Below are positions 1 to 64,000 of a stretch of DNA of 64,000 nt, one piece after another. Location of the stretch: contig NZ_CP079095.1 in assembly GCF_019285515.1 (NCBI RefSeq), positions 310,001 to 374,000 on the forward strand, in the 5' to 3' direction. Numbering within the stretch: the first letter of the stretch is position 1; each line of letters opens with the position of its first letter. Origin of the DNA: Methylococcus sp. Mc7 (GTDB lineage: Bacteria > Pseudomonadota > Gammaproteobacteria > Methylococcales > Methylococcaceae). The notes under the pieces were generated by a model. It searched no databases and was not told where the DNA came from. It saw only the letters and a list, made by a program, of their open reading frames with translations. A program made the translations under genes and the position numbers.

Positions 1-258
1 GTAGGCGGCATAGACGATCTCCTGGCAGGTGCCAAGTGCCGCAAGCAGCAGTTCGACGGGGTTGGGGGCGGTGTCGCCGCCTCCCAGTTCGGCCGGCTCG
101 TCGACGATCAGCGGCGGAAAGTCGCGCACTTCGGCGGAGCAGCGCACCCCTTCGAGCAGGCGCGTCTTCGCCCTGAACACCAGGCGCGCACTCGCGGGAT
201 TTTTCTGCAAACCGGCGATGGCGTTTTCCAATGCCGCCTTCAGGGTTTCCTGTGACAT
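1..258 (-). CDS. OsmC family protein (partial, C-terminus outside window)
   Basis: Only the first 86 residues are present; the gene runs off the left edge. Translation from the ATG at 258 gives a protein starting MSQETLKAALENA, then a beta-rich stretch and the OsmC helix motif NPVELLLAALGTCQE, in which the Cys is the expected peroxidatic/redox Cys. OsmC-type proteins reduce organic hydroperoxides or act on related thiol chemistry in the cytoplasm. The gene is 13 nt downstream of the flavin monooxygenase-like gene and probably in the same operon with the FMN reductase, which would suit removal of peroxide by-products of flavin chemistry (inference). The second Cys would lie outside the window, so peroxidase activity cannot be judged. 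Confidence 0.75.
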   Translation of the reverse strand, partial: MSQETLKAALENAIAGLQKNPASARLVFRAKTRLLEGVRCSAEVRDFPPLIVDEPAELGGGDTAPNPVELLLAALGTCQEIVYAAY

Positions 259-271
259 ATCGGCCTCCGGA

Positions 272-1456
272 TTATTCGCCGCCCGCCTCGAACAGCTCGA
301 GCGGCAGTCCGACCAGGGTCTTGCCGATCCACTCGCGGGCGATGTTGTTGGACGGTCCCATGCCGATGCCTGCACGGGCGTCGCGGAAGATCCGCTCCAG
401 CGGGCCGCGCTTGTAGCCGTAGCCGCCGCTGACGTCGAGGGCGTTGCGCGCCGAGATGTTGGCGACCTCGGCTGCGTGCACCTTGAATTCGGTGAGCGGG
501 ATGAGAATCTGCCCCTGCGGCTGGCCGGTGGCCTGCAAGTCGTCGAGGCGCCTGGCCAGCTCGGTCTGCCAGGGCCGGAGGCTCTCCACCAGCACCTTCG
601 ACTCGCCCAGTTGCTGGCGCAGCACCTGGTAATCCGACAGCTTCTTGTCGAAATCGCGGTGATGGGTGCCGGTGAGATGTTCGGAGGCCTTCTCCAGAGC
701 GGCCCGCGCCACGCCGTGCCAGACCGAGCCGAGTCCGATCAAATAGACCGGCGAAACCCCGTGGTAGACAATGTCCTTGCCCTGGCCTTCCTCGCCTAGG
801 CGGTCGCGCGCGTGGACTTTGACGTCGCGGTAGCTGATCGGACCGCTGTGGTTGCCGCGCACGCCGAGCGCTTCCCAACCGCCGTGGGAGATGCCCTCCA
901 GCTTGGAGTCGACGATGAAGAAGCTGATGTCGGTCGGCCCCTTGGCGCCGGGGGAGCGGGTCTGGAACAGGTAGTAATCCGCCTGGCCCGCGCTGGTGGT
1001 GAACGATTTCTCGGCGTTGAGGCGGTAATGCTCGGCGCCGTCCCGCGCCGCTTCGCTGAAGTTGAACCACCAGTGGCCGCCGGAGGCTTTCTCGCTGGTC
1101 GAGTAGGTGCCGACCAGCCCCTCGCGCGCGGGTTTCAGCCAGCGTTCCTTCTGATCGCGGTTGCCGAACAGGTTGATGGTCTGCGCCGCGCCGGTATGCA
1201 TGACGTAGACCAGGCCGGTGGAGGCGCAGGCCCGGCCGATTTCCTCGGCGGCGATGGCGAAAGCCACGTGGTCCAGGCCCAGACCGCCGTATTCCTTCGG
1301 GATCAGGACGCCGTTCCAGCCGGCCTTGGCCAGGGCATCGAGGTTTTCGCGGGGAAATATGCCGTCCCGGTCGATCTTCTCGGCGTTGGGGCGGATGACT
1401 TCGTCGACCAGGCTGCGGATTTCGCTGCGGATTTTGTCGTAGTCGTGTGCTGACAT
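272..1456 (-). CDS. Acyl-CoA dehydrogenase-fold flavoprotein, probable FMNH2-dependent monooxygenase (SfnC/DszC-like)
   Basis: A 394-aa protein with the full acyl-CoA dehydrogenase layout: N-terminal helical domain, central beta domain (TYSTSEKASGG, about 115-235), C-terminal helical domain with GGYGYKRGPLERIFRDAR near residue 350. The catalytic Glu of medium-chain enzymes, expected in a YEGT-type motif just after RDAR, is Gly here (GIGMGPSN), and the alternative Glu of isovaleryl-CoA-type enzymes aligns with Val (SPVYLIGLG). Without either base, acyl-CoA oxidation is unlikely. Group D two-component monooxygenases such as DszC and SfnC share this fold, and the gene directly upstream, 9 nt away, encodes an NADPH-FMN reductase-type protein. 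A sulfur-scavenging or hydrocarbon monooxygenase is therefore inferred; the substrate is unknown. Confidence 0.72.
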   Translation of the reverse strand: MSAHDYDKIRSEIRSLVDEVIRPNAEKIDRDGIFPRENLDALAKAGWNGVLIPKEYGGLGLDHVAFAIAAEEIGRACASTGLVYVMHTGAAQTINLFGNRDQKERWLKPAREGLVGTYSTSEKASGGHWWFNFSEAARDGAEHYRLNAEKSFTTSAGQADYYLFQTRSPGAKGPTDISFFIVDSKLEGISHGGWEALGVRGNHSGPISYRDVKVHARDRLGEEGQGKDIVYHGVSPVYLIGLGSVWHGVARAALEKASEHLTGTHHRDFDKKLSDYQVLRQQLGESKVLVESLRPWQTELARRLDDLQATGQPQGQILIPLTEFKVHAAEVANISARNALDVSGGYGYKRGPLERIFRDARAGIGMGPSNNIAREWIGKTLVGLPLELFEAGGE

Positions 1457-1465
1457 GGTTTTCTC

Positions 1466-2026
1466 TCAGGCGGCTCGGGTTGCAGGAAGAGTTTGGTTGA
1501 GGGCGATGCCGACAGCCTGGCGGGCGGCGGCTTCGATGCGCTCCAGCACCACCGGGTCGGCGAAGCGCTGGCCGTCGAACAGTTGCTCGGCGGCATAGAC
1601 GCCGGACGGCACCGCGAAGGCGCCGAAGAAGCCGAACAGCGGCCGCAGTTGGTGCTCGACGATCAGCGCGTGCTTGTCGCCGCCGCCGGTGGCGCCGAGG
1701 ATGACCGGCTTTTCGTTCAGGGCCTTGGGATCGAGCAGGTCGAACAGATGCTTGAACAGCCCGGTATAGGCGCCCTTGTAGACGGGAGTCACTGCGATGA
1801 GGATGTCGGCCGCCGTGATGGCGTTCAGCGCCGCCTTGCCGACGCTGCCCAGTTCGTTGGGATTGCGGGCGGGGCCCACCACCGGGGCGAGTTCCGCCAG
1901 TTGCAGTGTCTCGGTCTCGGTCGCGGCATGGGGCCGGATCGCATCCACGATCTGTCCGGCCAGCGTCAGTGTTTTGGACGGCGAGCCCAGATTGCCGGAC
2001 ACGACCACGGTTTTTAACGTACTCAT
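1466..2026 (-). CDS. NAD(P)H-dependent FMN reductase, MsuE/SsuE-like
   Basis: 186 aa from the ATG at 2026. It starts with a flavodoxin-like beta strand and phosphate loop (VVVSGNLGSPSKT) and carries TPVYKGAYTGLFKHLFDLL and GATGGGDKHALIVEHQLRPL, both typical of the NADPH-dependent FMN reductase family that contains SsuE and MsuE. It would deliver reduced FMN to a partner monooxygenase; the neighbouring dehydrogenase-fold protein without a catalytic Glu is the obvious partner. Genes of this kind are often induced by sulfate limitation in pseudomonads, but no regulatory site is recognisable here. Confidence 0.85.
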   Translation of the reverse strand: MSTLKTVVVSGNLGSPSKTLTLAGQIVDAIRPHAATETETLQLAELAPVVGPARNPNELGSVGKAALNAITAADILIAVTPVYKGAYTGLFKHLFDLLDPKALNEKPVILGATGGGDKHALIVEHQLRPLFGFFGAFAVPSGVYAAEQLFDGQRFADPVVLERIEAAARQAVGIALNQTLPATRAA

Positions 2027-2058
2027 GAAATACCTGTCGGGTAATGGATCGGTAGGGG

Positions 2059-3399
2059 TCAGAAGCTGAAATTGGCGCCGGCGCCGATGGCCCACTCGCT
2101 GGCGGTGACCTGATAGTTGCCCAGGGCCAGGGTGGAGCGGCTGGTGTTTTCGCTGAAGGCATAGGCGCCGAAGCCGTCGAGCCGGAAATGCTGGGTGAAG
2201 GCGTAGCCCAGTCCCACGGTCAGGGTGTTCTGCCAGACGACCGGCGCCAGGGTGGTCTGAACCACCTTGGTCAGGTCGTTCCGGGCCAGGACGCCGGGCA
2301 CCGCGGTGTTCAGCGGCAGGGTACCGACGCCGTCCAGACCACCCAGCGAGCCATTCGGGCTGTTCAAGAGCAGCGAGGAGGCGTAGCTGTAGCCGGCCCG
2401 GAACTGCCAGGCGTCCAACGTGTACTGCCCGCCCAGCATGGTCAGGAACTGATCCTGGAAGATGTCCTGGTAAAGCGCGGCGCTGGACCAGTTCTTCCAG
2501 GCCACGTCGACTTCCAGCAGGAGGTTCGGGACGATGTCGGTGGCGACGCCCCAGGTGACTTCGAGCGGCTGCGCCACCTTGACCGACTGCCACTGTTCAT
2601 AGCCGTTGACCGTGGTCGACAGGATGCTGTGGTAGTCGTATTGCAGCGGGCTCTTGATCGAGGTACTCAGCGTCCATTCCGGCGCGACCTTGTAGGTGGC
2701 CCCGAGCGCGCCGCGCAGCGAGATGTTGTGCACGCTGGAGGTGGTGCCGCCGAAATTGCCGGAGAGTCCCTGCAGACCGGTGGTGCTGCCGGTGGTGCCG
2801 AGCTGGCCCAGCCCGAAACCCACCGTCAGTGCCGCGCCGAGGGACAGATCCGGAGTGACCTCCCAGGCCCCGCCGAGATTGCCGCTGAAGGACAGCAGTT
2901 CCAACACCAGTGGCAGCGTGGCCGCCCCGCCGGCACCGGCGCCGCCCAGCCCCAGACCTGCGCCGGCGTTGACGGGGCTGGTCCGGTAGTCCGCGCCAAT
3001 GCCGGAATCCACGCCGATACCACCCGCCAGCACGAATCCCGGCAACACCTCGCCGCTCACCGCCACGTCCGGCACCACATAGTTGCGGGCGGCGCTGGTC
3101 GAGGTGTGGCTGTAGCCGTCATTGGTCTGGGTATTGTCGACGTTCGGCTCCAGCAGCCCGGCCCCGAGCTCGAAATGGAGGCTCTTGAACCGGGTCAGGG
3201 TGGCGGGGTTGCCGAACAGGGCCGCCGAGACTTCCTGCGGGTTGGTGTAGGCCGCGCCCGCCATGCCGCCGGCGATCGGCTTCATGCTCAGGTTGAGGTC
3301 GGTGCCGGTGTTCAGGGCGTAGGCCGAGGTCGAAACCAGGGCGTTGGCCGCCAGCAGATAGATTCCGGGCGCCCCCGTGAGCCGTTTTGTCGTGTGCAT
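2059..3399 (-). CDS. Outer-membrane transport protein, OmpP1/FadL/TodX family
   Basis: 446 aa. The ATG at 3399 is chosen because AGGGG lies just upstream and the protein then begins with a signal peptide (MHTTKRLTGAPGIYLLAAN, cut near STSAYA). The mature part matches the FadL family: N-terminal hatch with NTGTDLNLSMKPIAGGMAGAAY and a NPATLTRF segment, then amphipathic beta strands ending in an aromatic residue (ANFSF). FadL-type porins carry hydrophobic substrates across the outer membrane. It is 32 nt upstream of the FMN reductase and oriented with it, so it could import the substrate of the monooxygenase (inference). The middle of the barrel has a Gly/Ala-rich stretch, perhaps a long loop. 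Confidence 0.85.
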   Translation of the reverse strand: MHTTKRLTGAPGIYLLAANALVSTSAYALNTGTDLNLSMKPIAGGMAGAAYTNPQEVSAALFGNPATLTRFKSLHFELGAGLLEPNVDNTQTNDGYSHTSTSAARNYVVPDVAVSGEVLPGFVLAGGIGVDSGIGADYRTSPVNAGAGLGLGGAGAGGAATLPLVLELLSFSGNLGGAWEVTPDLSLGAALTVGFGLGQLGTTGSTTGLQGLSGNFGGTTSSVHNISLRGALGATYKVAPEWTLSTSIKSPLQYDYHSILSTTVNGYEQWQSVKVAQPLEVTWGVATDIVPNLLLEVDVAWKNWSSAALYQDIFQDQFLTMLGGQYTLDAWQFRAGYSYASSLLLNSPNGSLGGLDGVGTLPLNTAVPGVLARNDLTKVVQTTLAPVVWQNTLTVGLGYAFTQHFRLDGFGAYAFSENTSRSTLALGNYQVTASEWAIGAGANFSF

Positions 3400-3863
3400 G
3401 CCGTTTTCCCCTTGTTTGAGTAGTCCTGATTCGGATACGCCGGCCTTCCCGTCGAATCTCGGAAACGGCCGGCGTACGATCGCTTGCAGGGGATATCGCA
3501 GCATTCATGCCACGATTAAACTCATTGAAAAATATGAACTCGTGTGGTTCGTTGATGGACGTGGCTGCCGCTGCAACGGCAACGGCGCGGTCGGGTTGCC
3601 GCTGTAGCGGCAGATGTCGCCGGGATTTTGAGAGCCCGGCTGAAGCGAAGGTCGGCGTCGCGCCGCCGTATTTGGGAGACTGTTATTTGTGAATATAAAT
3701 ATGCGTTTTTAGTCTTTCAAGGAATTTAAGAATTCGGATACATTGCCCTCCCAACAGCCAAGCCGACCGGTCCGCCGGAAGCCAGCGCGTTCTATCGAAC
3801 CGCTGGCTTTTTTGTCGGCTTTTTGCGGGTCTGGCCCTTATCTACAAAGGAAAAAAAACAAGC
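3400..3863. other. 464-nt divergent intergenic region between two FadL genes
   Basis: The region separates divergent FadL-type genes and must hold both promoters. An AT-rich stretch at about 3680-3735 (GTGAATATAAATATGCG and nearby) stands out from the GC-rich surroundings and is a candidate promoter/operator zone. A strong hairpin with a T-run (3779-3813) sits between it and the plus-strand start codon. No convincing ORF was seen. Confidence 0.5.
3779..3813 (+). terminator. Hairpin plus T6, leader terminator/attenuator candidate before the second FadL gene
   Basis: AAGCCAGCG (3779-3787) pairs with CGCTGGCTT (3801-3809); an inner GTTC/GAAC pair caps a four-base loop, and T3808-T3813 follows. 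It looks like an intrinsic terminator, yet the nearest plus-strand gene starts only 50 nt downstream and no plus-strand gene ends upstream. It could attenuate the FadL gene or end a short leader RNA. Confidence 0.6.
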
Positions 3864-5189
3864 ATGCGAGAACGCACATCATCTTCTGCGTGGCGGCTGA
3901 TCGGGATCGCGGCGGGTTTGCTGCCAACGGTACCGGTCCTGGCGACGGACGGCCACGTGTTGCACGGCGTGGGTTCGGTCAACCAGGCCATGGGCGGCGC
4001 CGGCATCGCGACCTCCATCGACGCCATCGGCTCGAACTACAACAACGTCTCTTCGATTTCGTTCCTGGAGAAGGACTCGGTCGAGTTCGGCGCCGAATTG
4101 TTCATTCCGGACCGCAGCTTTTCGGCTTCGACGCCGTTCGCTTCGGGCAGGGTCGACAGCAGCACGCGGGAAGCGGTGATTCCCAGCGTCGGCCTGGCCT
4201 ACAAGATCGACCAGGACTGGACCTTCGGCTTCTCCGCGTTAGGGATCGGCGGCTTCGGCGTGGATTATCCGGCGAACCTGCCCGATGCCAGCGGCAACTT
4301 CAATCCGCTCGCGGTGCCGCAGCAATACGGCGGGTTCGGTTCGATCTACTCCAACTACCAGTTGATGCAGATCACGCCTTCGATCGCGTACCGGCTCAAC
4401 CGGGATTTCTCCGTAGGCGTCGGCTTCAATCTGGACTGGGCCTCGCTCGCCGTGGATCCGTGGCCGGCCACCTCGCCCAATGCCTCGGGTTATCCCAGCG
4501 GCTCGCACGCAGCGACGAGCTGGGGCCAGGGATTCACCGTCGGCGCGACCTACCAGGTGCTGTCGAATCTGGCGCTGGGCTTGAGTTTCAAGAGTCCGCA
4601 GTGGTTCAGCAATTTCGGCTGGAATTCCCAGTATCCGAACGGCGCGCCGGCCAAATTCCAGTTCCAGCTCGATTACCCGATGATCGTCGGCGGCGGCTTG
4701 AGCTACAAGCCGGTCGACGACCTGATCCTCGCCGCCGACTTGAAGTGGATCAATTACAGCGGTACCAACGGCTTCCAGAAGAAGAACTTTGCGGCTTCGG
4801 CGTCCGGCCCCTACGTCCAGGGCTTCGGCTGGGAGAACATCTGGACCGTCGCGCTCGGGGCGCAATACAAGATCACGCCCCGGTTCACCCTGCGGGCGGG
4901 GTACAACTATAGCGACAATCCCATTCCTTCGGACCAGCAGTTCTTCAACGTCTTCGCGCCGGCCATCGTTCAGCATCACCTGACGCTGGGCGGGGGCTTC
5001 AATTTCACACCCGCCCTGGAGTTGAACCTCGCCTATTACCACGCCTTCCAGAACGACGCCTCCGGGCCTTTCATCAGCAGCGGCGGCCCCGGCTATCCGG
5101 CGATGAACCAGCCGATTCCGGGCACCAGCGTCACCAACCGGCTGGCCGAGAATTCGGTGTCGGCCCAGGTGGTCTACCGGTTCGATTAG
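3864..5189 (+). CDS. Outer-membrane transport protein, OmpP1/FadL family (second copy)
   Basis: 441 aa. AAGGA lies upstream of the ATG and a signal peptide ends near VPVLATDG. The mature protein begins GHVLHGVGSVNQAMGGAGIA, a classic FadL/OmpP1 N-terminus, and continues with alternating beta strands (LAYKIDQDWTFGFSALG, LALGLSFKSPQWFSNFGW, PRFTLRAGYNYSDNPI) to a terminal VVYRFD. It is clearly related to but distinct from the FadL protein encoded on the opposite strand. Predicted role: passage of hydrophobic compounds across the outer membrane. An intrinsic terminator follows its stop codon. Confidence 0.88.
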   Translation: MRERTSSSAWRLIGIAAGLLPTVPVLATDGHVLHGVGSVNQAMGGAGIATSIDAIGSNYNNVSSISFLEKDSVEFGAELFIPDRSFSASTPFASGRVDSSTREAVIPSVGLAYKIDQDWTFGFSALGIGGFGVDYPANLPDASGNFNPLAVPQQYGGFGSIYSNYQLMQITPSIAYRLNRDFSVGVGFNLDWASLAVDPWPATSPNASGYPSGSHAATSWGQGFTVGATYQVLSNLALGLSFKSPQWFSNFGWNSQYPNGAPAKFQFQLDYPMIVGGGLSYKPVDDLILAADLKWINYSGTNGFQKKNFAASASGPYVQGFGWENIWTVALGAQYKITPRFTLRAGYNYSDNPIPSDQQFFNVFAPAIVQHHLTLGGGFNFTPALELNLAYYHAFQNDASGPFISSGGPGYPAMNQPIPGTSVTNRLAENSVSAQVVYRFD

Positions 5190-5530
5190 TTTGCGGCACT
5201 CCTCCTCTACGCTCGGTGGCGGGTTTCACTTCGGGTGAACGCCACCGTTTTTTTTTCGAAGTCCGAAGTGCAGATACCTCCGAAGCTCATGCCCCGAGCC
5301 TTCGGCGGGTCCGACGTGGGAAGCAAATCTTGCCGGCTCACCATCTTCGCCCGCTGCGGCGCCGGTTGCGGCGCGCTAGAATAATCCGGCACGTGCCTGT
5401 GACCCTGTTCAGTTGACCGTCCGGGCTTCCCGGACGGCTGGCGGCGGAACAAAGCTACCCTACCTGTATCGTGTTCAAGCGGTCCGCGCCCTGGCGGATT
5501 CTCCAAATCAAGAGCGGCTTCGAGAACCTC
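5190..5530. other. Intergenic region between FadL gene and RNase J gene
   Basis: The first part holds the terminator of the FadL gene at 5216-5257. The remainder presumably holds the promoter for the RNase J gene; I recognise no strong -35/-10 pair, no small ORF and no RNA fold. An in-frame GTG at 5471 could extend RNase J by 20 residues into it. Confidence 0.4.
5216..5257 (+). terminator. Intrinsic terminator after FadL gene
   Basis: GGTGGCG (5216-5222) pairs with CGCCACC (5241-5247), with an inner TTCAC/GTGAA stem closed by a TTCG-type loop, followed by nine T residues (5249-5257). It lies 26 nt after the stop codon of the FadL gene. Confidence 0.9.
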
Positions 5531-6916
5531 ATGATCCCCGCCCGCGGCGAGTGCCTCTTCCTGCCCCTGGGCGGAACCGGCGAAATCGGCATGAACCTGA
5601 CGTTGTACGGTCACGACGGCGCATGGATCGCGGTGGATATGGGCATCACCTTCGGCGGCGACGATTTCCCGGAACATGCGGTGATGATGCCCGATCCGGC
5701 GTTCATCGCCGCCCGCCGCGAACGTCTCGCCGGCATCCTCCTGAGCCACGGCCATGAAGACCATATCGGCGCCCTGCCCTACCTCTGGAAACGGCTGCGC
5801 TGTCCGGTCTATGCGACGCCCTTCACGGCGGCGTTGGCGCGAGCCAAGCTCGCGCGCGCAGGGATCGACGACGCGCCGCTCATCGAAATCGCACCCGGGG
5901 AACGGTTCCAGGTCGGACCGTTCACGGTCGAATATATCGTCATGACGCACTCCATTCCGGAACCCCATGCGCTGCTGATCGGCACACCCGCCGGCGCCGT
6001 CCTGCACACCGGTGACTGGAAACTCGACGACCGTCCCATGGTGGGGCGCGGCTACGACCATCCCCGGCTTTTCGCCCTTCGGCGCGAACCGCTGCTCGCG
6101 ATGGTCTGCGATTCCACCAACGCCATGGTCCCCGGCCGCGCCGGCTTCGAGGGCGACTTGTACGAACCGCTGCTGGAATTGGGAGCGGAGGCGGCGGGAC
6201 GCATCGTCGTGACGGCCTTCGCCAGCAACATCGCGCGCCTCGTCACCCTGGCGCGGGTCGCCCGGACCTTGGGACGGCGCTTCGGCGTGGTAGGCCCGGC
6301 GATGGAACATATGGTGGCCGTGGCCCGCGCTACCGGCCACTGGCCGGGCGATCTGCCCGAACTCGTGGAAGCCCGCCACATCGGGCATCTGCCCCGCGGC
6401 GAGGTCTTCGCGGCCTGCACCGGCAGCCAGGGCGAACCCGCATCGGCATTGGCGCGGCTCGCCCAGGACCTGCATCGCGACCTGTTGCTGGACGCCGGCG
6501 ATACCGTCGTCTTCTCGTCGCGGGTGATACCCGGCAACGAGCGCGCGGTCGCACGGATTCATCAGCGCCTGCGTGAAATCGGCGTCCGGGTCGTGACCGA
6601 CGACGAGGCGATGGTGCATGTATCCGGCCATCCCGCCCAAGAAGACCTGCGCCGGCTCTACGAGTGGGTCCAGCCGCCAGTGGTGATTCCGGTCCACGGA
6701 ACGCCGAGGCATCTCACCGCCAATGCGGAACTGGCGGCCGCCTGCCACGTGCCGCATGCCTGCGTCGTCCAAAACGGCGACCTCTGCCGCTTGAGCCGGG
6801 CGGGCATACAGAAACTCGACGAGATCGAAACCGGACGGCTCTTTGTCCAGCCCGACGGCCGGCTGGCTCCGGTACCCAAGGATCTCCTGCGGGAAATGCG
6901 CGCAAAGGTGCACTGA
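5531..6916 (+). CDS. rnj: Ribonuclease J family metallo-beta-lactamase/beta-CASP ribonuclease
   Basis: 461 aa from the ATG at 5531 (a GTG at 5471 would add 20 residues with no family resemblance). The order of motifs is that of RNase J: FLPLGGTGEIGMN, SHGHEDHIGALPYL (HxHxDH metal motif), MTHSIPEPHAL, LHTGDWKLD, CDSTNAM, then the beta-CASP insert with TAFASNIARL and the C-terminal VHVSGHPAQEDL and IPVHGTPRHL. Such enzymes are 5'-3' exonucleases and endonucleases in mRNA decay and rRNA processing. At about 460 aa it lacks most of the C-terminal domain of Bacillus enzymes (about 555 aa), as short proteobacterial forms do. RNase J is not universal in gammaproteobacteria. Confidence 0.88.
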   Translation: MIPARGECLFLPLGGTGEIGMNLTLYGHDGAWIAVDMGITFGGDDFPEHAVMMPDPAFIAARRERLAGILLSHGHEDHIGALPYLWKRLRCPVYATPFTAALARAKLARAGIDDAPLIEIAPGERFQVGPFTVEYIVMTHSIPEPHALLIGTPAGAVLHTGDWKLDDRPMVGRGYDHPRLFALRREPLLAMVCDSTNAMVPGRAGFEGDLYEPLLELGAEAAGRIVVTAFASNIARLVTLARVARTLGRRFGVVGPAMEHMVAVARATGHWPGDLPELVEARHIGHLPRGEVFAACTGSQGEPASALARLAQDLHRDLLLDAGDTVVFSSRVIPGNERAVARIHQRLREIGVRVVTDDEAMVHVSGHPAQEDLRRLYEWVQPPVVIPVHGTPRHLTANAELAAACHVPHACVVQNGDLCRLSRAGIQKLDEIETGRLFVQPDGRLAPVPKDLLREMRAKVH

Positions 6917-7123
6917 TCGGCCAGGTGCCGGGCGCACGGGGGGAGACGCCGGCGATCAAGGCAAGAAGGTATTTTCGGAAGCCATGCCGGTAAGGGTATT
7001 GCCAATGTCGCCAGCGTGAAGCCAAGACCTGCGGGCGTTAACCGCAAAAAGGGGCTCGTTTCGGTAAACTCACTGCAACTTCGCGGGCGATCGCACCGCG
7101 GCCGGGTCAGAGGGGGACACAAA

Positions 7124-8140
7124 GTGGAAACAAGCCTTGCAAATCCGGCGCGAACCGTCCCTTACGCGAGGACGGCCCTCGCAACGATCCTGGCCGTCCT
7201 GGATGTGCTGACGCCGTTCTCCTCTGGCGTTCTGGCCCGAAGCGATACCCAGGGAGCGGCGGCGATTCCTCGAGCGCCGCCGGCTTTGTCGCTGCCGGAG
7301 GTCGTCAAGGGCGCGGTCGGTCCCTTCCCCTCCCATTCCAACGGATACGGCAATCCCGGTGCCAGCGGCCTGGGGTACATCGCCTTGATCACCTTGCACA
7401 CCGGACAGGCGCGAAGAGCGCTGGCCATAGCCGGACAGACCGGAGAAGGCCTGGACGGAACCTTGGCTTTCGATCGCGCGGAAGCGAGCGGGGCCTACCT
7501 GGGACAAATCAACCTCATCGTGGCCTCGTCCTTCATCGGAATCAATGGCGCCATCTGGGGGTATGACGTTGCCAAGGCAGCGGAGATCGGCGAACGCAAG
7601 CTGTTCGAGGTAAGGGAACCGAAGACGGGCGGCATCCCTGTCTACCCCGCCGATCCGCTCCTGGACGCGGCATCGCGTCTCCTGGGAACCCGCGATGCCC
7701 CGCGATTTCCCTTGCTCCCCGGCGCTCAGGTCATCGCCGCCCACAAGGAGATCACGGCGCCGGGCCCGGCAACGGTCTGGTGCGGCGTCGCCATAGCCAT
7801 CGCCGAGCATCGCGATACCGACGCAAACGCGATCATGGAGCTGTGCGGCAAGCGTGTAGGCCGATCCGGCCGAAACCCGACGGGGAAGCGCTACTTTCGC
7901 CTGGTACGCGAGAATCTCGCAAAGAGCGTGATACGCGTCGGAGCGAATCAAGGCGTGAGGTACCGTGAAATATTCGTGGGGATCAAACACGAATTCGTCC
8001 CCGAAGGTTCGGTCGGTCACGCCATGGCCACCGCTCCTTATATCGTTCTCGCGAAGAACGCCGTGCCGCCGGGAGGCCCCGAAAAACTCCTGGAAATGAA
8101 CATTTCCGATTGGGAGCAGGCGCTTCAAAAGCGCCCGTGA
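7124..8140 (+). CDS. Pyruvoyl-dependent histidine decarboxylase homologue (proenzyme) with possible export signal
   Basis: 338 aa from the GTG at 7124, chosen for the AGGGGG ribosome site 7 nt upstream. Residues about 80-330 align with the HdcA proenzyme of Lactobacillus and Clostridium: FDRAEASGAYLGQIN, then VASSFIGINGAIWGYD, with the Ser135-Ser136 pair at the self-cleavage site that makes the pyruvoyl group, and FVPEGSVGHAMATAPYI, whose Glu294 matches the catalytic Glu197. Asp117 matches Asp63, while the substrate-contacting Tyr62 is Phe116 here. The reaction would be histidine to histamine plus CO2. The first 40 or so residues are Arg-containing then hydrophobic (ALATILAVLDVL, GVLA), like a signal peptide, which is unusual for this enzyme. 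No histidine/histamine antiporter is adjacent. Substrate may differ. Confidence 0.75.
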   Translation: METSLANPARTVPYARTALATILAVLDVLTPFSSGVLARSDTQGAAAIPRAPPALSLPEVVKGAVGPFPSHSNGYGNPGASGLGYIALITLHTGQARRALAIAGQTGEGLDGTLAFDRAEASGAYLGQINLIVASSFIGINGAIWGYDVAKAAEIGERKLFEVREPKTGGIPVYPADPLLDAASRLLGTRDAPRFPLLPGAQVIAAHKEITAPGPATVWCGVAIAIAEHRDTDANAIMELCGKRVGRSGRNPTGKRYFRLVRENLAKSVIRVGANQGVRYREIFVGIKHEFVPEGSVGHAMATAPYIVLAKNAVPPGGPEKLLEMNISDWEQALQKRP

Positions 8141-8351
8141 CCGGAACCGTCCGGCCGCCGGTTCACCGCCCGATCGCAAGCCTCGAATCCCCAAGCCCTG
8201 CAGACGGTTTGTCGGCGGCCATGGCCCACCGAGTTCCGCGGTTGCGCTACGATGCCGCGCATGGAACGCCGCATCGCCCCTCTGGACAGCGATACTGTCT
8301 GCCTATCCGTCGAACCGGCCCGGTCATCCCTCGAAACCTTCGGCTGAAACA

Positions 8352-9269
8352 TCACACTTGGTAAGCGCTCCTCTTGGGACAGTGCCGCGCAATACCGGCG
8401 CGGACGAGTTCCGCGATCCGCAGTGCGCCGGGACCCGCGGCGTCGCGGTCGGCGAAGATCAGGTAGAGAGTCGCCCAACGCTCCGCGCCCTCCCGAAGCG
8501 GCAGCGGTTTCAGCTCGCCGGCCTCGAGCTCCTTCCGGATGATATCCTCGGCATACCATGCGTAGCCGAGCCCCATGCAGGCGGCGCGTATGGAGGTCTC
8601 CTTATGGGTCACCGTCCAGCGCCGTTCGTTAAGCCAGCCGGGGGTACGGCTCCGTTCGCGGCCGGAATCGCGCACCACCAGATGGCGGTGTTGGCTCAAG
8701 TCCTCGAGGGTCAGCGACCGGCCGAGCCGGTGCAGGGGATGATCCGGGTGTGCCGCGGCGATGAAGCGCACCCGCATCACCGGATCGCCGACGAATCCGG
8801 GCGGCATCGACGACCCGATGGCCAGGTCGGCGCGGCCCTCCAGCAAGGCCTCATCGGTACCGCTCAGCACCGATTCGATCAGTTCGACGCGGGTTTCCGG
8901 CTGCTCTTCCGCAAAGCGCGCGATGCACTCCAGCAACAGCCAAGTGGGAAAAATCGTGTCCACCGCGAGCCGCAGTTCCGGCTCCCATCCCGCCGAGAGG
9001 CCGGCGGCCACGCGCTCCAGTCGCAACGCCTCCTCCATCAGCATCTTGCCGCGCCGATACAGTACCTGCCCGCCGGCGGTGAGGACAGCCTTGCGCCCCT
9101 GCATTTCGAACACTTTGACGCCCAGGAGACGCTCGAGCTTCTGCACGGCGTAGGTCAGTGTCGACTGGCTCTTGTGCAGTTGATCCGCGGCGCGCGCGTA
9201 ACCGCCCGCCTCCACCACCGCGATGAGCGTCCGCCATTGGTCCAGCGTAATCTTCGGAAAAGCCGTCAT
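8352..9269 (-). CDS. LysR-family transcriptional regulator
   Basis: 305 aa with an N-terminal winged helix-turn-helix (WRTLIAVVEAGGYARAADQL, then KSQSTLTYAVQKLERLLG) and a C-terminal periplasmic-binding-protein-like effector domain (ELRLAVDTIFPTWLLLECI, DLAIGSSMPPG). It is divergent from azoR-doxX-pirin, with 102 nt between start codons, the usual arrangement for a LysR regulator controlling its neighbour. The likely inducer is a quinone or other electrophile, inferred only from the azoreductase and pirin genes. Confidence 0.88.
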   Translation of the reverse strand: MTAFPKITLDQWRTLIAVVEAGGYARAADQLHKSQSTLTYAVQKLERLLGVKVFEMQGRKAVLTAGGQVLYRRGKMLMEEALRLERVAAGLSAGWEPELRLAVDTIFPTWLLLECIARFAEEQPETRVELIESVLSGTDEALLEGRADLAIGSSMPPGFVGDPVMRVRFIAAAHPDHPLHRLGRSLTLEDLSQHRHLVVRDSGRERSRTPGWLNERRWTVTHKETSIRAACMGLGYAWYAEDIIRKELEAGELKPLPLREGAERWATLYLIFADRDAAGPGALRIAELVRAGIARHCPKRSAYQV

Positions 9270-9270
9270 A

Positions 9271-9284
9271 ATTATCGATATAAT
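9271..9284. promoter_or_regulatory. Palindromic operator candidate for the LysR regulator
   Basis: ATTATCGATATAAT is a near-perfect inverted repeat (ATTAT-CGAT-ATAAT) immediately before the lysR start, in an AT-rich 102-nt divergent region with two further ATCGAT copies. It fits a LysR site (A/T-rich arms, T-N11-A spacing) and its position suits autorepression. No binding evidence exists. Confidence 0.5.
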
Positions 9285-9371
9285 CGATCTATATAACAGA
9301 GATAATCGGCTTTTTTATCGATCAAATCAATTGTTCAATAGGGTCACCTGATATCCCAAAGGAGGTACGTT

Positions 9372-9974
9372 ATGAACACCCTATTGCAGATCAACACCAG
9401 TCTGTTTTCGGAAGAGGGGCACTCGTCGCGCCTGGCGCACAGGTTGGTACGGGCCTGGCGGTCGCGGCACCCGGAAGACCGCGTAATCGTGCGCGACTTG
9501 GCGAAAGACCCTCCGCCCCACCTCACGGCGGAGCGGGTTCGGGCTTTCGCCACGCCGCTCGACGCACGCACCGGCGAACAGCGGGCCCTCGCCGCTTATT
9601 CGGATGCATTGATCGACGAGCTGCAACAAGCGGACGTCATCGTGCTGGGACTGCCGATGTACAACTTCGGCGTACCATCGGCGCTCAAGGCCTATTTCGA
9701 CCACGTAGCGCGGGCCGGTGTTACCTTCCGCTATACCGGGAACGGGCCGGTTGGCCTCCTGGGCGACAAGAGGGTCTTCGTGCTGGCCACGCGCGGCGGA
9801 GTTTACCGCGGTGCGGCAAAGGACACGCAGACCGTCTACGTCGAAGACTTTTTCAACTTCGTAGGTGTCGGCGACGTCCGGTTCATCTACGCGGAGGGAC
9901 TGAATCTCGGCCAGGAGCGACAACATGCCACCCTGGCGGAAGCCCATGCTCAGATTGACCGCTTGGTCACCTGA
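9372..9974 (+). CDS. azoR: FMN-dependent NADH:quinone/azo oxidoreductase
   Basis: 200 aa, preceded by a near-perfect AGGAGG six nucleotides from the ATG. Flavodoxin-like fold with LLQINTSLFSEEGHSS (phosphate loop), GLPMYNFGVPSALKAYFDH and FRYTGNGPVGLLGDKR, all diagnostic of the AzoR/acyl-carrier phosphodiesterase-like family. It reduces quinones by two electrons and azo dyes in the cytoplasm. First gene of an operon with a DoxX protein and a pirin, divergent from a LysR regulator, so a defence against quinones or electrophiles is likely. Confidence 0.9.
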   Translation: MNTLLQINTSLFSEEGHSSRLAHRLVRAWRSRHPEDRVIVRDLAKDPPPHLTAERVRAFATPLDARTGEQRALAAYSDALIDELQQADVIVLGLPMYNFGVPSALKAYFDHVARAGVTFRYTGNGPVGLLGDKRVFVLATRGGVYRGAAKDTQTVYVEDFFNFVGVGDVRFIYAEGLNLGQERQHATLAEAHAQIDRLVT

Positions 9975-10007
9975 TTGACTGTCGAGTCATCTACGCGGAG
10001 TGCCTCT

Positions 10008-10421
10008 ATGAACCCCTTGAATACATTCGCTGAATTCTTCGGCCGCAGCTTTCTGGCAGCGATCTTCCTGATTTCCGGCTTGGGCAAGCTCGGCCATTAC
10101 GCCGGGACGCTAAGCTACATGGCTTCCGCCGGCGTGCCGGGGGAGCTGCTGCCCGCCGTGATCGTGCTGGAAACGGCCGGCGCTCTCGCCGTCGTCATCG
10201 GTTGGCGGACGCGGCCCGCCGCGCTGGCGCTGGCGGGCTTCAGTCTTCTGGCGGCCGTGATCTTCCACACCGACTTCCAGGATCAAATCCAGAGGATCCT
10301 GTTTCTGAAGAACGTCGCGATCGGCGGCGGGTTCCTGCTGCTGTTCGTCCACGGCGCCGGTCCCTGGAGCCTGGACGCCCGGCGTACGGCGGCCCTCGCA
10401 CCGGCAACCCCGAGCAAATGA
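10008..10421 (+). CDS. DoxX family inner-membrane protein
   Basis: 137 aa from the ATG at 10008 (GGAG upstream), beginning 33 nt after azoR. Four hydrophobic segments fit the DoxX four-helix fold: SFLAAIFLISGLGKL, LLPAVIVLETAGALAVVIG, ALALAGFSLLAAVIF and NVAIGGGFLLLFVHG. DoxX-type proteins are membrane partners of redox and thiol-stress enzymes; the exact activity here is unknown. It sits between azoR and pirin in one operon. Confidence 0.85.
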   Translation: MNPLNTFAEFFGRSFLAAIFLISGLGKLGHYAGTLSYMASAGVPGELLPAVIVLETAGALAVVIGWRTRPAALALAGFSLLAAVIFHTDFQDQIQRILFLKNVAIGGGFLLLFVHGAGPWSLDARRTAALAPATPSK

Positions 10422-10434
10422 CGGAGGACTTCCC

Positions 10435-11286
10435 ATGACCACCCGGACTCTCGACTGCGTCATCCCTTCCGTCGCCGCCTCCGACGGTGCCGGGGTGAAG
10501 CTGCGGCGCAGCCTCGGCAGCTCGCAGGCGCTGCGCCATGATCCCTTCCTGCTGCTGGACGAATTCTTTTCGGACGATCCGGACGATTACATCCGCGGAT
10601 TCCCCGCGCATCCGCACCGAGGCTTCGAGACCGTCACCTACATGCTCGACGGCCATATGCGCCACGAGGACAGTATCGGTCACCGCGGCGATCTCGGTCC
10701 CGGCGACGTGCAGTGGATGACCGCCGGGCGCGGGATCATCCATTCCGAGATGCCGCAGCAGACCGAGGGCCGGATGCGCGGCTTCCAGCTCTGGATCAAC
10801 CTCCCGGCCCGGGAAAAAATGAAGCCGGCCGCCTACCGCGACATACCGGCGCGCGAGATACCGACCGTGGCGCTGGAAAACGGAGGCGAGGTCCGTGTGA
10901 TCGCGGGCACGCTGATTGCGGACGAGCATCGCGTCTCCGGTCCGATCCAGGGCTTGAGCACCGAACCGCTGTATTTCGACGTGCATATTCCGGCCGCCGC
11001 CGTCTTCACGGCTCCCGTCCCCGCGGGCCACAATGGACTCCTCTACCTTTACGACGGCACGGCGACCGTCGGCGGCGACCGCCAGGCACTGCCGCCTCGC
11101 GATGCCGGGCTTCTCACGAAGGGGGAAACGGTCCGCGTCGAAGCCGGACCGCAAGGTGCCCGCTTTCTCCTGCTCGCCGGGAGACCCCTGAGGGAACCCA
11201 TCGCCCAGCACGGCCCCTTCGTGATGAACACCCGGGAAGAGATCGAGCAGGCACTGGCAGATTACCGGGACGGCACTTTGGCTTGA
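10435..11286 (+). CDS. Pirin family protein (bicupin, possible quercetinase)
   Basis: 283 aa. The N-terminal cupin carries the pirin metal motif HPHRGFETVTYMLDG followed by H and E ligands in GDVQWMTAGRGIIHSE; the C-terminal cupin contains LYLYDGTATVGG. Family members bind Fe(II) and some open quercetin or other flavonoids, while others act as redox sensors. The length is typical of the YhhW/pirin group. It begins 13 nt after the DoxX gene, so the three genes form an operon. Confidence 0.92.
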   Translation: MTTRTLDCVIPSVAASDGAGVKLRRSLGSSQALRHDPFLLLDEFFSDDPDDYIRGFPAHPHRGFETVTYMLDGHMRHEDSIGHRGDLGPGDVQWMTAGRGIIHSEMPQQTEGRMRGFQLWINLPAREKMKPAAYRDIPAREIPTVALENGGEVRVIAGTLIADEHRVSGPIQGLSTEPLYFDVHIPAAAVFTAPVPAGHNGLLYLYDGTATVGGDRQALPPRDAGLLTKGETVRVEAGPQGARFLLLAGRPLREPIAQHGPFVMNTREEIEQALADYRDGTLA

Positions 11287-11458
11287 TCGGCCGGACCTTC
11301 TCGTGATCGCCATACGGGCGACATCATCCCGTAAATCTTCCCCGCCAGACTGAAGCCCGCCACGTTCGGACCAGACCAAAAACGGGCTACGGCGTGACAC
11401 CCCCCTGGCTCACGCCGGCGTGGCATTCTTGCCGGGATGGGCGGGAGATTTCCAAAGT

Positions 11459-11495
11459 CCCGCAGTCGCTTCGCGCGACTGCGGGCTTCTTTTTT
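11459..11495 (+). terminator. Intrinsic terminator between pirin operon and Gln-rich gene
   Basis: An 11-bp perfect stem, CCCGCAGTCGC (11459-11469) with GCGACTGCGGG (11475-11485), five-base loop, then CTTCTTTTTT. It lies 173 nt after pirin and just beyond the stop of the convergent Gln-rich gene. The T-run favours plus-strand termination, but the stem may serve both directions. Confidence 0.85.
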
Positions 11496-11511
11496 ACCGG
11501 TTCTCTATGTC

Positions 11512-11922
11512 CTACTGCTGGGGCTGCTGCTGTTGCATTTGCTTTGCGCGTAATGCTCCGCCCAACAACATCGCAGCTCCCCGTCGCTTCTCCGTCTGCT
11601 GGATATTTTCCTGGGCGTTATCGTAAGCCTGGGCCCGTTGACTATGGACCTGCGACCCCGTCAACTGACGCTGATAAGTCTTTTCCGCCGAATATTGTTG
11701 ACGGCTTTGCTGGTTCGCATTCTGGTTCTGTTGCGCCGACTCCTGCATGCTTTGGAGGTTTTCCTGTCGAGACTGCTGCATCTGCTCCGCGCTCTGCTGG
11801 CGTTCCTGTTGCGCCTGCTGCGAGGACTGCTGCACTGCACCCCCGAAACCGCGAGCTTGAACCACAGTGCCGAACAGCACGCCAGCCAAGCCCAAAATCG
11901 CGCTTGAATATTTGTAATTCAT
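11512..11922 (-). CDS. Secreted Gln-rich low-complexity protein of unknown function
   Basis: 136 aa. The N-terminus is a clear signal peptide (KYSSAILGLAGVLFG then VVQARG). The rest is dominated by Gln with Ser, Glu and Asn, in runs such as QQSSQQAQQERQQSAEQMQQ, and ends with a short hydrophobic patch (RGAAMLLGGALRA) and a poly-Gln tail. The composition suggests an extended or coiled-coil periplasmic or surface protein. I recognise no domain. It stands alone, between a terminator and a 350-nt gap. Confidence 0.65.
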   Translation of the reverse strand: MNYKYSSAILGLAGVLFGTVVQARGFGGAVQQSSQQAQQERQQSAEQMQQSRQENLQSMQESAQQNQNANQQSRQQYSAEKTYQRQLTGSQVHSQRAQAYDNAQENIQQTEKRRGAAMLLGGALRAKQMQQQQPQQ

Positions 11923-12273
11923 GATTCCACCTGGGTCTGTGGATGGGCATAGGAAATGGACCTTTCACCGTTGGCGATCGGCCGGCATGGATTCTATCAA
12001 CAGGTGGCGCGGCTGAGTGCAGCTCCGGGTGCGTCGACCGCCAGGTGCCAGGACATCCAACGTCTTGGACCGGGGGGACTTTCGCCCATTCGAGAACTCG
12101 TTTTTTGTTCCTGTTTCGAGCAGGGTAGAAACCGAACGGCAACCCTGGGCCGACGCCGGTCACCAGGACATCACGAAGGTGGAAAAATAGAATGGGGTAT
12201 CGGCCAAAAAGCCGAGGGCTCATCCGTCATCGGGCATACGGTTGCTGCCTCAATTTTCGGCTTGTTGATTTCA
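11923..12273. other. 351-nt intergenic region upstream of the Gln-rich gene
   Basis: It should contain the promoter of the Gln-rich protein gene and the downstream flank of tRNA-Glu. I see no supported ORF, RNA or repeat in it; open frames crossing it run through the tRNA and are not credible. Confidence 0.4.
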
Positions 12274-12349
12274 TGGCGTCCCCAGGGGGATTCGAACCCC
12301 CGTCGCCGCCGTGAGAGGGCGGTGTCCTGGGCCTCTAGACGATGGGGAC
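12274..12349 (-). tRNA. tRNA-Glu (anticodon CTC)
   Basis: A 76-nt cloverleaf with encoded CCA: acceptor GTCCCCA/TGGGGAC, D-arm with GTCTAGAGGCC, anticodon stem CCGCC/GGCGG around loop CTCTCAC (anticodon CTC), and T-arm GGGTTCGAATCCC. The sequence closely follows known proteobacterial tRNA-Glu. It lies 100 nt downstream of cmoA on the same strand. Confidence 0.95.
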
Positions 12350-12449
12350 AAATTTGGAGAGTTGGCAGCCCCGGAGGCATCCGGACGCCGCGCAACCGTC
12401 TTGAGGAGGGCGAAGAATACTACAAAACCGCATGCATCTCCATATGCCC

Positions 12450-13178
12450 TCACTTGACGGCCACGATGCCGACGAAGTTGTACCATTTGAAGAACACGTC
12501 GACGTAGCGGAAGCCGGCCAACTTGAGCATCTCGAGATTCTCCGCCAGCTTGTACGGCACCAGGACGTTTTCCAGGGCCTCGCGCTTCTGGGCGATCTCC
12601 AGTTCGGTATAGCCGTTGCGCTTCTTGAATTCGTAGTAGTACTTGATGAAGGAACGATTGAAGAGGGAGCTCTCGCCCAGTACTTTCTCCACCAGAACCA
12701 GCGCGCCGTTTTCTTCCAGCCCATCATGTATGGCCTTGACCAGCCGGTCGCGGTAGAGCGGGCGGACGAACTGCAGGGTCAGTATCATCAGGGCAATCGA
12801 CGCTTTCTCCATGGCGATCCCCTGGTTCAGATCGGCACGGACCAGCTCGACGGCGTTGGCGAAAACGTGCCCGGCCATCTTGGCGCGGCATTTCGCCAGC
12901 ATCTCTTCGGAGTTGTCGACCCCCACGAGAATAAGCCCGCGCGGCCCGATCGCCCGGTCCAGGCCGATCAAGGTGGTACCCGTGGAGCAGCCGAAATCGT
13001 AGATGCGGGTGTCCGGCGCGGCGAAGTCGCCGGCCATTTCGGCGATCATGCGCTGCAGTTCGGCATAGAAGGGCACCGAGCGCTCCAACATGTCGTCGAA
13101 CACGGTCGCGACGCTCTCCCCGAAGCCGAAGTCGTCGAGAAACGACTGCGACTGCCTGTAAATTTCGTCTTTAGACAT
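12450..13178 (-). CDS. cmoA: Carboxy-S-adenosyl-L-methionine synthase
   Basis: 242 aa from the ATG at 13178. It matches CmoA along its length: DFGFGESVATVFDDMLERSVPFY, the SAM-binding motif IYDFGCSTGTT, VGVDNSEEM, LTLQFVRP, and the conserved NGYTELEIAQKREALENV. CmoA converts SAM and prephenate to carboxy-SAM, which CmoB uses to make 5-oxyacetyluridine at wobble position 34 of tRNA. No cmoB is present in the window. It is divergent from pcnB. Confidence 0.88.
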   Translation of the reverse strand: MSKDEIYRQSQSFLDDFGFGESVATVFDDMLERSVPFYAELQRMIAEMAGDFAAPDTRIYDFGCSTGTTLIGLDRAIGPRGLILVGVDNSEEMLAKCRAKMAGHVFANAVELVRADLNQGIAMEKASIALMILTLQFVRPLYRDRLVKAIHDGLEENGALVLVEKVLGESSLFNRSFIKYYYEFKKRNGYTELEIAQKREALENVLVPYKLAENLEMLKLAGFRYVDVFFKWYNFVGIVAVK

Positions 13179-13251
13179 TGAGTTACGGATTTCATCGAAC
13201 GGCGTAAAAGCCGCATGGGTCGCTCGATTGAGCCGGTCTTTCACCTGGGTT

Positions 13252-14664
13252 ATGATTCATATACAACTTCCTATAACCAAACAACCAACAAATCCTCTGG
13301 AAATCTTCGCCTTCATCAAACGGTTGACCGGTGCGTTGCGCCCCGCCGCCGCGGCAGCACCGGATCCCGTTGCCACCGGCCCGCGGATTTATTCCCGCTC
13401 CGAACATTCGATCTCGCGCACGCTGATCAGCGACAATGCGCTGAAGGTGCTCTATCGCCTGCGTAAAGCGGGCTATCAGGCCTACCTGGTCGGCGGCTGC
13501 GTGCGCGACCTGCTGCTGGGGCGGGAGCCGAAGGATTTCGACGTGGTCACCGATGCCCACCCCGAGGAAATCAAGGCCGTTTTCCGGAACTGCCGGCTGA
13601 TCGGGCGCCGCTTCCGCCTTGCCCATGTGCATTTCGGCGAGGAGATCATCGAAGTCGCCACCTTCCGCGCCCTGACCCGCGAGCCGCACGACGAGCATGT
13701 TACCGAAGACGGACGCATTCTGCGCGACAACGTCTACGGCACCATCGAGGAAGACGCCTTCCGGCGCGATTTCACGGTCAATGCGCTGTATTACAACATC
13801 GGCGACTTCTCGGTGATCGATTACGTCGGGGGCATGGACGACCACCGCAACGCGTCGCTGCGGCTGATCGGCGACCCCGAACAGCGCTACCGCGAGGATC
13901 CGGTGCGGATGCTGCGGGCGATCCGTTTCGCGGTGAAGCTCGGCTTCACCTTGCATCCGAGCTGCGCCGAGCCGATTCACCGTCTGGCGGACCTGCTGCG
14001 CGACATTCCGGCGGCCCGGCTCTACGACGAGATCGTGAAGCTGTTCCTGGCCGGCTACGCGGTGCAGACTTTCGAGCAGCTTCGCCATTTCCGGCTGTTC
14101 GGCTCGCTGTTCCCGGAAACGGAAAGCTGCCTGGCCCGCGAAAGCGGGGGATTCCCGCTTACCTTCGTGGCCAAGGCTCTGGAACGCACCGATCAGCGCG
14201 TCCAGGAAGACAAGGCGGTCGCGCCCTATTTCCTGTTCTCCGCCTTGCTGTGGGAGCCGGTGCGCAGCCGGGCCGAAGCCCGGATCGCCGAGGGCGAAAA
14301 CGCCATCGTGGCCTATCAGGAGGCGGCGTCCGAAGTCATCTCCCGCCAGACCCGCCACACGGCTTTCCCCAAGACGATCGGGATCCCGATGCGGGAAATC
14401 TGGCTGCTCCAGTCCCGCTTCGACAAGACGCAAGGGGGGCGTCCTTTCCGCCTCCTCAGCCATCCGCGTTTCCGTGCCGCCTACGACTTCCTGGTGCTGC
14501 GCGCCGAGACCGGCGAAGCCGAACCGGAGCTGGCGGAATGGTGGACCCGCTTCCAGTCCGCCGACGAGGCCGAGCAGAAGGCCATGACCCGCACCGGCCG
14601 CAGGCCCGGCGGAAAATCCAGGCCCCGGAAACGGCGCAGGCGCGCGCCGGTAGCGGCGGCCTGA
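13252..14664 (+). CDS. pcnB: Poly(A) polymerase I
   Basis: About 470 aa. Class II nucleotidyltransferase head with GGCVRDLLLGREPKDFDVVT (Gly-Gly and DxD metal motif), RRDFTVNALYYN and RYREDPVRMLRAIRFA, followed by the PcnB neck/body and a basic Arg/Lys tail (SRPRKRRRRAP) that favours poly(A) polymerase over CCA-adding enzyme. It adds poly(A) to RNA 3' ends to promote decay. The start is uncertain: ATG at 13252 is used, but similarity begins near IFAFIKRLTG. folK follows 12 nt after the stop. Confidence 0.88.
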   Translation: MIHIQLPITKQPTNPLEIFAFIKRLTGALRPAAAAAPDPVATGPRIYSRSEHSISRTLISDNALKVLYRLRKAGYQAYLVGGCVRDLLLGREPKDFDVVTDAHPEEIKAVFRNCRLIGRRFRLAHVHFGEEIIEVATFRALTREPHDEHVTEDGRILRDNVYGTIEEDAFRRDFTVNALYYNIGDFSVIDYVGGMDDHRNASLRLIGDPEQRYREDPVRMLRAIRFAVKLGFTLHPSCAEPIHRLADLLRDIPAARLYDEIVKLFLAGYAVQTFEQLRHFRLFGSLFPETESCLARESGGFPLTFVAKALERTDQRVQEDKAVAPYFLFSALLWEPVRSRAEARIAEGENAIVAYQEAASEVISRQTRHTAFPKTIGIPMREIWLLQSRFDKTQGGRPFRLLSHPRFRAAYDFLVLRAETGEAEPELAEWWTRFQSADEAEQKAMTRTGRRPGGKSRPRKRRRRAPVAAA

Positions 14665-14676
14665 CCCTTTCCGGGA

Positions 14677-15174
14677 ATGAGCGGCGAACGCAAGGCTTAC
14701 ATCGGTCTCGGCGGCAATCTCGGCGACGCGGCCGAAACCGTGCGGACGGCCCGGCGGGCGATCGGCACCGCGCCCGGCGTGCGGGAACTCGCTTTTTCCA
14801 GCCTTTACCGCAGTGCTCCGATGGGACCGAGCGGCCAGCCGGACTACGTCAACGCCGTCATGGCCGTCGCCACGACGCTCGCGCCGCCGGAACTGCTGCA
14901 AGCCCTGCAGCGGATCGAGCAGACCCACGGCCGCGTCCGCACCGGCGAACGCTGGGGACCCAGGACGCTCGACCTCGACCTGCTGCTCTACGACGACCTC
15001 GTGCTCGACACGGAAACCCTGACGATACCGCATCCCGGCATCGCCGAACGGGAGTTCGTGCTGTATCCGCTGGCGGAAATCGCGCCCGACCTCCACGTTC
15101 CCAGCCGGGGTCCCTTGCGGGAGCTGGTCCGGAACTGCCCGCGCAGGGGCCTTACGGTCATCGCCCATGACTGA
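14677..15174 (+). CDS. folK: 2-amino-4-hydroxy-6-hydroxymethyldihydropteridine pyrophosphokinase
   Basis: 165 aa, the usual HPPK size. Motifs: AYIGLGGNLGD, SSLYRSAPMGPSGQPDYVNAV, and RWGPRTLDLDLLLYDD with the Mg-binding acidic pair, then IPHPGIAEREFVLYPL. It transfers pyrophosphate to hydroxymethyl-dihydropterin in folate synthesis, giving the substrate for FolP encoded nearby. It overlaps panB by 8 nt, the pcnB-folK-panB-panC order common in gammaproteobacteria. Confidence 0.95.
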   Translation: MSGERKAYIGLGGNLGDAAETVRTARRAIGTAPGVRELAFSSLYRSAPMGPSGQPDYVNAVMAVATTLAPPELLQALQRIEQTHGRVRTGERWGPRTLDLDLLLYDDLVLDTETLTIPHPGIAEREFVLYPLAEIAPDLHVPSRGPLRELVRNCPRRGLTVIAHD

Positions 15175-15976
15175 TCCGGTGACTCTGCCCAGCCTGCTCG
15201 CCATGAAGCGGCGGGGAGAAAAGATCGCCTCCCTCACCGCCTACGACGCATCCGCCGCGTCCCTGCAGGACGAGGCCGGCATCGAGGTCATCCTGGTCGG
15301 CGACTCGCTCGGCAACGTCATCCAGGGCCAGCCCACCACCCTGAGCGTCACGCTCGACCACATGGTGTACCACACCGCCTGCGTGCAGCGGGCGGCGCGG
15401 CGCGCCCTGGTGCTGACCGACCTCCCCTTCCTGAGCTATTGCACCCCCGAACAGGCGGCCCATAGCGCCGCCCGGCTGATCCGCGAAGGCGGCGCGCAGG
15501 CGGTCAAGCTGGAAGGCGGGCGGGAGCGGCTCGGCATCGTCAGGTTCCTGACGGAGCAGAACGTTCCGGTATGCGGCCATCTGGGCCTGCAGCCGCAAGC
15601 CATCCACCGATTGGGCCGTTACGCGGTGCAGGGCCGCGACGCCGAATCGGCAAGCCGCATGATCGAAGACGCCTGCCTGCTGGCCGAAGCCGGCGCAATG
15701 CTCCTGGTGCTCGAATGCATCCCCTGGGAGCTGGCCCAGGAAATCACCGCCGCCGTCGAAATTCCCACCATCGGCATCGGCGCCGGCCGTCATTGCGACG
15801 GCCAGGTCTTGGTCTGGCAGGACATGCTGGGCATGAGCGCGCAGCACCTGCGCTTCTCCAAGGACTTCCTCGCCGGCCATGCGGACATTCGAGGGGCGAT
15901 CTCGGCTTATGTGCGAGAGGTCAAGGCCGGCACCTTCCCGGGCGACGAACACAGCTTCGGCCGCGACGGCCCATGA
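15167..15976 (+). CDS. panB: 3-methyl-2-oxobutanoate hydroxymethyltransferase
   Basis: 269 aa. SLTAYDASAASLQDEAG, VGDSLGNVIQG (Mg ligand Asp), DHMVYHTACV, KLEGG, HLGLQPQ and LVLECIP (catalytic Glu) identify PanB. It uses 5,10-methylene-tetrahydrofolate to make ketopantoate, first step of pantothenate synthesis. It overlaps folK upstream and shares an ATGA with panC downstream, so the three genes are translationally coupled. Confidence 0.96.
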   Translation: MTDPVTLPSLLAMKRRGEKIASLTAYDASAASLQDEAGIEVILVGDSLGNVIQGQPTTLSVTLDHMVYHTACVQRAARRALVLTDLPFLSYCTPEQAAHSAARLIREGGAQAVKLEGGRERLGIVRFLTEQNVPVCGHLGLQPQAIHRLGRYAVQGRDAESASRMIEDACLLAEAGAMLLVLECIPWELAQEITAAVEIPTIGIGAGRHCDGQVLVWQDMLGMSAQHLRFSKDFLAGHADIRGAISAYVREVKAGTFPGDEHSFGRDGP

Positions 15977-16833
15977 GAATCGTCCGCACGAAAACGGAAC
16001 TGGAAGCCGCCCTGGCACCCTGGCGGGCGGCGGGTGACAGCATCGCCTTCGTGCCCACCATGGGCAACCTGCACGCCGGCCACCTCCACCTGGTCGACAC
16101 GGCGAAGACACGAGCCGCGCGGGTGGTCGTCAGCATCTTCGTCAACCCGACCCAGTTCGGGCCCGGTGAGGACCTCGCCGCCTATCCCCGCACGCCCGGG
16201 CAGGACATCGAACGGCTCCGCGACCATCAGGCCGACCTGCTGTATCTGCCCGACGCTGCCGACGTCTACCCCGACGATGGCCAGCCGACGACCTTCGTCG
16301 AAGTGCCCGGCCTGTCGGAGCAGCTCTGCGGAAAATTCCGGCCCGGCCATTTCCGCGGCGTCGCCACCGTGGTCTGCAAGCTGTTGAACCGGGTACGGCC
16401 GGACCTCGCCCTGTTCGGCGAAAAGGACTTTCAGCAACTGGCCGTCATCCGCAAGATGGTGCGCGACCTCGACATGCCCGTGACGATCGTGGGTGTCCCG
16501 ACGGTGCGCGAGCCCAGCGGCCTGGCCATGAGTTCCCGCAACGGTTATCTCAGCCCGGAGGAAAAGGAACGCGCTTCCCTCATCTTCCGCACGCTGAACC
16601 GGGCCGCCGAAGCCGTGCGCGAGGGTGAGCGGGATTACCCGCGCATCGAGCAGGAAGCCGCCGAGGCGCTCGAAGCCGGCGGCTTCTCGGTCGATTATGT
16701 CAGCATCCGGCGACAGCGGGACCTCGCTGCGCCTTCGGCAGAGGACGATGCGCTCGTGATCCTGGCGGCAGCGCATCTGGGCAGGGCAAGACTGATCGAC
16801 AACATCCTGATTTCCCTGGACCCAACCCATTGA
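15973..16833 (+). CDS. panC: Pantothenate synthetase
   Basis: 286 aa, beginning in the ATGA overlap with panB. FVPTMGNLHAGHLHLV (HIGH-like nucleotide motif), SIFVNPTQFGPGEDL, FGEKDFQQLAVI and VREPSGLAMSSRNGYLS are PanC signatures. It joins pantoate and beta-alanine with ATP. Last gene of pcnB-folK-panB-panC; panD, which makes the beta-alanine, follows after a 100-nt gap with its own promoter. Confidence 0.96.
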   Translation: MRIVRTKTELEAALAPWRAAGDSIAFVPTMGNLHAGHLHLVDTAKTRAARVVVSIFVNPTQFGPGEDLAAYPRTPGQDIERLRDHQADLLYLPDAADVYPDDGQPTTFVEVPGLSEQLCGKFRPGHFRGVATVVCKLLNRVRPDLALFGEKDFQQLAVIRKMVRDLDMPVTIVGVPTVREPSGLAMSSRNGYLSPEEKERASLIFRTLNRAAEAVREGERDYPRIEQEAAEALEAGGFSVDYVSIRRQRDLAAPSAEDDALVILAAAHLGRARLIDNILISLDPTH

Positions 16834-16870
16834 TGAAATGGATTGTTTCCGATTCTCCACAGTCGCCGGA

Positions 16871-16899
16871 TTGCTACGCTCCTGTCCATCCGGCATAAT
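16871..16899 (+). promoter_or_regulatory. Sigma-70-type promoter for panD
   Basis: TTGCTA (16871-16876), 17-nt spacer, CATAAT (16894-16899), with the panD ATG 35 nt downstream. Four of six and five of six matches to the consensus elements. Confidence 0.6.
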
Positions 16900-16933
16900 C
16901 CCACGCCCTGATCAGACCTGACAGGTACGCTCA

Positions 16934-17314
16934 ATGCAAACCACGATGTTGAAAGCCAAGTTGCACCGAGCGCGTGTGACCCATTCGGAGCTCGAATACG
17001 AAGGCTCCTGCGCCATCGACGGCGCCCTGCTCGACTGTGCCGGCATTCGCGAGTACGAGCAAATCCAGATCTACAACGTCAACAACGGCGAACGCTTCAC
17101 CACCTACGCCATCCGCGCCACCGACGGCTCCGGCACCGTCTCGGTCAACGGCGCCGCCGCCCGCCTCGCCGCCGTGGGCGACATCGTCATCATCTGCGCC
17201 TATGTCGGCTTGAACCAGGCCGAACTGGCCGCCTACCGGCCGAACCTCGTCTACGTCAACGAAAACAACGAAATCACCCGGACCAGCCACGCCATCCCGG
17301 TGCAGGCGGCCTGA
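16934..17314 (+). CDS. panD: Aspartate 1-decarboxylase (pyruvoyl proenzyme)
   Basis: 126 aa, standard length. The self-cleavage site is Gly24-Ser25 within [12 protein letters not shown]; further signatures are [22 protein letters not shown] and [19 protein letters not shown]. It makes beta-alanine for PanC. It is convergent with folP; only 4 nt separate the stop codons. It is the second pyruvoyl-type decarboxylase in the window, unrelated in fold to the histidine decarboxylase homologue. Confidence 0.97.
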
Positions 17315-17318
17315 AGCC

Positions 17319-18155
17319 CTAACGCGCGCGGCGGATCGCATCCGCGACATCCGCCGCCTGCCGGTTTTCCTTCACGTCGTGAACACGAAACAGCCGCACC
17401 CCGGCTGACACGCCCAGCGCGGTGGTCGCCACCGTCGCCGGCACCAGGGCCGCCGGCTCGGTTTCGCCGCAGACCGCTCCCATGAAGCGCTTCCGGCTGG
17501 TGCCCAGCAGCACCGGGTGACCCGTTGCGACGAAGCGGTCCAGATGGGCCATCAGCTTGAGATTGTCGTCCCGGCGCTTGCCGAAGCCGATGCCGGGATC
17601 GAGCAGGATGGATTCGCGCGGGACCCCGGCGCGCCCGGCCGCCTCCGCCCGCTCCAGCAGGAACGCCAGCACTTCGGCGACCACGTCTTCGTAATGCGGC
17701 CGCTCCTGCATGGTCGCAGGCGTACCCTGCATGTGCATCAGCACGACCGGCACGCGCTCGGCCGCCACCAGCGGCAGCAGGGCGGGATCGTCCCGCCCCG
17801 CGGACACGTCGTTGATCAGATCGGCGCCGGCCCGCAGGGCCGCACGGGCCACTTCCGCCCGCGTCGTGTCGACGCTGATCCCCACCCGCTCGGGAAGCAG
17901 CACCCGCAGGCGCTCGATGACCGGAACCACGCGGGCGAGCTGGACCGCGGCCTCGACCGGTTCCGCCCCCGGCCGGGTCGACTCCCCGCCCACGTCGATC
18001 ACGTCGGCGCCCTCCCCCGCCATGAACACGCCGCGGCGGACGGCCTGTTCGACGTCGTCGTACAGGCCGCCGTCGGAAAAACTGTCGGGGGTGACGTTGA
18101 GGATACCCATGATCAGGGGGCGATCCTGGGCGAGCACAGCATGCAATCGGTTCAT
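17319..18155 (-). CDS. folP: Dihydropteroate synthase
   Basis: 278 aa TIM-barrel protein with the pterin-site motifs IMGILNVTPDSFSDGG, DVGGESTRPGA, SVDTTRAEVA, LINDVSAG, VLMHMQGTPATMQ, DPGIGFGKRRDDN and GTSRKRFMG. It condenses p-aminobenzoate with hydroxymethyl-dihydropterin pyrophosphate from FolK. It starts 97 nt after the folE2 stop on the same strand, so some transcription may come from the zinc operon, although a separate promoter is likely. Confidence 0.95.
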   Translation of the reverse strand: MNRLHAVLAQDRPLIMGILNVTPDSFSDGGLYDDVEQAVRRGVFMAGEGADVIDVGGESTRPGAEPVEAAVQLARVVPVIERLRVLLPERVGISVDTTRAEVARAALRAGADLINDVSAGRDDPALLPLVAAERVPVVLMHMQGTPATMQERPHYEDVVAEVLAFLLERAEAAGRAGVPRESILLDPGIGFGKRRDDNLKLMAHLDRFVATGHPVLLGTSRKRFMGAVCGETEPAALVPATVATTALGVSAGVRLFRVHDVKENRQAADVADAIRRAR

Positions 18156-18252
18156 GGAACGGTCCGGGCGATTTTTGGCCCGCCATTCTATTCGATCGCG
18201 TCGGTTCCCGTACCAGGGAATTCGTGGCAGCCAGCGGCAGAAGGCGGGGTCC

Positions 18253-19059
18253 TCAAGCGGCCGCCGTCCGCTTGTCGCGCTCGATCAGCGCGTAGGCCGA
18301 ATGGTTGTGGATGGACTCGAAATTCTCCACCTCGACAACGTAGGCGGCGATACGCGGTTCGGCGTCCAAACGGGCGGCCACGCCTCGCACCAGGTCCTCG
18401 ACGAAGCGGGGATGGTCGTAGGCGTATTCGGTGACGTATTTTTCGTCGGGACGTTTGAGGAGACCGTAAATCGGTGAAGAAGCCTCGGCCTCCACCCACT
18501 CGACCAACTCTTCGATCCACACGAAATCCCGGATGCACACGGCGACCGTGACATGAGAGCGCTGGTTGTGGGCGCCGCGTTCGGAAATCGCCTTGGAACA
18601 GGGACACAGGCTGGTGACCGGCACGGTCACTCTAAGCCGTGTCGTCGTTGCGGCTCCGGCGATTTCACCGATCAGGGCGACCTCGTAATCCATGAGACTC
18701 CTGACGCCCGTCACCGGCGCTCGTTTCTCCAGGAAGTAGGGAAAACGCATCTCGATGTGACCGGCCTCGGCGTCCAGGCGCTCCACCATTTCCACCAGCA
18801 TCGCCTCGAAGGAGGCGATGCCGATCTCGCGGTCGTGGCCGTTGATGATCTCCACGAAGCGCGACATGTGGGTCCCCTTGAAATGATGCGGCAGACTCAC
18901 CGCCATGTCGAAACGGGCGACGGTGCGCTGTTCGCCCAGACTTCGATCCCGGACCCTCACCGGATGGCGAATGCCCTTGATCCCGACCCTGTCGATGTCT
19001 ATGCGGCGCAGGTCCGCTCGGCCCTGCACGTCGTCGATAGCCAGCCCTGCGTCTTTCAT
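18253..19059 (-). CDS. folE2: GTP cyclohydrolase IB (zinc-independent type)
   Basis: 268 aa. [25 protein letters not shown] is split by the usual FolE2 N-terminus, and [24 protein letters not shown] contains the catalytic Cys and His. FolE2 makes dihydroneopterin triphosphate for folate and queuosine without depending strictly on zinc, and in many bacteria it belongs to the Zur regulon as a stand-in for zinc-dependent FolE. Here it is the last gene of the znuD-to-folE2 operon and overlaps queD by ATGA. Whether an ordinary folE exists elsewhere cannot be seen. Confidence 0.93.
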
Positions 19060-19493
19060 GCTTCGTCCTCGGTGTAGCGGACCGACGACGTATCCGTCTC
19101 CCAGACGGTCACCGCACTCACCTTGGCAAACTCCCGATCCAGCTTTGAGGAAAGCCGGCGGTAAAACCAGCCGGCCAGATTTTCCGCGGTCGGATTGATC
19201 CTGTCGAACGGCTCGATCTCATTGAGATAGCGGTGATCGAGGCGGTCGGCGATGGCCCGCGCTTCGGCCTTGATCTTCCTGAAATCCAGCGCAATGCCCA
19301 GGGCATCGAGGACCCTGGAAGACACCTCGATGTCGACCTTCCAGTTATGGCCATGCAAGCGCCGGCAATCGCCGGGGTAGTCCCGCAGCGAATGCGCAGA
19401 CGAAAATTGAACCTGAACCCTGAGCGTATAGCGGCCGCGAAGATTCGAATCCGCCAACGGAAACAGGCTGCAATGTGGACCCTGCGAAGACAT
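19056..19493 (-). CDS. queD: 6-carboxy-tetrahydropterin synthase (QueD/PTPS family)
   Basis: 145 aa from the ATG at 19493, which has GAGGG upstream; a TTG at 19568 overlapping the stop of the preceding gene would give 170 aa. [22 protein letters not shown] holds the zinc ligands His34, His47 and His49 and catalytic Cys43 in the C-x2-L-HGH arrangement of Que[10 protein letters not shown] and [15 protein letters not shown] follow. It converts dihydroneopterin triphosphate, the FolE2 product, toward queuosine. The pair forms a compact GTP-to-deazapurine module in the zinc operon. QueD itself is a zinc enzyme. Confidence 0.85.
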
Positions 19494-19564
19494 TGCCGCT
19501 ACGCCCTCGATGAAAACGGACCGATACTTGCGCGACGGAGACGGCGACGAGCAATCCGGGAAGC

Positions 19565-20542
19565 TCAACCATCGGTGTGGCAGGAAGCCAGCGCAGCCCG
19601 GATTTCCTCATGCGGCAGGTTGCGCCCGATGAAGACCAATTGGGACTCGCGCGCCTCCCCCTCGCCCCAAGGCAGCCCCGCCGTGTCGCCGAACAACATG
19701 TGTACGCCCTGAAAAACGATGCGGCGGTCGCAGCCGGCTACGTTGAGGATGCCTTTGTAGCGCAACAACTCCTGACCGAACCGGCCGACCATGATTTCCA
19801 TGAAGCAAAGCAGACGCGCGAAGTCGAAAGGTTTGTCGGAGCGGTACACGAACGAACCGACGGCGTCATCATGTTCGTGGCTGACGTCCTCCAGAAAGTC
19901 CGGCTCCAGGGCAAGGATTTCCCTCAGATCGAACCCCCGGATGTCGAGGACTTCGCGCAGGTCCACCTGACCGAAGTGGACTCGCAGCAGGGGCGCGCGC
20001 GGATTCATGGCACGCAGGCGCGCCATCAAAGCGTTCACCGCTTCCTCGCTGACCAGATCGGTCTTGGACAACAGAATGCGGTCGGCGAAACCGACCTGCT
20101 CCTGCGCCTCGTGGCACTCGTCGAGCTGCCGCGGAGCGTGTTTGGCGTCCACCACCGTGATGATGGCGTCCAGGCGGTAATCCCGGGCAACGCCTTCGTC
20201 GACGAAAAAGGTCTGCGCCACCGGCGCCGGATCGGCCAGCCCCGTGGTTTCGATGAGAACCCGGCAGAAATTCACCGCGCCCCGGCGGCGGCGCTCCGCC
20301 AGATCGCCCAGGATGCGCACCAGGTCGCCACGCACCGTGCAGCAAATGCAGCCGTTGTTCATCTCGACGATCTGCTCGTCGCCCTGCTGCAGCAGCTCGT
20401 TGTCCACCCCGATCTCACCGAACTCGTTTTCGATCACGGCGATACGCTGACCATGCGCTTCGCCGAGGATACGGTTCAAGAGCGTGGTTTTACCTGCACC
20501 CAAAAAGCCGGTGAGAATCGTTACTGGAATGGGTTCACTCAC
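19565..20542 (-). CDS. COG0523 family GTPase (CobW/ZigA/YeiR-like zinc chaperone)
   Basis: 325 aa from the GTG at 20542, overlapping the hisI stop by 8 nt. GTPase motifs: [16 protein letters not shown] (Walker A), [12 protein letters not shown], and the metal-binding CICC within [21 protein letters not shown] and SKTDLV follow. A short acidic/His stretch (DVSHEHDD) and a CobW C-terminal domain ([24 protein letters not shown]) complete it. Zur-regulated COG0523 proteins insert zinc into essential enzymes; here the immediate neighbours are HisI, QueD and, further upstream, FhcA, all metal enzymes. ZigA-like function is inferred from context. Confidence 0.9.
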
Positions 20543-20945
20543 GAGATAGACTCCTCGAATCGACGACCAGGTCTTCGCCGTCGACGCGGTTGTAAAAACA
20601 ACTCGAACGTCCGGTGTGACAGGCCGGACCCTGTTGATCGACCAGAAGCAGCACCGTGTCGCCGTCACAATCCAGACGCAGCTCCTTCAGCCACTGCCGG
20701 TGCCCCGAAGTCTCACCCTTGCGCCAAAGCGCCTGGCGCGAACGCGACCAGTAGCAGACACGCCCGGTGGCCAGCGTCTCGACGAGCGCCGCGCGGTTCA
20801 TCCACGCGAGCATGAGCACCTGGCCGGTGTCATATTGCTGGGCAATGGCGGGAATCAGGCCGCGGTCGTCGAAAGGCAAGCTATCCATGACGGCCCGCCA
20901 TGGCAGGCGGGCACCTTCCGGCAAGGCTTCGGCCAAGTCGATCAC
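20535..20945 (-). CDS. hisI: Phosphoribosyl-AMP cyclohydrolase (probable zinc-operon copy of HisI)
   Basis: 136 aa, GTG start overlapping the preceding stop as [63 protein letters not shown] and SCFYNR are HisI motifs and the zinc Cys residues (DCDGD, ACHTG, SSCF) are intact. It opens the purine ring in histidine synthesis. It is not in a his operon but between dksA2 and the COG0523 GTPase, as extra HisI copies are in other Zur-controlled clusters. I infer a second copy exists elsewhere. Confidence 0.9.
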
Positions 20946-21160
20946 GGCTGAGTCTCCTGCGCCGCGTGCTCAAACCAGCCCAACACGCGCAGCCAATGGG
21001 CGTCGCCGTAAAGACGGCGAAAACGCCCGGCTTCCTCGGCCTCTCCGTCCCTCAAGGCGGCAAGCCGTGCATGGAGGAAAGCCGCCGTCAATGGAATGCC
21101 GCATTCCACCTCGATGCAGTGGCGCCACGCGCTGTAGGTCTGTGGGACCCGGAAGGTCAT
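20942..21160 (-). CDS. Uncharacterised 72-aa protein in the zinc operon
   Basis: The ATG at 21160 overlaps the dksA2 stop as ATGA, and its own stop overlaps the hisI start, so it is firmly locked into the operon. The protein is mostly helical, rich in Ala, Arg and aromatic residues: [20 protein letters not shown], then [19 protein letters not shown] and [19 protein letters not shown]. There is no signal peptide, membrane segment or recognised domain. Two Cys and several His could bind metal, but not in a standard motif. Function unknown; context points to zinc limitation. Confidence 0.75.
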
Positions 21161-21600
21161 GACGGATTTCCCTGCCGTTCGGCGCGCTCGTGGCGGTTCT
21201 GGGCTTCCAGGCAAAGCGTAGTAGTGGGCCGGGCAAGCAGACGCCGCAAGCCGATCGGTTCGCCCGTTTCTTCGCAATAGCCATAGGTTCCCTCGGCGAT
21301 GCGCGCCAGGGCGGCATCGATCTTCTTCAGGTACTTGCGCTCGCGGTCCAGCCGGCGCAGTTCGATGAGATGTTCTTCTTCCAACGTCGCCCGGTCGTTG
21401 GGATCGGAAAGAACATCCCCTGCTTCCAAAGCGGTCCGTGCCGAAAAAGCGCGTTCCAATAATTCGGCTCGAAGGGCTCCCAAGTAGTGACGGAAGAAGG
21501 TGGTCTGACTCGCGTTCATGTAAGCGCCCGCCGGCATCGCCAATAACTCCTCCCCACTGATAGGGCTACCGTCGGCTAATTCGACGTCGTGCTCAAGCAT
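21157..21600 (-). CDS. dksA2: DksA-type RNA polymerase regulator lacking zinc ribbon (DksA2)
   Basis: 147 aa from the ATG at 21600; GAGGACC upstream overlaps the end of fhcA. It has the DksA coiled coil with the acidic tip DxxDxA (Asp66, Asp69, Ala71 in SDPNDRAT), and ERKYLKKIDAALARIAEGTYGYC. The four-Cys zinc ribbon is reduced to two Cys: C109-E-E-T and C130-L-E-A, the same CxxT/CxxA pattern as the zinc-independent DksA2 of Pseudomonas aeruginosa. It should support the ppGpp-linked stringent response when zinc is scarce. It lies between fhcA and the 72-aa gene in the Zur operon. Confidence 0.92.
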   Translation of the reverse strand: MLEHDVELADGSPISGEELLAMPAGAYMNASQTTFFRHYLGALRAELLERAFSARTALEAGDVLSDPNDRATLEEEHLIELRRLDRERKYLKKIDAALARIAEGTYGYCEETGEPIGLRRLLARPTTTLCLEAQNRHERAERQGNPS

Positions 21601-21610
21601 TGTCTGGTCC

Positions 21611-23329
21611 TCATGCCGCCCGAATCGAATGGAAGCGCTCGGCATCGCTCCGCTCGAAGGCCACGCCGCCCACGGTGAAATGGTCCAGCGACAGGCTGTA
21701 GAAGCGATCGAAATAGGCTTTGACGTCGCGCTCGATGCGCCTGTCGTAGCAAGGCTCGATGGTCAGCGCCGAACCCGCCGGCCGATCGACCACGGCCCCC
21801 TCGCGAACTACCAGCCTTCCGCCTTTCCATACCCATGCCGCGTCGGTGAACATCGCCCGCTTATCCGCCTGCGGCCGGTAGGCCGCGACATCGGCGATGG
21901 CGCCGGGACACAGGTGGCCGCGGTCTTCCAAACCCAAAAGACGCGCCGCGGCTGCCCGTGTCATGACCGCAATGTCGTGGAGGGAAAACTCCCGGCGCAG
22001 GTGAGGCAAAAGCGTCAAGGCCAGCGCTTCCTGATCGAGCCGGGCCATGACCGATGCACGGTAGTCGGCGTCCATCAGCAGACGGATCAGTTCCGGATAG
22101 GCGGTGAAAGGCGCGCCGTTGGGATGGTCGGTGGTGAAGAACAACCGCCATGGCTCTTCCGCCAGCAGGAAAATCTCGAGACCGATGGCCCACTGCAGGG
22201 TGTTGACGAAACTCCGCTCCCGGTACCGATAAGGCACCACCCCGCCGGCGCCGTCGCACTCGGCCTCCCACACCACCCATTTGCCGGGGCTGGCGTCGCC
22301 GCGGCGGCTGTACTGCGCGATCACGTCGCCGGAAACGGTGACCGTCTGCCCGAACAGCACCTGACCCACATCCATGGTGATGTTGGGGTGGCGGTGGAAA
22401 GCTTCCATCAGACGCGCCGCGCCCGAGGAAAAGCCCTTGGCGCCTTCCTGCCCGTAACCGTAGAACTGGATGTGCGCCAGATGCATGGGCAGACCCTGTG
22501 CGGCCTCCATGGTGGCGATGGCGGTTTCCACGTTGCCGGGGACGCCGAGGTTGTTGCAGTGGACGTGCACGGGATGCGGGATGCCCATCTCGCACACGGC
22601 CCGCTGCAGCGTTTGCAGGATCCGGCGGGAGCTGACCCCATAGTAGGGCACGACGTCGTCCAGATCGAATTGGCGCATGTTCCATTTGAAGGCCGCGGCC
22701 CCGCCGGCATTGATCACCTTGAGTCCCAGACAGCGGGTGGCATGCAGCGTCCAGGCCACGTAGTCGTTGATCTGCGCCTGGCTGGCCCGGTCGCGCAGCA
22801 GTCCCAGCAGAAAATCGTCGCTGCCCAGAATGGCCAGGCCCGCCGTGTCGATGATGGGGATGTCGGCCATTTGCAGATGGGCATCCAGGGCGTTGGCCGG
22901 CAGCACCGCCGGCTCGACCACCGTGGTATACCCCATCCGGGCATAACGGTAGCCGATGTCGGCGCTCGACCATTTGGCCGTGCTGACAAGTTCGCCGGGA
23001 GCGAACTGGGACCGCAAAGCGGGCCCCGAAGGGGCGAATCCCATGGATGGGGTGAGCAGCGGATGGTTCAGCCGCCGCGCCATGAAGTTCCGATGCTGCT
23101 CCGGCAGGAGCACCCTCGCCGTGTTCACGTTGCCGCCGGCGATGTGGCTGTGGATGTCGATCGCTCCGGCCATGAGGATATGGCCCGAAAGGTCGTGCAC
23201 CTCGTCGACGGAGGCATCGGGCCCCGGGTCGGCGGCGACGCGCCCATCCCGGAGGTACAGATCGCGGATCTCACCCGCCCACCCCTGTACCGGGTCGTAG
23301 ACGGACGCGCCGGAAAGCCTGGTCAGCAC
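21611..23329 (-). CDS. fhcA: Formyltransferase/hydrolase complex subunit A (FhcA; FmdA/FwdA family), in a zinc operon
   Basis: 572 aa cyclic amidohydrolase. FhcA-specific signatures run throughout: GAIDIHSHIAGGNVNTARVL, YRYARMGYTTVVEPAVLP, NDYVAWTLHATRCLGLKVIN, HCNNLGVPGNVET, VGQVLFGQTVTVSGD, ECDGAGGVVPYRYRERSFVN and FFTTDHPNGAPFTAYPELI. The binuclear metal ligands are all present: His60, His62, Lys215 (site of carboxylation), His257, His286, Asp401. In methylotrophs FhcA hydrolyses formyl-methanofuran analogue in the tetrahydromethanopterin pathway of formaldehyde oxidation, normally encoded with fhcB, D and C. Here those partners are absent and the gene sits between a DUF1826 gene and dksA2 in the Zur operon, suggesting a stress-expressed copy. 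It could also be the only fhcA; the window cannot decide. Confidence 0.9.
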   Translation of the reverse strand: MLTRLSGASVYDPVQGWAGEIRDLYLRDGRVAADPGPDASVDEVHDLSGHILMAGAIDIHSHIAGGNVNTARVLLPEQHRNFMARRLNHPLLTPSMGFAPSGPALRSQFAPGELVSTAKWSSADIGYRYARMGYTTVVEPAVLPANALDAHLQMADIPIIDTAGLAILGSDDFLLGLLRDRASQAQINDYVAWTLHATRCLGLKVINAGGAAAFKWNMRQFDLDDVVPYYGVSSRRILQTLQRAVCEMGIPHPVHVHCNNLGVPGNVETAIATMEAAQGLPMHLAHIQFYGYGQEGAKGFSSGAARLMEAFHRHPNITMDVGQVLFGQTVTVSGDVIAQYSRRGDASPGKWVVWEAECDGAGGVVPYRYRERSFVNTLQWAIGLEIFLLAEEPWRLFFTTDHPNGAPFTAYPELIRLLMDADYRASVMARLDQEALALTLLPHLRREFSLHDIAVMTRAAAARLLGLEDRGHLCPGAIADVAAYRPQADKRAMFTDAAWVWKGGRLVVREGAVVDRPAGSALTIEPCYDRRIERDVKAYFDRFYSLSLDHFTVGGVAFERSDAERFHSIRAA

Positions 23330-23344
23330 GCTCCACCCCTTCCG

Positions 23345-24034
23345 CTATTGGAGCAAGTCCAGGGTCAACAGCAAGCGGCGCGGCTGTTCTGGCGTTGGCC
23401 TGGGGGAGCGATGCACGGCGCCGGGATAGTCCCTCCCCTCCCAGGTGGCGCCCTTCATCAGGGCGACGGCATGGGCGGGCATGGTGCGCACGTCGCCGAG
23501 AATCAGCCCGGAATCCTCGTCGGGCAGGCCTTTCGAACCGGCCAGCCCCAGCTTGCTGCGGTCGACCTCGTCGTCCGCCAGCCACTCGGTCCCCAGCCCG
23601 CCGTAGGTGCACACCAGGCGGCAGGGTACGAAATCGACATGGAAGCGCGGGCACATGGCCTGGTTCAGCGTGCGCAGACGCAGCCCGACCGAGCCGGTTT
23701 CGAACAGATCGCAGAAGGCGGCGGTGAGCCGGGCGATGTCCCGCCACCACGAATCATGGCCCTCCAGCTCCCGGTACCCGGGCAGCAGCGAGGAAAAATC
23801 GAAATGCTCGAAGGACAACGCCTGCGACGATTCGATTGCGTCCCCGCGCTTCAGCAGTTCGCCCACGAAGCGCCCGATCGCCGGCTCGGGCGCGCGCCGG
23901 ATCAGGCAGAGATTGACATCCGGCTGGTAGATGCGCGCCAGATCGGCGAAAACGTCGGAGATGATGGCGGTCCGGACCGCGGGAGTTTGACGCGGGCGGG
24001 CGGCGGCGTTCATGGCGTATCGGTGAGCAAGCAT
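23345..24034 (-). CDS. DUF1826 family protein
   Basis: 229 aa (ATG at 24034, or 24013; neither has a clear ribosome site). Features: FADLARIYQPDVNLCLIRR, FHVDFVPCRLVCTYGGLGTEW, VHRSPRPTPEQPRRLLLTLD, and a middle part with conserved-looking Trp and His. The HVD and VHRSP elements recall proline-type oxygenase folds but this is only an impression. No signal peptide. It lies 16 nt after znuD and 15 nt before fhcA. Proteins of this family are, as I recall, often found beside Zur or COG0523 genes, which agrees with the context; activity unknown. Confidence 0.75.
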   Translation of the reverse strand: MLAHRYAMNAAARPRQTPAVRTAIISDVFADLARIYQPDVNLCLIRRAPEPAIGRFVGELLKRGDAIESSQALSFEHFDFSSLLPGYRELEGHDSWWRDIARLTAAFCDLFETGSVGLRLRTLNQAMCPRFHVDFVPCRLVCTYGGLGTEWLADDEVDRSKLGLAGSKGLPDEDSGLILGDVRTMPAHAVALMKGATWEGRDYPGAVHRSPRPTPEQPRRLLLTLDLLQ

Positions 24035-24050
24035 ATGTTCTTTGGACAGG

Positions 24051-26180
24051 TCAATAGGTGATCCGTATACCCAACTCCGCCCCGCGCCCCGCCTCCGGCG
24101 CGAAATAGCGCAGGTAGGAGGTGGAGTTGCGGATGTTGTCGTTGAGCAGGTTGTTGCCCTGGGCGAAGACCAGCACGTCGGCGTCCTTGAACGCCTTGAC
24201 CTCGTACTGCACGCCCAGGTTGAGCAGCACGTAGCCGTTGGTCATGGCATCGTTCTGGCCGGCATAGATCTGCTTCTCGCCGCGAGTCAGCCGCAGATTG
24301 CTGCTCCAGTGCTCGTCGTAGGCATAGTCGAGCTGGAAGCCATAGCGCAGCGGCGGCATGCGCGGCACGTTGCCGCCGTTGACGAACTGGCCGCGGGTGA
24401 AATCGCTGAACAGGGTCAGATCCAGCACCCCGTAGCGGTTTTCCATCAGCGAAAATTTGACGTTGCCTTCGTAGCCCAGGAAGTAGGCGCCGGCCTGGGT
24501 GGTCTGCACCACCGGGAAACAGGCGCCCGGACTGGTGCAGACTTTCTCGAACTGCTCGGAGTCTTCGTTGAACACCTCATCCGTGATCTGCTGGTAGATG
24601 TAATCGTTCACGAAGTTCTGGAACACGTTGAGCTCGGCGCTGATTCCCCGCCCCCTGTAGCGGTAGCCCCAGTCGAAGTTGTAGGAGGTTTCCTCGGTGA
24701 GATTGGGATCGCCCAGCTCATAGCTGTGCGTGGCGTCGTGCACGCCGTCGGTGAACAGCTCCTGCACTTGGGGCGCCCGTTGCGAGCGGGTCGCGGCGAA
24801 GCTGACGGTATTTTCGTCGTCGAGTTTCCATTGCCCGGAGCCGGAGGCGCTGATCGGCGCGTAGCTGCGGTTGGGGCCGCCCTGGGGATCGATGGAGTCT
24901 GATTCCCCGCGCAGCCCAAGCTCGTAGAAACCCGCGCCCAGCTCGAAGGATTCGACGGCGAACACGCCGTAGCTGCCGAGTTGCGATTTGGGTACCAGCG
25001 CGTCCGGCGAACCGATCTCGATCGCCTCGAAATCGGCCGAACTCATCTGCACCCCGACGACGCCCTTCACGATGCCGATCGGCTGGTGCACCACTTCCAG
25101 GCGCCCTTCGTTGGTCGTCTTGTTGAAACGGGCGGCCGCCACGCCGTCGTCCAGCTCGGTGTGGGTGTAATTGATGTGGCCGAAGCGCATGCGCACGGTC
25201 TCGACGAAATCCACCGGGGCGTTCAGCTCGCTCTTGAAATCGTAGCGCGACTCCTTGAGGTTGATCCGGGTGTCGCCCGCGCCGGGCGAGCCGTCGGGTG
25301 GAATGCCGTAGTTGTTGCCTAAGTAATTGATCGACACTCCGGCGAAGCCCGGCTCGCCCACCAGGGAGAACCCGGCGGAACCGCCCTTGGCCCGGTTTTC
25401 GGTATTGGGGATGACGCCGTAGGAATTCTGGATCGGGCTGCCTTGCAGCGCGAGGTCGGTCTGGCGCGCCTGGGTCTCGGCGATCGCCGGGCCGCCGATG
25501 TGCAGATTGTTGCCATCGCGGTAGAAACCGTCCAGGTGATAGGACACCAGGTCCTGGCCGCCTTCGACCTTGAGATTGGTCGTGGTCTGGCCCGAAACCG
25601 AGTTGAACCGCTGTTCCCCGGTCGCCGTCATCAGCTTGTCCGGCACCAGCGAAGGAATACGGTTGTCGAGGACGTTGACGATACCGCCGATCGCCCCGCT
25701 GCCATACAGCAGTGTGGCCGGACCGCGCAGGACCTCGACCCGGTCGGCCAGCACCGGCTCCACGGCGTTGGCGTGGTCCGGGCTGATCTGCGAGACGTCG
25801 CCGGTGCCGATGCTGTTGGTCATGACCTGGACCCGGGGACCGGTCTGGCCGCGGATCACCGGAATGCCGACGCCGGGTCCGAAGGATTCGCTGGTGACCC
25901 CGGCTTCCTGCTTGAGGGTTTCGCCGATGGTGGTGCCGATCTTCGTCCGCAACTCCTTGTCGGCCAGCACGGTCACGGGACGCGCCATTTCGGAGACCTT
26001 TTCTTCCAGCGGACTGCTGACAACGACCGGTTCTAGCTCCACGGGAGCCGGCTCCGCACCGGATGCCGGCGGGCTCTTTTCGTTATGGACCGGCTTACCC
26101 TCCGGCTCGGGAAGCTCGGCGGCATGGAGCGGCGCAGCCAGCGCAATGGAGCACAAGGACAGGGAAAATCGTTTGAACAT
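24051..26180 (-). CDS. znuD: TonB-dependent outer-membrane receptor, ZnuD-like zinc uptake
   Basis: 709 aa. Signal peptide (MFKRFSLSLCSIALAAPLHA), plug domain at about 55-190 (PVTVLADKELRTKIGTTIGE, PVIRGQTGPRVQVM, VEVLRGPATLLYGSGAIGG), then a beta barrel ending in ELGIRITY. The barrel carries INYTHTELDDG and LEVVHQPIG, as in the ZnuD family of zinc receptors, plus a loop with two Cys (CTSPGAC) and a His-containing N-terminal linker. It would import zinc or a zinc complex, powered by TonB. First gene of the nine-gene operon; a Zur-type site overlaps its promoter and the leader is about 120 nt. Confidence 0.88.
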   Translation of the reverse strand: MFKRFSLSLCSIALAAPLHAAELPEPEGKPVHNEKSPPASGAEPAPVELEPVVVSSPLEEKVSEMARPVTVLADKELRTKIGTTIGETLKQEAGVTSESFGPGVGIPVIRGQTGPRVQVMTNSIGTGDVSQISPDHANAVEPVLADRVEVLRGPATLLYGSGAIGGIVNVLDNRIPSLVPDKLMTATGEQRFNSVSGQTTTNLKVEGGQDLVSYHLDGFYRDGNNLHIGGPAIAETQARQTDLALQGSPIQNSYGVIPNTENRAKGGSAGFSLVGEPGFAGVSINYLGNNYGIPPDGSPGAGDTRINLKESRYDFKSELNAPVDFVETVRMRFGHINYTHTELDDGVAAARFNKTTNEGRLEVVHQPIGIVKGVVGVQMSSADFEAIEIGSPDALVPKSQLGSYGVFAVESFELGAGFYELGLRGESDSIDPQGGPNRSYAPISASGSGQWKLDDENTVSFAATRSQRAPQVQELFTDGVHDATHSYELGDPNLTEETSYNFDWGYRYRGRGISAELNVFQNFVNDYIYQQITDEVFNEDSEQFEKVCTSPGACFPVVQTTQAGAYFLGYEGNVKFSLMENRYGVLDLTLFSDFTRGQFVNGGNVPRMPPLRYGFQLDYAYDEHWSSNLRLTRGEKQIYAGQNDAMTNGYVLLNLGVQYEVKAFKDADVLVFAQGNNLLNDNIRNSTSYLRYFAPEAGRGAELGIRITY

Positions 26181-26305
26181 GATGCTTCCGGAACCTCTTG
26201 GATCCGTACCGATGTTATATCGTCACTCGTCTCGCGCCAGCCGATCCGCTATCTTCCGGCAAACACTCGCAGCCAACCCGAAGAGCTGCTCTGGCGGCGG
26301 GCGAG

Positions 26306-26335
26306 ATTATATATGTTATAAAGTAACAAAATCAA
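26306..26335 (-). promoter_or_regulatory. Zur-controlled promoter of the znuD-folE2 operon
   Basis: On the minus strand TTGATT (26335-26330), 18-nt spacer and a perfect TATAAT (26311-26306). The spacer is filled by a 17-nt site at 26313-26329, read on the plus strand as ATGTTATA-A-AGTAACAA, which matches the gammaproteobacterial Zur box (ATGTTATA-N-TATAACAT) at 8 of 8 bases in one half and 5 of 8 in the other. A second perfect half-site ATGTTATA occurs at 26212-26219 in the leader. Zinc-loaded Zur bound here would block RNA polymerase. Confidence 0.82.
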
Positions 26336-26407
26336 GCCGGCCCGAGGGAACGGGCCGAGACGATGCGGCAGACCGTAACAGCGGTCAGTGAGGAATTCCG
26401 GAAGAAC

Positions 26408-26926
26408 TCAAACGGACTCTTCTTGCGCGGCGCAAGCCGGGCAAATGCCGTGTATTTCCAGCGCCTTGTAGCGAACGCGAAAACTGGCCGAGGCGACTTC
26501 CGCGGCCACGGCGGCCATGACGGATGAGGCGGCACGCTCTTCGACCGTGTGGCAGCGGTCGCAGATCAGCAGCAGGAGTTCGTGCCGGCGTCCGACGTCG
26601 CTGCAGCCGATGAAGGCGTTGAGGCTCTCGACGCGGTGGATGAAACCCTGCTCCAGCAGGAAATCCAGCGCCCGGTATACGGTTGCGGGCTTGGCGGACG
26701 GATCGAACGGCTTGAGCAGTTCGAGCAGGTCGTAAGCCTTGACCGCCTCGTGATTTTCCCAGATCAGCGCGAGCACCTGGCGCCGCAGCGGCGTGAAGCG
26801 CACCCCGCGCTCGCTGCAGAGTTTTTCGGCGCGGCTCAGGGCACGGTCTATGCACCCCTGATGGTCGTGGCCGCCGGCCGGCGCGGGCGCGGCCACGTCC
26901 GCGGTCAAGGTCCCTCCGAAACTCAC
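26408..26926 (-). CDS. zur: Zinc uptake regulator Zur (Fur family)
   Basis: 172 aa, GTG start overlapping the previous stop. It resembles E. coli Zur closely: AEKLCSERGVRFTPLRRQVLALI, AYDLLELLKPFDPSAKPATVYRALDFLLEQGFIHRVESLNAF, then the structural zinc site CDRC and CPAC pairs. It represses zinc-uptake genes when zinc is ample. The predicted site lies 80 nt beyond its stop codon, in the promoter of znuD. It is translationally coupled to a small membrane-protein gene upstream. Confidence 0.93.
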   Translation of the reverse strand: MSFGGTLTADVAAPAPAGGHDHQGCIDRALSRAEKLCSERGVRFTPLRRQVLALIWENHEAVKAYDLLELLKPFDPSAKPATVYRALDFLLEQGFIHRVESLNAFIGCSDVGRRHELLLLICDRCHTVEERAASSVMAAVAAEVASASFRVRYKALEIHGICPACAAQEESV

Positions 26927-27417
26927 TGCGGACGGCCGGGACGCTCCGACTGGCGCAACGGCGCCGGCTGCTGGCCTGCGCCCTGGCGTGAACGCGAGGA
27001 ACCGAGGCTGGTATCCACCAGCTTGGCGATCATGTCGTCCCAGGAGGCGTACTGCCTGAACTCCGGATCGCCCGCCGCGATCCTGGCGTTGACCTCGGTC
27101 CGTGCCAGTTCGATGACCTCTTCGGGCGTCATGCCGTCCACCGCCTTGGCGAAGGCATCCGGCCCCTCCTGGGACTTGATCTTGTCCAGGAGGCCGAAGG
27201 CCGTATCGAAGATCACGCGATCGTTGGTCGACAGGTAACGCTTGACCTTCATCGCCGACTTATACGCTGCCGCCTTGGACACCCCATTGATTTCCGTGGT
27301 TCTCGACATGAATGCCGGGAGGAAATAGATGACCGCGAGCACCACCATCACGACGGCGAGAACGCGCATGGCCTTGCTCGACAACCCGCTGTCTTTCTGC
27401 TCTACAGACTGGCTCAT
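26923..27417 (-). CDS. Single-span membrane protein of unknown function, coupled to zur
   Basis: 164 aa. One transmembrane helix near the N-terminus (MRVLAVVMVVLAVIYFLPAF) is followed by a probably periplasmic soluble region with NDRVIFDTAFGLLDKIKSQE, AVDGMTPEEVIELARTEV and SWDDMIAKLVD, and a Gln/Arg/Pro-rich end. It recalls small DUF6694-type proteins but I am not sure. Its stop overlaps the zur start as GTGA, so it is the first gene of the zur transcript. Confidence 0.75.
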   Translation of the reverse strand: MSQSVEQKDSGLSSKAMRVLAVVMVVLAVIYFLPAFMSRTTEINGVSKAAAYKSAMKVKRYLSTNDRVIFDTAFGLLDKIKSQEGPDAFAKAVDGMTPEEVIELARTEVNARIAAGDPEFRQYASWDDMIAKLVDTSLGSSRSRQGAGQQPAPLRQSERPGRPQ

Positions 27418-27435
27418 ATGATTTCTCCATGGTTC

Positions 27436-27453
27436 GTTCCCCCACGGGGGAAC
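27436..27453. promoter_or_regulatory. Perfect inverted repeat in the zur-operon leader
   Basis: GTTCCCCC-AC-GGGGGAAC, an 8-bp perfect inverted repeat, lies 18 nt upstream of the membrane-protein start codon in the divergent region with the lipoprotein gene. Further up, ATTATATAAT (27506-27515) supplies a TATAAT on both strands and may serve divergent promoters. The repeat could be an operator or an RNA hairpin in the leader. Confidence 0.4.
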
Positions 27454-27550
27454 CGGATGCTCGACGCTGGCACGAATCCCGCCATCCCAGCAAACCTACC
27501 GTCGCATTATATAATTTCGGACCCGCCCGAATCACACGTAAAACGCCCCC

Positions 27551-27940
27551 ATGCCCAAGAATTTCCGCGCCCTTGCGCTTGTAATGGCATCGCTCGCCGG
27601 CTGCAGCCACGACATCGGCCTGATGCGGCAGGACGAAATCCTGACGGGATACGAATCGGCGATTCGCTGGGGCCTGTGGGAAAAAGCCGCGAGTTACCAG
27701 GTCAGGCGGCCCCGTCCCGAGCAGCGCCTCGACCACCTGAAAGGCTACAAGGTCACGGGTTACCAGGTGCGCTACAGGCACAGCGAAGAACCCTCCGCCC
27801 TGCTGTTCCAGACGGTCGAAATCCGCTACCTGCGCCCGGACGAACTCACCGAACGCAGCATGGTCGAGGAAGAGATGTGGCGCTATGACGACGACAAAGA
27901 GCGCTGGATGCTGGAAACCGATCTGCCGGAACCGAAGTGA
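27551..27940 (+). CDS. Small predicted lipoprotein of unknown function
   Basis: 129 aa with a lipoprotein signal peptide: MPKNFRALALVMASLAGC, where LAGC is the lipobox and the Cys the lipidated residue. The mature part (GYESAIRWGLWEKAASYQ, YKVTGYQVRYRH, EIRYLRPDELTERSMVEEEM, then a DDDKERWMLETD tail) looks like a small beta-sandwich with an NTF2- or DUF-type fold, but no family is recognised with confidence. Convergent with the degenerate dihydroorotase gene, 10 nt apart. Confidence 0.75.
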   Translation: MPKNFRALALVMASLAGCSHDIGLMRQDEILTGYESAIRWGLWEKAASYQVRRPRPEQRLDHLKGYKVTGYQVRYRHSEEPSALLFQTVEIRYLRPDELTERSMVEEEMWRYDDDKERWMLETDLPEPK

Positions 27941-27950
27941 AACGCAGACT

Positions 27951-29234
27951 TCACAGCGCGTAAACCAGCCGCCCCCCGGCTACGGTTGCCATCACCCGTC
28001 CCGTCAGCGTCCGCTCCCAGAACGGCGTGTTGCGGCCCGCGCTGAGCCAGCCGCCCTCGGCCGGCACCCACTCCGCCGCCGGATCGAACACGCAGATATC
28101 CGCCGGCGCGCCCGGCGCCAGCCGGCCGGACTCCAGCCCAAGGATCGCCGCGGGCCCCACCGTCAGGCGGGCGATGGCATCGGGCAGCGACAGCCTCCCC
28201 TCCGCCACCAGTGCACACATCAGCGGCAGCAGGGTCTGCAATGAAGACAAGCCGGGCTCGGTTTCGGGGAAGACGTCGAGCTTGGCATCCGGCTCGTGGG
28301 GCTGGTGATCCGAGCATACCGCTGAAATCCGGCCGTCCGCCACGGCAGCGAGCAGCGCGTCGCGGTCGGACATCGTGCGAAATGGCGGGCGGCTGTGGCA
28401 AAGCGCGTCGAAACCATCGACGCTCGACTCGGTGAGATGCAGATGATGCACCGCCACGTCCGCGCTGACGCGCACACCCCGCGCCCTGGCCTCGGCGACC
28501 ATTTCCACCGCGCGGCCGCTGCTGAGCTGGCCGAAATGCGCGCGCCCCCCCGTCTGCTCGATCAGCGGGAGCGCCTGGGCGACCGCGACCGTCTCCGCCG
28601 TCTCAGGGATGCCCGGCAGACCGAGACGGCTGCTCACGGCCCCCTCGTGCACACACCCCTGGCCGCACAGCCACGGGTCCTCGGGGCGGAACACCACGAC
28701 GAGCTCGAAACTCGCCGCGTATTCCAGCGCCCGCCGCAGCACCAGCAGATTGGCGAGGGGACGGTCGGCATTGCCCAGAGCCAGGCAGCCGGCGCGCTTC
28801 AGCGCGTGCATTTCGCTGAGGTCCTTTCCGTTCAGGCCGCGGGTCAAGGCACCGATCGGCAGCACCCGTACCTTGCCCGCCTCCTCGGCCCGCTCCGTGA
28901 CCAGCTTGACCACGGCGGGCGTATCGATGACAGGGACCGTATCCGGGGGACAGCACAGGGTGGTGATGCCGCCGGCCGCCGCCGCCGCGCCTTCGGACGC
29001 GATGGTGCCCTTGGGTTCCTGTCCAGGCTCGCGGAGACGGGCGCACAGATCGATGAAACCGGGACATACGATCCGGCCGCCGGCATCAATGCGGCGATCC
29101 GCCTCGAACCCGTCCGGACGGGCACCGACGCCGACGATGACGCCGTCCGCGACGCACACGACACCCGCCCCGTCGAAACCGCTGGCCGGATCGACGATGC
29201 GCCCGCCCTCGACGAGGATGCGTTGGCCGCTCAT
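27951..29234 (-). CDS. pyrX: Dihydroorotase-like pseudoenzyme (PyrC'/PyrX)
   Basis: 427 aa with the dihydroorotase fold ([56 protein letters not shown]). The metal motif HxH that should follow FID is Cys64-Ala-Arg66, and the usual His-containing strand before the carboxylysine region reads [10 protein letters not shown], so the active site is lost. In Pseudomonas an inactive PyrC' of this kind is required to assemble the aspartate transcarbamoylase dodecamer with PyrB. Its ATG overlaps pyrB, supporting that role. Confidence 0.9.
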
Positions 29235-30217
29235 GCCGACCCCTCCATGTCCGGCCCGGCGTGCATGGCCATGGACATCACCGCCATGCGCACCGCGATA
29301 CCGTGGGTCACCTGCTGCAGGATCACGGAGCGGGGACCGTCGGCGATGGCCGAATCGATCTCGATCCCGCGGTTGATCGGCCCCGGATGCATGACGATGA
29401 CGTCCGGCCTGGCTTTCTCCAGGCGCTTCTCCGTCAGGCCGAAGCGTTGGAAATATTCGTGTTCGGATGGAATGAACGCGCTGCCCATGCGCTCGAGCTG
29501 CAAGCGCAGCATGATGACCACGTCGACGTCGCGCAGCCCCTCGTTCAGATCGTGGTAGGGCGCCACGCCCAAGGCTTCGACATGAGCCGGCAAGAGGGTC
29601 TTGGGCGCCACCACCCGCACCTCGTCCACCCCCAGGGTGTTGAGCGCCCAGATTTCGGAACGCGCCACGCGGGAATGCAGGATGTCGCCGACGATGGCCA
29701 CCTTGAGGCCGGCGAACCCGCCCTTGGCCCGGCGGATGGTGAACACGTCCAGCATGGCCTGGGTCGGGTGGGCATGACGACCGTCGCCCGCGTTGAGCAC
29801 GCTGATGTGCGGCGCGACGTGGCGGGCGATGAAATGGGCGGCCCCGCTCTGGGCATGGCGCACCACGAACATGTCGACGTGCATCGCCTCCAGGTTGCGG
29901 ACGGTGTCGAGCAGGCTTTCGCCCTTGGAGGTCGCGGAAGTCGCGATGTTGATGTTGAGCACGTCGGCGGACAAACGCTTGGCGGCGAGTTCGAAGGTCG
30001 TCCGGGTGCGGGTGCTGTTCTCGAAAAACAGATTCACCACGGTCTTGCCGCGCAGCAGGGGCACCTTCTTGACGTTCTGAGCCGTCACGCCGGCGAAGGA
30101 CTCGGCGGTGTCCATGATCCGGACCAGCAGTTCCCGGCTCAGACCTTCGACCGTCAGAAAATGGCGCAGACGCCCGGAAGCGTCGAGCTGGATGTCGGCG
30201 GCGGCCGTCGCGCTCAT
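29231..30217 (-). CDS. pyrB: Aspartate carbamoyltransferase catalytic subunit
   Basis: 328 aa. [18 protein letters not shown] (carbamoyl-phosphate site), HIDVF-type region [35 protein letters not shown] and [12 protein letters not shown] are ATCase signatures. It forms carbamoyl-aspartate in pyrimidine synthesis. It is slightly longer at the N-terminus than E. coli PyrB, like the Pseudomonas type that partners PyrC'. It overlaps both pyrR and pyrX by 4 nt. Confidence 0.96.
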
Positions 30218-30726
30218 CGTCCCCCCGTGCGAATCGCCAGTTGCAGGGGCTCGGGTCCGGTGAGCTTGATGCGCTGCCCCGTCTCCAGCTCCACCCGTCC
30301 GCCGATGCAGTCGGCCTGGATCGGAATCTGCCTGCCGTTGCGGTCGATCAGCACGCCGAGCACGATTTCCGCGGGCCGGCCGTAATCGAAGATCTCGTTC
30401 AAGGCGGCGCGCACGGTGCGTCCGGTATACAGCACGTCGTCGATCAGCACGATGTTGCGGCCGTCGACCCGGAACGGCAGCTTGCTCGCCCGCACGTCCG
30501 GATTCATGCCCGACTGGGGGTAATCGTCCCGATAGAACGAAATATCCAGGTAGCCCAGCGGCTCGGAGAACCCCAAACGCCGATGCAGGACTTCGGCGAT
30601 CCAGGCCCCGCCGGTATGGACACCGATCATGGCCGGGTCGTCGAGCCGGCGCCTGGCGAGTTCCTCGCGCAGCGACACTTCCAGACGCGCCAGCAGCGTT
30701 TCGACCTCGAAATCCGCTTGACTCAT
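30214..30726 (-). CDS. pyrR: Bifunctional PyrR: pyr regulator / uracil phosphoribosyltransferase
   Basis: 170 aa. The PRPP-binding motif [19 protein letters not shown] is exact and [18 protein letters not shown] and [11 protein letters not shown] agree with PyrR. In Gram-positives it controls pyr attenuation; in Pseudomonas-type operons its regulatory role is less clear. No attenuator is evident between pyrR and pyrB, which overlap. Confidence 0.93.
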
Positions 30727-30729
30727 GTA

Positions 30730-31185
30730 TTACCTCGGTGATGCCTTGTCAATCGAAAACCAGGTTTGCAGGATCAGTTGCGCCGCCATTTCGTCCTTCA
30801 CCTGCTCGAACTCGACCGATTTGCGGCGGCGGCGCTGGTAGAAGTGGGTGCGCGATTCGGCCGTGGTGAGCGTCTCGTCCACCGTGTACACCGGAAGCCG
30901 GTAACGGCCTTCCAGTTGCCGGCAGAAGCGCAAGGTCGGCGCCGTGATCGGATTTTCGCTGCCATCCTGCTGATGGGAAAGGCCTACGACCAAACCCGCG
31001 GGCCGCCACTGCGCGATGAGTTCGGAAATAGCGGCCCACAACTGCGCGGACGGCTGCGCCCGCAGGGTTCGAAGCGGCGCCGCGGTGCCGGTGACCGATT
31101 GCCCCACCGCAACTCCGATGTTCCTCTCGCCGAAATCGAAACCGAGATAAGTGGCGCCGCGCGCGGCGGACGGCGCCTCAGCCAT
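30730..31185 (-). CDS. ruvX: Holliday junction resolvase-like / pre-16S rRNA nuclease
   Basis: 151 aa of RNase H fold: [21 protein letters not shown] (catalytic Asp), [26 protein letters not shown] and [13 protein letters not shown]. YqgF/RuvX is an essential nuclease that matures the 16S 5' end. It overlaps algH upstream by 8 nt and precedes pyrR by 3 nt. Confidence 0.94.
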
Positions 31186-31744
31186 GCCCGGCCTGGCTGG
31201 TCAGCAGCGAAATGTCGACGCCTACCAGATCGGCCGCGGCTTTCCAGCGCCGCCCGGGCGGGTGCTCGAAAATCACGGCGTTGTCCGAGGGCACGTTGAG
31301 CCATGAATTGTCGATGATCTCACGCTCGAGCTGACCCTGCCCCCACCCGGCATATCCCAAGGCCAACAGCATGCGGCTCGGCCCTTCGCCGCGCCCGACC
31401 GCTTCCAGAATGTCCCTGGAGGTCGTCAATGCCAGGCGGTCGGAAACCACCAGGGTGGAAGCCCACACCGTTGCCGGTTCGTGCAGAATGAAGCCGCGCT
31501 CCGGATGCACGGGTCCGCCGAAAAACACCGGCAGCTCGCCCACCTCGGCGACTTTCATTTCAATCTCCATCTGCCGCATGACGTCGCCCAGCCTCAGCTC
31601 GGACGGCCGGTTTATGATGATGCCCAGGGCGCCGTCCGCATTGTGCTGGCAAAGCAGGGTCACGGTCTTCGCGAAATGCGGATCGGCCAGGCCAGGCATG
31701 GCGATCAGAAAATGGTTGGCAAGAGATTCTGTTTCCTGGTTCAT
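31178..31744 (-). CDS. algH: YqgE/AlgH family protein
   Basis: 188 aa. LANHFLIAMPGLADPHFAKTV, NRPSELRLGDV, FFGGPVHPERGFILHE and LLALGYAGWGQGQLEREI identify the DUF179/AlgH family. In Pseudomonas AlgH was linked to alginate regulation; the molecular role is unclear. Position between tonB and ruvX follows the conserved gshB-tonB-algH-ruvX-pyrRBC' order. Confidence 0.94.
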   Translation of the reverse strand: MNQETESLANHFLIAMPGLADPHFAKTVTLLCQHNADGALGIIINRPSELRLGDVMRQMEIEMKVAEVGELPVFFGGPVHPERGFILHEPATVWASTLVVSDRLALTTSRDILEAVGRGEGPSRMLLALGYAGWGQGQLEREIIDNSWLNVPSDNAVIFEHPPGRRWKAAADLVGVDISLLTSQAGHG

Positions 31745-31789
31745 CGTCAGTAGTATCGGCGCTCCTTGAGAGGCGCCGCAAGCGGTAAA

Positions 31790-32623
31790 CTACGGCGCGG
31801 TCTCCAGACGCGTGCCGTTCAAGAACTTCCAGGTGCGGGTGATCACCAGCATGTCGGCTTCCTCTCGCAGTTCCACCGGAAACGGTGCAAACGGCGCCGC
31901 CAGATGGACGATCCTCACCGCCGCATCGTCCAGCGCCCGCTCCCCGGAGGAGCGCCGCACCTGCACCTTGTATACGCTGCCGTCGGGCCGCAGGACTACG
32001 CTCAGCAGCAGGCTGCCCGTCAGGTTCTTGCGGCGCGCCTCCTCCGGGTAATTCAGGTTGCCGATGCGCTCGATCTTGTCCTGCCAGGCCCGCTCGTAGG
32101 CCGCCGCCTTGTATTTGTGGGCATTGACGGAGTTGATGTACACCATCCGGGGGTGCGGCGCCTCCTGCTGCTGCCGCACGTAAGCCGCACCGAATTCGGC
32201 GATCTGCCGGCTCAAGGATTCGGCGGAAATATGAGCGGGCGGAGCGGCTTCGGGTTCGGGCTCGGCCTTGACGGACCGTTCGGCCCGGGGGCTTTTCAGC
32301 ACCGGCTTCGGCGGACGCTCCGCCACCGGGCGCGACGCTTTGCCCCGCGCCGGTTCCGCCATTTTTTCCACGCCGCTGCGCGGCAACGGCTCGACACGCT
32401 CAGGCTTGTCGTCGCCACGCTGGTTTTCCGCGGCCAGATGTTCCGCCCGTTTCGGCGCCTCGGGTGCGGGAAGCCGCAGCAGCGTCACGTCGAAAGCCCT
32501 GGGCGTATCTTTCGCTGTCGCGGCAGGCTTGGCATTCAGGCCGAGAATCACCGCCGCATGCACCGCGAACGCGATCAGCAGCGCGAGCAGCAGGCGGCTT
32601 TGGTCGTGCGACTCAAGCGACAT
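31790..32623 (-). CDS. tonB: TonB-family energy transducer
   Basis: 277 aa from the ATG at 32623, which overlaps the gshB stop. A single N-terminal transmembrane helix (RLLLALLIAFAVHAAVILGL) contains the His found in TonB anchors; a Pro/Lys/Glu-rich periplasmic linker follows; the C-terminal domain has RIGNLNYPEEARRKNLTGSL and VLRPDGSVYKVQVRRSSG, the TonB fold. It lacks adjacent exbBD. It could power TonB receptors such as the ZnuD homologue. Confidence 0.9.
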   Translation of the reverse strand: MSLESHDQSRLLLALLIAFAVHAAVILGLNAKPAATAKDTPRAFDVTLLRLPAPEAPKRAEHLAAENQRGDDKPERVEPLPRSGVEKMAEPARGKASRPVAERPPKPVLKSPRAERSVKAEPEPEAAPPAHISAESLSRQIAEFGAAYVRQQQEAPHPRMVYINSVNAHKYKAAAYERAWQDKIERIGNLNYPEEARRKNLTGSLLLSVVLRPDGSVYKVQVRRSSGERALDDAAVRIVHLAAPFAPFPVELREEADMLVITRTWKFLNGTRLETAP

Positions 32624-33587
32624 CGCGGGCCCGGTCCGCCCCGGACACGACGGACTCGATGCGATCCATGAGCATGGCACTGATATTCAGCCCGAACAAT
32701 GTGTCCAGCTCCTGAATGCAGGTCGGGCTGGTGACGTTGACCTCGGTGAGGTAATCACCGATGACGTCGAGACCGGTGAATACCAGACCGCGCTCGCGCA
32801 GGGTAGGCCCGACCTGCGACACGATCCAGCGGTCCCGCTCGGTCAGTTCCCTCCCTTCCGCCCGCCCGCCCGCCGCCAGATTGCCCCGGCTTTCGCCGTG
32901 GGCGGGGATGCGCGCCAAGGCGTAGGGCACGGCTTCGCCGTCGACGACGAGTATCCGCTTGTCGCCATCCCGGATTTCCGGAAGATAGCGCTGCGCCATG
33001 ACGAAACGCCGGTTGTGCTGGGTCATGGTTTCGAGAATGACGCTCAGGTTGTGATCGCCTTCGGCGACCCGGAAAATCGAGGCGCCACCCATGCCGTCGA
33101 GCGGCTTCAGCACGATCTCGCCATGTTCGCGGAGGAATTCACGGATGCGGCCGGCCTCGCGGGCGACCAGCGTCGGTGCGCAGCATTGGGGGAACCAGGC
33201 GGTGAACAGCTTCTCGTTGGCATCCCTTAGCGAACGCGGCCGGTTGACGACGTATACGCCCCGGTTCTCGGCGCATTCGAGCAGATAGGTCGCATAGATG
33301 TATTCCTGGTCGAAGGGCGGATCCTTCCGCATGAGGATGACGTCGAGCGTGTCCAAGGCGATGTCCCGCTCGTCCAGAAACTCGAACCAGCGGACGTAAT
33401 CGCGCTCGACCTGAAGATGCCTGACCCGGGCATGGGCACGCCCGTCGCGCAGATAAAGATCGTTCAGCTCCATGTAGAACAGCTCCCAGCCCCGCGCCTG
33501 AGCCTCCAACAGCATCGCGAAGCTGCTGTCCTTGCCGATCTTGATCTTGCCGATCGGATCCATCACTATCCCGAGCCTCAAAGTCAT
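32613..33587 (-). CDS. gshB: Glutathione synthetase
   Basis: 324 aa ATP-grasp enzyme. IVMDPIGKIKIGKDSSFAML, MRKDPPFDQEYIYATYLLE, GEIVLKPLDGMGGASIFRV, RYLPEIRDGDKRILVVDGE and GLDVIGDYLTEVNVTSPTC match GshB. It adds glycine to gamma-glutamylcysteine. First gene of the gshB-tonB-algH-ruvX-pyrR-pyrB-pyrX operon, divergent from rpmB. Confidence 0.96.
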   Translation of the reverse strand: MTLRLGIVMDPIGKIKIGKDSSFAMLLEAQARGWELFYMELNDLYLRDGRAHARVRHLQVERDYVRWFEFLDERDIALDTLDVILMRKDPPFDQEYIYATYLLECAENRGVYVVNRPRSLRDANEKLFTAWFPQCCAPTLVAREAGRIREFLREHGEIVLKPLDGMGGASIFRVAEGDHNLSVILETMTQHNRRFVMAQRYLPEIRDGDKRILVVDGEAVPYALARIPAHGESRGNLAAGGRAEGRELTERDRWIVSQVGPTLRERGLVFTGLDVIGDYLTEVNVTSPTCIQELDTLFGLNISAMLMDRIESVVSGADRARDVA

Positions 33588-33612
33588 TGCCTTCCCCGAA
33601 CCGTTCTCGCTG

Positions 33613-33641
33613 TTGACTAAACGCCGTCAAACCCTTATAAA
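33613..33641 (+). promoter_or_regulatory. Strong sigma-70 promoter for rpmB-rpmG
   Basis: TTGACT (33613-33618), 17-nt spacer, TATAAA (33636-33641): five of six matches in each element, with the rpmB start 40 nt downstream. Fits highly expressed ribosomal-protein genes. Confidence 0.8.
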
Positions 33642-33681
33642 GCACGTTTTTCCACCCTGCAAGCCGACATTGAGGTAAGCC

Positions 33682-33918
33682 ATGTCCAAGGTATGTCAGG
33701 TTACGGGGAAGCGACGTATTGTAGGCCATAACGTTTCCCACGCTAACAACAAGACGAAAAGACTGTTCAACCCCAACCTGCACGAACGCCGTTTCTGGGT
33801 CGAGAGCGAGAATCGCTGGGTCCGCCTCAAAGTGTCGAGCCACGGCCTCCGGGTCATCGACAAGTGCGGAATCGATGCCGTCCTGGCCGACATCCGCAAG
33901 CGCGGCGAACGGGTTTAA
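33682..33918 (+). CDS. rpmB: 50S ribosomal protein L28
   Basis: 78 aa, typical size: [36 protein letters not shown] and [17 protein letters not shown]. It lacks the paired CxxC motifs of zinc-binding L28, so it is the zinc-free form. First gene of rpmB-rpmG. Confidence 0.97.
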
Positions 33919-33935
33919 CCGCAGGAGCATGAGCC

Positions 33936-34091
33936 ATGCGTGACAAGATCAAGTTGGTGTCCAGCGCCGGCACCGGTCACTTCTACACGACCACCAAGAA
34001 CAAGCGCACCATGCCGGAAAAGATGGAGATCAAGAAATTCGATCCGGTCGTGCGCAAGCACGTCATGTACAAAGAAGCCAAGATCAAATAA
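33936..34091 (+). CDS. rpmG: 50S ribosomal protein L33
   Basis: 51 aa from the ATG at 33936, preceded by GGAGC and starting 17 nt after rpm[21 protein letters not shown] and [20 protein letters not shown] are L33. No Cys at all: the zinc-free type. Confidence 0.97.
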
Positions 34092-34113
34092 CGGTCTCCG
34101 GCATCATCGATGC

Positions 34114-34136
34114 GCGCGCAGCCCAGGCCTGCGCGC
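34114..34136 (+). terminator. GC-rich hairpin after rpmG (weak terminator candidate)
   Basis: GCGCGCAG (34114-34121) pairs with CTGCGCGC (34129-34136), followed by a pyrimidine-rich stretch without a proper T-run. It may partly end rpmB-rpmG transcription or protect the 3' end. Confidence 0.4.
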
Positions 34137-34260
34137 ACTTCTCCCTCCTTTCAGGCCGCCAGCGCATCCGGACGGTTCGGCACCGCCGGCGATGCAAGCG
34201 CAGCCGGAATCGACTAGCATACATAGCCATACCGTACTTCCCGCGGGACGGCACTCCCAT

Positions 34261-34884
34261 ATGATCATCGGCGTTCTCAACCAGAAAGGCGGCGTCGGCA
34301 AGACCACCTTGTCGGTCAACATAGCTGCCGCCCTGGCCTTGTCGGGCAAGCGAACCCTCCTCATCGATGCCGATCCGCAGGGCAGCGCCCTCGACTGGCA
34401 ATCGACCCGGCAGGGCGACACCCTGTTTCCCGTTGTCGGCATGGCCAAACCGACTTTGCACAAGGACGTTCCGGAACTCGCTTCCAGCTATGACCACGTC
34501 ATCATCGACGGACCTCCCCGGGTCAACGAACTCGCCCGGTCGGCCATCATGGCCTCCGACCTCGTCCTCATCCCGGTCCAGCCCTCCCCTTACGACGTCT
34601 GGGCTGCCGACGAGATTGTCAAGTTGATACAAGAGGTTATGATATACAAGGAACATCTGAAAGGGAGATTCATCGTCAACCGGAAAATCGTGAATACCGC
34701 CATCGGCCGCGACGTGGCCGAGGCGCTCAGGGACTACCCTTTCCCGGTTGCGGAAACCGCAGTCAATCAAAGGGTTGCCTACGCCGAAAGCGCCGCCTCC
34801 GGCCTTTCCGTACTCGAATTCGACAACAAGGGCCCGGCAGCCAGGGAAATCAAAGCGCTCGTTCGTGAACTAGTTGAGGAATAA
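34261..34884 (+). CDS. ParA family ATPase (orphan partition/positioning type)
   Basis: 207 aa. Deviant Walker A with signature Lys (LNQKGGVGKTTLSVNIA), Walker A' region LLIDADPQGSALDWQ and Walker B VIIDGPPRVNELARSA. No N-terminal DNA-binding domain and no parB gene or obvious parS beside it. The short ParA group includes proteins that position plasmids, chemoreceptor arrays or carboxysomes. A small membrane-protein gene follows by 4 nt and may be its partner or anchor. Probable operon end at the terminator 35355-35384. Confidence 0.88.
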   Translation: MIIGVLNQKGGVGKTTLSVNIAAALALSGKRTLLIDADPQGSALDWQSTRQGDTLFPVVGMAKPTLHKDVPELASSYDHVIIDGPPRVNELARSAIMASDLVLIPVQPSPYDVWAADEIVKLIQEVMIYKEHLKGRFIVNRKIVNTAIGRDVAEALRDYPFPVAETAVNQRVAYAESAASGLSVLEFDNKGPAAREIKALVRELVEE

Positions 34885-34888
34885 GCCC

Positions 34889-35245
34889 ATGGCCAAGAAA
34901 GTCGTACCCATTACGTCCAAGCCGCGCGGACCCATCCTGAGCTTGGTATCGGCGACAGAAGAAAAGGCCGCGTACCCCTCCGACCCCCCAGCGGCCCCGG
35001 CAGACGCCTTCCGCGGACCCGCCAATTCCGGCCTGATCGCCAAGGCGGTCTACGGGTCGGTCTACTGCCTTTCCTTCGGCGTGGTCCTCAGCGCCCTGGT
35101 GCTGGGCAAGCTCATACCGGGACGGCAGCTGATCGCCAAAGGCCTCCAGGACGGGACAGCCGCAGCGCGCCAGTCGCTGACCTGGCTCGAAACGCAGCGG
35201 GGCGGCACCGCTCCCGGCGTCGGCCAGAGCACGCTCAAAGCCTGA
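34889..35245 (+). CDS. Small one-span membrane protein, putative ParA partner
   Basis: 118 aa from the ATG at 34889, 4 nt after the ParA stop. Layout: 50-residue basic then Pro/Ala-rich cytoplasmic part (AKKVVPITSKPRGPILSL, PSDPPAAPADAFRGP), one hydrophobic helix (VYGSVYCLSFGVVLSALVLG), then a short amphipathic end (LIAKGLQDGTAAARQSLTWL). No domain recognised. A basic N-terminus facing the cytoplasm could stimulate the ParA ATPase, as partner proteins do; this is inference. Confidence 0.75.
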   Translation: MAKKVVPITSKPRGPILSLVSATEEKAAYPSDPPAAPADAFRGPANSGLIAKAVYGSVYCLSFGVVLSALVLGKLIPGRQLIAKGLQDGTAAARQSLTWLETQRGGTAPGVGQSTLKA

Positions 35246-35354
35246 TTTCCCTCGAATCCCGGCGCAAGGCGCCCGGACAAACCGGTACTGCCCCGTTAGT
35301 GGGCCATCTTTTCGACATTGTCATCGCACCGTGGGCATCCCATATTCTCGGTGT

Positions 35355-35384
35355 CCCGTTCGCCGCAGCTCGAACGGGCTTTTT
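35355..35384 (+). terminator. Intrinsic terminator after the parA operon
   Basis: CCCGTTCG (35355-35362) pairs with CGAACGGG (35371-35378), then CTTTTTG. It separates the ParA pair from the serine protease gene. Confidence 0.85.
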
Positions 35385-35443
35385 GCTAGACTTCGGACCC
35401 TCACGCCACGCCGTGCAGAAAAACAATTGATGGAGGTAATTCC

Positions 35444-36790
35444 ATGCGCATGAAATCCATCGGCGCCCTGTTGCTACTCACCGCAAGCGGCCTGTCCATC
35501 TGCCCCCCCGCCTGGGCGGTTTTGCCCACCAGCGTCAATGGCCAGCCGCTGCCCAGCCTCGCTCCTGTGCTGAAAAAGGCCATGCCCGCGGTGGTGAACA
35601 TTTCTACGAAGACTCAGATCGAAATCGCCGAACACCCCTTGATGCAGGATCCCTTCTTCCGGCATTTCTTCGGGATTCCGAATCAGCCACGGCGCCGCGA
35701 GAGCTCCAGCCTCGGCTCCGGCGTCATCGTCGACGCCCGGCGGGGCTATATCCTCACCAACAACCACGTGATCGACAAGGCGGACGAGATCAGCGTGACG
35801 CTGAGAGACGGACGTCAACTGAGCGCCAAGCTGGTCGGGGCCGATCCGGAGTCCGATCTGGCCGTCATCAAGGTCGAGCCCAAGAATCTGACGGAACTGC
35901 CCATCGGCGACTCGAGTCAGCTCGAGGTCGGCGATTTCGTCGTAGCCATCGGCAATCCGTTTGGCCTGGGACAGACCGTAACCTCCGGCATCGTCAGCGC
36001 CTTGGGGCGTTCCGGGCTCGGCATCGAAGGCTACGAGGATTTCATCCAGACCGACGCTTCGATCAATCCCGGCAATTCGGGAGGCGCCTTGATCAATCTC
36101 CGCGGCGAACTGGTCGGCGTGAATACGGCCATCATCGCCCCGACCGGAGGAAACGTCGGCATCGGTTTCGCCATTCCGTCCAACATGGCCTCCAGTATCA
36201 TGACCCAACTGGTCGAAAAGGGCGAAATCCGCCGCGGGCAGATCGGGATCACCATCCAGGACCTGACGCCGGATCTCGCCCAGGCCTTTGGCCTCAGCCA
36301 GAGTCAGGGTGCCGTGATCACCGGCATCCAAAAGGGTTCTCCCGCCGCTTCCGCCGGGCTGGAAGCCGGCGACGTCGTTCTCAGCATCAATGACCGGGCG
36401 GTCAAGAACAGCGCGGACGTCCGCAATGCCATCGGCCTCCTGCCCATAGGCGAAGAAGTCCGGGTCGAGGTGATGCACAAGGGGGAAAGATTGATACGCG
36501 AAGTAGCGATCCGCGCTCCCAAACTGGTTCAGGAAGAGGGCGGCAAGATCCATCCCAGACTTTCCGGAGTCATACTCAAGAACAACGAGGATGGCGGCGT
36601 ACAGGTGGACAAAATCCACACGGGATCGTACGCATTTCAGGCCGGCCTGCGCCCCGGGGACATCATCGTGATGGCGAACCGCGAGGAAATCGAAACGCTC
36701 GACGACCTGAAGCGCGCCACCAAGGGCCGCTCCGAGCTCCTCCTCAGCGTTCAGCGGGGCAGTGGCTCCTTCTTCCTGATGCTAAAGTAG
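35444..36790 (+). CDS. degQ: Periplasmic Do-type serine protease (DegP/DegQ/MucD)
   Basis: 448 aa with GGAGG upstream. Signal peptide (ALLLLTASGLSICPPAWA), trypsin-like domain with the triad in TNNHVIDKA (His), ESDLAVIKV (Asp) and NPGNSGGAL (Ser), then two PDZ domains (about 260-350, VITGIQKGSPAASAGLEAGD; and 370-448, DKIHTGSYAFQAGLRPGD). It degrades and chaperones misfolded envelope proteins. Size and two PDZ domains fit DegQ/MucD; the choice between paralogues is not certain. Confidence 0.93.
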   Translation: MRMKSIGALLLLTASGLSICPPAWAVLPTSVNGQPLPSLAPVLKKAMPAVVNISTKTQIEIAEHPLMQDPFFRHFFGIPNQPRRRESSSLGSGVIVDARRGYILTNNHVIDKADEISVTLRDGRQLSAKLVGADPESDLAVIKVEPKNLTELPIGDSSQLEVGDFVVAIGNPFGLGQTVTSGIVSALGRSGLGIEGYEDFIQTDASINPGNSGGALINLRGELVGVNTAIIAPTGGNVGIGFAIPSNMASSIMTQLVEKGEIRRGQIGITIQDLTPDLAQAFGLSQSQGAVITGIQKGSPAASAGLEAGDVVLSINDRAVKNSADVRNAIGLLPIGEEVRVEVMHKGERLIREVAIRAPKLVQEEGGKIHPRLSGVILKNNEDGGVQVDKIHTGSYAFQAGLRPGDIIVMANREEIETLDDLKRATKGRSELLLSVQRGSGSFFLMLK

Positions 36791-36863
36791 AGCGCGGACG
36801 AACGGACTGCGCGGCAAGCGGCGGAACACAGCCACCTGCCGTGCGACTGCGCTAAGAGAGCCT

Positions 36864-37784
36864 TCAGACGAAGCTCAGCCATTCGGCATGGTCGGAACGG
36901 CGTCCATGCACATAGTCGAAGTAAAGCGCCTGCAGCTTTTCCGTCACCGGTCCGCGCCCGCCTTCGCCGATCACGCGCCCATCCACCTCGCGGATCGGCG
37001 TGACTTCGGCCGCGGTCCCGGTGAAAAACGCCTCGTCGGCTACGTATACCTCGTCGCGGGTGATGCGTTTTTCCACGACTTGCAAGCCGTGTTCCTGAGC
37101 CAGGATCATCACGGTGTCCCGCGTGATACCCTCCAGCGCCGAAGTCAGATCCGGCGTATAGAGCCTGCCCTTGCGGACGATGAAGATATTTTCACCGCTT
37201 CCTTCGGCAACATAGCCTTCGTGGTCCAGCAATAGCGCCTCGTCACAGCCGGCTTCGATCGCTTCCTGCACGGCCAGGATCGAATTGAGATAGTTTCCAT
37301 TCGCCTTGGCCTTGCACATGACGCTGTTGACATGATTCCTGGCATACGAGGAGGTTCTCACACGGATGCCGCGAGCCATGTTTTCAGCCCCCAGATAGCT
37401 GCCCCACTGCCAAGCGGCGACCATCACATGGACCGCCAGTCCGTGAGCATGCAAACCCATGCCTTCGGCGCCGAGAAAACACATCGGCCTGATATAGGCG
37501 CTTTCAAGATTGTTCCGCGCCACCGCCTCCAACTGGGCTTGGTCCAGGGTGTCCTTGTCGAACGGAATCGACATCTTCATGATATGGGCCGAGCGGAACA
37601 GGCGGTCCGTGTGATCACGGAGCCTGAAGACCGAAGGGCCACGTTCCGTACGGTAGGCGCGCAGGCCTTCGAACACGCCGCAGCCGTAGTGCAGCGTGTG
37701 GGTCAAAACGTGAACCTTGGCTTCGCGCCAGGGAAGCCACGTTCCATCGAGCCAGATCTGCCCGTCCCGATCGTCCATTGCCAT
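36864..37784 (-). CDS. ilvE: Branched-chain amino acid aminotransferase
   Basis: 306 aa from the ATG at 37784 with AGGAGAT in front. Fold-type IV PLP enzyme: LTHTLHYGCGVFEGLRAY, NHVNSVMCKAKANGNYLNSI (PLP Lys in the KA pair), EGYVAEGSGENIFIV, GITRDTVMILA and EAFFTGTAAEVTPI. It catalyses the last step of Leu, Ile and Val synthesis. It follows glnE by 49 nt on the same strand, as in Pseudomonas. Confidence 0.96.
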   Translation of the reverse strand: MAMDDRDGQIWLDGTWLPWREAKVHVLTHTLHYGCGVFEGLRAYRTERGPSVFRLRDHTDRLFRSAHIMKMSIPFDKDTLDQAQLEAVARNNLESAYIRPMCFLGAEGMGLHAHGLAVHVMVAAWQWGSYLGAENMARGIRVRTSSYARNHVNSVMCKAKANGNYLNSILAVQEAIEAGCDEALLLDHEGYVAEGSGENIFIVRKGRLYTPDLTSALEGITRDTVMILAQEHGLQVVEKRITRDEVYVADEAFFTGTAAEVTPIREVDGRVIGEGGRGPVTEKLQALYFDYVHGRRSDHAEWLSFV

Positions 37785-37833
37785 GAATTGATCTCCTGCA
37801 ATCAGAGGGAAATTGCCATCGGCCGCAGTCGGC

Positions 37834-40725
37834 TCAAAGCGCCGGCGCCTCGATGATCTGCTTCCAGACCGCCTGCACGGCCGCGCGGTGTTCGGAAAAT
37901 TCCGAAGACGATGCCAACGCCGGCATCTCTTGCAAAGCAAGACGATGCGCCTTGCCGCGATAATCGCAATAGGCGCATCGAAGCCGATCCGCCTGCTCGG
38001 GCTCCAGGAAGTTTATGGTGCGAAGGCTTTCCAGTAGGCGGACCGTATCGGTCCAGCGCGTGATCTCGCAATGCTTCGCGGCGCTGACAAGAACCCCGAA
38101 TTGTACAATAAACTCGATATCGGCAATACCGCCGAAGCCCTGCTTCAAGTCGAACACGCCGGGCCGCCTGTCCGCCAAGCTTTCCCGCATCTTTTCGCGC
38201 ATTGTCTGAACATCGAGTCTCACCTGCCCACTATCCCGGCCCGCGCAAAGCACGGTCCGCCGGATCGCATCGAAGCGCGCACCCACCCGCGGGTCGCCGC
38301 CCACGAACCGTGCTCTCACCAGCGCCTGGCGCTCCCAGGTCCAGGCCTGATGGAGCTGGTAATTTTCGTAGGCATCGACTTTGCTGACGAGGAGACCGGA
38401 ACTCCCGCTGGGCCGCAAGCGGAGATCGACTTCATACAGCGCCCCGCCGAGCATCTCGGTCGTCAGCAGGCCGACCATCCGCTGAACCACACGGGCATAA
38501 AACTCGGCGGCGCTGACCGGACGTGGCCCATCGGTCAGGGCATCGCTGGCGACCCCATCGTAGAGAAAGACCAGATCGAGGTCGGACCCGTAGCCCAGCT
38601 CTATGCCGCCGAGCTTTCCATAGGCGATGACGCCGAATCCGGGAAAGTCCCGGGATGCTCCCGCCTCCACCGGCGGAGCACCGTGACGCGCAGCCGTGGA
38701 CTTCCAGGCCAGCCGCAGCGCGCGCTCGATCACTACCTCGGCCAAGTCCGTCAGGTAATCGCTGACAACCATGACCGGAATGACGTTCATTATGTCGGCC
38801 GCCGCGATTCGCAGCTGATGCGCGGCCTTGAACTGCCGGAGCCGCAACATCAACTGCTCGTCGTCGTCCGGAGCCAGGCTGCCGGCCAGAATGTCCGCTT
38901 CCCGGCCCAAGGCCTCCCGAGTCAGCGGGCTGTACAGGGTTCGGGGGTCCAGCAACTCGTCGAGCAGAATCGGAGCGCCGGCAATGAGCCGTACGATCCA
39001 CGGGCTCGCCGCAGCCAGCCTGACCAACTGCGACAACGCGCCGGGGTTCTCCGCAAGCAGCGAAAAATAAACCCCCCTGCCAGCGATCGATTCGAGCAAC
39101 TTGAGGACTCTGGCCAATGTGCTCGCCGGGTCGGAAGCGCGGGAAGCCGCGAGTTCCGCCAGCAGCTTTCCGATGACTCTCTGAAGCTCGGCCATGGCAC
39201 CGGCACCGAGCCGCCGAATGGCCGCCGAGGCACGGAACTTGACCAAAGCGCTGGCCATGGCGTCCGTGGCGCCTTCGAATCCTGTCAGCGCGAGGGAAAG
39301 TTCCGCCTCGCCGCCATCCAGCAGCAGCTCGGCGGACGCCCTCTGCGAAGGCTCGGCAATCACCTCGGTGAAAATTCCGTGGACCTTGCTCCGAACGCCG
39401 TCGAGCTCCCGCTTAAACTCCTCCCAGGCATCGAAACCCATGGAGTACGCCAGCAACTCGCGCCGTTCGTCGGATGCCGGGAGATCGTGCGTCTGCTTGT
39501 CCTCGTACTGCTGGAGGCGGTTCTCGACTTTGCGCAAGAACCGATACGCCCCGCAGAGAAACGAGGCGGTGTCGTGCTCAAGCAGGCGCAACTGCCCCGC
39601 CCGCTCCAGGACTGTCAGGATGCTCCGATCCTGCAGTTCGACATTTCGGCCGCCGCGGATCAACTGGAATGCCTGTCCGATGAACTCGATCTCCCGGATG
39701 CCGCCGGGACCCAACTTGATGTTGTCGCCCCTGTCCTTCCGCCGGAGCTCCGCCACGATCTTGGCTTTAAGCGACCTCAGTTCACCGAATACCCGGTAGT
39801 CGAGGTACCGACGATATACGAAAGGGTGGAAGAACCGCTCGAACTCCGCGCCGTCTTCGGGATCCCCGCCCACGGGGCGGACCTTCACCATCGCGTAGCG
39901 CTCCCAATCGCGCGCCTGGGCCTGGTAATAGCGCTCGCATGAATCAAAGCTGACCACCAGCGGACCGCTCTCGCCGAAAGGCCTCAGCCGCACGTCCACA
40001 CGAAAAACGAAACCATCTTCCGTCACGGCGTCGAGAACGTGAACGAACGACTGTGCAAGTCGCGTGTAAAACTCAGCATAGGTCGTGCCATGGCGCCCGG
40101 GCAGTTCACCTTCCTCGATATAGGCGAAAACCAGATCGACATCGGACGAGAAGTTGAGCTCTCCCCCCCCGAGCTTTCCCATGCCTAATACAACCAGATT
40201 CTGCGCCGATCCGTCTTTACGCCTCGGAACACCCCACCGCCGGCAGGCGTCCTCGAAAAGCCAGTCCAGAGCCGCTCGGATGGCGGACTCCGCCGTCTCC
40301 GATATCCTTGCCAGGACCTCGTCGACATCGAGCCGGCCGGAAATGTCTTGCCAGGCAATGATCGCCATTTCCCGATTGCGCCACTGACGTAATACACGCA
40401 TCAGGCACGCACGATCGGCCGCGTCGGCTACGAGTTTCCGCAGATCGGCTTCAGGATCGCTGGCCGAAAGGCGGTCCTCGGCCAAAGCGCGGAGCATGGG
40501 AATGAGATGAGGGTCCCGCTTCAAAACCCCCAGGAAGAATGGGCTGCATGCGCAGACGAAGCGCAAGGCCTGGCGAAAGGACTCCGAACAACCTTCGAAC
40601 AGTTGCCCGCGCTCTTCGAACATCCGCTCGCACTCGTGGAGCGCGGAATCCGGAAACTGGGTTTTACTGGGAAAGGCCACAGACGTCTTCGGTGGAAAGA
40701 CTAGGCCGGGCGGGAACTCCGGCAC
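37834..40725 (-). CDS. glnE: Bifunctional glutamine synthetase adenylyltransferase/adenylyl-removing enzyme
   Basis: 963 aa with the duplicated architecture of GlnE. The N-terminal removase half holds LGMGKLGGGELNFSSDVDLV and the C-terminal transferase half IAYGKLGGIELGYGSDLDLV, each the GS-x9-DxD nucleotidyltransferase motif, with helical bundles between and after. It sets glutamine synthetase activity in response to PII and glutamine. Located between the ribosomal run and ilvE. Confidence 0.97.
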   Translation of the reverse strand: MPEFPPGLVFPPKTSVAFPSKTQFPDSALHECERMFEERGQLFEGCSESFRQALRFVCACSPFFLGVLKRDPHLIPMLRALAEDRLSASDPEADLRKLVADAADRACLMRVLRQWRNREMAIIAWQDISGRLDVDEVLARISETAESAIRAALDWLFEDACRRWGVPRRKDGSAQNLVVLGMGKLGGGELNFSSDVDLVFAYIEEGELPGRHGTTYAEFYTRLAQSFVHVLDAVTEDGFVFRVDVRLRPFGESGPLVVSFDSCERYYQAQARDWERYAMVKVRPVGGDPEDGAEFERFFHPFVYRRYLDYRVFGELRSLKAKIVAELRRKDRGDNIKLGPGGIREIEFIGQAFQLIRGGRNVELQDRSILTVLERAGQLRLLEHDTASFLCGAYRFLRKVENRLQQYEDKQTHDLPASDERRELLAYSMGFDAWEEFKRELDGVRSKVHGIFTEVIAEPSQRASAELLLDGGEAELSLALTGFEGATDAMASALVKFRASAAIRRLGAGAMAELQRVIGKLLAELAASRASDPASTLARVLKLLESIAGRGVYFSLLAENPGALSQLVRLAAASPWIVRLIAGAPILLDELLDPRTLYSPLTREALGREADILAGSLAPDDDEQLMLRLRQFKAAHQLRIAAADIMNVIPVMVVSDYLTDLAEVVIERALRLAWKSTAARHGAPPVEAGASRDFPGFGVIAYGKLGGIELGYGSDLDLVFLYDGVASDALTDGPRPVSAAEFYARVVQRMVGLLTTEMLGGALYEVDLRLRPSGSSGLLVSKVDAYENYQLHQAWTWERQALVRARFVGGDPRVGARFDAIRRTVLCAGRDSGQVRLDVQTMREKMRESLADRRPGVFDLKQGFGGIADIEFIVQFGVLVSAAKHCEITRWTDTVRLLESLRTINFLEPEQADRLRCAYCDYRGKAHRLALQEMPALASSSEFSEHRAAVQAVWKQIIEAPAL

Positions 40726-40813
40726 GAAGTCCTGCCGGCTGACGTGACGGGGCGCTGGAACACCCCGAAAAGACGGAGCCGGGAAGCGCTAGCACACCCC
40801 CGGCACTGTGCGC

Positions 40814-41173
40814 TCAGGCTCGATCCACGAGCTCCACGAAAGCCATGGGACTTGCGTCGCCTGCCCGAAAACCGCACTTGAGAATCCGCGTGTAACCGCC
40901 TGGGCGCGTCTTGAACCGGGGACCCAGATCGTTGAACAGCTTCGTCACCGCATCCCGGTTACGCAGCCTCGCGAACGCCAGCCGCCGGCTGGCCACGCTG
41001 TCCTCTTTCGACAACGTGATCAGAGGCTCCACATAACGCCTGATCTCTTTGGCCTTCGGCAGCGTCGTCTTAATGATCTCGTGCTCCACGAGCGCGGCCG
41101 CCAAATTCCGATACAACGCAGCCCGGTGACTGCTGGTCAGGTTGAACTTCCTTCCTGCTTTACGATGACGCAT
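40814..41173 (-). CDS. rplQ: 50S ribosomal protein L17
   Basis: 119 aa: [60 protein letters not shown]. Last gene of the alpha-operon part. The 88 nt to glnE hold only a weak GCCGGG/CCCGGC stem without a T-run, so a clear terminator is not seen. Confidence 0.97.
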
Positions 41174-41194
41174 GTTTCTCTACACCCTAAAAGG

Positions 41195-42181
41195 CTATTG
41201 ATTCAGCTTCTTGAGACCTTCCGGCGGCCAGTTCTCCAGGCGCATGCCCAGCGACAAACCCTTCGTCGCCAAAACGTCCTTGATCTCCGTAAGAGACTTT
41301 TTTCCCAGATTCGGGGTCTTGAGCAAATCCGCCTCACTACGCTGGATGAGATCTCCGATGTAAAAGATGTTCTCCGCTTTCAGGCAGTTCGCTGAACGAA
41401 CCGTAAGCTCGAGGTCGTCCACCGGGTGCAGCAGCAACGGATCGAACTGGGGTCCATCTTCACCGAAAAGCGGCAAGTCCTCACCCTTGAGGTCGACCAG
41501 GATACCGAGGTGCTGATTAAGAATGTTCGCCGCGTGCTTGACCGCCTCCTCCGGCTGAACCGTTCCGTTTGTCTGAAGCTCGATCACCAGCCGATCCAGG
41601 TCCGTACGCTGCTCGACGCGGGCGCTCTCGACGACGTAGGACACCTTCTTGATGGGGCTGAAGCTCGCGTCCACATGCAAGGTGCCGATAGCCGAATCGC
41701 CTTCGACAGCCCGGTTGGCGACGGGCTGGTAGCCCCTCCCTTTCTGCACGTGGAGCGTCATACGCAAGCGACCGCCCCCGGTGAGGTGCGCGATCAGCAG
41801 ATCCGGATTCAAGACCTCGACGTCATGGGGAACCTCCATGTCGCCCGCCAAAACCGGCCCGGGTCCCTGCTTGTCGATGTTGAGGTAAACATCGTGCGGC
41901 CCGTTCAGGCGAATGGCAAGATTCTTGAGATTCAAAAGCACGTCGATCACGTCCTCCTGAACCCCTTCGATGGTCGAATATTCGTGCAGCACGCCGTCGA
42001 TTACGACGTCCGTGACCGCAGCGCCGGGGATGGCGGAAAGAAGCACACGCCTCAAGGCGTTGCCCAAGGTGTGGCCGAACCCTCTCTCCAGCGGTTCAAT
42101 GACCACGCGTGCGGAATTGGTTCCATGAGGAACCACTTCTACCGTACGCGGCTTGATCAGCTCGGCAAGCGAGTTGTGCAT
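41195..42181 (-). CDS. rpoA: RNA polymerase alpha subunit
   Basis: 328 aa. N-terminal dimerisation domain ([39 protein letters not shown]), linker, and C-terminal domain ([35 protein letters not shown]) that binds UP elements and activators. Lies between rpsD and rplQ as usual. Confidence 0.98.
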
Positions 42182-42203
42182 ATTAGGTATACCCCGTCAC
42201 ACG

Positions 42204-42824
42204 CTACTTCGAATACAACTCGACGACCAGCTGCTCGTTGATATCCGAGCCCAGCTCGCTCCGTTCCGGCGCAGACTTAAACGTGCCTTTCATCGATTTA
42301 ACGTCTACATCGACCCAGGACGGAAAACCGTACTGCTCCGTCACCTGGAGCGCATCCTTGACGCGTCCCTGGGATTTCGCCTTCTCGCGAATCTGGACGA
42401 CATCCCCGCTCCGCACCTGATAGGACGGGATGTTCAGCGTACGCCCGTTCAGATTGATCGCCTTATGGGATACCAGCTGCCGCGCTTCGGCCCGTGTGGA
42501 CGCGAATCCCATCCGGTAAACGACGTTATCGAGACGACACTCGAGCAGAGCGAGCAGGTTTTCGCCCGTGGAACCCTTCAACCGGGACGCCTCGGCGTAG
42601 TAATTGCGAAACTGCCGCTCCATGACGCCGTATATCCGCCGCAGCTTCTGCTTCTCCCTGAGCTGAGCCGCGTAGTCGCTCAGCCGGGGCCGCTTCTGCC
42701 CATGCTGACCGGGCGGCTGATCCAGCTTGCATTTGGACTCCAGAGACTTGCCCCTCGACTTCAGGAACAGATCGGTCCCCTCGCGGCGGCTCAACTTACA
42801 TTTCGGCCCAAGATATCTAGCCAT
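42204..42824 (-). CDS. rpsD: 30S ribosomal protein S4
   Basis: 206 aa from the ATG at 42824. [37 protein letters not shown], and an S4 RNA-binding domain ([20 protein letters not shown]). Zinc-free form of the N-terminus, lacking the four-Cys cluster. In enterobacteria S4 represses the alpha operon; no comparable leader is identified here. Confidence 0.98.
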
Positions 42825-42837
42825 AATAAACCTCCAG

Positions 42838-43224
42838 TCAAACGCGCCGCTTCTTCGGAGGACGACACCCGTTATGAGGCAGCGGGGTCGTGTCCACGAC
42901 ATTAACAATCTTAAAGCCCAAAGCGTTCAGAGAACGCACGGCGGACTCTCTTCCCGGACCGGGACCGGTGACATGAACGTCCAAATTCTTGATTCCATAT
43001 TCCTTCGCCACCGAACCCGCCTTTTCGGCCGCAACCTGAGCGGCAAACGGTGTGCTCTTGCGCGAACCCCGAAAACCCGATGCTCCGGCGCTGGCCCACG
43101 AAAGCGCATTACCCTTTCTGTCGGTAATGGTGATTATGGTGTTATTGAAGGACGCGCTGACGTGCGCGATGCCGTCCGAGATATCTCTCTTGATTCTTTT
43201 AGCGGGGCGACCTGTCGTAGCCAT
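42838..43224 (-). CDS. rpsK: 30S ribosomal protein S11
   Basis: 128 aa: [40 protein letters not shown] and the basic end [11 protein letters not shown] with [11 protein letters not shown] typical of S11. Between rpsM and rpsD. Confidence 0.98.
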
Positions 43225-43239
43225 TTTTCTACCGTACCT

Positions 43240-43596
43240 TTATTTCTTGATCGGGCGACGCGGTCCCTTTCGGGTGCGGGCATTGGTGCGGGTGCGCTGT
43301 CCGCGCGTCGGCAAACCGCGCCGGTGCCTCATGCCGCGATAGGATCCGAGATCCATGAGCCGCTTGATGTTCATGGCCACCTCTCGCCGAAGATCGCCTT
43401 CCACGACGAACTTCGCGACTTCGCCACGCAGCCGCTCGACCTGCTCGTCGCTCAGCTCTCTGACTTTCTTGTCAGTCTCGATCCCCGCGCCTTCGCAAAT
43501 CAGAGCTGCACGCGTACGCCCGATGCCGTAGATCGCGGTCAGTGAGATAACTACATGCTTGTGGTCTGGGATGTTGACTCCAGCAATACGCGCCAT
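43240..43596 (-). CDS. rpsM: 30S ribosomal protein S13
   Basis: 118 aa: [33 protein letters not shown], and [20 protein letters not shown] near the C-terminus. First ribosomal gene of the alpha segment after rpmJ. Confidence 0.98.
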
Positions 43597-43679
43597 TTAA
43601 ACAAACTCCAACTCTAAGCCGCTGGGCGATAGCCGGCCATTATACACGGCCGCTGCCGATCTCACAACGACGAAAACCA

Positions 43680-43793
43680 TCAACCCTGCCGCTGCTTGTG
43701 GCGGGCATCCTTACAAATGATTCGGACGATGCCGTTCCTCTTCAGGACCTTGCAGTTCCGGCAGATGCGCTTAACAGATGCTCTAACTTTCAT
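43680..43793 (-). CDS. rpmJ: 50S ribosomal protein L36 (zinc-ribbon form)
   Basis: 37 aa, ATG at 43793: [20 protein letters not shown], then [17 protein letters not shown]. Cys11, Cys14, Cys27 and His32 form the zinc site, so this is the C+ form. 28 nt after secY; too short for many ORF callers. Confidence 0.97.
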
Positions 43794-43821
43794 ATTATTT
43801 CCTCGGCGATCTCAAACAAAA

Positions 43822-45147
43822 TCACCTGATATTGATATTGGTTTTCTTCAACAACCCTTCGTATTGCTGAGAGATCACGTAGGTCTGTATCTGTGCCATG
43901 AAATCCATAACCACGACGACGATAATCAATAACGAGGTACCGCCGAAATAGAATGGCACGTTCCAATACACGATCAAGAACTCCGGCAACAGGCACACGG
44001 CGGTGATGTAGATGCCGCCCACTAGGGTAAGCCGCGTCATGACGGTGTCTACGTACCGCGCCGTCTGCTGACCGGGCCGGATCCCCGGGATGAAGGCACC
44101 GGACTTCTTCAAGTTCTCCGCGGTCTCATTGGAATTAAAGACCAATGCAGCATAAAAAAAGCAGAAAAACATGATCGCCGCCGCATAGCAGAGAACATAG
44201 AGCGGCTGACCGGGAGACAGAGTGCTCGCTATATCCTGCAACCAGATCAGCTTCTCCGAATTGCCGAACCAACCCGCCAGGGTCGCCGGAAACAGGATGA
44301 TCGAGGAAGCGAAAATCGGCGGGATGACCCCGGACATGTTCAGCTTCAAAGGCAGGAAGCTCTTCTGCGCGGCGTACATGCGGCGCCCTTCCTGACGCTT
44401 GGCATAGTTGATCGTAATCCGGCGCTGTCCTTTCTCGACGAATACCACGAGCCATGTCACCGCCACCGCGATCGCGGCGATGCCGACGACGCTGAACGCA
44501 CTCAACTCGCCCGTGCGCGCGAGCTCGAGCGTTCCGCCCACGGCCGAAGGCAGCCCGGCCACGATACCGGCGAAGATGATGATCGATATGCCGTTCCCCA
44601 GCCCCCGCTCGGTCACCTGCTCACCGAGCCACATCAGAAACAGGGTTCCGGTCACGAGCGAAATGGCGGTGAGGGCGACGAACTGAAATCCCGGAGAAAT
44701 CACGATCGGCGCGCCCCCTGCGCTCTGATTCTGCAGCGCCATCGCCACGCCCGTGGCCTGGAACGAGGCGAGCACGACCGTCGCGTAGCGGGTGTACTGG
44801 TTGATCTTTTTCCGCCCGGATTCGCCTTCCTTCTTCAGCTGCTCCAGCTTGGGCACGACGATCGTCATCAGCTGCAAAATGATCGATGCCGAAATATAGG
44901 GCATGATCCCGAGCGCAAAAATACTCAGCCGCTTCAGGGCGCCACCCGAAAACATGTTCACCATGTCCAGGATCGAGCTGCCCTGCTGATTGAACATTGC
45001 TGCCAGAGCCTTCGGGTCGACGCCGGGTATCGGAATATGCGCGCCGATCCGGAACACGATGAGCGCTCCGACGACGAACAGCAAACGCTGGCGAAGCTCG
45101 GTAAACCTGCCGCCGCGGTCCGCCATCAGGGGGTTGATGGCGTTCAT
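43822..45147 (-). CDS. secY: Protein translocase subunit SecY
   Basis: 441 aa with ten hydrophobic helices. [40 protein letters not shown] (plug region), [43 protein letters not shown]-type loop [20 protein letters not shown] and [16 protein letters not shown]. Forms the SecYEG channel. Its start codon touches the rplO stop. Confidence 0.98.
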
Positions 45148-45581
45148 CAGCTTTCCACTTTGCCGCCCGCGGCTTCGATCGCAGCGCGGGCACCCTGCGT
45201 CACGCCCACACCGCGTATGCTCACGGCTCCGGACACTGCCCCGGTTGCGATGATCTTGACCGTCTTCGCCTCGGCCGGAACGAGCCCCGCCTCCTTCAGC
45301 TCCGCCAGCCCGATCACGCCCCCGGCAACTTTCGAGAGCTGCGTCAGCGTCACCTCGGCGACAAAGCGCTTCTTCGCGCTCCGGAAGCCCACTTTCGGCA
45401 AGCGACGCTGCAGCGGCATCTGACCACCTTCGAAACCCACCTTATGGAAGCCGCCGGCACGAGCCTTTTGCCCCTTGTGCCCTCGACCGCTGGTCTTGCC
45501 CAGTGTCGAACCGATGCCCCGCCCCAGCCGCTTTTTTGCCGGACGGCTACCGTCCCGCGCACCGATAGTGTTCAAAAACAT
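45147..45581 (-). CDS. rplO: 50S ribosomal protein L15
   Basis: 144 aa from the ATG at 45581: [40 protein letters not shown], and [18 protein letters not shown]. Overlaps secY by one base at its stop and follows rpmD by 1 nt. Confidence 0.97.
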
Positions 45582-45582
45582 G

Positions 45583-45774
45583 TCAGATTTCCTCAACCTT
45601 GAGCAGGTAGGAGACTTTGAAGATCATGCCCAAAATCTCCGGCGTGCCCCGAACTTCAACACTGTGATGGGGTTTGCGCAATCCGAGCCCGCGCAGGCAG
45701 GCCTTGTGGGACTCGAGCCGTCCGTTGGAGCTGCGCACCTGCGTAACGCGCAAAGTCTTATTCGTCATCGCCAT
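45583..45774 (-). CDS. rpmD: 50S ribosomal protein L30
   Basis: 63 aa; the ATG at 45774 overlaps the rpsE stop as [25 protein letters not shown] and [20 protein letters not shown] are L30 motifs. Confidence 0.97.
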
Positions 45775-46283
45775 CACCCCAGCAGCTCTTCGACGGTCAT
45801 TCCGCGTTTCGCGGCAACGGATTTGGGATCCCGCAATTCCGTCAACCCTTTGATGGTCGCGCGAACGACGTTGATCGGATTGTTGGTGCCGATACACTTC
45901 GCGAGGACGTTATGAACGCCGACGACCTCAAAGACAGCTCGCATGGCGCCGCCAGCGATAATGCCGGTACCCTCCGAAGCGGGCTGCATGTGTACCTTGG
46001 CGGCCCCGGCCGCAGCCGTTACCGGATGGTGCAAAGTCTGGCCGTTGAGCGCAACCTTGCGCATATTCTTGCGCGCCTGTTCCATCGACTTCTGGATCGC
46101 GACCGGCACCTCTCGCGCCTTGCTGAGGCCGAAGCCGACACGGCCATTGCCGTCTCCGACGACGGTCAATGCGGTGAACCCGAACTGGCGTCCGCCCTTG
46201 ACCACCTTCGAGACGCGCCGAACGGCGACCAGCTTTTCCTGCAGCCCCTCGCCGGCGCTTGCCTGAGTACTCACGTTTGCCAT
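45774..46283 (-). CDS. rpsE: 30S ribosomal protein S5
   Basis: 169 aa: [59 protein letters not shown] and [19 protein letters not shown]. Spc segment. Confidence 0.98.
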
Positions 46284-46295
46284 TGATAATCCTCG

Positions 46296-46649
46296 CTAGA
46301 ACTGAAGCCCGGCCTCTCTAGCCGCATCGGCCAGGGCCTTGATCCGCCCGTGGTACTTGAATCCCGACCGGTCGAAAGCGACGCTGGAGACGCCCGCGGC
46401 AAGCGCCTTTTCAGCGATGCGGCGACCGACTTCGGTGGCGGCATCCCTATTTCCGGTAACCGACAACCTTTCGCGAATAGCGGGCTCTAGGGTCGACGCG
46501 GAAGCGAGAACCGTCCCACCGTCTGGACCGATGACCTGCGCGTAAATATGCCTGGGGGTACGATGAACGGTCAGCCGATTCGCTCCCATTGCGCGAATGA
46601 CATGCCGTGTTTTTGCTGCCCTTTTGAGGCGGGCCTGTTTTTTATCCAT
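46296..46649 (-). CDS. rplR: 50S ribosomal protein L18
   Basis: 117 aa from the ATG at 46649: [40 protein letters not shown] and [20 protein letters not shown]. Binds 5S rRNA. Confidence 0.97.
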
Positions 46650-46659
46650 TGCTCTTGCC

Positions 46660-47193
46660 TTACTTCTTCTTCGCTTCCTTGCGGATGATGACCTCGTCCG
46701 CATAGCGGACGCCCTTGCCCTTATAAGGTTCCGGTGAACGGAACGCGCGGATGTTGGCCGCCACTTGGCCGACAACCTGCCGGTCCGCTCCTTTCACGAC
46801 GATGTCGGTCTGGGACGGAGTCTCGACCACAATTCCCGCGGGAACTTTGAACTCCACCGGATGGGAATATCCGAGGCTGAGGCTCAGCACATCGCCCTTG
46901 GCCTGCGCGCGATAGCCCACGCCGACCAGGGATAGCTTTCGTTCGAACCCGCTGCTGACGCCAACGATCATGTTGGCCAAGTTGGCCCGCGTGGTCCCGG
47001 CTAGAGCATTCTGTCTCTGATCGTTCTTGTCGTAGTCTACGGACACGGCACCACCGTCGATGCTAACGCTGAGACCCGCAGGGACTGCACGCGACAAAAC
47101 TCCGTTCTTGCCTTTCGCGGTTACTACACCTTCGGCAATGCTTACTTCCACACCCTTGGGAATGGAGATTGGATTATTCGCTACACGAGACAT
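46660..47193 (-). CDS. rplF: 50S ribosomal protein L6
   Basis: 177 aa from the ATG at 47193: [54 protein letters not shown] and [18 protein letters not shown]. Confidence 0.98.
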
Positions 47194-47214
47194 ATCGGCC
47201 AGCCTGTACAAACA

Positions 47215-47610
47215 TCATTCAACGACACAGAGAACTTCGCCGCCCTCACCCAGCGCTCTGGCTTTCCGGTCGGACATAACACCCTTTGAGGTGGAGACTA
47301 TGGCGATGCCGAAACCGCCCATGACTTTCGGCATTTCGTCCCGCCCTCGATAGCGCCGGCAACCCGGCTTGCTAACCCGCTGGATCTTATCGATGACCGG
47401 CGCGCCGTTGTAATACTTAAGCTCTACGCGGATGTTAGGCTTCCCCTCTTCTGACGTGTCGGAGAAACCTGCGATATAGCCTTCCTCCTTCAAAACCTGG
47501 CACACGGCGCGCTTGAGTTTCGACGCCGGAACGACGATCTCCGCCTTGCCGGCGGCCTGACCGTTGCGTATCCGCGTAAGGAGATCGCTCAAGGGATCTG
47601 ACATACTCAT
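47215..47610 (-). CDS. rpsH: 30S ribosomal protein S8
   Basis: 131 aa; ATG at 47610 gives the usual [38 protein letters not shown] and [20 protein letters not shown] follow. In E. coli S8 represses the spc operon by binding near rplE; not tested here. Confidence 0.98.
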
Positions 47611-47642
47611 GACTATATACTCCGATACTTTCGCGGTCCGCC

Positions 47643-47948
47643 TTACCAGCTCGCCTTGACCACGCCCGGCACTTCGCCGCGCATGACGCATTCACGCAAT
47701 TTGTTTCGCCCCAATCCGAACTTTCGATAGAAGCCGTGCGGCCGCCCCGTCAGTTGGCACCTGTTGCGCTGGCGCGTGGCGGCGCTGTCGCGTGGCAGCT
47801 TTTGCAGCGCGATGATCGCCGCCTCCCGCTGTTCATCAGGGGTTTCCGCGCCGCAAATGATGGCCTTCAACTCGGCTCTCTTCTTCTCGTAGCGATTGTT
47901 CAGCTTCTGGCGCTTCACTTCGCGTGCGATCATTGATTTCTTTGCCAT
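47643..47948 (-). CDS. rpsN: 30S ribosomal protein S14 (long, zinc-free form)
   Basis: 101 aa from the ATG at 47948: [60 protein letters not shown]. It lacks the CxxC-CxxC cluster of short S14, so it needs no zinc. Confidence 0.97.
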
Positions 47949-47961
47949 GACTCGCCCCTCG

Positions 47962-48501
47962 TTACGTCCGGAAAGGAAATTTGAACGCCTCGAGCAATGC
48001 TTTGGCTTCGGCGTCTGATTTCGCTGTCGATGTGATGGTGATATCCATCCCCCGGATGGCATCGATCTTGTCATAATCGATTTCCGGGAAAATGATCTGC
48101 TCCCTCACACCCATGGAGTAGTTGCCCCGACCATCGAACGCCTTTGGGTTCAGCCCACGGAAGTCACGGATACGGGGAATCGCGACGCTGATGAGACGGT
48201 CCAGAAATTCGTACATGCGCGTACGCCGCAGCGTCACTTTGCAACCTACGGGCATCCCCTCGCGGATCTTGAAACCGGCGATAGACTTGCGGGCATGCGT
48301 GACGATGGGCTTCTGGCCTCCGATCGCCTGCATGTGCTCGACCGCATTCTGCAAGATTTTCTTGTCCGCGACCGCTTCACCCACCCCCATATTGAGGGTG
48401 ATCTTCACCAGGCGCGGAACCTCCATGACGGACTGATAACCGAACCGCGCCATCAATTCCGGTACGACTTTCTCTTTGTAAAGGTCTTCTAACCTAGGCA
48501 T
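47962..48501 (-). CDS. rplE: 50S ribosomal protein L5
   Basis: 179 aa from the ATG at 48501: [60 protein letters not shown] and [19 protein letters not shown]. Binds 5S rRNA. Confidence 0.98.
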
Positions 48502-48515
48502 GACACATCCGCTAC

Positions 48516-48833
48516 TCAAGCGTCAATCAGTTCGTTGGTGGACCGGTAGAAACGGACTTTTCTGCCGTCGGCCAGCAGCCGGAATCCGACGCGATCACCC
48601 TTGTTGGTGGCGGCGTTGAACAGTGCCACGTTGGAACTGTGGATCGGCATGGCCTTCTCGACGATACCGCCGGGCACGCCTCTCATGGGATTCTGGCGCT
48701 GGTGCTTCCGGACGAGGTTGACGCCTTCGACCAGCAATTTGTCCTCGCTCAGCACCGACAGCACCAAGCCTCTTTTTCCTTTGTCTTTTCCGGCGATCAC
48801 GATGACTTGATCGCCTTTCTTGATCCTACGCAT
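48516..48833 (-). CDS. rplX: 50S ribosomal protein L24
   Basis: 105 aa: [20 protein letters not shown] (KOW motif), [39 protein letters not shown]. Confidence 0.97.
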
Positions 48834-48852
48834 GGGGCAACACCTTCTTACG

Positions 48853-49221
48853 TCAAAGCACTTCCGGCGCCAGGGAGATAATCTTCATGAACTTCTCAGA
48901 GCGAAGTTCACGTGTGACCGGCCCGAAAATACGCGTACCGATGGGCTGATGCTGGTTGTTCAGGATGACTGCGGCATTGTTATCGAACCGAATCAGCGAA
49001 CCGTCGGCACGCCTCACGCCCTTACGGGTACGAACAACCACTGCGTTGTAGACCTCGCCCTTCTTGACGCGCCCCCGGGGGATCGCATCCTTCACGCTGA
49101 CCTTGATGACGTCGCCGACATTCGCATACCGCCGCTTGGACCCACCAAGGACCTTAATACACATGACTTGCCGCGCGCCGCTGTTGTCCGCGACATCCAG
49201 ACAGGTCTGCATCTGTATCAT
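48853..49221 (-). CDS. rplN: 50S ribosomal protein L14
   Basis: 122 aa: [40 protein letters not shown] and [20 protein letters not shown], then [20 protein letters not shown]. Confidence 0.98.
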
Positions 49222-49265
49222 CGTTCAAATCTCCAAATATTTGCTCAAGGCCCTGGTGGACGACT

Positions 49266-49526
49266 TCATACCGCCCGCTCTACGACTGCGCCGAGAGTCC
49301 AGGCTTTTTTCTTCGAAACCGGCCGGGACGCATGCAGGGTCACCAGATCGCCGATGCCGCACTCGTTGTTTTCATCATGCGCCAGCACCTTCGTCGTGCG
49401 GCGGATGTACTTGCCATACAACGGATGGGACACCTGCCGCTCGATGGCGACTACGATGGTTCGATCCATCTTGTTCGACACCACGCGCCCGGTTACGCTC
49501 CGCACGCGACCTTCGCTCACCGTCAT
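49266..49526 (-). CDS. rpsQ: 30S ribosomal protein S17
   Basis: 86 aa: [40 protein letters not shown] and [19 protein letters not shown]. Start overlaps the rpmC stop as ATGA. Confidence 0.97.
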
Positions 49527-49720
49527 ACCTTACCGCCTTTTTCTGCCAGAACCATATTCACTCGCGCGATATCACGCCGCACTGCCCTGATCTGATGGGA
49601 CTTGCTCAACTGTCCCGTCGCCTGCTGCATCCTCAGGCTGAACGCCTCCCGATGCAGATCCATCAACGTCGACTTGAGTTCGTCAGCCTGTTTCGCTCTC
49701 AATTCGCTGGCTTTCATCAC
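49523..49720 (-). CDS. rpmC: 50S ribosomal protein L29
   Basis: 65 aa: [55 protein letters not shown]. Starts within the rplP stop by ATGA overlap (alternative ATG one codon earlier). Confidence 0.96.
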
Positions 49721-50130
49721 ATCACCGTACGCAGGGAAAAGGTGGTCTGGACCGGCAGCTTCGCCGCTGCCAGCCGAAACGCCTCACGGGCCAGTTCTTC
49801 GCTGACGCCCTCGAGTTCGTACAACATGGTGCCGGGTTTGATCTCGGCCACCCAGTACTCCACGCTGCCCTTGCCGCTACCCATGCGGACTTCCAACGGC
49901 TTCTTGCTGATAGGCTTATCCGGGAATACGCGGATCCAGATTTTTCCGCCGCGCTTTACGTGGCGGGAAATGGTCCGACGGGCTGCCTCGATTTGGCGGG
50001 CGGTTATTCTACCTCGAGTCGTGGCCTTAAGGCCATACTCACCGAAGGATACCTTGCTGCCGGCGATGGCCAAGCCGGTATTGCGCCCCTTATGCTGTTT
50101 TCTGTACTTCGTTCTTTTTGGCTGCAACAT
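49717..50130 (-). CDS. rplP: 50S ribosomal protein L16
   Basis: 137 aa: [60 protein letters not shown]. Near the peptidyl-transferase region in the ribosome. Confidence 0.98.
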
Positions 50131-50142
50131 GGCACGACCTCA

Positions 50143-50814
50143 TCAAGCTTCGACCGCACTGCGGGTCTTCGACTCCGCATGCACAGGCTCGAAAACCTCG
50201 CCTTTGAAAATCCACACCTTTACGCCGATAACCCCATATGTGGTCACCGCCTCGGCAAAACCGTAGTCGATATCCGCGCGGAAGGTGTGGAGCGGCACAC
50301 GACCCTCGCGATACCATTCCGTCCGGGCGATCTCGGCGCCGTTGAGTCTGCCGGCCACGCTGATCTTGATGCCTTCGGCACCGACGCGCAGCGTGTTCTG
50401 TACCGCGCGCTTCATGGCACGCCGGAACATGATGCGTTTCTCCAACTGCTGAGCGACGCCTTCCGCCACGAGCTGAGCATCCAGTTCGGGCTTGCGGATC
50501 TCTTCGACGCTGACCTGAACGGGGACGCCCATGAAGCGGGACACGTCGCGCCGGAGCGCGTCGATGTCCTCACCGCGTTTGCCGATCACAATTCCCGGCC
50601 GCGCGGTGTGGATCGTGATCTGGGCATTGTTCGCCAACCGATTGATCTGGATCCGGCTGACCGATGCGTGTTTCAGCTTCCGCTTCAGAAACTCGCGGAC
50701 CTTGAGGTCGTTGTTGAGAAATACGGGATACGACTTGCTGTCCGCGAACCAGCGCGACGTCCAGTCCTTGATATATCCCAGACGAATTCCAGTTGGATTG
50801 ACTTTCTGCCCCAT
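50143..50814 (-). CDS. rpsC: 30S ribosomal protein S3
   Basis: 223 aa: [20 protein letters not shown], a KH domain with [20 protein letters not shown], then [19 protein letters not shown] and [12 protein letters not shown]. Confidence 0.98.
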
Positions 50815-50837
50815 AACGGAAATGCCTTTACTAATGT

Positions 50838-51170
50838 CTAGTTATCCGACACCAGCACGGTGATGTGCGAGGTGCGCTTGAGTATCCGATTTGCGCGCCC
50901 CTTCGCCCGGGCGCTCATCCGCTTGAGAACAGGGCCCTCGTCGACGAATACGGTCTTTACGCGCAGCTCGTCCACATCGGCACCTTCGTTGTGTTCGGCA
51001 TTGGCGATGGCTGCCTGCAGCACCTTTTTCACCAGACCGGCAGCTTTCTTGTTGCTGAATGTCAAAAGATCCAGCGCCGCCGCGACGTTGAGCCCGCGAA
51101 TCTGATCGGCAACCAGCCGGCACTTTTGAGGAGAAATGCGCGCCGTTTTATGTCTCGATAATGCTTCCAT
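50838..51170 (-). CDS. rplV: 50S ribosomal protein L22
   Basis: 110 aa: [40 protein letters not shown] and [20 protein letters not shown] (tunnel-loop region). Confidence 0.97.
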
Positions 51171-51182
51171 CGACTACACGCC

Positions 51183-51455
51183 TCACTTGCTCTTCTTGTC
51201 GGCCTGATGCCCTTTGTAAGTCCGCGTCGGTGCGAACTCGCCCAGCTTATGGCCGACCATGTTGTCGCTGACCAAAACGGGCACATGCTGCTTCCCGTTA
51301 TGCACTGCGATGGTCTTCCCGATCATTTCAGGCAACACCATGGATCGGCGCGACCAGGTCTTGATAGGCTTCTTGGCGCCGGTCGAATTCGCCTCGTCGA
51401 CCTTCTTCATCAGATGATGGTCGACGAACGGACCTTTCTTGATAGAACGTGGCAC
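51183..51455 (-). CDS. rpsS: 30S ribosomal protein S19
   Basis: 90 aa: [73 protein letters not shown]. Confidence 0.98.
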
Positions 51456-51474
51456 GGTCTATTCCTCTTACTCG

Positions 51475-52302
51475 TTATCGCGTCTTGCGTCTGCGGATGA
51501 TCAGACCATCGGTTCGCTTGTTGTTCCGGGTCTTGTAGCCCTTGGTGGGGATGCCCCAGGGCGAAACGGGATGTCTGCCCCCGGAAGTCCGACCTTCGCC
51601 GCCGCCATGGGGATGATCCACGGGATTCATGGCGACACCCCGCACCGTTGGGCGAACGCCCCGCCAGCGCGACGCACCGGCCTTCCCCAACGAAACCAGG
51701 TTGTGTTCGGTATTGGAGACCTCACCGATCGTAGCTTTGCAATCGGCCAGCACCTTGCGCATCTCGCCGGAACGCATGCGTATGGTGGCGTACTCGCCCT
51801 CCTTTGCGACCAACTGGATCGAGGTGCCGGCACTGCGCGCGTACTGCGCGCCTTTCCCCGGCTTGCCTTCGACGCAATGCACGACGGTGCCGACGGGAAT
51901 GTTGCGCAGCGGCAGGCTGTTGCCGACCTTGATCGGGGCAAACTCTCCGGCGACGATCTCATTGCCGGCACTCAGACCCGCCGGCGCGACAATATAGCGA
52001 CGCTCTCCGTCACGATACAGCACGAGCGCGATGTAAGCGGTGCGGTTCGGGTCGTATTCGATACGCTCGACGCGAGCCGGCACGTCGAGCTTATCCCGTT
52101 TGAAATCCACGATACGATAGAACTGCTTGTGCCCACCGCCCTTGTGCCGGGTGGTCACACGGCCCTGATTATTGCGGCCCGAAGAGCGCGTCTGCTTCTC
52201 GAGCAGCTTCGCATACGGTTCGCCCTTGTGCAGTTCCTCGCTGCGCACCCGCGTCACAAAGCGCGCGCCAGCGGAAGTGGGTTTTTGTTTAATCAGAGCC
52301 AT
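51475..52302 (-). CDS. rplB: 50S ribosomal protein L2
   Basis: 275 aa from the ATG at 52302: [40 protein letters not shown], and [20 protein letters not shown] carrying the conserved His of the peptidyl-transferase region. Confidence 0.98.
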
Positions 52303-52336
52303 GGTCTTATCTTTACTCAAGCAATCGAATATCGAA

Positions 52337-52630
52337 TTAATTTACCGCCAGCTCAATATCAAAGCCCGGCTTCAGCTTAACGTAAGCTTTCTTCCAGTCT
52401 GAACGCTGGCCCATAAACCGCCCGAAACGCTTGGATTTACCCTTGACGTTGAGCACACGCACGGACTCGACTTTCACGCTGAACATGAGCTCAACGGCAC
52501 TTTTGATCTGAAGCTTGCTTGCAGCCGGTTTGACCCGAAACACAAACTGGCGGTCCTTTTCCGCGCCCGCCGTAGATTTTTCAGATACCACAGGGGCGAG
52601 CAGGGTACGCATCAACTCGATTTGGTTCAT
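52337..52630 (-). CDS. rplW: 50S ribosomal protein L23
   Basis: 97 aa from the ATG at 52630, overlapping the rplD stop as [44 protein letters not shown] and [20 protein letters not shown]. Confidence 0.97.
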
Positions 52631-53244
52631 GACAGCCTTACCTCCAGCTTGCGAATCGCCGAGCTGGTGGCGATTACACGCTCGGCGTGCACCAGGTCGA
52701 CCGGGCTCAATGTGTCGGCGGTATTGACGCTGACGTTGGGCAGATTGCGCGACGACAGAGCCAGATTCAGATCGAGCTGCTCGGCCAGAATTACGGTATA
52801 CCCCTCGCCAAAGCTCTTCAGCTTCGCCGCGAGCTCCCGCGTCTTGGCGGACTCCGGAACGATACTGTCGGAAACGACGAGACGCCCCTGCCGCAGCAGC
52901 TCGGAAAATATGGACCGGACAGCCGCCCGGTACATCTTCTTGTTCAACTTCTGCCTGTAGTTCCGGTTGGATGCGGCAAACGTCACGCCACCGGTACGCC
53001 ACAGGGGGCCACGCGTCGTTCCTGCCCGCGCGTGCCCGGATCCTTTCTGTTTCCAGGGCTTCTTGCCGCCGCCCGATACATCCGACCGGCTCTTCTGTGC
53101 TTTCGTTCCCGAACGCGCAGCGGCGAGATAACCGACGACGAGCTGATGCACCAGGGATTCGTTGAATCCCTGACCGAATACCTTATCGGAAACTTCCAGG
53201 TTTCCCGCGGATCCGTTTTCGATTTTTGGAATACTGAGGCTCAT
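52627..53244 (-). CDS. rplD: 50S ribosomal protein L4
   Basis: 205 aa from the ATG at 53244: LVHQLVVGYLAAARSGTKAQ, KSRSDVSGGGKKPWKQKGSG, HARAGTTRGPLWRTGGVTFA. In E. coli L4 also represses the S10 operon. Confidence 0.97.
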   Translation of the reverse strand: MSLSIPKIENGSAGNLEVSDKVFGQGFNESLVHQLVVGYLAAARSGTKAQKSRSDVSGGGKKPWKQKGSGHARAGTTRGPLWRTGGVTFAASNRNYRQKLNKKMYRAAVRSIFSELLRQGRLVVSDSIVPESAKTRELAAKLKSFGEGYTVILAEQLDLNLALSSRNLPNVSVNTADTLSPVDLVHAERVIATSSAIRKLEVRLS

Positions 53245-53254
53245 GACCAACTAC

Positions 53255-53890
53255 CTATTTCTTCGCAGCAGGGCGGACAACCACGTCCGCACCCTTGGCA
53301 CCGGGCACCGCCCCCTTCACGAGGAGCAGACACCGCTCGGCGTCGACGCCGACGATCCGCAAGTTGGGGACCGTGACGTTCTTGTCCCCCATGTGGCCGG
53401 CCATTCTCTTACCCTTGAACACACGGCCGGGCGTCTGATTCTGGCCGATCGAGCCCGGCGCCCGGTGGGACAACGAGTTGCCATGGGTCGCGTCCTGAGT
53501 ACGGAAGTTATGCCGCTTCACGACGCCGGCGAAACCCTTGCCGATGCTCCGCGAGCGGGCGTCGACGAACTGGCCTTCCGCGAACAGATCGACACCGAGT
53601 TCGGTGCCGACCGCGTAGTCCTGGTCGGAATCCTCCAGCCGGAACTCCCACAGTCCCCGCCCCGCTTCGACGCCGGCTTTCGCATAGTGCCCGGCGCCCG
53701 ACTTGGTAAGGCGCGAGCGCTTCTTGCCGCCCGTGGTCACCTGAATGGCGCGATAGCCGTCCGACTCCAGGGTCTTAACTTGAACTACCCGGTTGGGCTC
53801 GACGTGGATCACCGTTACCGGAACGGCTGCACCGGCGTCCGTGAAAATATGGGTCATTCCGCACTTGCGGCCGACTAAACCTATGGCCAT
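53255..53890 (-). CDS. rplC: 50S ribosomal protein L3
   Basis: 211 aa: [79 protein letters not shown]. Confidence 0.98.
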
Positions 53891-53927
53891 CTCTCTTCCC
53901 CGAGTCGTGTGCTCTAATACCTTTCTA

Positions 53928-54239
53928 TCAGTTAAGCTTGATCTGAACGTCGACGCCCGCAGCCAGATCCAGACGCATGAGTGCGTCCACCGTCTTGTCC
54001 GTGGGCTCGATGATGTCCATCAGCCGCTTGTGGGTGCGAAGCTCGTATTGATCACGGGCATCCTTGTTCACGTGCGGCGATACCAACACCGTGAACCGTT
54101 CCTTCTTCGTCGGCAGCGGAATCGGGCCCAGCACCTGTGCGCCGGTGCGTTTTGCGGTCTCGACGATTTCCGACGCCGACTGGTCGATGAGCCGATGATC
54201 AAACGCCTTCAAACGGATACGAATTCTCTGCTTAGCCAT
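53928..54239 (-). CDS. rpsJ: 30S ribosomal protein S10
   Basis: 103 aa from the ATG at 54239: [58 protein letters not shown]. Only 4 nt follow tuf, so there is no room for an S10 leader as in E. coli. Confidence 0.98.
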
Positions 54240-54243
54240 GAGC

Positions 54244-55434
<1,191 letters not shown>

Positions 55435-55475
55435 TGTCTTTTCCTCTCAAAACTCAGCTCTGTCCCGTGTAACGA

Positions 55476-57578
55476 CTACGACACCGATTTCTTGATGACG
55501 GCATCCGCCACGTGCGTCGGCGCTTCAACATATTTCTCGAAATGCATGCTGTAGGTTGCCCGGCCCTGGGTCGCCGACCGCAGATCGGTGGCGTATCCGA
55601 ACATTTCGGAGAGCGGCACTTCACAGCGAACAATCTTGCCCGCCGGCGTATCATCCATGCCCTGGATGATCCCTCTGCGGCGGTTGATGTCGCCCACCAC
55701 ATCCCCCATGTATTCCTCCGGCGTGACGACCTCGACCTTCATGATCGGCTCCAGGAGCACCGGCGAGGCTTTTCGGGCACCCTCCTTGAACCCCATCGAG
55801 CCGGCGATCTTGAAAGCCATTTCGCTCGAATCGACATCATGATAAGAGCCATCAAACAGGGTCACCTTCACGTCGACGACCGGAAACCCTGCCAGGACAC
55901 CATTCTGTAACTGTTCCTGGATACCCTTATCCACCGCCGGAATGTATTCCTTGGGAACCACGCCACCGACGATGGCATTCACAAATTCGTATCCCGTCCC
56001 TGGTTCCATCGGCTCGAGCTTCAGCCAAACATGGCCGTATTGCCCGCGCCCGCCGGTCTGCCGAACATATTTCCCTTCCTGCTCCACGGCCTTCCGGATG
56101 GTTTCCCGGTACGCCACCTGCGGCGCGCCGACATTGGCGTCCACCCCGAACTCCCGCTTCATCCGATCGACGATGATCTCCAGATGAAGCTCGCCCATGC
56201 CGGAAATGATCGTCTGCCCGGTTTCCTCATCAGTCCTGACCCGGAACGAGGGATCCTCCTGCGCCAGCTTGTTCAGCGCGACGCCCATTTTTTCCTGGTC
56301 CGCCTTGGTTTTCGGCTCCACGGCGACCGAAATCACCGGCTCCGGAAACTCCATCCGCTCCAGGGTGATGATTTCCTTGGGATCACACAGCGTGTCGCCG
56401 GTCGTGACATCTTTGAGACCGATCGCCGCCGCGATATCGCCGGCCCGAACCTCCTTGATTTCTTCCCGGTTGTTCGCGTGCATCTGAACCAGCCGGCCGA
56501 TACGCTCCCGCCGGCCTTTTACTGGGTTGTAGACCGTATCTCCTGAAGAGAGCACACCGGAATAGACGCGGATGAAGGTCAGCACCCCGACGTAGGGGTC
56601 GGTCGCGATCTTAAAGGCAAGCGCCGAAAAAGGAGCATTATCGCACGACTCGCGGCTACTTTCGAGCCCTTCTTCGACAATTCCCACAACCGGCGGCGTG
56701 TCGACTGGCGAAGGCAGAAATTCCACCACCGCATCCAGCATGGCCTGGACGCCCTTGTTCTTGAACGCCGACCCGCACAAGACGGGAACGATTTCGTTGG
56801 CCAGCGTACGCGCGCGCAACCCTTGCTTGATTTCCTCGACGGACAGCTCGCCTTCCTCGAGGTACTTCTCCATGAGTTCTTCGGACGATTCCGCGGCAGC
56901 CTCGACCATCTTCTCGCGCCACGAGGCGCAGGCGGAAACCATGTCGGGCGGGATCTCACCAAGCTCGAAGCGAGTCCCCTGGGTAGAGTCATCCCACCAG
57001 ATCGCCTTCATGCGCAGCAGATCGACGACCCCTTTGAATTCGTCCTCCGCCCCGATCGGCAATTGGACCGGCACCGGATTGGCGCCCAGACGACGCCGGA
57101 TCTGCTCGACGACGCGCAGGAAATCGGCGCCGGCGCGATCCATCTTGTTTACGAACGCCAGGCGGGGAACACCGTATTTATCGGCTTGGCGCCAAACGGT
57201 CTCCGACTGAGGCTCGACGCCCCCAACGGCACAGAATACGGCGCAGGCACCATCGAGAACCCGCAACGAGCGCTCGACTTCGATGGTGAAATCGACATGC
57301 CCGGGGGTGTCGATGATGTTGATGCGATGCTCGGGGAAGGAGCCATCCATGCCCCGCCAGAAACAGGTCGTGGCCGCGGACGTGATGGTGATCCCTCGTT
57401 CCTGCTCCTGCTCCATCCAGTCCATGGTGGCAGCACCGTCATGAACCTCCCCAATCTTGTGGGAAACTCCCGTATAGAACAGGATGCGCTCGGTCGTAGT
57501 GGTCTTCCCGGCGTCGATGTGCGCCATGATCCCAATATTCCGATAGCGCTCGATAGGAGTCGTGCGTGCCACAGCCAA
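55476..57578 (-). CDS. fusA: Elongation factor G
   Basis: 700 aa: [67 protein letters not shown] and the C-terminal EF-G domains ([20 protein letters not shown]). Drives translocation. Between rpsG and tuf. Confidence 0.99.
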
Positions 57579-57614
57579 ATAACCTGATTATCTTAAAGAG
57601 CGGGTTAGCTGGAA

Positions 57615-58085
57615 TTACCAGCGGTAATGCGAAAACGCCTTGTTCGCCTCTGCCATTCGATGAGTATCTTCGCGCTTCTTCACCGCCGAGCCGCGATTTT
57701 CCTTCGCCTCCAGAACCTCCGCGGCCAGCTTCATCACCATGCCTTTCTCGCCGCGCTTGCGGGCGGCATCGATCAGCCAGCGCATCCCCAGCGCCATGCG
57801 CCGGGCGGGACGCACCTCGATCGGCACCTGGTAGGTCGCGCCACCCACGCGCCGGGACTTCACCTCGACGACGGGCTGCACGTTCTCCAGCGCCTTGGTC
57901 AGGACCTCCAGAGAATCCTGCGACGTCTTCGCCTCGATATGATCGAGCGCGCCATACACGATCTTTTCCGCGATCGATTTCTTGCCGCTCACCATGAGCA
58001 TATTCACGAACCGGGCAAGCGTCTCGCTCCCGAAACGCGGATCGGCGATCACCTCGCGCCGCTCACTCCTTCTTCTTCTGGACAT
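57615..58085 (-). CDS. rpsG: 30S ribosomal protein S7
   Basis: 156 aa: [80 protein letters not shown]. Confidence 0.98.
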
Positions 58086-58103
58086 ATCACCTAGCCTCTA
58101 AAA

Positions 58104-58478
58104 TTAGCTCTTCGGCCGCTTGGCGCCGTACTTCGAACGGGCTTGGCGACGCTTCTGAACGCCCGCCGTATCCAGGCTGCCGCGCACGACGTGATAGCGG
58201 ACACCGGGCAAGTCCTTCACACGGCCGCCGCGAATCAGGATCACCGAGTGTTCCTGCAGGTTATGGCCCTCACCCCCGATGTAGGAGGTCACCTCCGCAC
58301 CATTCGTCAAACGAACGCGCGCCACCTTACGCAGCGCCGAGTTCGGCTTCTTGGGCGTCGTCGTATAAACACGGGTACACACCCCGCGCCGCTGGGGACA
58401 GCCCTCGAGCGCCGGGACGTTGCTTTTTTCCTTCTTGCTTACTCGCGGCTTTCTAACCAGTTGGTTGATTGTGGTCAT
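58104..58478 (-). CDS. rpsL: 30S ribosomal protein S12
   Basis: 124 aa: [40 protein letters not shown] (streptomycin-region Lys), [20 protein letters not shown]. First gene of the ribosomal run; unusual in not being preceded by rpoC. Confidence 0.98.
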
Positions 58479-58555
58479 TACCGAGCTCCGAAACTATTCC
58501 AACCCGCATCACGCACAGAACTGCGCGACTGATATGGGAAAGACTAAAGCCGCTC

Positions 58556-58584
58556 AGAGTAATTACTGGCAGCCGCCATGTCAA
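58556..58584 (-). promoter_or_regulatory. Promoter candidate for the str-S10-spc-alpha run
   Basis: On the minus strand TTGACA (58584-58579, perfect), 17-nt spacer, TACTCT (58561-58556). It lies between the tRNA terminator and rpsL, about 80 nt before the start codon. The -10 is poor, so an additional upstream element is possible. Confidence 0.6.
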
Positions 58585-58600
58585 GCGCATCAGCGCCAGA

Positions 58601-58639
58601 ACAAAAAAATAAAAAGGCTTACATCGCTGCAAGCCTTTT
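58601..58639 (-). terminator. Intrinsic terminator after tRNA-Asn
   Basis: Minus-strand stem AAAAGGCTT / AAGCCTTTT (58639-58631 with 58620-58612) followed by a T-rich run (58611-58601). It ends the tRNA-Arg/tRNA-Asn transcript before the rpsL promoter. Confidence 0.88.
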
Positions 58640-58645
58640 GGAATT

Positions 58646-58721
58646 TGGCTCCCCCGGACGGGCTCGAACCGCCGACCCGCTGGTTAACAGCCAGCTGCTC
58701 TACCGACTGAGCTACAGGGGA
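58646..58721 (-). tRNA. tRNA-Asn (anticodon GTT)
   Basis: 76-nt cloverleaf with encoded CCA: acceptor TCCCCTG/CGGGGGA, D-arm TAGCTCAGTCGGTAGAGC, anticodon loop CTGTTAA (GTT), T-arm GGTTCGAGCC. Downstream of tRNA-Arg on the same strand. Confidence 0.96.
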
Positions 58722-58754
58722 ATGAGTAACACGAAAATCCACCGCGTCTCAAAA

Positions 58755-58831
58755 TGGCGCGCCTGGAGAGATTCGAACTCCCGACCACCTAGTTCGTAGC
58801 CAGGTACTCTATCCAACTGAGCTACAGGCGC
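58755..58831 (-). tRNA. tRNA-Arg (anticodon ACG)
   Basis: 77-nt cloverleaf with encoded CCA: acceptor GCGCCTG/CAGGCGC, D-arm TAGCTCAGTTGGATAGAG, anticodon loop CTACGAA (ACG, wobble A to be converted to inosine), T-arm GAGTTCGAATCTC. 33 nt upstream of tRNA-Asn. Confidence 0.96.
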
Positions 58832-58961
58832 GCTGTGGAAGGCGTATTATTATGAAAGTCACACACCATGTCAACAAGCATCGTGACGATCCCGAAAGAA
58901 TGGCCGCTTCCGGCTCACCCCGAAGCGGAGGAGGGTTACAATCGTCACCCCATATCCTCAC

Positions 58962-60128
58962 ATGCCTGCAACCATGCCCCCGGCCATCACTTACATCGAT
59001 TCGCCCGACGAGCTCGCGGCATTCTGCAAGGCCATCGGCAGTTCGCCCTGGATCGCGGTCGATACCGAATTCGTGCGCGACAAGACCTACTATCCGAAGT
59101 TCTGCCTGCTGCAGATCGCCAACGGCAGCCGGGCGGCCTGCATCGATCCGCTAGCCATCGAGGACCTGCGCGAGGTCGAAGCGCTGCTGTTCAATCGGGC
59201 GATCACCAAGGTGTTCCACGCAGCGAGGCAGGATCTGGAGATCTTCTTCCACCGCTTCCAAGCCGTTCCAGCCCCGATATTCGACACGCAGCTGGCCGCT
59301 CCCTTGGTCGGGCATCCCGAGCAGATCGGCTATGCCAGCCTCGTGTCGGCCACTCTGGGTGTGACCGTGGACAAGGAGCACACCCGCACCGACTGGACCC
59401 AGCGCCCCCTCTCGGCTGCGCAGAAGGAGTACGCGGCCAACGACGTGATCCATCTCGCGGCCCTGTATCCGAAGATTCGGGAGCAGTTGGACCGGCTGGG
59501 ACGCTGCTCTTGGTTGGCGGACGATTTCGCCGCCCTGGAGAATCCCGGCCTCTATGTGAACCGGCCCGAGGACGCCTGGGAGCGCATCGGCGGACTGGAG
59601 CGCCTGAAACCCGACCAGTTCGCACTGGCGGTGCGCCTCGCGGCCTGGCGGGAAAACACCGCCCAGCAGAATGACCTGCCGCGCAACTGGATCCTTCGCG
59701 ACGAGGCACTGCTGGAAATCGCACTGAGAAAACCCCGTACCCGGGATGCTCTGCAAGCGCTAAGAGGAATCGACTCGCGCGCGGTGCAGCGATACGGCGA
59801 TGCAGTGATCGCCCTCGTCCAGACTCCCGACGACGGCCGGGCCGCGCCGCCGCAACCTCGCCGCGTTCAGCGCCGCAGCGCCCAGACCGAGGCCGTCCTC
59901 GACGCGATGTCGGCCCTGGTCCGCCTGCGCTGCATCGAGCACACCATCAACCCAGCCGTCGTCGCCAGCCGCAGGGACCTCGAGGAGGCGCTGGAGTCGC
60001 CCGACAGCGCCAAAGTCTTGCAGGGATGGCGGCGCGCCCTGGCGGGAAACGACATACGGGCCTTCCTGGAGGAGAAAGCAATCCTGCGCATGAGGGGCGG
60101 TGAACTCACGCTGAACGGCCGTGACTGA
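58962..60128 (+). CDS. rnd: Ribonuclease D
   Basis: 388 aa. DEDD exonuclease domain: IAVDTEFVRDKTYYPKFCLL (Asp and Glu ligands), FHAARQDLEIFF, and YAANDVIHLAALYP (Tyr and Asp). An HRDC domain follows near 210-290 (RLAAWRENTAQQNDLPRNWI) and a second helical domain. It trims 3' ends of tRNA precursors. Its stop overlaps the start of the next gene by 8 nt. Confidence 0.95.
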   Translation: MPATMPPAITYIDSPDELAAFCKAIGSSPWIAVDTEFVRDKTYYPKFCLLQIANGSRAACIDPLAIEDLREVEALLFNRAITKVFHAARQDLEIFFHRFQAVPAPIFDTQLAAPLVGHPEQIGYASLVSATLGVTVDKEHTRTDWTQRPLSAAQKEYAANDVIHLAALYPKIREQLDRLGRCSWLADDFAALENPGLYVNRPEDAWERIGGLERLKPDQFALAVRLAAWRENTAQQNDLPRNWILRDEALLEIALRKPRTRDALQALRGIDSRAVQRYGDAVIALVQTPDDGRAAPPQPRRVQRRSAQTEAVLDAMSALVRLRCIEHTINPAVVASRRDLEEALESPDSAKVLQGWRRALAGNDIRAFLEEKAILRMRGGELTLNGRD

Positions 60129-61662
60129 GGTCGGCGTGCCGCGCGCATTCCCGGCTGGACTGACGTCCGCCGACGCATATCCGCATCCGGTTTCCGGCAT
60201 CCGCCTGATCGAAACCCATATTTCCTGGGTATTCCTGACGGGAACCTACGCCTATAAGATCAAGAAACCCGTTGATTTCGGATTCCTCGACTTTTCGACT
60301 CTCGATCGGCGGCGGCGATGCTGCGAAGAGGAGATCAGGCTGAACCGCAGGCTCGCACCCGAAATCTATCTCGCCGTCTGCCCGATCACCGGTTCGCCGC
60401 ATACGCCACGGGTCGACGGCGACGGCCCGCCGTTCGAATACGCGGTGAAGATGCGCCAGTTCGCCGAAGGTTCGCTGCTCACGGACATGGCGGGGGCGAA
60501 CACATTGATACCGGACCACATCGATGCGCTGGCTCGCCTGATCGCCGAATTCCACGGTTCGATTCCACGCTCGGGCAGCGCGGACGACTACGGCAGCTTG
60601 TCCCGTATCCGCGGCGCGACGATGGATAATTTCGCCCATATCGAGGCCGTGTTGCCGCCGAACCAGATGGACACCGGTATCGCCGTGCTGAAGGCGACCG
60701 CCGAGAGGGACCACGAAACGCTGGAAGGCGTATTCCTTTCCCGGAAACACGAAGGCTACGTCAGGGAATGCCATGGCGATCTCCATCTCGCCAACATCGC
60801 TTTGATCGGCGGCAAGCCGGTTCCCTTCGACGCCATCGAATTCAATCCGGCACTGCGCTGGATAGACGTCATCAGCGAGCTCGCATTCCTCGCCATGGAC
60901 CTCGAAGCGCGCGGCCTGCGCCGGCTCGCGGCCAGGCTGGTGAACGGGTACTTGGCCGTCACCGGCGATTACGGCGGCATGGCACTTTGGCACTACTACC
61001 TGCGTTACCGGGCCATGGTCCGGGCCAAGATCGCCGTACTGAGCTGGCAGAGCGCCGCGCAGGAAGCCGCGAGAACAGAGCATCTGGCCAGCTTCCGCCG
61101 CTACGTCGACTACGCCCTTTCGGTTTCGCCCAGCCGGCGGCCCCGGCTCATCGTCATGCACGGCGTTTCCGGCAGCGGGAAAACCCATGTGGCGGCGCAG
61201 ATTGCCGAGCGGGAGGGGGCGATCATGATCCGTTCGGACGTCGAACGCAAACGGCTGGCGTCGCACCTCCACGCCGATCCGGCCCAGATGTACCTCCCCG
61301 CATTCACCCGCGCCACCTACGACAAGCTGCTGGAACTCGCAACACCCTCATTGCGCGCAAGGCTCTCCGTCGTACTCGACGCGACGTTCCTCGAACGACG
61401 ATATCGGGACGATGCCAGACAGCTCGCCGACAGAAGCGGCGCGGCTTTCACTATCGTCGCCATGGAGGCGCCGGAAGCGGTCCTGCGCCAACGCATCCTG
61501 GCCCGCCAAAGAGCGGGGGCCGACCCCTCGGACGCGGACCTCGGCGTCCTGGAAAAGCAACTGCAATCCCGGCTCCCGCTGGGTGAGGACGAAGTACCGT
61601 TCACCGTAGCCTGCGGCCCCGACAGCGCGGTACCGGAACTGCCGGCCCCCACGCCGCCCTGA
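60121..61662 (+). CDS. Phosphotransferase/P-loop kinase fusion protein
   Basis: 513 aa, GTG start inside the end of rnd. The N-terminal two thirds resemble an aminoglycoside-phosphotransferase-like kinase: YAYKIKKPVDFGFLDFSTLD (Lys), ECHGDLHLANIALIGG (HGDxHxxN catalytic loop) and PFDAIEFNPALRWID (metal motif). From about residue 340 there is an AAA_33-type P-loop domain: LIVMHGVSGSGKTHVAAQIA, VVLDATFLERRYRDDARQL. Such two-domain proteins are widespread in proteobacteria but not characterised; the substrate is unknown, and drug resistance should not be assumed. Confidence 0.88.
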   Translation: MTEVGVPRAFPAGLTSADAYPHPVSGIRLIETHISWVFLTGTYAYKIKKPVDFGFLDFSTLDRRRRCCEEEIRLNRRLAPEIYLAVCPITGSPHTPRVDGDGPPFEYAVKMRQFAEGSLLTDMAGANTLIPDHIDALARLIAEFHGSIPRSGSADDYGSLSRIRGATMDNFAHIEAVLPPNQMDTGIAVLKATAERDHETLEGVFLSRKHEGYVRECHGDLHLANIALIGGKPVPFDAIEFNPALRWIDVISELAFLAMDLEARGLRRLAARLVNGYLAVTGDYGGMALWHYYLRYRAMVRAKIAVLSWQSAAQEAARTEHLASFRRYVDYALSVSPSRRPRLIVMHGVSGSGKTHVAAQIAEREGAIMIRSDVERKRLASHLHADPAQMYLPAFTRATYDKLLELATPSLRARLSVVLDATFLERRYRDDARQLADRSGAAFTIVAMEAPEAVLRQRILARQRAGADPSDADLGVLEKQLQSRLPLGEDEVPFTVACGPDSAVPELPAPTPP

Positions 61663-61669
61663 TGTCTTC

Positions 61670-62644
61670 TCAGACGCCGCCGATGAATTCACCGAAGGCC
61701 CGGCTGCCGTTGCCGGTGGAAATCGTCCGTTCGACCTTCAATGACAAGCCGTTGATGACCGACACGGTGTTGTCGAACCAATTGGCAACGTAGAGGTGGA
61801 TGCCGTCGGGGTGCAGGGCGATGCCTTCCGGGTATTCCCCCACCGCAATGGTATCCACGACCGTCCGTCTCTCGACGTCGATGACCGAGACGGTGTTGTC
61901 GTACTGGTTGGTGACGAACAACCGTTTGTACGGCGCCACATAAGCCACGGCATAGGGACGCTCACCGACTTTCACCGTCGCGATCACCGACAGCGTCCGT
62001 ACGTCGACGATGGAAACGTCGTCGCTCTCGACGTTGGCCGAAAACAAGAGCTCACCCGAGGGATCGAGGGCGATCCCGAAGGGATGCTTCCCCACCTTGA
62101 CCGTACGCAAGGTTTCCCCGCTCGCCGGATCCATTTCGGCAATGGCGTCGTCATCGCGATTGGCGACGTAGAGGCGCGAACCGCCGGGCGCCAGTACCAG
62201 TCCCGCCGGGACGTTCCCCGCCGGCAATCGGCGGACGGCGACCCGATTCTCCAGATCGACCACCGAGACCGTCCCGCCGTACCAATCCGCCACATAGGCG
62301 AACCGCCCTTCGGCATCGACCGCCACGCCGACCTGGCCCTCGGCGGCGGCAATCTCCCCCACCACTTGCTGGTTCCGCCCGTCGATCAGCGTGAGGCTGC
62401 TGCCGCCGGCATTGGTCACCACGACGCGGTTGCCGTTCCGGCTGACGGCGACGCCGGCCGGTTCCTTCCCCACCTTCAGCGTGGTTCGGACCTCTCCGCT
62501 GGCGGTATCGATGACGCTGACGCTGTCGTCTTTCTGATTGGTGACGTACGCGAACGGCGCCGCCGAGGCGGCGGATGCAAAAAAGGCGGCGGCCAATGCC
62601 GCCGCCTCCCTGGCCCTCAAGAAGACAGATCGCTTCGCAGCCAT
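61670..62644 (-). CDS. Seven-repeat YVTN beta-propeller protein, exported
   Basis: 324 aa. Signal peptide (FLRAREAAALAAAFFASAASA, cleaved near AAPFAY). Seven repeats of about 42 residues each carry a YVTN/YVAN-type strand followed by a SVID-type strand: AYVTNQKDDSVSVID, VVVTNAGGSSLTLID, AYVADWYGGTVSVVD, LYVANRDDDAIAEMD, LFSANVESDDVSIVD, LFVTNQYDNTVSVID, LYVANWFDNTVSVIN. This makes a complete propeller in the periplasm. It starts 7 nt after the MxaD-like gene. Related propellers accompany PQQ/cytochrome systems in methylotrophs; role unknown. Confidence 0.88.
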   Translation of the reverse strand: MAAKRSVFLRAREAAALAAAFFASAASAAPFAYVTNQKDDSVSVIDTASGEVRTTLKVGKEPAGVAVSRNGNRVVVTNAGGSSLTLIDGRNQQVVGEIAAAEGQVGVAVDAEGRFAYVADWYGGTVSVVDLENRVAVRRLPAGNVPAGLVLAPGGSRLYVANRDDDAIAEMDPASGETLRTVKVGKHPFGIALDPSGELLFSANVESDDVSIVDVRTLSVIATVKVGERPYAVAYVAPYKRLFVTNQYDNTVSVIDVERRTVVDTIAVGEYPEGIALHPDGIHLYVANWFDNTVSVINGLSLKVERTISTGNGSRAFGEFIGGV

Positions 62645-62651
62645 GAGGCGA

Positions 62652-63179
62652 TCATTTCTTCTCGGCCAGAGCCTTCAGGTTGGCCAAGCCCTCTTGGTAG
62701 ATCGAAGTAACCGCCTTCAGCGCAGCCTCGTCGTTCTCTTCCGGCGGCGGATTGTTGTTCATGAAGGAGCGGTAGAATGCACCGTTCCATTCCACGACCG
62801 CCCCGGCACCGGCAGCCGTCACGCTGATGGTGGAGGAATAATTGGCGACCGGCAGGTCTTTCGGATCGACCTCGGTGATCTTGTACGAATAGCTCATCTT
62901 TTCGGCGTCGTAGCTCTTGAGCTCTTCCTTGATGACACCGCCGGACTTCAGCTTCAACTCACGCGTCGCGCCCTTCTCGTTGCCGCCCGTGCCGGTGGTG
63001 CTGGCCACCTGAGGCATCCACTCGCCTTTGTCGAAATCCTTGATGATGCCCCAAACTACCGCCGGAGCGGCGCTGATCTCGATGGTCTCGGTGACCTTCT
63101 GACGGGTGGGACCGTGAGCGAACGTCGAACCGGTCCAGGCCACCAGCAAGCCGGTGGCGACAAGCAGAATCTTCTTCAT
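62652..63179 (-). CDS. Periplasmic SRPBCC protein, MxaD-like
   Basis: 175 aa from the ATG at 63179 (GGAGGAG upstream). Signal peptide KKILLVATGLLVAWTGSTFA precedes HGPTRQKVTETIEISAAPAV and VWGIIKDFDKGEWMPQVAS, the N-terminal pattern of MxaD and other SRPBCC proteins; YSYKITEVDPKDLPVANYSS and VVEWNGAFYRSFMNNN follow. MxaD aids interaction between methanol dehydrogenase and its cytochrome; whether this homologue does so is unknown, as it is not in an mxa cluster. It is co-transcribed with the YVTN propeller. Confidence 0.75.
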   Translation of the reverse strand: MKKILLVATGLLVAWTGSTFAHGPTRQKVTETIEISAAPAVVWGIIKDFDKGEWMPQVASTTGTGGNEKGATRELKLKSGGVIKEELKSYDAEKMSYSYKITEVDPKDLPVANYSSTISVTAAGAGAVVEWNGAFYRSFMNNNPPPEENDEAALKAVTSIYQEGLANLKALAEKK

Positions 63180-63243
63180 TACTCCTCCGAACAGGGATAG
63201 ATGGAAAGGTAGCCGATAAGTATAAGGGCAAACCTCATCGCGG

Positions 63244-64000
63244 TTAACCGGACAAGTTCCTGCCGTACGCTTCCAGCGCGTCCAGGATCGCCCGCCTGCC
63301 GGCATCGGACTCCTGGCTCCGGAGCCGGTCGATGCGGGAAAAGAACTCCGCCAGACTCAGCCCGCCGCCCTCGCCGTCCAGGCGGCCCCGCCGGAACGCG
63401 GCCCAGCGCTCGCGTTCCTCGGCATTCAGTGTCTCCGGAAAATTCCGCGCCCGGAACCGGAACAAAAGCTCGCCGAAACGGCCATCGACGAATTGGGGGC
63501 GGTAACGGGCCAACTGGTCCGGGGCCAAACGATGCACCCGATCGAGAGCACGCCTGTCGGCATCCGGAATGAAGCCCCCCCGGTAGAGCATCAGCTCCGG
63601 ATCAAGGCCAGATTCAGACGGCAAGTCCGCCTCGAACGCCGCTGAAACCTTGGGGACGATATCGTCCGCGTGGTCCTGCACCCACCGGGCCCGTTCCCGG
63701 CAGAGGGCGGCGTCGATGCCAAGCCGCTCCGCGTCAGCCGATCGCAACGCCGACGTCGGGACGACCACCGGGCAGCGATTGGTATGCACCCCCTTCAGCG
63801 GAATCCGCTCGGCACCTTCCGGCAGCTCCGCAGACGGCGTGAAAAGCCGCTGGCGAATCTCGTCCACCGACAGATCGAGCAATTGCGCCGGATCGCGGGC
63901 GAGATCGAACACGATGACGCGCGTCGCGATGCGGGGATGCCGGCACAGCGGCAGCACGCAGGCGATGCATTGACGGGAGGCGGGAAACTTCTCGGAGACG
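63244..64000 (-). CDS. sbcB: Exodeoxyribonuclease I (partial; N-terminus outside window)
   Basis: The C-terminal 252 residues are present; the gene enters from the right edge. FPASRQCIACVLPLCRHPR, VIVFDLARDPAQLLDLSVDE, IPLKGVHTNRCPVVVPTSAL, AERLGIDAALCRERA and ELLFRFRARNFPETLNAEER match the SH3-like and helical domains of ExoI, including the basic VHxNRCP motif. It degrades single-stranded DNA 3' to 5' in recombination and mismatch repair. The DEDD catalytic domain lies outside. Confidence 0.88.
   Translation of the reverse strand, partial: VSEKFPASRQCIACVLPLCRHPRIATRVIVFDLARDPAQLLDLSVDEIRQRLFTPSAELPEGAERIPLKGVHTNRCPVVVPTSALRSADAERLGIDAALCRERARWVQDHADDIVPKVSAAFEADLPSESGLDPELMLYRGGFIPDADRRALDRVHRLAPDQLARYRPQFVDGRFGELLFRFRARNFPETLNAEERERWAAFRRGRLDGEGGGLSLAEFFSRIDRLRSQESDAGRRAILDALEAYGRNLSG

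Follow-up and report, generated by a model that had tools for sequence, protein, structure and literature searches.

A second FhcA encoded in an apparent zinc-starvation operon may tie zinc supply to one-carbon oxidation in methane- and methanol-eating bacteria

Why should a gene for FhcA, the amidohydrolase subunit of the formyltransferase/hydrolase complex, lie among genes for zinc starvation and away from those for its partner subunits? In the window, a 64,000-nucleotide stretch of the Methylococcus sp. Mc7 genome, nine genes run on the minus strand from 26180 to 18253, directly downstream of a likewise minus-strand zur gene (26408..26926). The latter encodes a Fur-family zinc uptake regulator (PRK11639 Zur model, E 1.8e-45, its 154.7 bits being slightly below the cut-off of 167; Pfam FUR above cut-off). 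The first of the nine genes (24051..26180) encodes a TonB-dependent receptor that we call ZnuD-like because its score against NF038289 ZnuD (381 bits, E 1.3e-113) is under the model cut-off of 950. It is followed by genes for a DUF1826 protein (23345..24034; PF08856, 211 bits), the FhcA paralog FhcA2 (fhcA2, 21611..23329; TIGR03121, GTG start), DksA2 (21157..21600; TIGR02420), a 72-aa ORF (20942..21160), a copy of phosphoribosyl-AMP cyclohydrolase (hisI2, 20535..20945; PF01502), a COG0523 (CobW/ZigA-like) GTPase that is a candidate metallochaperone (19565..20542; PF02492 and PF07683), QueD2 (19056..19493; TIGR03367 above cut-off) and the GTP cyclohydrolase FolE2 (18253..19059; PRK13674, 295.8 bits, cut-off 215).

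All nine genes of the original prediction were thus present on one strand, and the families it had named were matched by profile, the 72-aa ORF excepted. No Pfam or NCBIfam match was obtained for the longer frame of this ORF (20942-21277), and it is conserved near hisI in other genomes, with tblastn relatives of 48–50% identity in loci L024 and L081, the latter being the fhcA2 cluster of Methylotuvimicrobium buryatense 5G. From the znuD-like gene on, the intergenic gaps are 16, 15 and 10 nt and then give way to overlaps, the exception being before queD2, where the ATG start leaves a gap of 71 nt upstream and an alternative TTG start lies at 19568. The idea that a second COG0523 gene, such as is present in the congener G067, has left its scar in this start region was without clear sequence support. 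In DksA2, two of the four zinc-finger cysteines are gone (CEET/CLEA, where the genome's other DksA has CETC/CIDC).

Five of the operon products (FhcA, DksA, HisI, QueD and FolE, the last as FolE1) have counterparts elsewhere in the genome, including a second HisI (C1:1580482), a second QueD (C1:1987708) and FolE1 (C1:3100368). The original prediction had read the gene in the operon as a zinc-stress copy, a view to be dropped if it were the only fhcA; a canonical second fhcA (FhcA1, 54% identical to FhcA2) was found within fhcB-A-D-C at C1:1.51 Mb. Also as predicted, tblastn (E 1e-3) detected no FhcB, FhcC or FhcD in the window, so that fhcA2 is away from fhcB, fhcC and fhcD and lacks the co-encoding with them by which FhcA family members are recognized.

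A Zur-box-like palindrome, TTGTTACTTTATAACAT (26313..26329, minus strand), is located between zur and the znuD-like gene and agrees at 13/16 positions with the gamma-proteobacterial Zur consensus. It is the best Zur-box match inside the window and, with 2 mismatches, the tied best match to TGTTATANTATAACA in the 4.0-Mb genome, where one other site is equal. Neither the palindrome nor the adjacent zur gene had been remarked on in the original prediction. The palindrome is contained in the spacer of a sigma-70-like promoter, TTGATT-18-TATAAT (26306..26335, minus strand; 10/12 consensus positions), and the znuD promoter thus carries a Zur-type operator as a sequence match. Taken alone, the promoter match is weak and not above chance, as the region has three sigma-70-like matches versus a mean of 1.7 in shuffles. 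A second, weaker palindrome, GAGTGACGATATAACAT (26212..26228, minus strand; 11/16), may be due to chance, given that equal-scoring sites occur elsewhere in the window. Genome-wide, 12 sites had ≤3 mismatches versus 15 for the reversed control pattern; because the bare count is no better than this control, we rely on the place of the box, its overlap with the promoter and its recurrence.

That recurrence was strong. Among the named genomes, zinc-starvation genes were encoded on the strand of fhcA in 60 of 65 FhcA2-clade loci, versus none of 28 control fhcA loci. The operon association is thus not due to chance, and the survey of fhcA near zinc genes that the original prediction had asked for was strongly positive. 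Same-strand zinc markers were found in 0/7 Sedimenticola-type loci. The zinc linkage is kept in Methylococcales-type and Methylophaga loci, in one alphaproteobacterial locus and in one other gammaproteobacterial locus, and a DUF1826 gene is on the FhcA2 strand in 52/65 loci. In none of the 65 loci were matches to fhcB, fhcC or fhcD detected beside FhcA2. A Zur-type box was identified upstream in 35 of the 47 Methylococcales-type loci (0/28 controls), and ten of the 12 without one have <3 kb of upstream sequence. The box was present even with differing gene order, i.e., before a two-gene hisI-fhcA2 unit (L079; 15/16), a ZIP-like gene with fhcA2 (L019; 14/16) and a solo fhcA2 (L073; 13/16). In Methylophaga loci, the gamma-proteobacterial consensus at ≥13/16 was not found upstream of fhcA2; a variant, ATGATACGATATATCAT or a near form, precedes either the operon or fhcA2 itself, and is weaker evidence because it was derived and tested on the same genomes without a shuffle control. 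Together with the second fhcA, the survey supports the reading of FhcA2 as a zinc-stress copy, and assignment to the Zur regulon is well supported at the level of sequence.

The fold of FhcA2 is settled by its family score, as this full-length paralog reaches 630 bits against the TIGR03121 equivalog model (cut-off 392.75). It keeps H60, H62, K204, H257, H286 and D401 (four His, one Lys and one Asp), which we take to be the binuclear-metal ligands. H60, H62, K204, H257 and H286 were found in 97/97 aligned rows and D401 in 96/97, the remaining row having a gap. The naming of the ligands draws on the site composition given in PMC11656701. Zinc independence by ligand loss, on the model of PyrC2 and DksA2, can be ruled out for FhcA2, since all ligands are kept. 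A diagnostic Arg-to-Ala change separates the clade, with Ala at residue 338 in 63/63 FhcA2 rows versus Arg in 33/34 other FhcA; Ala338 is also present in L073, L079 and L080. A recent duplication of fhcA1 was excluded as the origin of FhcA2, which groups with the FhcA2 of other genera in an old, distinct paralog clade, nearer to alphaproteobacterial and Sedimenticola-type FhcA than to FhcA1. The closest FhcA outside the clade adjoin FhcB. With a dN/dS of 0.11–0.15, FhcA2 is under purifying selection.

The FhcA of PDB 6s6y, presumably from Methylorubrum extorquens, shares with FhcA2 the family, the six binuclear-metal ligands and the HSHIAGGN motif, whereas FhcA2 lies inside a zinc operon away from fhcB, fhcC and fhcD and has Ala338 in place of Arg (R315 of 6s6y by alignment). 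FhcA2 is also homologous to FwdA/FmdA, the amidohydrolase subunit of archaeal formylmethanofuran dehydrogenase (PDB 5t5i), for which PMC11656701 describes a [Zn-Zn] site held by four His residues, an Asp and a carboxylysine. At the position of the 'gatekeeper' Lys64, FhcA2 has Asn67, whereas the FhcA1 of methanotrophs has Lys.

The closest known systems are the COG0523-linked, Zur-regulated paralogs of zinc enzymes (HisI, QueD, PyrC and DksA, with FolE2) described by Haas et al. (2009; PMC2770081), with which the fhcA2 operon shares the cluster type, neighbours, Zur-type box and a duplicate zinc enzyme elsewhere in the genome. PyrC2, the parallel originally drawn, is not the best one, as that paper reports zinc ligands to be missing from the Zur-linked PyrC but retained in the paralogs of HisI and QueD, and they are retained in FhcA2 too. 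FhcA2 thus belongs with the ligand-retaining subtype. It differs from the Zur-linked PyrC, DksA and HemB, which have lost ligands. In addition, FhcA works as part of a catabolic complex with several subunits.

We propose, with a probability of about 0.7, that the cluster is a single Zur-repressed zinc-starvation operon, in which FhcA2 is a spare FhcA subunit that sustains the formyltransferase/hydrolase complex. As zinc falls, Zur would dissociate from its palindrome at the znuD promoter, allowing transcription of the nine genes; FhcA2 would then replace or supplement FhcA1 in the FhcABCD complex, with FhcB, FhcC and FhcD still supplied from fhcBADC, so that hydrolysis of formyl-methylofuran to formate continues and formaldehyde oxidation is maintained. 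That zinc loss relieves the repression, and that FhcA2 assembles with FhcBCD and is catalytically active, is what we infer here, as is the metal it would use. Because every metal ligand is kept, FhcA2 is most likely not metal-free; what sets it apart would be its affinity, its tolerance of a different metal or its loading by a co-expressed COG0523 GTPase. More tentatively, it could serve in an alternative complex of zinc-poor cells that uses another metal, or metal delivered by the COG0523 protein, and handles polyglutamate methylofuran differently through the lost basic residue 338.

The loss of Arg338 might also make the polyglutamate coenzyme bind less tightly, or loosen the complex, and such an effect would speak for a different role. 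FhcA2 could then be a Zur-controlled amidohydrolase for a different reaction, on another formyl-amide or on a pterin or folate intermediate near FolE2 and QueD, and no longer work with FhcBCD, as the invariant Ala338 and the missing fhcB, fhcC and fhcD neighbours would allow. We consider this unlikely, given a score far above the FhcA equivalog cut-off, the six kept ligands, the FhcB-adjoining nearest relatives and the presence of FhcA1 alongside FhcA2 in 42 of 44 genomes (in three of these FhcA1 is partial or split). The kept ligands would equally suit a protein that mainly boosts the dose of the same hydrolase, or stores zinc, under zinc stress, and a raised copy number was offered as an alternative for ligand-retaining paralogs by Haas et al. 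(PMC2770081); a simple dose copy has no need of an old, distinct clade with a fixed diagnostic change, however, and we rate this explanation as rather improbable.

FhcA2 is in any case dispensable, as it is patchy in the order (37/151 sampled genomes), broken in G067 and absent from another congener, G087. Patchiness and decay, and two FhcA2-clade copies outside zinc clusters, could be taken to mean that the gene is a chance passenger of the operon with no functional tie to zinc. With 10-kb upstream flanks to examine, those two copies (L029 and L046) lack both zinc genes and a box, and they retain Ala338; their genomes also carry a zinc-linked copy (L027, L015). The linkage across the lineages named above, the box where gene order differs and the purifying selection on FhcA2 make a mere passenger very improbable.

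Among the matches listed in a literature search, none described a link between FhcA and zinc by title or abstract opening. FhcA is missing from the nine paralog families treated in the available text of Haas et al. (PMC2770081), and neither 'formyl' nor 'Methylococcus' appears in its main text. The Zur-linked spare copies described in that text serve folate, histidine, pyrimidine and queuosine synthesis, together with a transcription factor. The function spared here would be the formate-releasing step of formaldehyde oxidation, in the pathway from which methane and methanol eaters draw energy, and FhcA would be an added enzyme family on the zinc-sparing list. FhcA1 and FhcA2, with identical ligands, offer a matched pair for the study of metal choice. 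If the proposed operon is correct, zinc supply would be a testable control of methane oxidation. In the more tentative reading of an alternative complex, it would also set the form of the formaldehyde-oxidising complex in gamma-proteobacterial methanotrophs and Methylophaga. A second FhcA in an apparent zinc-starvation cluster would thus tie zinc supply to one-carbon oxidation in these bacteria.

The nine minus-strand genes of the zinc operon, i.e., znuD-like, DUF1826, fhcA2, dksA2, a 72-aa ORF, hisI, a COG0523 GTPase gene, queD and folE2, were confirmed at the coordinates of the original prediction, and family searches upheld all named families except for the 72-aa ORF, which had no family match. 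Successive genes are separated by 16, 15 and 10 nt and thereafter overlap, with queD the sole exception (71 nt if its ATG start is used). No coding-strand terminator-like match fell within the gaps between the nine genes; those reported lie inside the COG0523 gene or ahead of znuD, and the 6 in the region are at chance level (6.7). The zur gene (26926-26408, minus strand) is directly upstream of the cluster; beyond it, also on the minus strand (27951-30217), are genes that we take to be pyrB-like and a dihydroorotase-like pyrC. The 72-aa ORF (21160-20942) is probably a genuine small gene, with homologs near hisI in two other loci (L024 and L081) and one immediately following a further Zur-type box in L079.

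A Zur-box-like palindrome, TTGTTACTTTATAACAT (26329-26313), was found by sequence match between zur and znuD. In the whole 4.0 Mb genome, this is one of only two sites with 2 mismatches to the search pattern TGTTATANTATAACA, which we take to be the Zur consensus. The number of genome-wide matches proves nothing, because the 12 sites with ≤3 mismatches are not above the 15 of a reversed control pattern; the location of TTGTTACTTTATAACAT is what counts. A sigma-70-like match (TTGATT-18-TATAAT) spans it, the palindrome taking up the spacer, a position from which a bound repressor would block transcription.

A second fhcA was located elsewhere in the assembly (single contig, 100% complete) at C1:1510104, within fhcB-A-D-C, and its product (FhcA1) is 54% identical to the window copy (FhcA2). 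The ORFs that follow are presumably pmoCAB, and no Zur-type box exceeding 10/16 matches to the gammaproteobacterial consensus occurs in this 17 kb stretch. The genome also encodes a second DksA, a second HisI, a second QueD and a FolE1; the zinc-finger cysteines are complete in the other DksA (CETC/CIDC), in contrast to DksA2 of the operon (CEET/CLEA).

Scanning the genomes of named species yielded 277 stretches encoding FhcA relatives, and the best 80 loci were retained. To detect neighbors, the proteins of the window and FhcB, A, C and D served as tblastn queries; Zur, ZnuD, DksA2, HisI, COG0523, FolE2, QueD or DUF1826 on the same strand were counted as zinc markers. The proposed zinc linkage recurs among 65 FhcA2-clade loci (47 Methylococcales-type, 18 from Methylophaga and others): 60 have at least one marker and 56 at least two, COG0523, a broad family, being a marker in 58. 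The DUF1826 gene (window 24034-23345) accompanies FhcA2 in 52 of the 65, and its product is a candidate for a zinc-starvation protein. Five loci had no marker. L069 spans a contig of just 3 kb; in L073, a 13/16 box precedes the fhcA2 match by 97 bp; L019 has a 14/16 box and, ahead of fhcA2, what we assume is a ZIP-type transporter gene; L029 and L046 have neither zinc genes nor box. The genomes of the latter two each also hold a zinc-linked FhcA2 copy (L027 and L015). No zinc marker was detected in the 7 Sedimenticola-type loci or in 28 control loci, i.e., 20 stretches around fhcA1 (19 with complete fhcB, A, D, C) and 8 alphaproteobacterial loci (7 complete), although most of the FhcA2 loci (3 to 21.7 kb) are longer than the fhcA1 stretches (7-14 kb), making the control slightly generous.

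Boxes of at least 13/16 lie upstream of fhcA2 in 35 of the 47 Methylococcales-type loci, while the 28 controls have none; across the entire 1.227 Mb of L010-L081, block shuffles averaged 7.95 box matches. Ten of the 12 box-less loci have <3 kb of upstream DNA, and the others (L029 and L046) have 10 kb. In L079, a 15/16 box precedes only a two-gene unit, hisI-fhcA2. A Methylophaga variant box, derived from and checked on the same genomes, was found immediately upstream of fhcA2 in L065 and L070 (15-16/17) and upstream of the operon in L149, L150 and L154, the stretch upstream of L078 (16-17/17). At ≥14/17 it was present somewhere in 8 of the 11 Methylophaga-type loci scanned and absent from L061, L073 and L078. 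The Filomicrobium locus (L080) has a perfect palindrome, GGATGTTATAACATCC, upstream of fhcA2.

FhcA2 is encoded in 44 of the 50 genomes behind the named loci, and 42 of these 44 also have FhcA1 by identity (51-56%); the FhcA1 of G011, G012 and G015 is split or incomplete, and G010 and G014, which lack one, are each 2.6-2.7 Mb. The remaining six are Sedimenticola-type, with one FhcA each and FhcD in all six. In these sulfur bacteria and relatives (L063, L064, L071, L074-L077), FhcA adjoins FhcB with no FhcC or FhcD match nearby; in the six genomes searched out of these seven, FhcD is located either ~15 kb from it or on a different contig. Across the order, 129 of 151 sampled genomes have FhcA and 37, counted from the list, an FhcA2-like copy by identity, including a partial one (G067) and one with a stop (G196). 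In the same operon of G067 (L151, a congener), a frame change divides fhcA2 between two frames, and folE2 has an in-frame TGA; an additional COG0523 gene precedes queD. One 2.7-Mb genome within the order (G072) accounts for ten FhcA2 matches. At class level, 59 of 369 sampled genomes had a match at E 0.001, some being weak matches to other amidohydrolases. A gammaproteobacterial MAG (G048; L139, L079) carries a Zur-linked fhcA2 together with two fhcBADC sets, of which one is divergent (its FhcA at 44% to FhcA1), and several further class members have a comparable 40-43% FhcA. FolE2 was detected in 4 of 10 genomes searched, one of them (G174) without FhcA2.

An FhcA tree was built by a quick method from 84 rows, after removing 19 fragments or near-duplicates from 103. 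Methylococcales-type FhcA2 formed a single clade (96), joined first by Methylophaga (91) and then by L079/L080 (94), the placement of the long rows L139b, L085, L079 and L080 being unsure. FhcA1 of the same bacteria is separate, and alphaproteobacterial and Sedimenticola-type FhcA group with FhcA2 (100). FhcA2 is under purifying selection, with dN/dS of 0.14-0.15 for two closely related pairs and 0.11-0.12 for two more distant ones (dS 1.0-1.6, near saturation); FhcA1 values from three of the same genomes are lower (0.02-0.10).

FhcA2 scores above the FhcA equivalog cut-off. H60, H62, K204, H257 and H286 are invariant in all 97 aligned FhcA, and D401 is kept in 96, with one gap; the metal site, in the excerpted text of a review (PMC11656701), comprises four His, one Asp and a carboxylysine. 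Residue 338, aligned with R315 of the FhcA structure 6s6y, separates the groups: Ala in 63/63 FhcA2 rows and Arg in 33/34 other FhcA, the exception (L126, Met) being one that may be misaligned. Beyond those sets, Ala was also found in L073, L079 and L080, Arg in L085 and His in one L139 FhcA. A basic residue is not universal, because the divergent second FhcA of L139, within its own fhcBADC, has Ser, and Ala338 is a feature of the clade, not of the zinc setting, because L029 and L046 carry it too. Seven loci from the class sample agree: the two that are zinc-linked have Ala, and the five adjoining FhcB have Arg, His or Lys. Three of the seven (L170, L172 and L175) come from genomes already used. 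Where the archaeal enzyme has its gatekeeper Lys64, FhcA2 and 6s6y carry Asn and methanotroph FhcA1 carries Lys. According to one paper, many positive Fhc residues hold the polyglutamate tail of methylofuran.

The excerpted text of Haas et al. 2009 (PMC2770081) describes nine Zur-linked paralog families, some losing ligands and some keeping them; FhcA is not named among them there, and FhcA2 matches the ligand-keeping type. The benefit of such a copy may lie in affinity, in another metal or in a dedicated chaperone. In open-licence PubMed Central, an FhcA-zinc link was described nowhere among the matches listed. The simplest reading is that FhcA2 is a Zur-repressed spare FhcA.
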